Shown here one piece after another: positions 1-32,320 of a stretch of 32,320 nt of DNA; position 1 is the first letter of the stretch, and each line of letters starts with the position of its first letter. Location of the stretch: positions 1 through 32,320 of IMG/VR virus record IMGVR_UViG_3300007734_000579. The stretch is one strand, 5' to 3'. The stretch is from a virus. Under the pieces are notes generated by a model. That model was given only the letters and a program-made list of their open reading frames with translations, had not been told where the DNA came from and searched no databases. The translations under genes and the position numbers were made by a program.

Positions 1-57
1 AACATTGCTAAGGGCAAGATGAGTGCGGCATATTGAGCCAATAAAGTAAAGTGGTGA
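1..57 (+). pseudogene. 3' end of the DUF6321-like small protein gene, with premature stop
   Basis: This is the second copy of the last 19 codons of the gene at 31993-32250. Position 36 turns TGG (Trp) into TGA, so this copy would stop seven residues early; the normal stop is TGA 55-57. It is a contig-edge duplicate and not an independent gene. The change could be a sequencing or assembly error or a real population variant. Confidence 0.7.
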
Positions 58-127
58 CAAATTGTAACAATCACCAAACCGAAAGGAAGTGATGGACAGA
101 AAACTTGAGTGGCGACAGATCGCTGAT
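1..127. repeat. Left copy of 127-bp terminal repeat (contig overlap)
   Basis: These 127 bases match 32194-32320 at every position except 36 (A here, G at 32229). The overlap shows that the molecule is circular, circularly permuted or terminally redundant, with 32,193 unique bases. A length of exactly 127 is a common assembler k-mer, so an assembly overlap is at least as likely as a biological terminal repeat. It contains the 3' end of the last small gene, the short intergenic gap and the start of the methyltransferase gene. Confidence 0.95.
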
Positions 128-1357
128 TTAATTCCTTACGCAAGGAATGCCCGTACCCATTCTGACGAGCAAGTGGCTCAGATAGCAGCAAGCATTAAAG
201 AGTTTGGGTGGACTAACCCGATTCTTGTTGATGGCGAAAATGGCATCATTGCAGGGCATGGAAGGCTTGCGGCGGCTAGAAAGCTCGGAAACACAGAAGT
301 ACCCGTCATTGAGTTAACGGGGCTGTCTGATGCTCAAAAACGGGCTTACATACTGGCAGACAATAAACTAGCCCTCAATGCTGGATGGGATACAGATATG
401 CTCATTGAGGAGCTAAAAGAACTCAAAGAGATGGATTTTGATCTTGAGTTGACCGGATTCAGCGACAAAGAAATATCTGACTTTTTGGTTGAAGAAGTGG
501 AGGGGCTAACCGATGAGGATGCTGTTCCTGATGTACCGGAAGAACCAAAAACCAAACTGGGCGACATTTACCAACTTGGCAACCACCGCCTAATGTGCGG
601 TGACTCTACTAGCATAGATGCGGTAGAGAAGTTGATGGATGGCGTAGAGATTGACTTTATGTTTACCAGTCCACCATATAACGCAGGAGACTCCGAAAAG
701 TTATCTGGTAACACTCACACAACTGATAATAAATATGCAACCTATCGGGATGATAAAACTCAAAATGATTACTTAGATTTCTTGCGTGGGTTTACGAACG
801 CATGGATGTGGGTAAGTAAATGCATGGTGGTAAACATTCAACAATTGGCTGGAAATAAGATTGCTTTTGTTGAATACCTTAATACATATAAGAATCATCT
901 TATTGACATTGCTATTTGGGACAAAAAACATGGTGCGCCACAAATGGCAAAAAATGTGATGTCTAACCGATTTGAGTACATTATTTTTCTTGGGCAAACA
1001 GAAAACCCATCAAGGGCAATTCCGACCGCTGACTTTCAAGGAACAATTCAAAATGTTTACGAAGGTCAACCGAACCGCAAAAATGAATTTTCTAAGGTTC
1101 ATGCAGCAACATTCCCCGTGGATTTCCCATTGTGGGCAATCAAGTCTTTTACTAAAAACCGGTCAATTATTGGCGACGCATTTGGTGGAACTGGGACAAC
1201 AATGATTGCTTGTGAGAAGTTAGGACGAACCAACTTTACAATGGAGCTAGACCCCAAGTATTGCGATGTGATCGTAAAGCGATGGGAAGACTTCACGGGC
1301 AAAAAGGCTAAGTTAGTAAGTGCTGACGCCGAACTTTCGGAATTAGAAACGGTGTAA
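92..1357 (+). CDS. ParB-like nuclease domain / DNA methyltransferase fusion
   Basis: The 421-aa protein has two modules. Residues 1 to about 100 form a ParB/Srx-type domain with the signature GHGRLAAARKLG near residues 55-66. From about residue 155 there is an amino-methyltransferase domain with catalytic motif TSPPYN (192-197) and, near the C-terminus, the SAM-binding GGTGTT motif followed by MELDPKYCDVI. The catalytic motif precedes the SAM motif, which is the beta-class order of N4-C/N6-A methylases. No restriction enzyme is nearby, so it is an orphan methylase, probably modifying phage DNA before packaging or shielding it from host restriction (inference). ATG 92 is preferred over GTG 89 because AAAGGAAG lies just upstream. 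It sits directly before the terminase genes. Target sequence and base cannot be read from the protein. Confidence 0.9.
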   Translation: MDRKLEWRQIADLIPYARNARTHSDEQVAQIAASIKEFGWTNPILVDGENGIIAGHGRLAAARKLGNTEVPVIELTGLSDAQKRAYILADNKLALNAGWDTDMLIEELKELKEMDFDLELTGFSDKEISDFLVEEVEGLTDEDAVPDVPEEPKTKLGDIYQLGNHRLMCGDSTSIDAVEKLMDGVEIDFMFTSPPYNAGDSEKLSGNTHTTDNKYATYRDDKTQNDYLDFLRGFTNAWMWVSKCMVVNIQQLAGNKIAFVEYLNTYKNHLIDIAIWDKKHGAPQMAKNVMSNRFEYIIFLGQTENPSRAIPTADFQGTIQNVYEGQPNRKNEFSKVHAATFPVDFPLWAIKSFTKNRSIIGDAFGGTGTTMIACEKLGRTNFTMELDPKYCDVIVKRWEDFTGKKAKLVSADAELSELETV

Positions 1358-1359
1358 TC

Positions 1360-1698
1360 ATGCAGGGAAAACAACACATTCCAACTGAGGAAAGCCGGAA
1401 GCTGGCAAGGACACTAAGCGCGGTGGGTATACGCTTTGAGGATATTGCCGGCAAGCTGGAGATCAACACCGACACTTTGCAAAAGTATTACAGCAAAGAC
1501 TTGGCAGACGGTCGTGTAGATGCAAACGCGAATATTGGCAAAACCCTATATGAGCAAGCAAAGAATGGGAACACAACCGCGGCTATCTTTTGGCTGAAAA
1601 CACGGGCAGGATGGAAAGAAACCACTGTTAACGAGATAACTGGCGCAGATGGCGCAGAATTGGTTATTAGATGGGCACCGCCGAGCGTTCCATCGTAA
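1360..1698 (+). CDS. Putative small terminase subunit (TerS)
   Basis: This 112-aa protein ends 28 bases inside the large terminase gene. The N-terminal half reads like a helix-turn-helix (ARTLSAVGIRFEDIAGKLE, about residues 19-37, then NTDTLQKYY). The second half has the GNTTAAIFWLKTRAGWKET pattern that recurs in phage small terminases and terminase-associated DNA-binding proteins. The expected role is recognition of the packaging site and assembly as a ring that hands DNA to the large subunit. It starts two bases after the methylase stop with no strong Shine-Dalgarno sequence, so translational coupling is likely. The assignment rests on position and HTH character more than on a diagnostic motif. 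Confidence 0.75.
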   Translation: MQGKQHIPTEESRKLARTLSAVGIRFEDIAGKLEINTDTLQKYYSKDLADGRVDANANIGKTLYEQAKNGNTTAAIFWLKTRAGWKETTVNEITGADGAELVIRWAPPSVPS

Positions 1699-2939
1699 TC
1701 CCCTACTCCCCGAGAAAAGAGCAATTGCAGATTCACAATCTGCTGGACGCTCACAGATTCGGGGTGGTGGTAGCCCATCGAAGGATGGGAAAGACGGTAA
1801 GCGCAATCAACCATCTGATTAAAGATGCGGTGACGAACCAAAAGGAAGCACCGAGATACGCCTACATTGCCCCGACCTACGGTCAAGCCAAACGGGTGGC
1901 ATGGGACTATCTCACCAAGTATGCAAGACCGTTAGGCGGTACAGAGAACATATCCGAGTTACGGGTGGACTTTTGGAACCGCCGGATTCAGCTATATGGG
2001 TCAGACAATCCCGATTCACTGCGCGGACAGTACTTTGACGGGGTGATTCTTGACGAGATTGGCGACCAAAACCCAAAGATATGGACAGACATAATCCGAC
2101 CGGCATTGGCTGACAGACTCGGATGGTGCTTGTTTATCGGGACTCCAAAGGGCCACAATCACTTTAAAGACCTCAGAGATCGGGCAGAAACTGAGGATGG
2201 GTGGGGACTTCTAGAGTTCAAAGCCTCCCAAACGCAAGTCTTAAACGAGACCGAACTTAAGGCGGCTCGGGTGGAAATGGGGGACGACAAGTACCTACAA
2301 GAGTTTGAATGCTCGTTTACCGCTGCGGTGGAGGGGTCTTATTACGGTCAATTGCTGAACGATTTGGACGAAAAGAACCACATTCAAGAGTTTCCCCGTG
2401 ATGACCTTTGTAAGACAGTGGCTGCATGGGACTTAGGAATGGGAGACTCAACCGCAATTTGGGTGGCTCAGATAGCGGGTTCAGAAATCCGACTGATCGA
2501 CTTTTACGAGAACAACGGGGTCGGACTCGACAATTATGTGAATTGGTTGAGGCATAATGGATGGGACAAAGCCGAGCAAATCCTACCCCATGATGTTCAA
2601 GTGCGGGAACTCGGAACGGGAAAAAGCCGCATGGAGGTATTAACCGATGCGGGATTAAACATTCGGGTTGCCCCGCGCATGGGGGTCGATGATGGAATCC
2701 AAGCAGTGCGAAGGCTACTCCCGCGATGTTGGTTTAATGTGCCTAAGGTCAAGCAAGGACTAGACGCACTCAGAAACTACCGGAGGGATTACGATGAAAA
2801 GCGGAAAATCTTTTACGAGCGACCACTTCATGATTGGAGCAGTCATGCTTCTGATGCTTTTCGCTACCTTGCAATCGGTCTAAATGAAACCTCCGGCTGG
2901 TCAAAGATGCCCACTCAAAATGTGAAATGGATTGTGTGA
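1671..2939 (+). CDS. Terminase large subunit (TerL), ATPase-nuclease
   Basis: The packaging motor is 422 aa. Visible motifs, in order: a Walker A-like AHRRMGKT (35-42), a Walker B VILDE (125-129, catalytic Glu129), the coupling motif FIGTPKG (about 154-160), then an RNase H-like nuclease domain starting at AAWDLGMGD (about 247-255) and ending with the acidic SSHASDAFRY near residue 405. ATPase and headful-cutting nuclease are therefore both intact. The start overlaps terS by 28 bases. The stop TGA overlaps the portal ATG (TGATG), so packaging genes are translationally coupled. Length is typical for podovirus-type terminases. Among all genes here this is one of the safest assignments. Confidence 0.95.
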   Translation: MGTAERSIVIPYSPRKEQLQIHNLLDAHRFGVVVAHRRMGKTVSAINHLIKDAVTNQKEAPRYAYIAPTYGQAKRVAWDYLTKYARPLGGTENISELRVDFWNRRIQLYGSDNPDSLRGQYFDGVILDEIGDQNPKIWTDIIRPALADRLGWCLFIGTPKGHNHFKDLRDRAETEDGWGLLEFKASQTQVLNETELKAARVEMGDDKYLQEFECSFTAAVEGSYYGQLLNDLDEKNHIQEFPRDDLCKTVAAWDLGMGDSTAIWVAQIAGSEIRLIDFYENNGVGLDNYVNWLRHNGWDKAEQILPHDVQVRELGTGKSRMEVLTDAGLNIRVAPRMGVDDGIQAVRRLLPRCWFNVPKVKQGLDALRNYRRDYDEKRKIFYERPLHDWSSHASDAFRYLAIGLNETSGWSKMPTQNVKWIV

Positions 2940-4957
2940 TGGACGAAAACAAACTCAAATCAATCATTGATGCGGAGATTTCCAACAGTCTCGGCTATTT
3001 GGAGACCGAAACCACTGAACAGCGCAGAGAAGCACTGCAAGCCTACCTCCGGCAACCTTACGGCAATGAGGTGGAGGGCAAGTCTCAGATTGTCACGGGT
3101 GAGGTAGCAGAGGCCGTAGACGGTTCTTTACCGTCATTGGTGCGTATCTTCTCTGCAAGCGATGAGGTGGTGAGGTTTGAACCCCGCGGCCCAAACGATG
3201 AGGCCGGAGCAAAGCAAGCCACTGAGTATGTGAATTGGGTATTCAATCGTGACAACGAAGGCGTGATTATTCTTCACGATTGGTTTAAGGATGCGCTTCT
3301 TCAAAAGGTTGGAGTGGTCAAAGCCTATTGGGAAGATAAAGAAGATGTCATCAAAGAAAAGTACCGCGATCTAACTGAAGATGAACTCGCCATGCTGATG
3401 AGCGATGGCACTATGGAGATCGTTGAACAAGACACGCAAGAATTCGATCAGATGACCCCAATGGGGCCTGTAAAGGTCAAGATTCATGCTGTGACCGTAT
3501 CAAAGAAACAAAAGACGGGCCGTGTGGTGGTCGAGAATGTACCTCCGGAAGAATTCCTAATCTCTAAGAAGGCTCGGAGAATTGAGGGTTCGCCATTCGT
3601 TGCCCACCGCAAGCTGATGACCCGTAGCGACTTGATCGCAATGGGCTTTGATGCTGACATTGTGGACGGGATTCCTTCTAGCGACTCACTGACCTACACG
3701 CCGGAGCGACTTGTTCGGTTCTCCAACGGTGAGCAACCGGACGACTCCACAAGCATGGATGACTCGATGCAGAGTGTGGAAGTGTTTGAGTGCTACCTAC
3801 GGGCAGACATGGACGGGGACGGTATCGCTGAACTGCGACAAGTGTTCTATGCTGGCAACGAGATTCTGTCAGACGAAGAATGTGACTATGTGCCATTCCA
3901 CTCAATCTGTCCGATTCCAATCCCGCACAAGTTTTTCGGTCAATCATTGGCTGACAGAACGACAGACATTCAGCTTCAAAAGACGACTATTACCCGTCAG
4001 ATTTTGGACAACCTCTATCTGACAAACAATGCTCGTGTGACTGCGGTTGACGGGCAAGTTAACTTAGATGATTTGCTCACAGCTACTGCGGGTGGGGTGG
4101 TGCGGATTAAGTCTCAAGGCGCGGTGCAACCGTTACAAGTGCAACCCGTTGCCGGACAAGCCTTTCCTATGCTTCAGTATCTTGACTCTGTGGCTCAAAA
4201 GCGTACCGGAGTGACAGACGCTTCCCAAGGGCTAGACCCCGCTATTTTGCAGAATGTGACTGCTGCGGCTGTGGCATCTATGCAAGCGGCTGGTGCGGGT
4301 AAGGTCGAACTGATCGCACGAATCTTTGCGGAAACGGGTGTTAAGTCTTTGTTTAAAGGGATTCTGCATCTTCTTTGTAAGTATCAAGACAAGCCCCGCA
4401 TTGTGCGGATGAGAGGCTCTTATGTGGCCTTTGACCCGCGAGAGTGGACTAATCAGTACGATGTGGACATAAATGTGGGTCTTGGTGCTGGCAACCGTCA
4501 AGAACAAATGGCGATGCTTCAAATGGTCTTGCAAAAACAAGAGCAAGTGTTGGGACAGATGGGGCCGTCTAACCCATTGGTGAGCATTGGACAGTATCGG
4601 AACACACTCGGTCGGATGGTGGAAGCGGCAGGGTTCAAAGACAGTGCTGAGTTTTATAAAGCCATTCCTCCGGAACTCGATCAGCAATTGAGCAACCCAC
4701 AACCGCAAGCACCGCAGATGACTCCGGAAGCACAAGCGGCAATGGCAAAGGCTCAAGCGGACATTCAGAATCAACAGATGAAGGCGCAAGCTGATATTCA
4801 GTTGGCAAGGGAGAAAGCTGCTGCTGATTTGCAGTTACAGCGCGACAAGTTCCAAGCCGAAATGTTGTTCAGAAAGCAAGAGTTTGAAGCAGAGGCCCAA
4901 TTGAAAGCAATGAAGGTAGGTGCAGGGATTACCTCAAACATTGAGATACCCGGATGA
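2939..4957 (+). CDS. Portal protein
   Basis: This 672-aa protein forms the dodecameric portal at the capsid vertex through which DNA is packaged and ejected. Its length, the acidic N-terminus with GEVAEAVDGSLPSLVRIF, the central SICPIPIPHKFFGQSLADRT block and the following long helical region are typical of P22/SU10-type podovirus portals. The last about 80 residues are a Gln/Ala-rich coiled coil (AQADIQNQQMKAQADIQ and onward), resembling the barrel extension of P22-like portals. ATG 2939 is chosen because it overlaps the terL stop; an in-frame ATG at 2927 would add four residues. It overlaps the next gene by 4 bases (ATGA). Confidence 0.93.
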   Translation: MDENKLKSIIDAEISNSLGYLETETTEQRREALQAYLRQPYGNEVEGKSQIVTGEVAEAVDGSLPSLVRIFSASDEVVRFEPRGPNDEAGAKQATEYVNWVFNRDNEGVIILHDWFKDALLQKVGVVKAYWEDKEDVIKEKYRDLTEDELAMLMSDGTMEIVEQDTQEFDQMTPMGPVKVKIHAVTVSKKQKTGRVVVENVPPEEFLISKKARRIEGSPFVAHRKLMTRSDLIAMGFDADIVDGIPSSDSLTYTPERLVRFSNGEQPDDSTSMDDSMQSVEVFECYLRADMDGDGIAELRQVFYAGNEILSDEECDYVPFHSICPIPIPHKFFGQSLADRTTDIQLQKTTITRQILDNLYLTNNARVTAVDGQVNLDDLLTATAGGVVRIKSQGAVQPLQVQPVAGQAFPMLQYLDSVAQKRTGVTDASQGLDPAILQNVTAAAVASMQAAGAGKVELIARIFAETGVKSLFKGILHLLCKYQDKPRIVRMRGSYVAFDPREWTNQYDVDINVGLGAGNRQEQMAMLQMVLQKQEQVLGQMGPSNPLVSIGQYRNTLGRMVEAAGFKDSAEFYKAIPPELDQQLSNPQPQAPQMTPEAQAAMAKAQADIQNQQMKAQADIQLAREKAAADLQLQRDKFQAEMLFRKQEFEAEAQLKAMKVGAGITSNIEIPG

Positions 4958-7173
4958 CAACGCTAGACACACTCATTGGCAGTAATACGGGTTTTGGAAA
5001 TGTCATAAAGACAATCCAAAGCGGTGGGGCATATATCGACCCTAAAGGCCGAGTTTTATCAACTACTCAATTAAAGCCTTTGCCCACTTATTACGGTGGG
5101 GGTGCAGTCTTTACCGTCAGAGATCAAGCCTATAGCTATGATGAAAACGGGAGCATGATTCCGGTTCCGCGAGAACCGCTAGAGATATACAAATTTGATG
5201 TTGCTGGCGATGGAAAGTTCAAAGTTCCAAAGCTACGAAACGAAAAAGAAGGCGGGTATTTCAGCGACATAACGCTGAACGCCACTAAATCGGGCAACGG
5301 TTACACGGTGGAGAACACCGAAAAGAGTGCAACGGGTCAATACTTTCAACCGTTAAAAGGTACAGACTTTTCTAATCAGCAATGGGTGGGAATGTCTCGC
5401 GGATTGGCAAACATCAATAGCGCAGTCCAAAGCGGTGAAGCCACCGTAGACACAAAGTTAAGTACTCAAAGAAGCGAATCACCGGATGGTGTAGTTGAGG
5501 AAAAACAGTATTACGCATTGAGAGATGGAAACGGCAGAGAAGTCGGGGCACTCTATGATGTTCCCGGCAGGGCAGACATTAAATATGCTGATGTAGGAAA
5601 CGAAACTGCTGGCGGTGGGCATTATGTATTCTTACAGACTGACCCAAAGACTGGACGGGTTGCGCCGATTCAAGACTTTGGAGCGCAAGTAACTTATCGT
5701 CCATCGGGCGGCAAAACATTTTGGCAACAACAATCAGAGGCAGTTAAAGCATTTGCACCTTATGCGGCATTAATATTTGGTGGGCCATTAGCGGCTGAGT
5801 TAGGTGGTGGTCTATTGGGTGCTGCGGGTTCGTCTGCAATATTTCAAGCTGCGGCAGGTGTACCCATTGAAAAGATGGCAGAGAACATAGCCACAAGCAC
5901 CTTAACAGCGGGAGCATTGGGGTCAAGTGGTGTTGACCTTGCTGGTGCTGCTGGCGGTGGTGTAACGGGCACGATGGCGGCTAACACTGCGGCTAATCTA
6001 TTGCAAGGCAAAACAGTAGAGCAAGCATTAACAAATGCAGCTATCAGCACCGCTATTAATACGGGTGCAGAGAAAATAGCCGAAGGACAAGCGTCTGATT
6101 ACATTCAGAATCTTCCAATTCCGGATTATTTGAATGTTGATATTGCACCAACAAGCGCAGACACAATAGCGGCATTTCCGGAGACCAATCCGAATCTAGT
6201 TAATACAACAATCTCAGATATAACTACGCTTCCGGCCGGAACGGTAGAAGGCATCAACGCCACATTACCTACGACCTTAGTCGGTGACACACCGATTGAT
6301 TACACGCTGACACCCGCAGCAAAGTCGGTGACTGTTGACGATGTGGTGAAAAACATCATTCTTGAAAACTTAGACACAAGCCTACAAACGGGCACTCTAA
6401 CGGCAGATCAAGTAGACACAGCACTAAACACGCTGACGGGTGGATATACGCTTGGCGGCACGACTGAGGGTATCAAAGCCACAATGCCGGAGACATTGGT
6501 AACTGGCACAGAACCCATTGATTACACGCTGAACACCTTAACGGGTGGTGAGGGTTTGACACTGCCAACAAGCCCTAATTTGGAAAGCATGGGCGGTGGG
6601 CAAGGGCTAACCACTGCGGTGACGGGTGGCGTATTAAGCGAAGCGGGAGTGACTCCAACGGGTAATGTGACTCTCGGAGACGCAACATCATTTATCAATA
6701 CTGGTGCTCCGGTAACGACAAATCAAACCTACACCTATGATGATGGAAGCACCATCACGGTTGACAAAGATGGCAACATTATTGGTTATACAGATGCAAC
6801 CGACACGCCATACACGGGCACTGTTGAACCACCATCTAGCCCACTCACAAAGTCACAAGTCGAAGGGCTTATCAAACTCGGATTAGGTATTTATGGAACA
6901 TCACAAGTCGCCAATGTGGTGCGTGATGCCATATCTAGCGGTGATGAACAAACGCAGACCGGATTCCCATTCACTCCGAGCGACATATCCGGATGGGCAC
7001 GACCCGAGTACACACAGACATGGCAAGCACCGCTAGACATTAACTCACTGTTTACCACTGACAATCTGTTAGGCGGCACTCAATGGGCTGGACTGCAAGG
7101 CAACCAATTCGCCAATATCCCGCAAGTATCAATGGCTGACTTCATATCGAGTATCCAAAATGGAAAAGTTTGA
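4954..7173 (+). CDS. Large Ala/Gly/Thr-rich virion protein, candidate ejection protein
   Basis: I do not recognise a named family in this 739-aa protein. It lies directly after the portal, where some podoviruses keep internal head or ejection proteins. Residues about 260-370 are small and hydrophobic (for example LIFGGPLAAELGGGLLGAAG), which is compatible with membrane insertion during DNA injection. The later half is Thr-rich and repetitive: residues 430-453 and 503-527 repeat a unit of the form T-x-EGI-x-AT-x-P-x-TLV...PIDYTL. No signal peptide is visible. The gene overlaps the portal by ATGA and the next gene by 14 bases. The ejection role is inference from position and composition; an alternative is a minor head or tail protein. 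Confidence 0.6.
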   Translation: MTTLDTLIGSNTGFGNVIKTIQSGGAYIDPKGRVLSTTQLKPLPTYYGGGAVFTVRDQAYSYDENGSMIPVPREPLEIYKFDVAGDGKFKVPKLRNEKEGGYFSDITLNATKSGNGYTVENTEKSATGQYFQPLKGTDFSNQQWVGMSRGLANINSAVQSGEATVDTKLSTQRSESPDGVVEEKQYYALRDGNGREVGALYDVPGRADIKYADVGNETAGGGHYVFLQTDPKTGRVAPIQDFGAQVTYRPSGGKTFWQQQSEAVKAFAPYAALIFGGPLAAELGGGLLGAAGSSAIFQAAAGVPIEKMAENIATSTLTAGALGSSGVDLAGAAGGGVTGTMAANTAANLLQGKTVEQALTNAAISTAINTGAEKIAEGQASDYIQNLPIPDYLNVDIAPTSADTIAAFPETNPNLVNTTISDITTLPAGTVEGINATLPTTLVGDTPIDYTLTPAAKSVTVDDVVKNIILENLDTSLQTGTLTADQVDTALNTLTGGYTLGGTTEGIKATMPETLVTGTEPIDYTLNTLTGGEGLTLPTSPNLESMGGGQGLTTAVTGGVLSEAGVTPTGNVTLGDATSFINTGAPVTTNQTYTYDDGSTITVDKDGNIIGYTDATDTPYTGTVEPPSSPLTKSQVEGLIKLGLGIYGTSQVANVVRDAISSGDEQTQTGFPFTPSDISGWARPEYTQTWQAPLDINSLFTTDNLLGGTQWAGLQGNQFANIPQVSMADFISSIQNGKV
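6241..6534 (+). repeat. Imperfect internal duplication within the 739-aa virion protein
   Basis: Bases 6241-6312 encode 24 residues and 6460-6534 encode 25 residues of the same pattern: EGI, AT, P, TLV, PIDYTL. They are separated by about 49 residues. The copies differ by several substitutions and one inserted residue, so the duplication is old. The flanking NTLTGG motif also occurs twice. Confidence 0.7.
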
Positions 7174-7390
7174 ACTTGCCAAAAATCTGCTCTCCGATGA
7201 CTTCTTCTTAGAAGAAATGGAAGCGTTAAAGCAATCTGAATTGCTGAATATAGTTAACTCTGCGCCGGAAGATATAGAAGCGCGAGAACTTGCATATTTA
7301 AAAATTCATGCTTTACAATCAATTAAAGGCCACTTTGAATCAATCGCTGCCACAGGGCAAATTGTGAAAAAGCGGTGGAAGATTTTGTAG
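7160..7390 (+). CDS. Small helical protein between ejection protein and scaffold
   Basis: This 76-aa acidic, predicted all-helical protein starts 14 bases before the previous stop. The C-terminal half has the pattern ELAYLKIHALQSIKGHFESI followed by a basic tail ending VKKRWKIL. It sits between the large virion protein and the scaffold gene, so a minor head-assembly role is possible. I recognise no named family and see no catalytic motif. The close spacing and coding character make the gene itself likely. Confidence 0.7.
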   Translation: MEKFELAKNLLSDDFFLEEMEALKQSELLNIVNSAPEDIEARELAYLKIHALQSIKGHFESIAATGQIVKKRWKIL

Positions 7391-7440
7391 TCGTTGACTA
7401 CACCGTGGCACTCGGTAAGTGCTGACAAAATGGGTTAGAA

Positions 7441-8379
7441 ATGAGTGATAACACGGCTCCGCAAGGAAGTGAATCGCTGAATGTGGAACAAGCTGCTTCT
7501 GCATTCTTTGGGTTAATGGACTCTGAACCGAACGCCGAAGGCCAAGTCGAACAGAGTGCAGATTCAGAGAATGAGGAAAGCGTTGATTCCGAGTTGGTGG
7601 ATTCTGAAGAAGTTGAGCAAGACAAACCGAGCACTTTTCGAGTCAAAGCGGCTGGAGAAGAACGCGAAGTAACTCTCGATCAACTTATTGAGGGCTATCA
7701 ACTTGGGGCCGACTACACAAAGAAAACCCAAACGCTTAGTGAACAACGCCGCGCTGTGGAAGCAGAACGAGCGAAGATTGACGAAGCAAACAAGTTAAGA
7801 GATCAGTATGCTCAACGCTTGCAGATGATGGAACAATTCCTAAGTCAGCAAACAAAGGGCGAGAATTTGGATGCTCTGAAGGAAAGTGACCCAATCGGGT
7901 ATGCGGTAAAGGTAGCAGAACAGCAGCAGCGCAAGGAACAACTTGCAGTTTTGAAGGCAGAACAGCAACGCATTGCACAACAGCAACAAGCGGAACACTC
8001 TGAGAAACTTCAAAGCCACATTGCTCAAGAAAGCCAAAAACTTTCTAGTTCGATACCCGGCTACGCAGACCCAAAGGCTGGAGACCAAATCCGAAAGGAT
8101 ATTAGGGACTACGCCAAGTCGATAGGGTGGACTGACCAAGAGTTAGCTAATGTCTATGATTCTCGTGCTGTATTGAGTCTGTATCACGGTATGCGTTACG
8201 CTGCTTTGCAAAAGGGAAAGCCGGAAGTATCTAAGAAGGTACAAGAAGCACCCCGAATGATGAAAAGCGGAGTATCTCAGCCGAGAGACAATCAAGAACA
8301 GCACAAAAAAGCAGTGGCGCAATTGCGTAAGACCGGAAAAATCCGAGATGCCGCAAGTGCGTTTGAACGGTTCGTTTAA
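7441..8379 (+). CDS. Capsid scaffolding protein
   Basis: This 312-aa protein lies immediately before the capsid gene, the classical scaffold position. The first about 70 residues are strongly acidic (many Glu, Asp and Ser), then KAAGEEREVTLDQLIEGYQL, a motif common in phage scaffolds. A long Gln/Glu/Lys coiled coil follows from about 95 to 200. The C-terminus is basic (KKAVAQLRKTGKIRDAASAF), like the coat-binding tail of P22-type scaffolds. It is expected to direct procapsid assembly and leave before maturation. The 50-base gap upstream contains only a short GCACT/AGTGC dyad and no convincing promoter. Confidence 0.85.
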   Translation: MSDNTAPQGSESLNVEQAASAFFGLMDSEPNAEGQVEQSADSENEESVDSELVDSEEVEQDKPSTFRVKAAGEEREVTLDQLIEGYQLGADYTKKTQTLSEQRRAVEAERAKIDEANKLRDQYAQRLQMMEQFLSQQTKGENLDALKESDPIGYAVKVAEQQQRKEQLAVLKAEQQRIAQQQQAEHSEKLQSHIAQESQKLSSSIPGYADPKAGDQIRKDIRDYAKSIGWTDQELANVYDSRAVLSLYHGMRYAALQKGKPEVSKKVQEAPRMMKSGVSQPRDNQEQHKKAVAQLRKTGKIRDAASAFERFV

Positions 8380-8394
8380 TTTAAGGATTCAATC

Positions 8395-9345
8395 ATGGCA
8401 ACCTACCAAACCTATACCTCTATCGGTCAACGCGAAGATTTGTCCGATGTGATCTATTCCATCTCCCCCACCGACACGCCTTTCATGTCGTCCATCGGTA
8501 AAGCCAAAGCAACCGCTACCAATCATGAGTGGCAGACTGATCAACTTTCGAGTGCAGTTTTAACGAACTACGCCGTAGAAGGGGACACGGCATCTGACGC
8601 TACTTTGGGCGTGACCACTCGCGTTGGCAACAAAACTCAGATCAGCCAAAAGACCGTGAAAATCTCCGGCACTTTGGAAGCTGTGGACAAAGCAGGACGC
8701 AAATCTGAGAAAAGTTATCAATTAGCGAAAGCAAGTGCAGAAATAAAGCGCGACATGGAGACCACTCTGTTGTCAAACCAAATCAGCACGAACGGTAACT
8801 CAAGCACTGCTCGTAAGTTGGGTGGTTTGCAAACATGGCTGGCGACCAATGGTGACTTCGGTACTTCCGGTGTTGCTGGCGCAAGCGGCACGACTGCTCG
8901 TACCAACGGCACTAACCGCACCTTTGATGAGGCCACTCTGAAAACTGTGGTCAAAGAAGTTTATGCGTCCGGTGGCAATCCCAAAGTGTTGATGGTGAAC
9001 CCTGCCCACAAGCAATTGGTCTCTACTTTCACGGGTATTGCTGCACAGCGCTTCATGGCTCCTGCTGATGCTCCTACGACCATCATCGGTGCTGCTGATG
9101 TGTACTTGAGCGACTTCGGCACGATCTCTGTGGTTCCCAACCGCTTCATGACCTCCACCAATAGCTGTGACGAAACCGCTTTTGTGTTGGATGTGGACAT
9201 GGCTGCTGTGGCCTATCTGCGCCCCTTCCAAACCAACGAGTTGGCTAAGACGGGTGACGCTGAAGTGACTCAGTTGCTGGTGGAATACACCCTGCAAGTG
9301 AACAACGAAGCCGCACACGGCATCATTGCTGACTTGACTCCCTAA
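8395..9345 (+). CDS. Major capsid protein, SU10 MCP family (DUF5309)
   Basis: The 316-aa coat protein carries the N-terminal signature YSISPTDTPFMSSIGKAKAT (about residues 21-40), followed by HEWQTDQL. Both are characteristic of the SU10-type major capsid family, which has the HK97 fold. The C-terminal segment TQLLVEYTLQVNNEAAHGII also fits. Start and ribosome site are clear (AAGGA about 8 bases before ATG 8395). A strong intrinsic terminator follows ten bases after the stop, separating head genes from tail genes. Codon choice is visibly richer in C-ending codons than in neighbours, consistent with high expression. Confidence 0.93.
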   Translation: MATYQTYTSIGQREDLSDVIYSISPTDTPFMSSIGKAKATATNHEWQTDQLSSAVLTNYAVEGDTASDATLGVTTRVGNKTQISQKTVKISGTLEAVDKAGRKSEKSYQLAKASAEIKRDMETTLLSNQISTNGNSSTARKLGGLQTWLATNGDFGTSGVAGASGTTARTNGTNRTFDEATLKTVVKEVYASGGNPKVLMVNPAHKQLVSTFTGIAAQRFMAPADAPTTIIGAADVYLSDFGTISVVPNRFMTSTNSCDETAFVLDVDMAAVAYLRPFQTNELAKTGDAEVTQLLVEYTLQVNNEAAHGIIADLTP

Positions 9346-9354
9346 GAGTGAATG

Positions 9355-9383
9355 CCCCCATGTTTAACCGCATGGGGGTTTTT
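9355..9383 (+). terminator. Intrinsic terminator after the capsid gene
   Basis: An 8-bp perfect stem (9355-9362 CCCCCATG with 9371-9378 CATGGGGG) encloses an 8-base loop and is followed by five Ts (9379-9383). The G-run of the 3' arm lies seven bases before ATG 9386 and is the only Shine-Dalgarno-like sequence for the next gene, so hairpin folding and ribosome access would compete. Confidence 0.88.
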
Positions 9384-9385
9384 CT

Positions 9386-9691
9386 ATGACCGAGTTTCGT
9401 AAATCTGTTGCTCACGCCGATGGCGATGGCGGCATCGTTATTGAGACACGCCAAGATGTAACAGCGAACATTGAGCAAAATCTCAAGGAATTCAATTCCT
9501 ATGATGAACGAGCAAAATGGTCGGATGATATGTTTGGCAACAAGGTAGCTTCAATTCCCTTAACGGTGATTGATGACCTAAATGCAAAAGGCATCATGCG
9601 GGGCTTTGCGGTGGTTGATGAAAAGCAATTCAAGGCATGGCTTAACAGTCCGGATAACCGATTTTTTAGAACACGACCGGGGCGCGTATGA
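9386..9691 (+). CDS. Conserved phage protein between capsid and adaptor genes
   Basis: This 101-aa soluble protein starts three bases after the terminator T-tract. Visible features are an acidic-basic mixture, KEFNSYDERAKWSDDMFGNK in the middle and the basic end RFFRTRPGRV. I recognise no enzyme motif. Position between the coat and adaptor genes suggests a minor head or head-completion protein (inference). The only ribosome-binding candidate, GGGGG at 9374-9378, is in the 3' arm of the terminator stem. It overlaps the adaptor gene by ATGA, so its expression and that of the adaptor are probably linked. Confidence 0.7.
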   Translation: MTEFRKSVAHADGDGGIVIETRQDVTANIEQNLKEFNSYDERAKWSDDMFGNKVASIPLTVIDDLNAKGIMRGFAVVDEKQFKAWLNSPDNRFFRTRPGRV

Positions 9692-10308
9692 GCATTGCCA
9701 CATTCTCTGAACTCAGCACAGCGGTTGCCAACTATTTGGCCCGTAGTGACTTGACAGATCAGATTCCCGACTTCATCCGGTTTGCAGAACTGAGACTCCG
9801 CAGAGAATTGCGGATTCGGCAAATGCTCAAATCTGTGACCACTACGACTACGAGTGGTGACGGTACGGTAGAGATACCCTCTGACTTTCTTGAGGCACGA
9901 GACTTCTATGTAACGGGGAACCCTCCCCAACCGCTTAGTTTTTTGTCTCCATCGGTGTTCATTCGTAACACTGACTCTCATGTTCGCGGTAAACCGTTGA
10001 ACTACACAATTTTGGCGACTGAGTTTCAGTTAGCCCCAATGCCGGACAATGTGTACACGCTTCAATTGCTGTACTACTCTGCTCCGACATTCCTATCAAG
10101 CACGAACACAAGCAATGCGTTTATGGCTAATGCGCCGGATGCTTTGCTGTACGCTGCACTCTTAGAGGCAGAACCGTACATCATGAACGATGCAAGAATT
10201 CAAACATGGGCGACCATGTACCAAAGGGCAATCGACACTTTGACTCGTTCTGATGAAACGGCTCAATACTCGGGTGTTCCACTCGCAATGACTTTATCAA
10301 AGAGGTAA
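9688..10308 (+). CDS. Head-tail adaptor protein (SU10 adaptor-like)
   Basis: This 206-aa protein has the pattern of podovirus adaptor/connector proteins: an N-terminal helix set FSELSTAVANYLARSDL, then IPDFIRFAELRLRRELR, a beta region with EIPSDFLEARD, and an alpha-helical C-terminus containing APDALLYAALLEAEPYI. Such proteins form the ring between portal and tail nozzle. It overlaps the preceding gene by ATGA and is followed after three bases by the next gene. Length is usual for the family. The SU10-type capsid and the nozzle-like protein downstream support the assignment. Confidence 0.82.
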   Translation: MSIATFSELSTAVANYLARSDLTDQIPDFIRFAELRLRRELRIRQMLKSVTTTTTSGDGTVEIPSDFLEARDFYVTGNPPQPLSFLSPSVFIRNTDSHVRGKPLNYTILATEFQLAPMPDNVYTLQLLYYSAPTFLSSTNTSNAFMANAPDALLYAALLEAEPYIMNDARIQTWATMYQRAIDTLTRSDETAQYSGVPLAMTLSKR

Positions 10309-10311
10309 AAA

Positions 10312-10698
10312 ATGGCTGCAATGTCCAACTATCTTGAAAATGCTCTAATCAATGAAGTCTTACGAGCCACCGCATACACAGCACCTGCTACTGTTTATGT
10401 TGCTTTGTTTACGAGCGACCCTACTGATGCTGGCAGTGGTACTGAGTGCAGTGGTACGAGTTATGCTCGTCAGTCTGCTACTTTTGCTGCTCCCTCTAAT
10501 GGTGCTTCTAGCACTAGTGCAGATATCAATTTCCCGCAAGCTGGTGGCTCATGGGGAACCATCACCCACTTCGGGATTTTTGATGCTTCTACTGCTGGCA
10601 ATCTGCTGGTACATGGTGCTTTGACCACTTCTAAGACAATCGACACGGGCGATGTGTTCAAAATCGCTAGTGGTTCTCTGACTGTCACCTTTGCGTAA
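10312..10698 (+). CDS. Phage tail-associated beta protein (gp80-like family)
   Basis: The 128-aa protein begins MAAMSNYLENALINEVLRAT and continues with VYVALFTSDPTDAGSGTE, then SYARQSATFAAPSNG, GTITHFGIFDASTAGNLL and VHGALT. This is a common phage structural family that I associate with tail or decoration functions. The GAGG sequence around the previous stop serves as ribosome site. The stop TAA overlaps the next ATG (TAATG). Role in the virion is inferred from family context and from its place between adaptor and nozzle genes; exact location on the particle is unknown. Confidence 0.75.
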   Translation: MAAMSNYLENALINEVLRATAYTAPATVYVALFTSDPTDAGSGTECSGTSYARQSATFAAPSNGASSTSADINFPQAGGSWGTITHFGIFDASTAGNLLVHGALTTSKTIDTGDVFKIASGSLTVTFA

Positions 10699-11588
10699 TG
10701 GCAGATGTTTGTGGCCCATTCACGCTTGAACAGCTAGACCTATTCGGGAGCATTGATAGTCTAGCCTTCTCGCTTGATTCAACCGTTTGGACAGATGCGA
10801 CAGTCTGCATCTTAGAAGCGGCGGCATCTGTATCGGGTGCAGGGTCAGTTAACGCCACACCAATTGCAATATGGTCTAGTGGTTCATCTGTCAGCAGTAC
10901 AGCACAAACACAGATAACTTACATTCGTGTAAGGAACTCTAGCGCATCTGTCAACAGTACCGCTACATCCGCATCCGGCTCACAAGTTACTTTTGTTTCG
11001 AGTGCTTCGATTACGGGGCTTGCAACGGTCTTGGGTGACGGGATAAGGGTAAGGTTAGGCTCGGGGTCAATCAGCGGCATAGCGACCGTTCTAGCGGCTG
11101 GAAGCGGCATATTCTCAAGCGGTGCATCTGTATCCGGCTCGGCATCCATTGTTGGTGACGGGTTTAGGGTAAGGGATGGTGCGGCTAGTTTGTCCGGTGC
11201 GGGTACGGTCTCGGCTGCGGCAATCAGAATAAGAACATCTAGCGGGTCGGTTAACGGGACTTCTAGTGTCTCGGCTCTCGGTGGATTGGTATCGAGTGCT
11301 GCGGGTATTCTTGAGGGAATAGCGACTGTATCGGCTACGGCTACAGCGACATGGCAAGCACAAATGTCGATCAGTGGGACGGTAACGATCTCTTGTATTG
11401 GCATCCGATTGGGTGACAATTGGACGAATGTTGCGGCAGACACGAACACATGGACAGATGTTAGTGTTGGCGGGAATACATGGACAACGGTAACGGCGGA
11501 CGCGAGTACATGGACAGATGTGGGAACATCGGGAAATACATGGACAGACACGGCAACGGGTTCAAATGATTGGTTAAGGAACGGATGA
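10698..11588 (+). CDS. Repeat-rich beta surface protein with C-terminal Trp decapeptide repeats
   Basis: This 296-aa Ser/Gly/Thr/Ala-rich protein is built of roughly 20-residue beta-type units with recurring SG-x-A-x-V, IRVR or FRVR and SSGS elements between about residues 30 and 235. Residues 240-296 are a second repeat type with period 10: DNWTNVAADT, NTWTDVSVGG, NTWTTVTADA, STWTDVGTSG, NTWTDTATGS, then a truncated unit. Such stacks suggest an elongated fibre or decoration protein. There are very few charged residues. It is translationally coupled to both neighbours (TAATG upstream, ATGATG downstream). No homologous function is recognised; a tail or capsid surface role is inference. Confidence 0.65.
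   Translation: MADVCGPFTLEQLDLFGSIDSLAFSLDSTVWTDATVCILEAAASVSGAGSVNATPIAIWSSGSSVSSTAQTQITYIRVRNSSASVNSTATSASGSQVTFVSSASITGLATVLGDGIRVRLGSGSISGIATVLAAGSGIFSSGASVSGSASIVGDGFRVRDGAASLSGAGTVSAAAIRIRTSSGSVNGTSSVSALGGLVSSAAGILEGIATVSATATATWQAQMSISGTVTISCIGIRLGDNWTNVAADTNTWTDVSVGGNTWTTVTADASTWTDVGTSGNTWTDTATGSNDWLRNG
11415..11585 (+). repeat. 30-bp tandem repeats encoding Trp-containing decapeptides
   Basis: Five full units of 30 bases begin at 11415, 11445, 11475, 11505 and 11535, and a sixth is truncated at 11565. Each encodes x-x-W-T at positions 1-4. The DNA is repetitive too (ACATGGACA recurs), so copy number could change by slippage. Confidence 0.8.
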
Positions 11589-13237
11589 TGCCTACTCAAA
11601 GAATCGCATTAGGTGAATGGTTGCCCGATCAGCCGGGGCTGACGGGGGCATTGACTGTGGCAAAGAACTGTTATCCGGTGACTGCGGGATATGGTGCATT
11701 TCCGGCAGAGGCTAATTTCTCGGCTGCGGCTGCGGAGGATTTGACCTCATTGGTGTACGCCAAAGACGAAAACGGCACGACTAAACTGTTTGCTGCTGGC
11801 CTACACAAGATCTACTCTGTGGACTCTGTGGGTGCTTTGACGGGTGTTTTTAGCTTTACGGGCACTTACTCGCAAAGCGGCACGACCACTCTGACGGTTA
11901 CTTCTATTGCTCACAAGCTGAAAACGGGTGACTCGTACTACCTAAACTTCACAAGCGGCACAGCGACAGACGGTCAATACACGGTAACTAAACTTACTGC
12001 GGACACTTTCACGATTACGACCACATCCGCAACCACATCGGGGAATGTGACCATTTCACGGGTGGCTGACGGGTACGACACACAAGAGGGGCAACGGTTT
12101 AGGTTTACTTTGTTTGGCAATCAGATCATCGGGACTAACTTTACTGAGAGGCTACAAGTCTATTCAGCGGATGGAAGTTCATCGTTTAAGAATTTGTCAG
12201 ACAGTGCGCCTATCGCTAAGTTCATCACTGTGGTGAGGGATTTCGTAGTTTGTGCCCATTTGGATGAGAGTGGAACGACACGCCCATATCGAGTGCGGTG
12301 GTCAGCAATCAATGATGAGACTGATTGGGTGGAGAATGTAAACACTCAATCTGACTATCAAGACATACCCGATGGTGGACATATCACGGGCATTCGCGGT
12401 GGTGAGTTTGGGATTATTCTGATGGAGAAGTCAATCTCTCGGATGAGTTATGCCGGAACACCGTTCATCTTCCAATTTGACAATATCTCCCGCGGGAAGG
12501 GATGTATTGCTGCGGGGTCGGTTTGTCAGTATCAAGGGCTAACCTTCTTCTTGTCTGATGACGGGTTTTATGTCTGTGATGGACAGAAAGTAACGCCCAT
12601 CGGTGCGGAGAAGGTTGATCGCTTCTTCTTCAATGACGCGAATTTGGACTTCACCACAATGTCAGCAGCGGCAGACCCCATCCGCAAACTGATTATGTGG
12701 AACTACCTCTCGACAGATGGGACAAGAAAGTTGATTGTGTACAACTTCACGATTGGCAAATGGTCTTATATGGAGACCACAGCGGATTACATTTCAGACG
12801 CTTCTACTGCCTCTGTGACGCTTGAGCAATTGGATTCTGTGAATGCGTCTATCGATGGTTTGGCGGTGAGTATGGATTCGGCTTTGTACGCCGGAGGAAA
12901 GTATTTTCTCGGTGGGACTGATGGGACACGGGTTATTACCTTCACCGGAGCAAACAAATCAGCGGTGCTCGAGACGGGCGATATTGACGCCGGACGCTCG
13001 ATAGTGATGTTGGCCCGTCCTTTGGTGGATAACGGCTCTGCAAGTGTTTCTGTGGCCTCTCGGACGCTTCTAACGCAAAGTCTGTCGTTTGGCTCGGCAA
13101 ATGCGGCTGACACTGATAACCGTGTGTCTCTGAGAAGTTCGGGCAAGTACCATCGTTTGCGGATGCAACCAACTGGCGACAATTGGAAAACCGCGATGGG
13201 TATGGATGTTGATGTTGTTCAGCAAGGCATCCGGTAA
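11588..13237 (+). CDS. Tail tubular/nozzle-type protein
   Basis: This 549-aa protein begins MPTQRIALGEWLPDQPGL. It has an immunoglobulin-like insert near residues 85-165 and then blocks such as RVRWSAINDETDW, GGHITGIRGGEFGIILMEK and GLTFFLSDDGFYVCDG. These are hallmarks of the P22 gp10 / T7 gp12 / SU10 nozzle class that extends the tail below the adaptor. The start at 11588 overlaps the previous stop and has AAGGA (11576-11580) seven bases upstream; in-frame TTG 11570 and ATG 11585 are less well placed. Its presence without tape-measure or tube genes supports a short-tailed particle. The stop overlaps the next start (TAATG). Confidence 0.85.
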   Translation: MPTQRIALGEWLPDQPGLTGALTVAKNCYPVTAGYGAFPAEANFSAAAAEDLTSLVYAKDENGTTKLFAAGLHKIYSVDSVGALTGVFSFTGTYSQSGTTTLTVTSIAHKLKTGDSYYLNFTSGTATDGQYTVTKLTADTFTITTTSATTSGNVTISRVADGYDTQEGQRFRFTLFGNQIIGTNFTERLQVYSADGSSSFKNLSDSAPIAKFITVVRDFVVCAHLDESGTTRPYRVRWSAINDETDWVENVNTQSDYQDIPDGGHITGIRGGEFGIILMEKSISRMSYAGTPFIFQFDNISRGKGCIAAGSVCQYQGLTFFLSDDGFYVCDGQKVTPIGAEKVDRFFFNDANLDFTTMSAAADPIRKLIMWNYLSTDGTRKLIVYNFTIGKWSYMETTADYISDASTASVTLEQLDSVNASIDGLAVSMDSALYAGGKYFLGGTDGTRVITFTGANKSAVLETGDIDAGRSIVMLARPLVDNGSASVSVASRTLLTQSLSFGSANAADTDNRVSLRSSGKYHRLRMQPTGDNWKTAMGMDVDVVQQGIR

Positions 13238-14028
13238 TGTTTAGGATTCTCCCTTTCTTTGGTGGCGACCCGCGCACTGTCGCGGAGATTGTCAACGGCA
13301 TCATGAACGGCAAGACCAACAATGTCGGGATTGTCACGCTTGCCACCGGAGGAGCAACCACTACGACCATCACTGATAGACGGATTGGGCCGGACAGTAT
13401 CCTACTGTTGACACCTCTCACAGCGTCAGCAAACACCGATTCTGTGCCTTACGGGGCATTTCAAGACGGTACAGATCAAACCATTGCAAGCACGACAACT
13501 GCTTATCCGATGACCTTCAACACGACAGACACATCAAATGGGGTGACTGTCGTAACGAGTGGTGGTTTGGCTTCACGGTTGACGGTGGCGAATGCTGGAA
13601 CCTATAACCTTCAATGGTCGGGGCAGTTCAACAATACCGACACGCAGATTCATGATGCTACGGTGTGGCTCAGAAAGAATGGAACCGATATAACGGGTTC
13701 TGCTGGTGTGATTTCTGTGCCTAATTCGCATGGCGGTGTTGACGGGCATACGCTTGTTGGGTGGAATTATTTTGTCCAAATGGCTGCAAACGACTATGTT
13801 GAATTGATGTGGTCAGCAACAAATACAGCAGTTTCTTTACAGCATTATCCGGCTGCATCCTCACCAACAAGACCGTCTACAGCTTCGCTAATTGCTACAT
13901 TAAGCTATGTGAACACTTCATCATCGTTCAATGTGTTTGTCAGTTCAAGGGGTAAGGGAACCGCTACGCTGACGCACTTTGCCAATTCAACCGCTGACAA
14001 AACCTATGGATATGTGATTGTTGGCTGA
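13237..14028 (+). CDS. Structural protein with conserved FFGGDPRTVAE head and C-terminal beta domain
   Basis: This 263-aa protein opens MFRILPFFGGDPRTVAEIVN, followed by a short stretch typical of phage fibre anchors (GTV-like LATGGATTTTITDRRIGPDS) and then a beta-rich C-terminal region of about 150 residues resembling a C1q/TNF-like jelly roll (NAGTYNLQWSGQFNN, WNYFVQMAANDYVELMWSA). Such modules make trimeric head or tail fibres. It is directly coupled to the nozzle gene. A weak terminator follows. A fibre or decoration role is inference from architecture. Confidence 0.65.
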   Translation: MFRILPFFGGDPRTVAEIVNGIMNGKTNNVGIVTLATGGATTTTITDRRIGPDSILLLTPLTASANTDSVPYGAFQDGTDQTIASTTTAYPMTFNTTDTSNGVTVVTSGGLASRLTVANAGTYNLQWSGQFNNTDTQIHDATVWLRKNGTDITGSAGVISVPNSHGGVDGHTLVGWNYFVQMAANDYVELMWSATNTAVSLQHYPAASSPTRPSTASLIATLSYVNTSSSFNVFVSSRGKGTATLTHFANSTADKTYGYVIVG

Positions 14029-14034
14029 TACAAT

Positions 14035-14067
14035 GACTTCAGTGGATGACCCTGCTGGAGTCCTTTT
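14035..14067 (+). terminator. Weak intrinsic terminator
   Basis: An 8-position stem (GACTTCAG 14035-14042 with CTGGAGTC 14055-14062, one G-U pair) is followed by CTTTT (14063-14067). The T-tract is short, so termination is probably partial. The adjoining CCTTT (14062-14066) can pair with AAAGG (14072-14076), the ribosome site of the next gene. Confidence 0.5.
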
Positions 14068-14084
14068 AATGAAAGGATAATTTC

Positions 14085-15023
14085 ATGACAACGGGAACGC
14101 AGACCTCTACGACCACAACCGCGATTGACCCCAACATCCAACCATATCTCACTTATGGTTTGGCAGAGGCTCAAAAGCAATACCAAACTGGTGGGCCAAA
14201 GTTCTACCCCGGTCAAGGGTATGTCGGCCCATCCACTGCCACACAAACCGCACTGCAAGCCCTACAAGCACGAGCAATGGCTGGCAACCCTCTGTTGGCT
14301 CAAGCGCAAGGCAATGTGAGTGGGATGCTCGCGGGTGATTATCTCGGCGGTAATCCATTCTTTCAAGGCGCATTTCAACCCGCAGCGACAGCGGCACAGA
14401 CTGCATTCCAAAAGTCCATTGGGGATATTTCCTCTGCTGCCTCAAAAGCCGGACGATATGGCTCGGGTGCGATGGGCAATCTTGAAAGCCAAGCGGCTGG
14501 AACCTTTGCTCAGAAACTTGCGGACACTGCCGGAAAACTCTCTTATGAGAATTACGCTCAAGAACGCCAAAACCAAATGCGAGCACTCGGCATGGCTCCG
14601 GGCCTCGCAGAGGCCGACTATGGCGACATCAACAAGCTATTGGGTGCTGGTCAATTGGGTGAGGGTTATCAGACTGCGGCTCTACAAGCGGATATGGCGC
14701 GGTACAACTTTGAGCAAAACGCACCTCAGAGAAACCTAACTAACTATCTGAATATGGTTTACGGGTTCCCTGCTGGCAAAACAATGACCCAAACCACACC
14801 GTATTACACGAATCCCACTGCTACGGCATTGGGTACGGGTTTGCTCGGGCTGAATCTGTACAACGCCGGAAATCAAGCAACCGGAGGCGGCTTAACCAAT
14901 TTCTTCAAGAGTGGATGGAACACATTGACAAGTGGATTTGGAATCCCGTCTGATGTACAAAATGCTTATGGCAATCTGTATCAAAGCGGATATTCTGCTG
15001 ATGACCTTTATGGCATTGTCTAA
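14085..15023 (+). CDS. Candidate internal virion/ejection protein (312 aa)
   Basis: The protein is Ala/Gly/Gln-rich and largely helical: IDPNIQPYLTYGLAEAQKQY (about 13-32), FQPAATAAQTAFQKSIGDIS and NYAQERQNQMRALGMAPGLA. A small-residue hydrophobic patch with TALGTGLLGLNLYNAG (about 241-256) precedes the end. The pattern resembles small ejection proteins of podoviruses encoded between nozzle and fibre genes, and it is followed by two further candidates of that class. AAAGGA (14072-14077) is a good ribosome site. No enzymatic motif is visible. Function is inferred from gene order and composition. Confidence 0.65.
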   Translation: MTTGTQTSTTTTAIDPNIQPYLTYGLAEAQKQYQTGGPKFYPGQGYVGPSTATQTALQALQARAMAGNPLLAQAQGNVSGMLAGDYLGGNPFFQGAFQPAATAAQTAFQKSIGDISSAASKAGRYGSGAMGNLESQAAGTFAQKLADTAGKLSYENYAQERQNQMRALGMAPGLAEADYGDINKLLGAGQLGEGYQTAALQADMARYNFEQNAPQRNLTNYLNMVYGFPAGKTMTQTTPYYTNPTATALGTGLLGLNLYNAGNQATGGGLTNFFKSGWNTLTSGFGIPSDVQNAYGNLYQSGYSADDLYGIV

Positions 15024-15031
15024 GGATAATC

Positions 15032-16438
15032 ATGGCACTACTTGATATTTTCGGCACGACTCCTTCTTACTACGGTGGGCTATTGGGTGAGGACGAGTTA
15101 AATCGCGTCCGTCAACAAGCCCAAAATCAAGCACTGCAAAACACTGCATTGGCTCTCTTGCAAGCTGGCGCACCGAGTAGAGTTCCGGGGAACGAAGCAC
15201 TCGCCATTGCACAAGGTCTAGCAGGTGGTCAACAAGCCTACAAGCAGTCAATGGAAGATGCTTTGCGCGGCAAGATGAGCGAAATGCAGATTCAAGACTT
15301 CATGCTCAAGCAACGCGAAGCACAAGCGCAAAAGGCTCGGCAAGAGCAAATGCGGCAGATGTTCCCGCAAATCTTCACGCAGACTGTCACGCCCGAACAG
15401 CAAACAATGTACGGTGAAGCGGCTCGTGTGGTTCGTGATGATGAAGGTAACTTGATGCCGGGGGCACAGATTACCCCTGCACAGCGTCAAATCTCAGTAG
15501 ACCCTAATAAGTTACAAGCATTGGCGATGCTGTCCAACGACCCATTGGCGGCATATTCGCAGATTGCCAAACTTGTGCCCGACTTGCGTAAAGCCGGATT
15601 CATTGGCGGTATGCAGCAAGAAAACCCATTCTCTATATTCTCAAAGGATGAGAGTATTCCCGCACCATTACGGGCTGTGGCGGCTCAGTACGAGAGAAGC
15701 TATGCAACGGGTCAGATAGATCAAGATACTGCGGATAAACGATTGGCTGAACTCGGTCAACGGGTGCAATCTGCTCAACAATTTGCACAGACACAAACCG
15801 GAATTCAACAGCAAAGAGAAATACTCAACGATTTGAAGCAACAACAAATTGCATTCCAACAGCAGGGACTTACTGCAAGTCAAGAGTATAAAAATCTCAT
15901 GGCACAGATTGCACAAGGTAATCTTGATCTTAGACGCGCACAAGAGGCCAATAAGCCGGAGCAATTCTCTTACGGTCAAAAGAAAGAGTTTGATGTTGTT
16001 CAGAAAGCCAACATGGAGGCTCAAAATGCTGAGTCAAGTGCGGCTATTGCTGATCGTGCGGCTCCATTGTTGCCACAAGCATACAGCGGAAAGATTGAAG
16101 CAACCATTAAGGGAATGGCTGGCGCACTTGGCCCAATTGGTACAACGCAAGCAAAAGAAGCAAACGATCAATTGGTGCAATTGTCTCAACAGCTTGCATT
16201 GAAAACACCTAAGTTCAGTGGCCCAACATCTGATGCAGATGCTAAACGCTACGATAAAGCTGTGGGTGATTTGGCGAATCCGAGTGTTTCATTGACTTCC
16301 AAACAGCAAGCATTGAAGGACATTAAAGATTTGGCACAAAAAGCCAAAGACTACGCTGCACAGCAAGAAAACTACTTCTACCAAAACAATAAGTCGTTGC
16401 GCGGGTTTAAGTATGAAGAAAATCCATTCGGGCGGTAA
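15032..16438 (+). CDS. Candidate internal virion protein, Gln-rich coiled coil (468 aa)
   Basis: After an N-terminal segment MALLDIFGTTPSYYGGLLGE, the protein is dominated by Gln/Ala/Lys-rich helices, including KQREAQAQKARQEQMRQMF (about 88-106) and a second coiled coil around residues 245-300. It lies between two other candidate ejection proteins in the same operon, with AAGGAT before the start. Gene order (small, medium, large helical proteins before the tail fibre) parallels the three ejection proteins of P22-like and T7-like phages, which form a channel through the cell envelope. I see no lytic transglycosylase motif. Confidence 0.65.
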   Translation: MALLDIFGTTPSYYGGLLGEDELNRVRQQAQNQALQNTALALLQAGAPSRVPGNEALAIAQGLAGGQQAYKQSMEDALRGKMSEMQIQDFMLKQREAQAQKARQEQMRQMFPQIFTQTVTPEQQTMYGEAARVVRDDEGNLMPGAQITPAQRQISVDPNKLQALAMLSNDPLAAYSQIAKLVPDLRKAGFIGGMQQENPFSIFSKDESIPAPLRAVAAQYERSYATGQIDQDTADKRLAELGQRVQSAQQFAQTQTGIQQQREILNDLKQQQIAFQQQGLTASQEYKNLMAQIAQGNLDLRRAQEANKPEQFSYGQKKEFDVVQKANMEAQNAESSAAIADRAAPLLPQAYSGKIEATIKGMAGALGPIGTTQAKEANDQLVQLSQQLALKTPKFSGPTSDADAKRYDKAVGDLANPSVSLTSKQQALKDIKDLAQKAKDYAAQQENYFYQNNKSLRGFKYEENPFGR

Positions 16439-16440
16439 AC

Positions 16441-18654
16441 ATGACACCAACCACAAAAGACATTTCTTTGTTGATTCAGCGTCCGGAACTTGCAGACAAG
16501 TTTGATAAGGTCTATGGCGAAGGCGCAGCGGCAAAGATTCTTGCTCAAGCTAAACCTCAAGCAGTCCCACAAAGAAAAGAAGAAAAGGCCGGAAGTCTTG
16601 AGCAGTACATGGGTGCGGCTACAAGGGGTCTTGCGCCATCTGTTATTGGTGGTGCTGCCCTATCCCCACTCGGTCCAATTCCGGCTCTTGTCGGGGCATC
16701 TGCTACGGCTGGCGGGGACTTCTTAAACAGTCTAATTAATCTCATATTGGCGGGTGGTGAAAAGGTCAGTGGTCAGCAAATGCCGAGACTGCAAATGCCT
16801 TCTCAAGTCGTTCAAGATTTGATGACACGGGCCGGAGTCGCAAAGCCTACTGATGTTGGCCCACAATTGGTAGAGGCCGGAATGGGTGCATTAGGTGGCA
16901 CTGCTTCTCAATTGCGCTCGATGCAACAACTTGCACAAGCTGCACCGTCTATCACGCAAAAGGTTGCTCAACAGATGGCACAGCGTCCGGTGGCTCAGAT
17001 GGTGACTGCACCTCCGGCTGGTGCTGCGGCTCAATTGACTGCTCAAGCTGCCCAACCATATGTTGGTGACATTGGCGCAATGTTGGCGGGAATGTTGGGT
17101 GCTACAGCGGTGGGTGGTGCTGGAATGGCTGTACCCACTCGACCCCGACCCGCACCGAGCATGGCAGAGCAACGGGCTACGCGAGTGGCACAGACTGCGG
17201 CAGATTTGGGATTTGAGGGTGAATCAGCATTGACCCCTGCTCAACGGGGAACCAATCGAACAGCACAAATCTTTGAGGGTGTGGTAGCGAATATCCCCGG
17301 CAGTGCCGGACAGATGACTAGACGCTACACGACTCAAGCGGATAAGGCAGAGCAAATCCTCAACTCATTGGCGGCTAAGTTTGGTGGTATGCCGGAAGCA
17401 CCGGACACGGCTATGTCAGTGGCGGCAAATGCTGTGCGTAACGCTGTGACCCAAAATGTGAGAGATATTGGAAAGAGCATTAGTACAGTTGCTTCAAAGG
17501 CTGATATTCCTTTGAGTGAAGTACCAGAATTCCAAAAAGAAATTATGCAAATTCGGAAAGATTTACAGTCTTTGCCACCATCACTTAGAAACGAGCAATT
17601 GTTTAAAGGTTTTGAAGAATTCTATTTTGGCAAGCCAAATAGCAAATTGGATACTTATGTTGAATCGTTCATGACGGAATCCGGAATTGATCGCACAAGT
17701 CCTAAATACGCTCAGACTGCGGCACAAGTGCGTAAACAGTTGATTGACAGCGGTATACCAGAGTTTGAGCATGAGGGTTATGCACAGAAAGGGTTTATCC
17801 CCGGCAAGGACTATCAAGATCAACGGGTGCGATTTAGTCAACTTGCAGAGGCTCAAGGTAGTACGCAACTTGGAGAGGCATTTAGAGAACTCAAAAGGAC
17901 ATTGGATAGAGCGCGAGATATTACATTTAAGAATGCGGGTATGGATGATGACCTAAAAGAGCTTAATTCGCTTCGTGCATCTTATGGTGACGCTCTTAAC
18001 CTTAAGAAACGATTTGAAACGGCAAAGGATGCTACTGTTGTTCGCTCAATCTCCACAAACGAGAGTCAAGCGGCAAACAATGTGATTCCTCTGTTGGACA
18101 ATGAAGGAAAGCTAAGACTCGCTCAAGGCGTATTGGCTGACATTAAATTGGAGTCTTTGACTCCTGCTGGAGATTTGGACATTACTAAATTTGGCAAGAC
18201 CATCATCAACCGCAACGAACGCTCACCCGCTACATTGCCAAACATCTTTGGCATGGAGGACGCAAGCACGATGATCGGTTTGGCAGATGTTGCACAAACA
18301 GCATTGAAGGCAAAGATTCCCACCTCCGGAACTGCTGAACGCTCACAGATGACACAGATGCTTACCTCAACTCCGGCTAAAGTTGGTGCGGCTATGGCGG
18401 GTGGTACGGCTTTGACGGGTGAACCATTCTTAGGTACTGCATTGGCTCTCGGCACTCCGGCTTTGGCAACGAAGGCATATTTATCGCCAACAGTGCAAAA
18501 TCTTTATGAACGCATGAATGTGGTAGACCCATTGTTAAACTATATGCGTGCGCCAGTTAATCCGATGTTGGAATATGCTGCATCGCCTAATCTTTTGTAT
18601 TCTGCACCGCAAGTTCCGTATATTGAACTGCGCGGAATGGCTCAACCGGACTAA
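16441..18654 (+). CDS. Large candidate internal virion/ejection protein (737 aa)
   Basis: The longest of the three downstream helical virion proteins. Residues about 58-100 are small and hydrophobic with Gly and Pro (RGLAPSVIGGAALSPLGPIP), and a second such stretch lies at about 205-235; both could insert into membrane. The central part (about 240-560) is charged and helical. The C-terminal part again has AMAGGTALTGEPFLGTALAL. This alternation fits proteins that leave the head with the DNA and build a trans-envelope conduit (inference). It starts two bases after the previous stop. No catalytic motif is evident. Confidence 0.65.
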   Translation: MTPTTKDISLLIQRPELADKFDKVYGEGAAAKILAQAKPQAVPQRKEEKAGSLEQYMGAATRGLAPSVIGGAALSPLGPIPALVGASATAGGDFLNSLINLILAGGEKVSGQQMPRLQMPSQVVQDLMTRAGVAKPTDVGPQLVEAGMGALGGTASQLRSMQQLAQAAPSITQKVAQQMAQRPVAQMVTAPPAGAAAQLTAQAAQPYVGDIGAMLAGMLGATAVGGAGMAVPTRPRPAPSMAEQRATRVAQTAADLGFEGESALTPAQRGTNRTAQIFEGVVANIPGSAGQMTRRYTTQADKAEQILNSLAAKFGGMPEAPDTAMSVAANAVRNAVTQNVRDIGKSISTVASKADIPLSEVPEFQKEIMQIRKDLQSLPPSLRNEQLFKGFEEFYFGKPNSKLDTYVESFMTESGIDRTSPKYAQTAAQVRKQLIDSGIPEFEHEGYAQKGFIPGKDYQDQRVRFSQLAEAQGSTQLGEAFRELKRTLDRARDITFKNAGMDDDLKELNSLRASYGDALNLKKRFETAKDATVVRSISTNESQAANNVIPLLDNEGKLRLAQGVLADIKLESLTPAGDLDITKFGKTIINRNERSPATLPNIFGMEDASTMIGLADVAQTALKAKIPTSGTAERSQMTQMLTSTPAKVGAAMAGGTALTGEPFLGTALALGTPALATKAYLSPTVQNLYERMNVVDPLLNYMRAPVNPMLEYAASPNLLYSAPQVPYIELRGMAQPD

Positions 18655-18663
18655 GGACTAATC

Positions 18664-19842
18664 ATGCCAAAGACAAAAATCAGCGAGTACAGCGCAACCG
18701 CTAACTCAAACACAGATGTTGCATCAATCAACATTGATGAGGGCTGTGCCCCGAGTGGCATCAATAACGCCATTCGTGCCATCATGGGCCATCTGAAAGA
18801 CTTTCAGAGTGGTACATCAAACGACCCCTTTACCGTAGGCTCTAGCGGCTCTTTAACGCTGTCATACGGCACAGCCAATGGTGTGGCCTATCTCAATGGC
18901 TCAAAGGTGCTGACTACGGGTAGTGCGTTGGTGTTTGATGGGACGAATGTTGACCTTGGTACGGTTGGCGCAAAACTTAATTTTGCTACTACAGGGTCAT
19001 CGACAAAAAATTACATCGGTGGCTCGGCTGATGGTTACAGCCTTGAAATGGTGATGCAGCGTGGTGCATCGCAGCCGCTGAGTTACAAGCAGAACTATTC
19101 TGTTGGTCACGAATGGGGTATTGCCGGGTCAGGCGCTATGACCTTGACCTCCACAGGTCTGGGTATTGGGACGAGTTCGCCTTCACAAAAATTGACTGTC
19201 AACGGTGTTGTTGCATCAATAGGCCCAGCCACCGCTTTAACGGCATCATCATTTTTTATTGATTACAACACCACATTAAATTTGGGTAGATTGGCGGCAG
19301 TTGGAAATACAACTGGTACAGCGGCTCCAATTTATTTTTCGCAATACTCATCCAATGCTTCTGTTGGCAGGGATGCAGTAATCATCGACTCCAGCGGTAA
19401 CTTGGGATTGGGTGTTACGCCTAGTGCTTGGAGTCTTGGCAAAGCGTTTGAAGTTGGCGGTGCTGGCAACGGCTTCCTTAACAACGGCTCCAACACGCTC
19501 TTCACTACCAGCAATGCTTATTACAACGGTGGATGGAAGTACGGAGCTGCTGGCACGGCAACGCAGTATTCACAAAACGGCGGGGTTCACGCTTGGTCTA
19601 CCGCCGCCTCTGGCACAGCAGGTAACGCAATCACCTTCACCCAAGCAATGACCCTTGATGCTAGTGGGAACTTGCTTCTAAAAACAACATCAATCGGCAC
19701 ATCTGCGGTTGGTGTTATTGGATTGGGAAATGCTACTGCTCCAACATCGTCACCTGCAGGTATGGGGCAGTTGTATGTTGAAGGTGGTGCATTGAAGTAT
19801 CGGGGTTCATCTGGTACTGTTACTACAATTGCAGCAGCATGA
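18664..19842 (+). CDS. Tail fibre protein
   Basis: The 392-aa protein has a typical podovirus fibre N-terminus: [20 protein letters not shown], then [20 protein letters not shown] (about 28-47), the conserved particle-binding region. It continues with beta repeats such as [16 protein letters not shown] and [10 protein letters not shown], which recur in fibre shafts. The end, [20 protein letters not shown], is the short fibre terminus found in fibres without an intramolecular chaperone; no S74 peptidase domain is present. It is expected to bind the host surface receptor. AAGGACT precedes the ATG, and the stop overlaps the HNH gene (ATGA). Confidence 0.88.
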
Positions 19843-20375
19843 AAACTTGCACAAATTGCAAACAAAAAAAACCTTTTGCGGGTTTTTATGCAAGCTCGAC
19901 TCATAAATCGGGCTATATATCTTGGTGCAAAGAATGCGAATCAAAACGCTGTAAAGCAAAGAATCAAGTCAATCGTGAACGCAGATTGGCGAAGGCCAAA
20001 GAATGGCGTGAAACCAACCCAGAAACGGCTAGAAATGCAATTCTTGCATGGCGTGAAGCAAACAAAGACCGATATGCGAATTACTTTGTTGAATACGCAA
20101 AAGCCAATCGTGGCAAAGTCAATGCAAAATGGATGAAGCGGGAAGCAGCAAAGAAAAGCCGCACACCTGCATGGTTGTCAGATGATGAGCATTGGATGAT
20201 TGAGCAAGCCTATGATATTGCGGCAATCAGAACAAAAATGCTTGGAATTAGTTTCCATGTTGACCACATCATTCCATTGCAGGGCAAAACAGTCTCGGGA
20301 CTTCATGTGCCTTGGAATCTTCAAGTAATTCGAGCAAAAGATAATTTAACCAAAGGCAACCGTTTTAAGGAGTAA
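19839..20375 (+). CDS. HNH endonuclease with N-terminal zinc ribbon
   Basis: This 178-aa protein has two CxxC knuckles (Cys4, Cys7, Cys30, Cys33) and a C-terminal HNH core, VDHIIPL near 141-147 then [11 protein letters not shown] (about 154-164). The middle is a Lys/Arg/Asn-rich DNA-binding linker with [12 protein letters not shown]. It is probably a free-standing homing-type nuclease: it sits between the tail fibre and a tail accessory gene, lacks a clear ribosome site, overlaps the fibre stop by ATGA and is more A-rich than its neighbours. Such elements are common guests in phage genomes. Activity and target are not predictable from sequence. Confidence 0.88.
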
Positions 20376-20378
20376 ACC

Positions 20379-20675
20379 ATGTCAACAATCGTTTGGAACA
20401 TATCTCAACTTGACCGACAAACCTCAGATGGTTTTGTCACTACAGCACATTGGCAAGCCACTGCAACAGATGGGGATTACTCTGCATCTGTTTACAGCAC
20501 TTGCTCATGGCAACCCGGTACACCCACAATACCCTATGACAGCGTGACCATGCAAGAAGTGCTGGATTGGTGCTGGGCAAGCTGGGTGGACAAGGATGCC
20601 ACGGAAGCATCCCTGCTGGCTCAGATTGAATTGCAGAAAAACCCTGTGACTGCTAAAGGTGTACCTTGGAACTGA
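20379..20675 (+). CDS. Tail-fibre-associated small protein (DUF7936-like)
   Basis: This 98-aa protein starts MSTIVWNISQLDRQTSDGFV and contains VTTAHWQATATDGDYSASVY and VLDWCWASWVDKDATEASLL. It belongs to a family I repeatedly associate with genes just downstream of tail fibres. It probably is a structural or fibre-attachment component. AAGGAG lies nine bases before the ATG. Insertion of the HNH gene separates it from the fibre gene. Its stop overlaps the TTG start of the next small gene. Confidence 0.75.
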   Translation: MSTIVWNISQLDRQTSDGFVTTAHWQATATDGDYSASVYSTCSWQPGTPTIPYDSVTMQEVLDWCWASWVDKDATEASLLAQIELQKNPVTAKGVPWN

Positions 20676-20815
20676 ATCTCACTTTGACTGTTGAAGAAGT
20701 TAATAGCCTTCTTCATGTGTTGGGCGAACTTCCCACCCGCATGAATGCCTATCCTCTCTTGATGAAGATCAAAGAGCAAGCGGAGGCTCAATTACCGAAA
20801 GAGCAAAGTGAGTGA
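20666..20815 (+). CDS. Small conserved phage protein (49 aa, TTG start)
   Basis: A 49-aa protein starts MELNLTLTVEEVNSLLHVLG and ends LPKEQSE. I recognise it as a recurrent small phage protein of the form MEL-x-LTVEEVN encoded near tail and lysis genes, with unknown function. TTG 20666-20668 is chosen because AAAGG (20655-20659) lies six bases upstream and the family N-terminus is retained. It overlaps the previous gene by 10 bases and the next by 8. It looks like a soluble two-helix protein with no cysteines. Confidence 0.72.
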   Translation: MELNLTLTVEEVNSLLHVLGELPTRMNAYPLLMKIKEQAEAQLPKEQSE

Positions 20816-21005
20816 CGATGTGGACAAGAGGTTAGCAGTGCATGAGGCGATATGTGCTGAACGCTATATCAAGATAGTTGACCAACTGTCTGACGGGTCT
20901 AAGCGCATGAGCAAGATTGAATATCTGCTTTACGCTGTGATTCTTGCTGTGTTGCTTGGCCCCGGCGTAGCGGCTGACTTTGTGAAGAAACTATTGGGGA
21001 TTTGA
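20808..21005 (+). CDS. Small membrane protein, holin candidate (65 aa, GTG start)
   Basis: The protein has a charged N-terminal helix (DKRLAVHEAICAERYIKIVD) and one C-terminal membrane segment, about residues 38-60 (IEYLLYAVILAVLLGPGVAA), followed by FVKKLLGI. This topology recalls the XhlA/haemolysin-like accessory holins. The GTG start at 20808 overlaps the preceding gene. It is the first of a run of membrane proteins leading to the spanins and endolysin, so a lysis role is likely, but a single-membrane-segment protein could also be an accessory component. Confidence 0.65.
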   Translation: MSDDVDKRLAVHEAICAERYIKIVDQLSDGSKRMSKIEYLLYAVILAVLLGPGVAADFVKKLLGI

Positions 21006-21006
21006 C

Positions 21007-21702
21007 ATTGACCCTCTCACCCTTTTGGCGATGGCAAACGGATGCGTTGCAGCTATCCGAAAGGGGTGTGAACTCTACAAAGATGTTAAGGGCACGATTT
21101 CAGCAGCGCAAAAGACTGCAAAGGAAGTCACTGCTATTGCGGAGGAAGTTGGTGGGTTCTTTGGGTTCTTCAAGAAGAAACCTACTGCTAAACCGATTGA
21201 AGCTCCAAAGCCAAAGAAAGCGGAACCCGAAGTATGGGACGAAAACAGAGTCGTTGCTGATTTGGCGGCTAATCTGTCTCAGTTCTTCAAGATTCAGCAG
21301 CAGCTTGCTGACCACATTCGAGAAGAAGAAGAAAAGTCTAAAAGTGTTTATGACCCAAATCAGAACATCATGGAATCTGCTCTTAACCGAGAACTGGCAA
21401 AAACTCAGTTTGAGAAGCTATCTAAGGAAATTAGAGAGATCATGGTGTATCAGTCCCCCAAAGAGTTAGGGAACTTGTACACCCGTGTGAATCAGATGAG
21501 GGTGCAGATCATTGAAGAACAAGAGCAAGCGCGGTTAGCACAAGAAAAAAGGATTCGTGAAGCAGAATGGAAGCGGCGCAAAATGATTTCGGCAATTCAA
21601 GACAAGGCCATCTACGGGGTCGTTTGCCTCATTTTCATGTTGTATTTGACTCTGTTTTTCAGCTTGCTAGTTATGGACAGAAAAGTAAGATGGGGTTTCT
21701 AG
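21007..21702 (+). CDS. Membrane-anchored coiled-coil protein, possible ATT start
   Basis: About 231 aa if translation begins at ATT 21007; 225 aa from TTG 21025 or 223 aa from ATG 21031. ATT is favoured because the upstream codons read DPLTLLAMANGCVAAIRKGC, and homologues I recall start MDP[LI]T, and because TGGGGA (20995-21000) is well spaced. An N-terminal helical region and a basic-Pro linker (KKKPTAKPIEAPKPKK) are followed by a long charged coiled coil (about 75-195) and one membrane segment near the end (VVCLIFMLYLTLFFSLLV). A role in the membrane stage of infection or lysis is possible. I do not know its function. Confidence 0.7.
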   Translation: MDPLTLLAMANGCVAAIRKGCELYKDVKGTISAAQKTAKEVTAIAEEVGGFFGFFKKKPTAKPIEAPKPKKAEPEVWDENRVVADLAANLSQFFKIQQQLADHIREEEEKSKSVYDPNQNIMESALNRELAKTQFEKLSKEIREIMVYQSPKELGNLYTRVNQMRVQIIEEQEQARLAQEKRIREAEWKRRKMISAIQDKAIYGVVCLIFMLYLTLFFSLLVMDRKVRWGF

Positions 21703-21884
21703 TCGCACTCGTTTGTATGGTGATTGTGTTCGCCTTAATGCTGCCTCTCATTGGGAGTATCTATTACGACACGCTCGCCACACAGAAAGAAAGTAAGGCT
21801 CAGATCGAGAGGATGGAGCGACTCCGACAACAGTTAGAGCAAGACCGTAAAGATTTGGACAGAATGAAAAATGAATCAAAATAA
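21690..21884 (+). CDS. Small membrane-anchored coiled-coil protein (64 aa)
   Basis: The protein starts with a membrane segment (VALVCMVIVFALMLPLIG, about residues 5-22) and ends in a charged helix IERMERLRQQLEQDRKDLDR. This is the layout of an inner-membrane spanin-like or lysis accessory protein, although a proper Rz/Rz1 pair lies downstream. It overlaps the preceding gene by 13 bases and the next by 14. No good Shine-Dalgarno sequence is visible (AAGTAAG), so coupled translation is likely. Function unknown. Confidence 0.65.
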   Translation: MGFLVALVCMVIVFALMLPLIGSIYYDTLATQKESKAQIERMERLRQQLEQDRKDLDRMKNESK

Positions 21885-22125
21885 ATTCTTGTGGATTGTG
21901 ATTGCCATATCCATAGCGATGGTTCTGCTTCTAAGCGGATGTGAGGACAAATACCGCTATGTTTGTCAGAATCCCGATAAATTCGATCTACCGGAATGCC
22001 AAAAGCCCCGCTGTCTGTTTACGCAAACTTGCCCCGAGTATCTAGTCGCCCCTATCTTGACAAACAAGATTGAACCGCCAAAGGCTGAAGAAAAGAAAGC
22101 AGAGGTTCCAAATGCAACCAATTGA
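21871..22125 (+). CDS. Putative lipoprotein (84 aa)
   Basis: A signal peptide (FLWIVIAISIAMVLLLSGC) ends in a lipobox with Cys24 (LSGC), predicting lipid attachment and export. The mature part contains DKYRYVCQNPDKFDLPECQK and CLFTQTCPEYL, a Cys-rich pattern shared by small lipoproteins of many marine and freshwater phages. Four further cysteines could form disulfides in the periplasm. The tail is Lys/Glu/Pro-rich. Its location in the lysis block suggests an envelope role; superinfection exclusion is another possibility. It overlaps both neighbours. Confidence 0.78.
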   Translation: MNQNKFLWIVIAISIAMVLLLSGCEDKYRYVCQNPDKFDLPECQKPRCLFTQTCPEYLVAPILTNKIEPPKAEEKKAEVPNATN

Positions 22126-22600
22126 GAGCAAGTACTCAATGAACGACAAAATCCAATTGGTCGAGACTTATGTTTGGGCAAGTGTCGTTCTGATTGTGAC
22201 CGTTATTCTTGCGGGTATCGTGATTGCGATGCTCTACTCGGTGACATTCGTTACCCAACCTATCAAAAGCATGGCGCCGATTGACCAAGCCTACCTTAAG
22301 ATGATGAATGACATAGTATTACTTATTGTCGGCGGCATCGGTGGGGTGATGAGCCGAAAGGGTGTACAAGCGATTGCAGATAGGGTTTCAACACCTACGC
22401 CTACTCCAACAGTTTCAACGCCTTCTAGCCCCGTTTCTGCGCCTTCTACGCCATCAAACGCTTTGCCCGTGTGGGTCAATCCTCCTTTGGACGAAAGTTG
22501 GGTTCCCCCACCTCCCCCCACTACGCCACCCCAACATTTAGAGGCTGACTCAGTCCGTGAAGAAATCGCTCTTGCTCGGCATGAGGTGAAGAATGGTTAA
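22112..22600 (+). CDS. Holin candidate with two membrane segments and Pro-rich tail
   Basis: This 162-aa protein has two hydrophobic segments: about residues 21-47 (WASVVLIVTVILAGIVIAML) and 67-85 (MNDIVLLIVGGIGGVMSRKG), matching small two-pass phage holins. From about residue 95 it is Pro/Thr/Ser-rich (STPTPTPTVSTPSSPVSAPS), with VPPPPPTTPP near 134-143 and a charged C-terminus. ATG 22112 is chosen because AGAGG lies six bases upstream; upstream in-frame codons belong to the lipoprotein gene region. It lies immediately before the spanin genes. A holin is the best guess; the long Pro-rich tail is unusual for one. Confidence 0.68.
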   Translation: MQPIESKYSMNDKIQLVETYVWASVVLIVTVILAGIVIAMLYSVTFVTQPIKSMAPIDQAYLKMMNDIVLLIVGGIGGVMSRKGVQAIADRVSTPTPTPTVSTPSSPVSAPSTPSNALPVWVNPPLDESWVPPPPPTTPPQHLEADSVREEIALARHEVKNG

Positions 22601-23084
22601 CCCGTACTTCATCATTGGGGCGATGATTGCTGTGGGCGGTGCTTACGGGTACGGGCATCATGTTGGATGGGGCGACCGTGACGCTGAGATGCAACTAGAG
22701 ATTGCTAAAAAGAATGAAGAAGCACGAGCAAAAGAAACCCAACTTGCCCAACAATTGAACGAACAATCATCAAAACTGTCGGAGGCCAATAATGTCATCA
22801 ATCAAAAACAGTCTAGTCTTGATCGCGCTATTCGTGATGGTCGGTTGCGCCTCCAAACCACAAGTTGCGTACAAGCCCCCCCAAATGCCCCCACTCCCAC
22901 CGGAGATCAGCCAAAAGAGAGAAGTGAACCTAACCGACCGGTTTATGAAACTTCTGACTCCGACCGAGCAACACTCGCAGCAATCGCCGAAATCATCGCC
23001 CAAGGCGACAGAAACACCGCGCAACTAAATTCGTGCATTTCTGCTTACGAGAAAGCAATGGAGATAATCAATGGTAAACGCTGA
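22593..23084 (+). CDS. Rz-like inner-membrane spanin
   Basis: The 163-aa protein has an N-terminal membrane anchor (FIIGAMIAVGGAYGYGHHVG, about 6-25), then a periplasmic coiled coil (about 33-85) with many Gln, Glu and Lys, and a C-terminal part with two cysteines. This is the i-spanin architecture. It works with the outer-membrane lipoprotein encoded inside it to fuse inner and outer membranes as the last step of lysis. GAGG precedes the ATG; it overlaps the holin candidate by 8 bases and the endolysin by 14. Confidence 0.82.
   Translation: MVNPYFIIGAMIAVGGAYGYGHHVGWGDRDAEMQLEIAKKNEEARAKETQLAQQLNEQSSKLSEANNVINQKQSSLDRAIRDGRLRLQTTSCVQAPPNAPTPTGDQPKERSEPNRPVYETSDSDRATLAAIAEIIAQGDRNTAQLNSCISAYEKAMEIINGKR
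22792..23028 (+). CDS. Rz1-like outer-membrane spanin lipoprotein, nested in Rz
   Basis: A 78-aa reading frame lies entirely inside the Rz gene in the +1 frame. It has a signal sequence (SLVLIALFVMVGC) with lipobox Cys19 and a Pro-rich region with PPQMPPLPPEI, both typical of Rz1 o-spanins. A strong ribosome site, CGGAGG, lies six bases before the ATG, which is unlikely to arise by chance inside a coiled-coil gene. It would be lipidated, sorted to the outer membrane and bind the Rz coiled coil. The C-terminal tail (about 30 residues, Ser/Pro/Lys-rich) is longer than in the lambda protein. Confidence 0.85.
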   Translation: MSSIKNSLVLIALFVMVGCASKPQVAYKPPQMPPLPPEISQKREVNLTDRFMKLLTPTEQHSQQSPKSSPKATETPRN

Positions 23085-23664
23085 CCAACTAAAGAAACTC
23101 CACATTGGGGCTGAGTGGGTTGATGCACTCAATGAAACCTTTGACAGATTCAATATCTCCACCAAACGCCAACAAGCTGCCTTTATCGGTCAATGCGGAC
23201 ACGAGTGCGGACACTTCAAGACATTGGAAGAAAACCTCAACTATCGTGCTGAAACTTTGATGAAGCTGTGGTCTAAGCGGTTTCCCACTTTGGACATTGC
23301 CAATCAGTACGCACGAAACCCTAAGAAGATCGCCAATATGGTGTATGCCAATCGTATGGGAAACCGTGATGAGGCTAGTGGGGATGGGTATCGGTTTCGC
23401 GGTAGAGGCTGCATTCAGCTTACCGGACACGCTAACTACTTTCATGCCGGACAAGCATTAGGCGTAGACTTCGTGATGGAACCCGATCTAGTCGCCACTC
23501 CGAAATACGCTGCACTCACTGCCGGATGGTTTTGGTCTACGCATGATTGCAACCGTCTCGCGGAAGAAGCAAATTGGACGGGTCTCACAAAGAAGATCAA
23601 CGGCGGCACTATCGGTCTTGAGGACAGAATCAACCACACCAATCAAGCCTTATCGGTCTTGTGA
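23071..23664 (+). CDS. GH19-type endolysin
   Basis: This 197-aa peptidoglycan hydrolase is of the chitinase-like glycoside hydrolase 19 family. Key features are the catalytic segment AFIGQCGHECGHFKTLEENL (Glu45 and Glu54 as candidate acid/base), YRAETLMKLW, the YRFRGRGCIQLTGHANY core (about 107-123) and GWFWSTHDCNRLAEEANW. Near the end, TKKINGGTIGLEDR closes the domain. There is no signal peptide or separate cell-wall-binding domain, so access to the wall requires a holin. It ends 22 bases beyond the stop of the convergent minus-strand gene, and I see no bidirectional terminator between them. Confidence 0.93.
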   Translation: MVNADQLKKLHIGAEWVDALNETFDRFNISTKRQQAAFIGQCGHECGHFKTLEENLNYRAETLMKLWSKRFPTLDIANQYARNPKKIANMVYANRMGNRDEASGDGYRFRGRGCIQLTGHANYFHAGQALGVDFVMEPDLVATPKYAALTAGWFWSTHDCNRLAEEANWTGLTKKINGGTIGLEDRINHTNQALSVL

Positions 23665-23831
23665 CGCTTGACCATTCTCAGAACATTCTCATGTGAGATG
23701 AAGCGATGCCCGTTATAGCATTCCCTTCGTCTGACAAGCATATTTTCCTCAGTTTTGGTGTGTTGAACAAACGAGATTGCTTTGCACTCGGGACACTTCA
23801 TGCCGGAATTATTGGTACTCTTAGGATTCAT
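23643..23831 (-). CDS. Small zinc-ribbon protein
   Basis: This 62-aa protein from ATG 23831 (65 aa from TTG 23840) has CPEC (about residues 13-16) and a second metal-site candidate RRRECYNGHRF (about 34-44). The form MKCPEC...RRREC...HRF resembles the N-terminal zinc ribbon of NrdR and Ogr-like phage regulators, here without any further domain. It could bind nucleic acid (inference). The start is uncertain: none of TTG 23840, ATG 23831 and ATG 23801 has a convincing Shine-Dalgarno. It is the last gene of the leftward operon and its 3' end overlaps the endolysin gene on the other strand by 22 bases. Confidence 0.65.
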   Translation of the reverse strand: MNPKSTNNSGMKCPECKAISFVQHTKTEENMLVRRRECYNGHRFISHENVLRMVKRHKTDKA

Positions 23832-23925
23832 TGAGGGCAAGCCAAACCATAAAACAGATAAAAAGAACAGCTAGAGCGATTCCTAAGAACCCCAAAGCAA
23901 AGATTGTGAAGATCGTTTCGATCAC
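23821..23925 (-). CDS. 34-aa single-pass membrane peptide (GTG start)
   Basis: The peptide reads MIETIFTIFALGFLGIALAV, continues hydrophobic and ends MVWLALNES. Nearly the whole sequence is one membrane helix. GTG 23925 is preceded by a purine-rich GAGGGGGGTGAT, a strong ribosome site, and overlaps the upstream stop (GTGA). Function unknown; a regulator of a membrane complex or a toxin-like small protein are both possible and untested. Confidence 0.6.
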   Translation of the reverse strand: MIETIFTIFALGFLGIALAVLFICFMVWLALNES

Positions 23926-24074
23926 ATCACCCCCCTCATTTCCCAACCCAATAAAAAGTAATTCCATCGGGTTGTCATGTTGGCATTGGTGAACTTCTCA
24001 CCATCCCACTCCAACTCTGATTCAGCATAGCCTTTGCCCGTCATAAGGGCTATGAATACTTGTCTTGCTTTCAT
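23922..24074 (-). CDS. Small hypothetical protein (50 aa)
   Basis: The protein starts MKARQVFIALMTGKGYAESE and contains TRWNYFLLGWEMRGVM at its end. AAGGAG lies seven bases before the ATG, one of the best ribosome sites on this strand, and the start overlaps the upstream stop (ATGA). No family is recognised. It is a soluble small protein with conserved-looking aromatic residues in the second half. Confidence 0.65.
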   Translation of the reverse strand: MKARQVFIALMTGKGYAESELEWDGEKFTNANMTTRWNYFLLGWEMRGVM

Positions 24075-24493
24075 GTGTTCTCCTTTATGCCGTGTGCGGC
24101 TTCTACCAAGTCAATCAAGATTGCAGGTGCGTGCCATTCATGTTTGTGGGGTTCAAACTTGGTTAGCACATCAAAGCGTTGTTCGTGCGTCAGCGGCTTG
24201 CGCTGTGGTGTCCAGCCAAGTGATGTTGCAATTCTGATTGCCGCTGATTTGTCAATCACAGGCTCCTGCTCTGGCTGTGCCTTTTGAATCTTGTGACCTT
24301 CGGATGCGCAAACGCCTACCAACAAACAATCGCCAGTTCTAACCTTTGGCTGCTCTGGCTGTGCCAATTGCGCTTTCAAGTTCTTGATGACAATCTTAAA
24401 AGCATTAGCTTCACAGTGTCGGGCGCAAGGTGCTGGTCGCTCCTGCTTTACTGCCTCTGTACTGTCCAAGATTTGCATTTGTTTTAAGCTCAT
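24071..24493 (-). CDS. Hypothetical early protein (140 aa)
   Basis: No enzyme motif is visible. The N-terminal half contains a short helix (NAFKIVIKNLKAQLAQPEQP) with a low-complexity Gln/Pro/Glu segment around QKAQPEQEPVIDKSAA. The second half, ATSLGWTPQRKPLTHEQRFD and HEWHAPAILIDLVEAAHGI, resembles a C-terminal module I associate with accessory proteins of Burkholderiales phages and prophages. It is coupled by ATGA overlaps on both sides. Function unknown. Confidence 0.7.
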   Translation of the reverse strand: MSLKQMQILDSTEAVKQERPAPCARHCEANAFKIVIKNLKAQLAQPEQPKVRTGDCLLVGVCASEGHKIQKAQPEQEPVIDKSAAIRIATSLGWTPQRKPLTHEQRFDVLTKFEPHKHEWHAPAILIDLVEAAHGIKENT

Positions 24494-24636
24494 TTCAGCA
24501 CCTCTTGTTCCAACACTTCCATAGCTTCATCAATTCGTTCATACAGGTAGTCGGGCATTCGGTGTTTGTCTGCAAATGACCATGATTCAACCGCCGCCAA
24601 CAGCTTGATGAGTTGCAGGATTTGTTCTTTAGTCAT
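24490..24636 (-). CDS. Small helical protein (48 aa)
   Basis: The 48-aa protein MTKEQILQLIKLLAAVESWS... ends EAMEVLEQEVLK and is predicted to form two amphipathic helices. Its start overlaps the stop of the HTH protein (ATGA) and its stop overlaps the next start (ATGA), so it is a coupled gene in the leftward operon. Function unknown. Confidence 0.65.
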   Translation of the reverse strand: MTKEQILQLIKLLAAVESWSFADKHRMPDYLYERIDEAMEVLEQEVLK

Positions 24637-24971
24637 GCTGCCATCCTCTGATTCATTTCAATGTTGTACCGCTTTGATCTGCTTCGTGCTTGACGCTCTG
24701 CACCCGTCATCTTTTCTCGCTTTGCGTCTTTGCCTTTACCGATCTTGTAGACCTTAATGGAATCCCGTCCGAGAATGTCCTTCTCCCAAAAGCAGATATG
24801 TGCAGCACCCACCGCATGAAGTTCTCGCGTGTATTGCAGAACAGTCACATAATGCAAACCCGTCTCCTCTGCTAACTCTTTACAAGTCAGCGTACCGTCA
24901 AGCATTGCCTTAATTAAGTGTGCTTGTGATATTGCATTGATCTTGATGATCTTTTTGTTTTTAGGTGGCAT
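24633..24971 (-). CDS. Helix-turn-helix protein (112 aa)
   Basis: Residues about 27-50 (GTLTCKELAEETGLHYVTVL) form a clear winged-helix or HTH reader. A C-terminal basic tail with GAERQARSRSKRYNIEMNQR follows, a tail pattern I associate with other phage HTH proteins. ATG 24971 is chosen because GGAG lies five bases upstream; an upstream in-frame extension lacks a ribosome site and overlaps the preceding small gene. It may regulate early transcription, possibly at the divergent control region. It is embedded deep in the leftward operon and does not sit next to an operator, so a CI-like repressor role is not supported. Confidence 0.72.
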   Translation of the reverse strand: MPPKNKKIIKINAISQAHLIKAMLDGTLTCKELAEETGLHYVTVLQYTRELHAVGAAHICFWEKDILGRDSIKVYKIGKGKDAKREKMTGAERQARSRSKRYNIEMNQRMAA

Positions 24972-25119
24972 TTGGTCTCCAATCCTCATACCAACCATCA
25001 ACATACATTTCATGGAATCCCCATGCAAATAGCCAAGTCCAACTAAGTGCAGAGTCACGGGGATAGTTAATCTTTGCCATCATGAGACAAAGTTCTTTGC
25101 TCGGAGGTGGTGCTTTCAT
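24961..25119 (-). CDS. Small Trp-rich protein (52 aa)
   Basis: The protein begins MKAPPPSKELCLMMAKINYP and its second half is aromatic: LSWTWLFAWGFHEMYVDGWY, five Trp within about 25 residues. The hydrophobic stretch is short and interrupted, so membrane insertion is uncertain. GAGGGAAGC precedes the ATG. It overlaps the upstream gene by four bases (ATGA) and the HTH gene by 11. No family recognised. Confidence 0.62.
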   Translation of the reverse strand: MKAPPPSKELCLMMAKINYPRDSALSWTWLFAWGFHEMYVDGWYEDWRPNAT

Positions 25120-25367
25120 GCTTCCCTCGCTTTCAGCATGGCGTCGGCCATCGAATACATGCCCAATGCAATGCGGTCTTGCATTTCTGGGCCAATGTCT
25201 TGCGCGGGCTTGAGGCCGACCATGAAGCCTTGCAGGGCCTTGGCCGCAAAGTAGTCGCGCAAGGTCATGCCGTTTTGGTCAATCTCATATTCTTTGGCAA
25301 TGTCTGAATGTTCAGACTTTATGAGCAGTGCTTTTTGTTTGCCCGGAAATGCTGGTGGGTTATTCAT
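25116..25367 (-). CDS. Conserved accessory phage protein (83 aa)
   Basis: The protein starts MNNPPAFPGKQKALL and carries GMTLRDYFAAKALQGFMVGL (about 33-52), then MYSMADAMLKAREA at the end. The pattern NPPAFP...GMTLRDYFAAKALQG...ADAMLKARE is common in beta- and gammaproteobacterial prophages. Function is unknown. ATG 25367 overlaps the upstream stop (ATGA), which decides the start; the upstream in-frame extension is the other gene's sequence. Confidence 0.75.
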   Translation of the reverse strand: MNNPPAFPGKQKALLIKSEHSDIAKEYEIDQNGMTLRDYFAAKALQGFMVGLKPAQDIGPEMQDRIALGMYSMADAMLKAREA

Positions 25368-25582
25368 TTCTTCATGTTCCTTACATAAGCAGTAAACGAT
25401 TGAATCGTGTCTTTGCCAAACGCAAGAGTGCATTTCTCAAGTTCTTTGGCGACTTCTTCGATCACTTCGTTTCGCGCATTGGTTTCGGCGTATCGGATTA
25501 TTTGGTGTTTGCGCGACCCTTGAAGTCCCCAATCGCCTTGTCTGCGACTGAGTTCTTCAAACGCTTCATCTTCCGGACTCAA
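25364..25582 (-). CDS. Hypothetical early protein (72 aa, TTG start)
   Basis: The protein reads MSPEDEAFEELSRRQGDWGL and later RNEVIEEVAKELEKCTLAFG. It is acidic at the start, helical in the second half and ends YVRNMKK. The TTG start at 25582 overlaps the upstream stop TGA. GAGGAT lies upstream. No functional motif visible. Confidence 0.65.
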   Translation of the reverse strand: MSPEDEAFEELSRRQGDWGLQGSRKHQIIRYAETNARNEVIEEVAKELEKCTLAFGKDTIQSFTAYVRNMKK

Positions 25583-25815
25583 AACCCAATATCCTCATCA
25601 GCGGGTAAGCCTTCGTACTTCGGCTCTTTTGGTTTAGGGTCGTTCATGTATGCCCAACCGTCCCACCCCGCATAGATGGGCATTACATCGAGTTTCAGCA
25701 TAGGGCCGTTCTTTGTGTCAATGACTGACCCAATGCGGATGTATCGTTTCTTTTCTTCACCCTTTGCGTTTGTGTAAGAACCCGCAACGACTGTGATTTC
25801 TTTAAGCAGTGCCAT
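25579..25815 (-). CDS. Exonuclease-linked hypothetical protein (78 aa)
   Basis: The protein begins MALLKEITVVAGSYTNAKGE and contains KKRYIRIGSVIDTKNGPMLK, a beta-strand-rich pattern compatible with an OB-fold or small DNA-binding domain, then a Trp-rich loop and a Pro/Lys/Glu-rich tail. It directly follows the YqaJ exonuclease and overlaps it by 14 bases, so a single-strand DNA-binding or accessory role in recombination is plausible. That role is inference from context. Confidence 0.68.
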   Translation of the reverse strand: MALLKEITVVAGSYTNAKGEEKKRYIRIGSVIDTKNGPMLKLDVMPIYAGWDGWAYMNDPKPKEPKYEGLPADEDIGF

Positions 25816-26419
25816 TTTTTTCTTTCAAAAGTAAGTTTAGTTTTGTGTCAAGATCAGCGAGAAACTTCACCACTTCGGCATCCATTTCACTGATTAGCTT
25901 CTCGTCTCTCTCAACTCGTTTGGTGAACATTTCCAACCCTTTTAGTCGCGGGTCAAAGGAAACGAAATCACACCATTCTTTACCCGTACATCTAAGCTGA
26001 AACTGAATTTGCTTGATGTACTTTGAGGGTACTGTTTTGGACAATAGAGTGTCGATGTGGGTTGAAGTGTTGGGGCACTTGATCTCGATGATTCCATTGC
26101 CCACAATCCCATCGGGTGAGGCTCCAGCCATTTCAATGTCCGGATGTGGAATAAATCCCACTTGCTCAACCAATACAGAATTCACCATTTCGTAGTGCGC
26201 TCGGGCCAATGGTTCAGTCTCTGTGCCCCACTGCATTGATGAGTTTGTGAAGGAATCAGCTTTCTCACCCGTCAATCGTTCACAAATGAGTTGGGCCATG
26301 TAATCGTCCCGTGACGCACCATAACCACCCGTCTTAAGTTTTGCCATCACATCTGAGACGCGAGAGGCCGTTACCTTACCCAAACGGGCGGCAAACCATT
26401 CCGGTGTACCTTGTTCCAT
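25802..26419 (-). CDS. YqaJ-type (lambda exonuclease-like) recombinase exonuclease
   Basis: This 205-aa nuclease has the N-terminal EQGTPEWFAARLGKVTASRV signature and the substrate-binding motif WGTETEPLAR (64-73). The catalytic core GASPDGIV...GIIEIKCPN follows (Asp103, Glu112, Lys114). Together with the ERF protein encoded immediately upstream it forms a two-component recombination system: the exonuclease resects 5' ends and ERF anneals the exposed strands. This supports concatemer formation, repair and gene exchange. Start codon overlaps the ERF stop (TAATG). All catalytic residues are present. Confidence 0.92.
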   Translation of the reverse strand: MEQGTPEWFAARLGKVTASRVSDVMAKLKTGGYGASRDDYMAQLICERLTGEKADSFTNSSMQWGTETEPLARAHYEMVNSVLVEQVGFIPHPDIEMAGASPDGIVGNGIIEIKCPNTSTHIDTLLSKTVPSKYIKQIQFQLRCTGKEWCDFVSFDPRLKGLEMFTKRVERDEKLISEMDAEVVKFLADLDTKLNLLLKEKNGTA

Positions 26420-27015
26420 TACAGACTCGCTTTCTTCAAGTCTTTGGCAATGATGATGGCATTCTTAGCTGCGGCATCGTGTCCGGCAACCTTAATGGCC
26501 TCAAAGTAAGCGGTTTTTAATTCATCCTCTGTGGTGGCGGCGTCAATGGATGCGATTAAAGGGGCAATAAGGACGGTCTTTGACGCGACTGCATGGGTAT
26601 GGGCATCTGCATCGTTGTCGGCCTCTGTGGGGATGCTAAAGGCTTGAAACGCTGCATATTTGTAAGCTGCTGACATAGCTTTGTTGGTGGCTTTGTCTCC
26701 GCTGTCCATTGCTTCGCCAAATGTCTTAACGGTGTGTTTTGACCCATCTTCTGCTGAGACAAAATCAAACTCAACCTCAACAGTCACATAAAACAATGCG
26801 CCACCCGATTTGCTTGCTCGTTCAACACATTCACGGGTAAGAACACGGGGCAGAATGCAAAGGCTGTGCTTTGCCAATAGGGGCGCAATAGCGTTATACA
26901 CATCATCAATGCCCCTAAAGTTGTATCCGCTGCCCTGCATATTCCTACGGTCTTTTGTGATGCCAACTGAGGACAATTCTGATTGAACAGCGTTAATGGC
27001 TTTATAAACTTTCAT
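26419..27015 (-). CDS. erf: ERF family single-strand annealing protein
   Basis: This 198-aa protein has the ERF core: MQGSGYNFRGIDDVYNAIAP (26-45), SGGALFYVTVEVEFDFV, then GEAMDSGDKATNKAMSAAYK (about 105-124) and the FSIPTE ending motif. The C-terminal about 60 residues are helical. The role is single-strand annealing and strand invasion in phage recombination, as for P22 Erf. A well-spaced AAAGGA precedes ATG 27015, which overlaps the upstream stop by ATGA. It is paired with the exonuclease gene downstream. Confidence 0.93.
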   Translation of the reverse strand: MKVYKAINAVQSELSSVGITKDRRNMQGSGYNFRGIDDVYNAIAPLLAKHSLCILPRVLTRECVERASKSGGALFYVTVEVEFDFVSAEDGSKHTVKTFGEAMDSGDKATNKAMSAAYKYAAFQAFSIPTEADNDADAHTHAVASKTVLIAPLIASIDAATTEDELKTAYFEAIKVAGHDAAAKNAIIIAKDLKKASL

Positions 27016-27215
27016 TTGGAATCCTTTGAAATTAAGTCAAGTTGGAGGGATTTGATTTCGTCTTTTGCGTTATCAATGTGGTTGACCAACACGCGAATGT
27101 GGCCTTCCAACATTTGGATGCGGTACAGCAGTCGTTCGACTTGATCGGCATCGCCATTGCGGTAAAGGGTCTCTGATGTTTGTTTAACAGAATTGATGAT
27201 GTAATCAGCGTCCAT
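27012..27215 (-). CDS. Small coiled-coil early protein (67 aa)
   Basis: From ATG 27215 (GGAGA six bases upstream) the protein is almost entirely helical: VERLLYRIQMLEGHIRVLVN and NAKDEIKSLQLDLISKDSK form a coiled coil. It directly precedes erf (ATGA overlap). Small coiled-coil proteins next to annealing proteins sometimes modulate them; here the function is unknown. Confidence 0.7.
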   Translation of the reverse strand: MDADYIINSVKQTSETLYRNGDADQVERLLYRIQMLEGHIRVLVNHIDNAKDEIKSLQLDLISKDSK

Positions 27216-27394
27216 TACGGTCTCCAAATAAAACAATCAAGAGCAAGCACGATAAGACCTATGAGGCTCACCACACGAGCGACCTTATCGGCAAGAGTAA
27301 GACGGGCCACATGAATTTCAATGCAAGCACCGTTCTCCAATGAGTTGGGGAATGCTTCGTTGAATGTGCGCGGGAATTTGGTTCTGTTAAGCAT
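27215..27394 (-). CDS. Small membrane protein (59 aa)
   Basis: The start ATG 27394 has a strong GGAGG six bases upstream. The N-terminal part is polar (MLNRTKFPRTFNEAFPNSLE); the C-terminal about 25 residues contain a membrane segment (VARVVSLIGLIVLALDCFIW). The stop TAA overlaps the next ATG. As a very early membrane protein it could act on host physiology or superinfection, but nothing in the sequence shows which. Confidence 0.68.
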   Translation of the reverse strand: MLNRTKFPRTFNEAFPNSLENGACIEIHVARLTLADKVARVVSLIGLIVLALDCFIWRP

Positions 27395-27737
27395 GGAAGT
27401 CCTCCAACATGGTGCTGTGGTGTTTCTTGATCTGCGCGTAGATAAACGCTTGATCTTCTGCCGACAGTTCATAGGTCACATCGGTTCCGGCTGGTTCATC
27501 TTCAAAAGCCTCAACCGTGTAAGCAAACCAATAGATGAATGCTTGATCTTCTGCTGTCAGTTCGTAAGTCACATCGGTTCCGGCGGGTTCATCTTCAAAA
27601 GCCTCAGTCGTGTAAGCAAACCAATCGTAGGTTTCTGAAAGACCGACAGAATCATCGGCTTCAAAATAGTCATACTCGACCGTGAGATAACCGTAGTCAA
27701 TGCTGTGGACTTCGGTGGTGTAGGTTAGATTTCTCAT
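27387..27737 (-). CDS. First gene of the leftward operon: acidic protein with perfect-phase 31-aa duplication
   Basis: This 116-aa acidic protein begins MRNLTYTTEVHSIDYGYLTV. Residues 39-69 and 70-100 are near-identical tandem copies of the unit WFAYT-x-EAFEDEPAGTDVTYEL-x-AEDQAFIY, differing at two residues. The strong negative charge and promoter-proximal place are reminiscent of DNA-mimic or anti-host proteins, but that is only a suggestion. GAGGAAACAC precedes ATG 27737. It is the first gene after the divergent control region, so it should be among the earliest expressed. I do not recognise a family. Confidence 0.72.
   Translation of the reverse strand: MRNLTYTTEVHSIDYGYLTVEYDYFEADDSVGLSETYDWFAYTTEAFEDEPAGTDVTYELTAEDQAFIYWFAYTVEAFEDEPAGTDVTYELSAEDQAFIYAQIKKHHSTMLEDFHA
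27438..27623 (-). repeat. 93-bp in-frame tandem duplication
   Basis: Bases 27531-27623 and 27438-27530 are adjacent copies of a 93-bp unit within the 116-aa gene, differing at a small number of bases. High nucleotide identity points to a recent duplication. Confidence 0.9.
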
Positions 27738-27778
27738 GTGTTTCCTCTAATAGACCCTATGCGTTGTGCTGGGGAATG

Positions 27779-27799
27779 AATGTACTGTATCACTACATT
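27779..27799. promoter_or_regulatory. Dyad 1, operator-like
   Basis: AATGTA (27779-27784) and TACATT (27794-27799) are perfect inverted repeats with a 9-base spacer whose inner part (TGTATCA) extends the near-symmetry. It lies between the candidate leftward -10 and the leader of the first leftward gene. Confidence 0.5.
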
Positions 27800-27809
27800 T
27801 AGCAATGTG

Positions 27810-27829
27810 CATTAGGACTTTCCCTAATG
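27810..27829. promoter_or_regulatory. Dyad 2, operator-like
   Basis: CATTAGG (27810-27816) and CCTAATG (27823-27829) are perfect inverted repeats separated by 6 bases, with TG/CA symmetry continuing just outside. The half-site spacing of about 13 bases suits a dimeric HTH protein. The DNA can also be read as a small hairpin, but it has no T-tract. Confidence 0.55.
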
Positions 27830-27860
27830 TGCAAAAATACAACATCTAGCACAATAAATC

Positions 27861-28049
27861 ATGTTCCCACATTGCTTCCCATCTGAAAAGCAGTATCGTG
27901 AATGGGTCAGCTACGCCAAAATCGTTGCTGAACCCGTCCATATCTGTGAGGACTGCACAAAGGATTTTCAGAGGGAAATGCTGCTTGAAGAACGGTGCAA
28001 ACCCTCACCGAAATGGCTCATTGGCAAAAAACCCGAAGGAACAACATGA
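27861..28049 (+). CDS. Small Cys-rich early protein (62 aa)
   Basis: The protein contains CEDCTKDFQREMLLEERC (about residues 29-46), a pattern CxDCTxxFQxxMxxExRC that I recall from accessory proteins of Burkholderiales phages and that probably binds zinc. It ends in a basic tail. No Shine-Dalgarno sequence is visible before ATG 27861 (the upstream codon in frame is followed by a stop), so translation may be leaderless or weak. It is the first gene rightward of the divergent region and couples to the next gene by ATGA. Confidence 0.7.
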   Translation: MFPHCFPSEKQYREWVSYAKIVAEPVHICEDCTKDFQREMLLEERCKPSPKWLIGKKPEGTT

Positions 28050-28192
28050 AAGCACTCGTAGGAATTTGGTTCGCTCTGTCTGTCAGCATGGCATGGGCAT
28101 CTTGCACCACTCACACAATCATGTCGGGTGGACGCATCGTGACCTGCACGACTTGCTGCTACGGTAGCAATTGCACAACAAATTGTTTTTAG
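28046..28192 (+). CDS. Exported Cys-rich micro-protein (48 aa)
   Basis: A signal peptide (MKALVGIWFALSVSMAWA) is followed by a mature peptide of about 30 residues with six cysteines and the motif VTCTTCCYGSNCTTNCF at the end. The -3 residue (Trp) does not fit a lipobox, so cleavage by signal peptidase I is expected. I recall similar C-T-T-C-C-rich phage peptides with unknown function. AAGGA precedes the ATG, which overlaps the previous stop. A periplasmic disulfide-bonded peptide in an early region could affect the envelope or exclude other phages (inference). Confidence 0.75.
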   Translation: MKALVGIWFALSVSMAWASCTTHTIMSGGRIVTCTTCCYGSNCTTNCF

Positions 28193-28196
28193 GGTG

Positions 28197-28227
28197 TTGA
28201 CACGCCATCAAAGATTGTGCGTATAAT
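28197..28227 (+). promoter_or_regulatory. Strong sigma70-type promoter for the structured RNA
   Basis: A perfect -35 hexamer TTGACA (28197-28202) and a perfect -10 TATAAT (28222-28227) are separated by 19 bases, two longer than optimal. The predicted +1 is near 28234, exactly at the first base of the 5' hairpin. It is the best promoter match I see in the window. Confidence 0.75.
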
Positions 28228-28233
28228 CTAAAC

Positions 28234-28390
28234 CGTCTAGAGTGGCATCTAGACGATAACGCGAATCTTGAACCCCGTAAGGTACTGTGTGGTCTTGTAC
28301 GACAGCAGGCGAGATTTTTGATTCGCGTCAATCGTCTTGTTGTTGCTCTCGCCAAGAGCCAAGACCACAGAGCATCTTGCGGGGTTTTTG
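28234..28390 (+). ncRNA. Candidate structured RNA 1 (hairpin plus pseudoknotted long stem, U-tract end)
   Basis: About 157 nt without a supported reading frame. Helix A: CGTCTAGA (28234-28241) with TCTAGACG (28248-28255), 8 bp, 6-nt loop. Helix C: 28271-28297 with 28360-28386, 27 positions with only two mismatches (A28284/C28373, G28287/G28370) and two G-U pairs; its 3' end runs into UUUUU (28385-28389), so it is also an intrinsic terminator. Helix D inside it: GGCGAGA (28308-28314) with TCTCGCC (28347-28353). Helix B: GACGAT..CGCGAATC (28252-28267) with GATTCGCG...ATCGTC (28320-28336), 14 bp; its 3' side is in the loop of D, so B with C and D is a pseudoknot, or B is an alternative to C. A and the outer part of B compete for 28252-28255. 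Function unknown: an attenuator, antitermination site, replication primer or trans-acting RNA are all possible. Confidence 0.7.
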
Positions 28391-28392
28391 CT

Positions 28393-28520
28393 TTTGGACA
28401 ACACAATGCGGTGCTGTCGATGGTTGTGTTTGAGATACCCTGCTACACGAGCAAACCAAAGCAGGGGGCGTGGGCGAACCTTAGAGCGCGGTGGTTGAAA
28501 TAGTCTGAGGTAGTGCGATG
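28393..28520 (+). other. Non-coding leader with two hairpins downstream of RNA 1
   Basis: No supported gene lies here. Two hairpins are visible: AACACAA (28400-28406) with TTGTGTT (28424-28430), and CCCTGCT (28438-28444) with AGCAGGG (28460-28466, 15-nt loop). The region may be the leader of the replication genes if transcription reads through the RNA 1 terminator. A short reading frame covering part of it has no ribosome site. Confidence 0.45.
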
Positions 28521-28527
28521 CGATGAC

Positions 28528-28755
28528 ATGGCTCCGAAAAGCAAGTCACGGCACAGAGCGAACTTTGTTTATGAACACGGTAAGGCTGTGCTTTGCTCCA
28601 ACAATCACCAAAAAGCAAATAAGAATAAGAGAGTCAGAGGATGTGAGTTTTATCAACTGAGAGGAAAAAAATGGACTTATTTGAAACGGGATTCGACAGA
28701 TTTTGGTCAGCATGGCCTAAAAGCCCCCGCAAGGGTGGCAAGTCAGAGTGCTTGA
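28528..28755 (+). CDS. Possible small basic protein (75 aa)
   Basis: From ATG 28528 the frame reads MAPKSKSRHRANFVYEHGKA, then LCSNNHQKANKNKRVRGCEF and LRGKKWTYLKRD. It is very basic with two cysteines and a His, which could bind nucleic acid or zinc. A GTG at 28513 would add five residues. There is no good ribosome site, and the 3' 85 bases overlap the next gene in another frame, so the frame may be partly fortuitous. A competing frame from ATG 28523 (45 aa) ends just before the next ribosome site. Confidence 0.35.
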   Translation: MAPKSKSRHRANFVYEHGKAVLCSNNHQKANKNKRVRGCEFYQLRGKKWTYLKRDSTDFGQHGLKAPARVASQSA

Positions 28756-29033
28756 AGAAATGGCAAAAGTTCTACTGTGAGACTTGTGCCGATCAAATCA
28801 TCAAACATCTTGAGTGGATGAAAACCACTGACCAATGGCGCAAAGATAACGGGGCATTCATTCCCGCACCTTTGGTCTACCTTAATCAACAAAGATGGGA
28901 CGGGGCAGAGATACCCGACACAGCCCCCAAAGCAGACCCCGCACTAGAGAAGATCAAAGCCGACATTGAGAGGGCTGCACCAATGCCAAGCCACATCCGC
29001 GAACGACTTGCTCAACTGAGGGGTAAAGCATGA
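28671..29033 (+). CDS. Putative phage replication protein (C-terminal O/DnaT-like module)
   Basis: This 120-aa protein starts MDLFETGFDRFWSAWPKSPR and continues with KKWQKFYCE, HLEWMKTTDQWRKDNGAFIP and PLVYLNQQRWDGAEIPD. The pattern F-x-x-FW-x-A-[WY]-P...K..K..C/A-x-x-W and the YLNQ-x-RWDG motif are typical of C-terminal modules of phage replication initiation proteins. Here the module stands alone without an N-terminal winged helix. It is the only recognisable replication-type gene in the genome. GAGAGG lies five to six bases before the ATG. The basic C-terminus ends RLAQLRGKA and overlaps the next gene by ATGA. Confidence 0.75.
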   Translation: MDLFETGFDRFWSAWPKSPRKGGKSECLKKWQKFYCETCADQIIKHLEWMKTTDQWRKDNGAFIPAPLVYLNQQRWDGAEIPDTAPKADPALEKIKADIERAAPMPSHIRERLAQLRGKA

Positions 29034-29275
29034 CCAAAGAACAAGCACACGCACTGCTCAACTTTGTGAAGTTGGGGTTTGCAATTCCCGCATGGCGTAT
29101 CAACAAAGCACTGACCATCACGGGAGACTTGAATGCTCAGAGAGTTAGCCGATCATTACGCGACATTGGCGATGACGAAGGGATGGACAGAGTACACACG
29201 CCATCGGGTGAAAGAACTGCGCGATTCGAACGATATGTGGAAAGAATTACCCCGATTGGTGAAGGAGCGCATTGA
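29030..29275 (+). CDS. Small early protein with C-terminal overlap (81 aa)
   Basis: The N-terminal 35 residues (MTKEQAHALLNFVKLGFAIP and AWRINKALTITGDL) match a short module I recall from phage replication regions. The remaining 46 residues are encoded in DNA that also codes the next protein in another frame, and their composition (Arg/Asp/Gly/Glu-rich) may be an extension by frame accident. The stop TGA overlaps ATG 29275 of the nuclease gene (TGATG), which argues that the whole frame is translated. Start overlaps the previous stop (ATGA). Confidence 0.65.
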   Translation: MTKEQAHALLNFVKLGFAIPAWRINKALTITGDLNAQRVSRSLRDIGDDEGMDRVHTPSGERTARFERYVERITPIGEGAH

Positions 29276-29345
29276 TGGACATAAAAACGCCGAGAGGGAG
29301 AGAATCGCTCAAAGCGGAAGCCCGAGCAATGGCGATATTCGCTAA
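29133..29345 (+). CDS. Overlapping small early protein (70 aa)
   Basis: The protein begins MLRELADHYATLAMTKGWTE and continues YTRHRVKELRDSNDMWKELP, a pattern (RELADHYATLA...GW..Y..HR.KEL) found as a stand-alone small protein in related phages. GGAG (29123-29126) is placed six bases before the ATG, a perfect ribosome site. It overlaps the previous gene by 143 bases in another frame and the nuclease gene by 71. The helical protein has unknown function. Confidence 0.72.
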   Translation: MLRELADHYATLAMTKGWTEYTRHRVKELRDSNDMWKELPRLVKERIDGHKNAERERIAQSGSPSNGDIR

Positions 29346-29745
29346 ACACTTTCCGGACTACGAGTATTGCGAAACACCAAAAGACAAACCCGCAGACATT
29401 GACGCGATATTGATTAAACAAAATCAAATCATGCGGGTGGTCGAAACCAAATGCAGAGACTTGACCATTGAGGAATTTATTGGACGATTTAATTATCAGT
29501 GGCTGGTGACATTTGACAAACTTGAAAAGGGCCGGAAAATATCTCATGCAATGCAAGTGCCATTTATTGGATTCTTGTATTTAATGCAGTCCGATTTACT
29601 TCTTGTCCAACAAATATCAAACGAGCACAGCTATGTGCCGGAAATAACCATAATGATGACCGAGACACAAAAAACAATTAACGGTGGTCGAATAACTCGA
29701 TCAAACGCTTATATCGACATGAGCAACGCAACACAATTAAAATGA
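29275..29745 (+). CDS. PD-(D/E)XK-type nuclease-like protein (156 aa)
   Basis: The protein contains DIDAILIKQNQIMRVVETKC (about residues 41-60): an acidic strand with Asp41/Asp43 followed by VETK (Glu57-x-Lys59), the D...ExK arrangement of restriction-like nuclease folds. RESLKAEARAMAIFAKHFPD precedes it. ATG 29275 is preferred over TTG 29272 because of AAGGAG upstream and TGATG coupling. It lies in a recombination gene run with rusA and ninB, so a role in DNA processing is likely. Substrate is unknown. Full catalytic competence cannot be judged from sequence alone. Confidence 0.72.
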   Translation: MDIKTPRGRESLKAEARAMAIFAKHFPDYEYCETPKDKPADIDAILIKQNQIMRVVETKCRDLTIEEFIGRFNYQWLVTFDKLEKGRKISHAMQVPFIGFLYLMQSDLLLVQQISNEHSYVPEITIMMTETQKTINGGRITRSNAYIDMSNATQLK

Positions 29746-30158
29746 TTCAAATATTTTTTACTGTCCCACAAGTTTCCGGAAAAGGTAGACCCCGCTTTGC
29801 ACGACAAGGAACCTTTGTCAAAACTTACACCGATGCAAAGACTTTGACCTATGAAAGATCGATACAGACCTATGCCAAACAAGCGATGGGGTCTACAAGC
29901 CCTCTAATCGGTGCTGTAGCGGCTTATCTTTACATTGGAATACCCATACCGCCATCCTACTCAAAAACGCGTCAAAAGGCTTGTATTGAAGGACTCGAAC
30001 GCCCGACCAAAAAGCCCGACATTGACAACATCGTGAAAGCTGTATTGGATGGGATGAATGGCATCGTGTATCTTGATGACAAACAAGTGGTTGATTTGCA
30101 CTTGACGAAGGTTTATTCTTCAAAAGAAGGAATAGATATTATGGTGAAAGAAATATGA
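29742..30158 (+). CDS. rusA: RusA-like Holliday junction resolvase
   Basis: This 138-aa resolvase has the N-terminal QVSGKGRPRFARQG (about 10-23) and the catalytic segment KPDIDNIVKAVLDGMNGIVY (91-110) followed by LDDKQV (111-116). Candidate metal ligands are Asp93, Asp95 and Asp112/Asp113, with Lys99 conserved. It is expected to cut four-way DNA junctions made by recombination and to debranch replicating DNA before packaging. Start overlaps the nuclease stop (ATGA) and stop overlaps the ninB start (ATGA). Confidence 0.92.
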   Translation: MIQIFFTVPQVSGKGRPRFARQGTFVKTYTDAKTLTYERSIQTYAKQAMGSTSPLIGAVAAYLYIGIPIPPSYSKTRQKACIEGLERPTKKPDIDNIVKAVLDGMNGIVYLDDKQVVDLHLTKVYSSKEGIDIMVKEI

Positions 30159-30559
30159 ACATCACTTTATATAACCCACAGCAAGGACACGCAGTTTTAA
30201 AAGACTTGTGGCCTAAGATCAAAGCCACATTGATGACCGGACAGAAACTGCGGATTGAAATAAAACAATCTCGTAGAAGCGCAGAACAGAATGATATGTT
30301 TCATGGCATCATTCATAAAATATATATTGCGATGAAGGGCGCGGGTTCAAAATGGACTGCGGACGATTGGAAACGATTATTGATAGACCAATGGGCGCAT
30401 GAGACTAATCGCAAGATCGGAAAGGTAGCCCCGTCACTTGATGGCGAAAGGGTGGTTCAATTGGGGTTGCAGTCTCACAAGTTCACGATTGAGGATGGAA
30501 GCGAGTTCATAGAATGGCTGCTTGCATGGTCAGCAGACAAAGGAATTGATGTAGCATAG
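30155..30559 (+). CDS. ninB: NinB (Orf-family) recombination protein
   Basis: This 134-aa protein matches the NinB/lambda Orf pattern: LRIEIKQSRRSAEQNDMFHG (about 30-49), then SKWTADDWKRLLIDQW (about 63-78) and the C-terminal IEDGSEFIEWLLAWSADKGI. NinB binds single-stranded DNA and assists recombination, acting as a RecFOR-type mediator in lambda. It is coupled to rusA by ATGA. The stop TAG 30557-30559 is directly followed by the structured non-coding region. Confidence 0.9.
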   Translation: MNITLYNPQQGHAVLKDLWPKIKATLMTGQKLRIEIKQSRRSAEQNDMFHGIIHKIYIAMKGAGSKWTADDWKRLLIDQWAHETNRKIGKVAPSLDGERVVQLGLQSHKFTIEDGSEFIEWLLAWSADKGIDVA

Positions 30560-30790
30560 AGGTGTTGGTGTAAACTGTTTGGCTCCGTGGGACTTCCGTT
30601 CAGTTGCGCCCAACCCTGCCATAAGGGAGACACCAACCAACACGCATGGGGATTGCCAGCCACCGGTAGCCAATTGAGGCTTCTTGCTCGTTGGACAAAC
30701 AGTCTCCAGCCGTGTTGGTGAATGAAGATCCCGCAAAAAGTCAGCGAGCCGTCTGAGCCATGTCGGGGATAAACGGCCCACCAACAACCT
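30560..30790 (+). ncRNA. Candidate structured RNA 2 between ninB and ybcO-like gene
   Basis: The 231 nt contain no supported gene and fold on themselves from end to end. Closing helix P1: 30560-30570 with 30779-30790, 11 bp with one bulged A (30787). Helix P3: ACCAACACG..TGGGGATTG (30636-30655) with CAGTCTCCA..CGTGTTGGT (30700-30719), 18 bp including two G-U and one 2x2 internal loop. Hairpin inside P3: CCAA..GAG (30670-30678) with CTC.TTGG (30687-30694). Hairpin TGGGACT (30588-30594) with AGT....CCCA (30602-30612). A 3' hairpin TCAG (30741-30744)/CTGA (30753-30756) whose loop GCCGT (30748-30752) can pair with ACGGC (30773-30777), a pseudoknot. The pairing GTTGGTGT (30564-30571) with ACACCAAC (30630-30637) would compete with P1. 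No promoter is obvious, so it is probably part of the operon transcript. Function unknown. Confidence 0.65.
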
Positions 30791-30802
30791 ATAAGGATGC
30801 TC

Positions 30803-31138
30803 ATGGGCTTGATGTTTCCCAAGTACACCTACTTTCGAAGCAAGACCCACCTCAAGAATGTGGCATCTTTGCTTTGTCAGCACTGTGGACGGGACGGGTC
30901 AGTACAAGCGGCACATTCCAATTGGTCGGAGCATGGTAAGGGCAGAGGCATAAAGGCAAGCGATATTTACACCGCTGCGCTCTGTCAAGACTGCCATCAA
31001 GAGCTAGATCAAGGAAAACATCTGTCCAAAGACGAGAGAAAACGCCTATGGATAGAGGCTCACAAGAAAACGGTCTTTACAATGCAGATGTTGGATTTGT
31101 GGCCAAGAGACATTGGAATACCGCTAGAATACGATTAA
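30803..31138 (+). CDS. YbcO-like (DUF1364) HNH-type protein
   Basis: This 111-aa protein matches the YbcO/DUF1364 family of lambdoid phages and prophages: FRSKTHLKNVASLLCQHCGR (11-30), GSVQAAHSNW, GIKASDIYTAALCQDCHQEL (49-68). Candidate zinc or active-site residues are Cys25, Cys28, His38, Cys61, Cys64 and His65. The family is a treble-clef HNH-like putative nuclease in ninB/rusA neighbourhoods. ATG 30803 is chosen because AAGGA (30793-30797) is correctly spaced; ATG 30797 overlaps that sequence. The last gene of the rightward early operon, followed by a terminator. Confidence 0.88.
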   Translation: MGLMFPKYTYFRSKTHLKNVASLLCQHCGRDGSVQAAHSNWSEHGKGRGIKASDIYTAALCQDCHQELDQGKHLSKDERKRLWIEAHKKTVFTMQMLDLWPRDIGIPLEYD

Positions 31139-31177
31139 CCGATGCTGGTGGTCTTTCCTCCCACAAGTGAACAGTCT

Positions 31178-31205
31178 GAGGCCGGGGCTTCGGCCCCTCT
31201 TTTTT
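31178..31205 (+). terminator. Intrinsic terminator of the rightward early operon
   Basis: GGGGC (31184-31188), tetraloop TTCG and GCCCC (31193-31197) are followed by TC and six Ts (31200-31205). The UUCG tetraloop and T-tract make it a strong terminator between the early operon and the late genes. Confidence 0.9.
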
Positions 31206-31215
31206 AAGGGTTTAT

Positions 31216-31671
31216 ATGACCGGACTTCTTGCCCCTGCTGCTGAAATCAGCATTGAGATCAAACAAAGCAAAGCAATGGATGAGGGCGATTCATGCCCCG
31301 TTGCCACTCAAGATGTTGAGGCGAACTTGAAGTGTCGCCAAAAAGCAATTGACAAGGCGATGTATGGGCCGATGAACCCAAACGAACCGAATAATGACTA
31401 TTGGCGCAAGCTGGCAAGCGGTTGGCGGCTTTCTGCTGACCAAGCAAAGAAATCGCGGTGCGGTAACTGTGCGGCATTCATTCAGACCACTAAGATGCTG
31501 GACTGCATCGATAAGGGCATGGGTGAGGACACAGACGCATGGGATGTGATTGAAGCGGGTGATTTGGGTTATTGTGAGGTGTGGGACTTCAAATGTGCCT
31601 CTAAACGCACTTGCTCGGCATGGATTGTTGGTGGCCCGATTACTGATGAATCGGAAGGTGAAGCAGAATGA
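31216..31671 (+). CDS. Conserved Cys-rich phage protein (151 aa)
   Basis: The second half contains SRCGNCAAFIQTTKMLDCID (about 80-99) and GDLGYCEVWDFKCASKRTC (about 115-133), six regularly spaced cysteines that suggest a metal or iron-sulfur site. I recall the signature CGNCAAF...DLGYC..WDFKC...RTC.AW..GGPIT from podovirus and T4-like phage proteins of unknown function. The start has AAGGG five bases upstream, directly after the terminator. It opens the cluster of small genes that leads across the genome junction into the methylase and terminase. It may be a late or virion protein (inference). Confidence 0.75.
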   Translation: MTGLLAPAAEISIEIKQSKAMDEGDSCPVATQDVEANLKCRQKAIDKAMYGPMNPNEPNNDYWRKLASGWRLSADQAKKSRCGNCAAFIQTTKMLDCIDKGMGEDTDAWDVIEAGDLGYCEVWDFKCASKRTCSAWIVGGPITDESEGEAE

Positions 31672-31844
31672 TGAAAATGAAGATGACCCCTGCCGGACAA
31701 AAGAAGGTCGGCAAAGTAATGCACGAATACAAGATGGGTGAACTGCACTCCGGAAAAGGCGGGAAAGTGGTGAAGAACCCCAAACAAGCCATTGCCATCA
31801 GTCTGAGTGAGGCGGCAAAGGTCATGAAAAAGAGGATGAAATGA
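31668..31844 (+). CDS. DUF6496-like small basic protein (58 aa)
   Basis: The protein contains KKVGKVMHEYKMGELHSGKG then KVVKNPKQAIAISLSEA and ends KVMKKRMK, matching the DUF6496 pattern (VGKVMHE.K.G.LHSGK.GK.VKN.KQAIAIALSEA). Such proteins are found in many phages. The Lys-rich, Met-rich sequence suggests a nucleic-acid or structural role. Start overlaps the previous stop (ATGA); stop overlaps the next start. Confidence 0.82.
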   Translation: MMKMKMTPAGQKKVGKVMHEYKMGELHSGKGGKVVKNPKQAIAISLSEAAKVMKKRMK

Positions 31845-31996
31845 AAGGCTTGTACGCCAACATTCATGCCAAACAAGAGCGCATAAAGGCTCAAAAGGCT
31901 GCGGGTGTAAAGCCCGAGCGCATGAGAAAAGTCGGCTCAAAGGGTGCGCCCACTGCGGCTGCATTCAAGGCTGCTGCTAAAACCGCAAAGAAATGA
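31841..31996 (+). CDS. Small basic phage protein (51 aa)
   Basis: The sequence MKGLYANIHAKQERIKAQKA, then AGVKPERMRKVGSKGAPTAA and KAAAKTAKK is a recurrent phage small-protein pattern (GLYANIHAK..RI...G..KMRK.G..GAPT..AF..AAKTAK). It is very basic and Ala-rich. It is commonly found next to the previous family, as here. Function is unknown; DNA binding or condensation in the capsid is possible (inference). Confidence 0.8.
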   Translation: MKGLYANIHAKQERIKAQKAAGVKPERMRKVGSKGAPTAAAFKAAAKTAKK

Positions 31997-32250
31997 AAGA
32001 CCCAAGACTTGCAAGGGCTGGTGTGAGTGGGTACAACAAACCCAAAGCCACCCCATCGCACCCAACCAAAAGTCATGTGGTGGTGGCAAAGAGTGGGGAC
32101 GAGATCAGAACCATTCGATTTGGACAGCAAGGTGTAAAAGGCTCACCGGACGGGACAAAGCGCAACGAAGCATTTAAGGCCCGACACGCTGACAACATTG
32201 CTAAGGGCAAGATGAGTGCGGCATATTGGGCCAATAAAGTAAAGTGGTGA
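31993..32250 (+). CDS. DUF6321-like small basic protein (85 aa)
   Basis: The protein begins MKDPRLARAGVSGYNKPKAT and contains PSHPTKSHVVVAKSGDEIRT and FGQQGVKGSP, then RHADNIAKGKMSAAYWANKV near the end. I associate this ending (FKARH..NI.KGKMSAAYWA.KVKW) with a small basic protein family found in many phages, probably DUF6321. Function unknown. It is coupled to the previous gene by ATGA. Its last 19 codons are repeated at the start of the window, where a TGG-to-TGA change would shorten the protein by seven residues. Confidence 0.8.
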   Translation: MKDPRLARAGVSGYNKPKATPSHPTKSHVVVAKSGDEIRTIRFGQQGVKGSPDGTKRNEAFKARHADNIAKGKMSAAYWANKVKW

Positions 32251-32320
32251 CAAATTGTAACAATCACCAAACCGAAAGGAAGTGATGGACAGAAAACTTG
32301 AGTGGCGACAGATCGCTGAT
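32194..32320. repeat. Right copy of 127-bp terminal repeat (contig overlap)
   Basis: These bases match 1-127 with one mismatch (G32229 against A36). The last 91 bases are identical. See the left copy. Confidence 0.95.
32285..32320 (+). CDS. Partial start of the ParB-methyltransferase gene (duplicate of 92-127)
   Basis: This is the first 12 codons of the gene annotated at 92-1357, cut by the window end. It is the same gene seen twice through the terminal overlap. Confidence 0.9.
   Translation, partial: MDRKLEWRQIAD

Follow-up and report, generated by a model that had tools for sequence, protein, structure and literature searches.

In the lambda pR′–tR′ leader, promoter and terminator lie within ~200 nt of each other, upstream of an operon; to our knowledge, no covarying pseudoknotted RNA, second RNA module or cassette exchange is known there. 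Type III toxin-antitoxin (ToxI-like) systems consist of a promoter, a pseudoknotted RNA and a terminator, followed by a second product made by read-through. The put RNAs of phage HK022 are ~70 nt long with two stem-loops and work near early promoters on the nascent RNA (putL directly follows PL, and putR is ~270 nt from the start); put RNA binds the zinc-binding domain of the RNA polymerase β′ subunit and suppresses termination (PMC9378689). The phage RNAs GOLLD and ROOL are longer (~660 to >800 nt) and often lie near tRNAs, and ROOL has multiple pseudoknots (PMC12286853).

The DNA stretch analysed here (the window) comprises the 32,320 bases of an IMG/VR virus record. A covariance model finds in it a single copy, on the plus strand, of an RNA that we call RNA1 class I. 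Positions 28234–28390 (+) are a conserved structured RNA, the first half of a two-RNA cassette with the following features:

28197–28227 (+): sigma70-type promoter, TTGACA at 28197–28202 and TATAAT at 28222–28227, 19-bp spacer, predicted +1 at ~28234
28234–28389 (+): RNA1 class I, whole ncRNA from the +1 hairpin to the U-tract, ~157 nt, covariance model score 176.5 bits
28234–28255 (+): P0, the +1 hairpin (helix 1 of the alignment)
28257–28265 (+): pseudoknot strand 1, pairing with 28322–28330 in the P3 loop
28273–28384 (+): P2, long closing stem (28273–28297 with 28360–28384), 98.8% of cells paired, putatively doubling as terminator stem
28301–28344 (+): P3, inner hairpin (28301–28309 with 28336–28344), 92% paired, both-side changes at six pairs
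28322–28330 (+): pseudoknot strand 2, in the P3 loop, partner of 28257–28265
28346–28358 (+): P4, small hairpin with a near-invariant loop, CGCCA
28385–28389 (+): U-tract after P2, five U's, invariant in 49/49 sequences
28401–28604, approximate (+): RNA2 type A, second structured ncRNA, with covariation and an extra pseudoknot NNCUAG/CUGGNN
28671–29033 (+): replication-initiation-like gene (rep), the downstream neighbour; phrog_9474, E 2.3e-15

A first-pass annotation of the window had proposed a structured phage RNA with its own promoter, pseudoknot and U-tract end, and fold, covariation and promoter bear out all of these. Of the checks it had suggested, folding against shuffled sequence gave a significant result: the minimum free energy of 28234–28390 is −75.6 kcal/mol, while the shuffled mean is −44.6 (z −8.0), and none of 200 shuffles was as low. 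The +1 hairpin (28234–28241 with 28248–28255), the inner helix and the U-tract are present where they had been placed; the long stem, then drawn as 28271–28297 with 28360–28386, is present as well.

Covariation in homologues, another suggested check, is strong. Loci were fetched from IMG/VR via the neighbouring rep protein, via a 22-nt RNA1 core (at least 119 stretches) and via RNA2 patterns; they contain at least 127 distinct full-length class I copies, and the carriers are many uncultured phages, mostly from freshwater. In a 49-sequence class I alignment 95.4% of cells are paired (38–45% with partners slid) and 219 cells have both-side changes (67, sd 6, in shuffles), figures to be read with the loci being metagenomic and mutually related and the controls correcting for kinship in part only. 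G-U pairs far outnumber A-C pairs in class I (258 versus 39), thus the plus strand is the RNA; the same asymmetry holds in all four RNAs checked (RNA1 class I, RNA1 class III, RNA2-A and RNA2-B).

The first-pass annotation had also described a 14-bp pairing, either a pseudoknot or a mutually exclusive alternative. It is a real pseudoknot whose strands co-evolve; the core has ~9–11 bp, and the rest is an extension competing with the ends of P0 and P3. The mean energy of the cognate duplex is −18.4 kcal/mol versus −8.9 (sd 0.29) with permuted partners (99 sequences), both-side changes occur at seven of nine core pairs in the alignment, and the helix takes 88 distinct sequences with pairing retained. 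The core and the other helices have no base in common, the 3′ strand of the core lying within the P3 loop, and the pairing therefore need not be an alternative fold. A single fold accommodates all RNA1 helices, and no antiterminator was seen that would overlap the 3′ arm of the putative RNA1 terminator. The pseudoknot helix varies freely in sequence, whereas the loops of P0 and P4 and a large part of P2 do not vary. The P0 loop sequence UGGC (28243–28246) is complementary to the P4 loop (28351–28354) over 4 bp; both sides are the same in 49/49 sequences, and covariation therefore neither supports nor refutes this pairing.

Both promoter hexamers with their 19-bp spacer, as claimed earlier, were confirmed by reading the window sequence; our promoter scan missed them because it accepts only 16–18 bp spacers. 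A TATAAT-like box (at least 5/6 matches) is present just 5′ of class I RNA1 in 113 of 119 distinct upstream regions (2/119 at a control position), its end nearly always 5–6 nt from the RNA, and at least 5/6 of TTGACA is found in 60 of the 119. These upstream sequences show a predicted promoter belonging to the RNA, at a fixed distance from its putative +1. With this promoter and a 3′ stem followed by a U-tract, RNA1 resembles, at the sequence level, an intrinsically terminated small RNA, and termination would occur at P2 and the U-tract. Immediately 5′ of the promoter the window carries a 48-aa Cys-rich small ORF (28046–28192, +) that looks secreted; it is conserved beside several cassettes, and MW202462/MW202544 have a similar stretch. 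In locus L213 a tRNA-Asn-like sequence, seen by reading, lies immediately upstream of RNA1.

The first-pass annotation missed both the downstream RNA2 and the interchangeability of RNA1 classes. RNA2 begins within ~20 nt of RNA1. For RNA2-A, 99.0% of cells are paired and 117 have both-side changes versus 31 in shuffles; the corresponding counts for RNA2-B are 203 and 58, and slid controls are far lower for RNA1 class I, class III, RNA2-B and RNA2-A alike. At least three RNA2 types exist (A, the window's; B; and C, recognised by profile), and two loci have an apparent fourth. In the fetched loci, all 230 of 230 distinct pairs have the order RNA1–RNA2, adjacent and on one strand, and no fetched locus has a second copy of the cassette; apparent singletons are at or near contig ends or have a divergent RNA2 (L144, L155, L074). 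Whole-length duplex energies, a crude test, are −90.0 for cognate and −89.2 for non-cognate RNA1–RNA2 combinations (n = 16), and thus give no sign of pairing between the two RNAs. Type B loci (L048, L053, L361 and others) have a conserved CTATCCACCCTTGGAGAACCTATG-like stretch after RNA2, linking a hairpin to the ribosome site of the next gene, where it may affect translation. On the minus strand of L361, shortly past RNA2, there is a 35-aa ORF, MIDTILFLLIGFLLGMLSIIAGAIFICWAGGWSEN, likely a membrane peptide and the only ORF noted directly after the cassette in that locus.

Profiles separate RNA1 into at least eight sequence-unrelated classes; in most of these, a hairpin at the 5′ end is combined with a loop pseudoknot and with a long stem that ends in U's. 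Beside rep proteins 95–100% identical to that of the window we find a different RNA in the same slot behind the same promoter, and in near-identical phages the cassette is replaced within exact limits, +1 on one side and a point just short of the rep ribosome site on the other. Locus L002, for instance, is 92% identical to the window up to 28228 (the end of the −10 box) and 94% identical from 28659 onwards, a point 12 nt upstream of rep; the cassette enclosed by these two stretches is unrelated. In class III (88 cells with both-side changes versus 23 shuffled) the 5′ hairpin loop pairs with a strand just before the terminator arm; this pairing covaries, with both-side changes at five of seven pairs and 99.4% paired. 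Classes II, IV, V, VI, VII and X have 8–13 bp pairings at the corresponding place. An automatic loop-pairing test was passed by V, VI and X (0–6 of 300 nulls) and more weakly by VII (15/300); VIII, IX and XI failed it, the pairing there being seen by eye only. Class I has an invariant 4-bp version of the loop pairing in addition to its own longer pseudoknot. Since these RNAs can be exchanged for unrelated sequences of the same overall shape, the phages appear to depend on such an RNA.

Among the matches listed, rep lies downstream of the cassette in 167 of the 201 loci found by RNA sequence alone. Elsewhere the cassette follows rep (MW202484.1) or the large terminase gene, or stands between the scaffold and major capsid genes, and an HNH gene is sometimes found behind it. 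Two phages, G001 and G002, have no cassette before rep; they carry it elsewhere on the minus strand, with both neighbours on the plus strand and a 35-aa ORF still downstream. The first downstream ORF is co-directional in 206 of 215 cases, and seven non-co-directional exceptions, when rechecked, were spurious ORF calls. Given these varied positions and orientations, the cassette is a module that can move, rather than the leader of any single gene. In L309 (2957–3289), L338 (140–472) and L350 (9192–9524) an HNH endonuclease gene lies directly behind RNA2, as though there were a homing site at the edge of the cassette. The GenBank CDS UOF77725.1 (MW202484.1 33533–33892; L356 3430–3789) spans RNA1 and RNA2 and probably does not encode a protein. 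A hairpin at 31176–31205 of the window, GGCCGGGG-CTTC-GGCCCC with T's after it, resembles a terminator for the rightward operon.

Rfam 15 at the gathering threshold gave no match in the window or in 15 loci; at E ≤ 10 it gave none in 28150–28700, and other lax searches produced only chance-level matches. Group I intron, tRNA and pRNA were dropped as candidates, as no match to any of them was found. Among the INPHARED phages only MW202484.1 carries the cassette, and the plasmids searched gave no match. The exact core pattern retrieved three stretches from 84,980 host species genomes, none of which fits the RNA1 profile; the best covariance-model score being 12.8 bits (E 0.5), we treated them as chance, and no prophage copy was seen. 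No target and no complementary partner turned up.

The reading we prefer, at about even confidence, takes up the trans-acting regulator among the first-pass models: the cassette would be an autonomous phage unit that gives rise to a stable RNA acting in trans, while read-through yields RNA2. A host-type promoter would start RNA1 at the 5′ hairpin, and the transcript would fold into one compact pseudoknotted body. The closing stem and U-tract would then terminate its transcription and free a stable RNA of ~157 nt; read-through or upstream promoters may supply RNA2 as well as, in most phages, transcripts of the genes behind it. RNA1 could bind a host or phage factor via its conserved loop and stem sequences, the pseudoknots holding the shape. 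As the cassette keeps the same form at several positions and may face away from both neighbours, action in trans is the most likely mode; the case for it comes mainly from G001 and G002, and the single coherent fold, the variable pseudoknot sequence and the fixed loops and stem segments also argue for it.

The strongest competitor, somewhat less probable in our judgement though a serious one, is a cis-acting transcription gate, with RNA1 a regulated terminator or a put-like polymerase-bound RNA and RNA2 an antitermination or anti-Rho element enabling polymerase to express the operon that follows. The unit starts at +1 and stops shortly before the ribosome site of rep, a putative terminator closes RNA1 and RNA2 invariably comes next, and the downstream genes are nearly always co-directional; a cis-acting leader would likewise account for an obligatory RNA2 past the putative terminator and for a downstream gene that is usually co-directional, and the HK022 put RNAs do work near early promoters on nascent RNA (PMC9378689). 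Still, put RNAs have two stem-loops in ~70 nt, the helices of RNA1 fit one fold with no antiterminator seen over the 3′ arm, and in G001 and G002 both neighbours are on the opposite strand. We favour the trans-acting RNA over the gate.

Two models of the first-pass annotation tie the RNA to replication and fare poorly. An RNA primer or replication-origin transcript, which we consider improbable, would suit a strongly promoted element usually found beside the replication initiator with no second copy in the fetched loci; however, unrelated cassettes stand wholesale in its place beside rep proteins 95–100% identical to the window's, and RNA-level function is shown for two modules that are both extensively folded, which a primer need not be. 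A leader or attenuator serving the replication operon alone is, if anything, harder to credit: it accords with the 167 of 201 listed loci with rep downstream, but the cassette is swapped next to near-identical rep, and other phages have it behind rep or terminase, between the scaffold and capsid genes, or reversed. The chance of an accidental fold or a hidden coding sequence is negligible; short ORFs do overlap the RNA, and in MW202484.1 a CDS is annotated over the copy there, but compensatory changes, loop gaps of any length and the z of −8.0 speak against both, and covariation refutes them.

A bolder reading, to which we give somewhat less than even confidence, is a new two-component, protein-free phage system. 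In it, non-homologous RNA1s of the same overall architecture, each coupled to one of several RNA2 types, would pass between phages with the cassette intact, perhaps driven by hosts or competing phages, and would serve one shared function, e.g. counter-defence or capture of a host machine. If this is true, a common environmental phage group depends on a protein-free module invisible to ordinary gene annotation; the only GenBank record found draws a CDS across it. Non-homologous RNAs of one architecture in one slot would be an unusual natural structural replacement, revealing which RNA features matter. The module is a defined, testable unit for studying how phages use structured RNA.

The cassette shares with the lambda pR′–tR′ leader a promoter and a putative terminator within ~200 nt before an operon. 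Its likeness to type III toxin-antitoxin systems is in the succession of promoter, pseudoknotted RNA, putative terminator and then a second product, here probably made by read-through. The tandem repeat array of an antitoxin is absent here (only a 23-nt row with score 30 within the P4 region was found), and directly downstream lies RNA2 rather than a toxin gene, followed by a replication, capsid or HNH gene. Like GOLLD and ROOL, RNA1 is an elaborate phage-borne ncRNA to which no function is assigned (PMC12286853); unlike them (~660 to >800 nt, with Rfam models), it is ~157 nt long and does not match their models. HK022 put resembles RNA1 in being structured, in lying at the 5′ end of an early phage transcript or close to it, in being made from a promoter of the phage itself and in requiring no known phage protein (PMC9378689). 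Compared with put (~70 nt, two stem-loops, no terminator of its own), RNA1 has about 157 nt, four nested helices and a pseudoknot, a putative terminator and an obligatory RNA2. Since put, GOLLD/ROOL and the type III antitoxins each differ from it in at least one defining test, we rate the module, within the published open-licence papers searched, as lying outside the known kinds, to one of which a functional test could return it.
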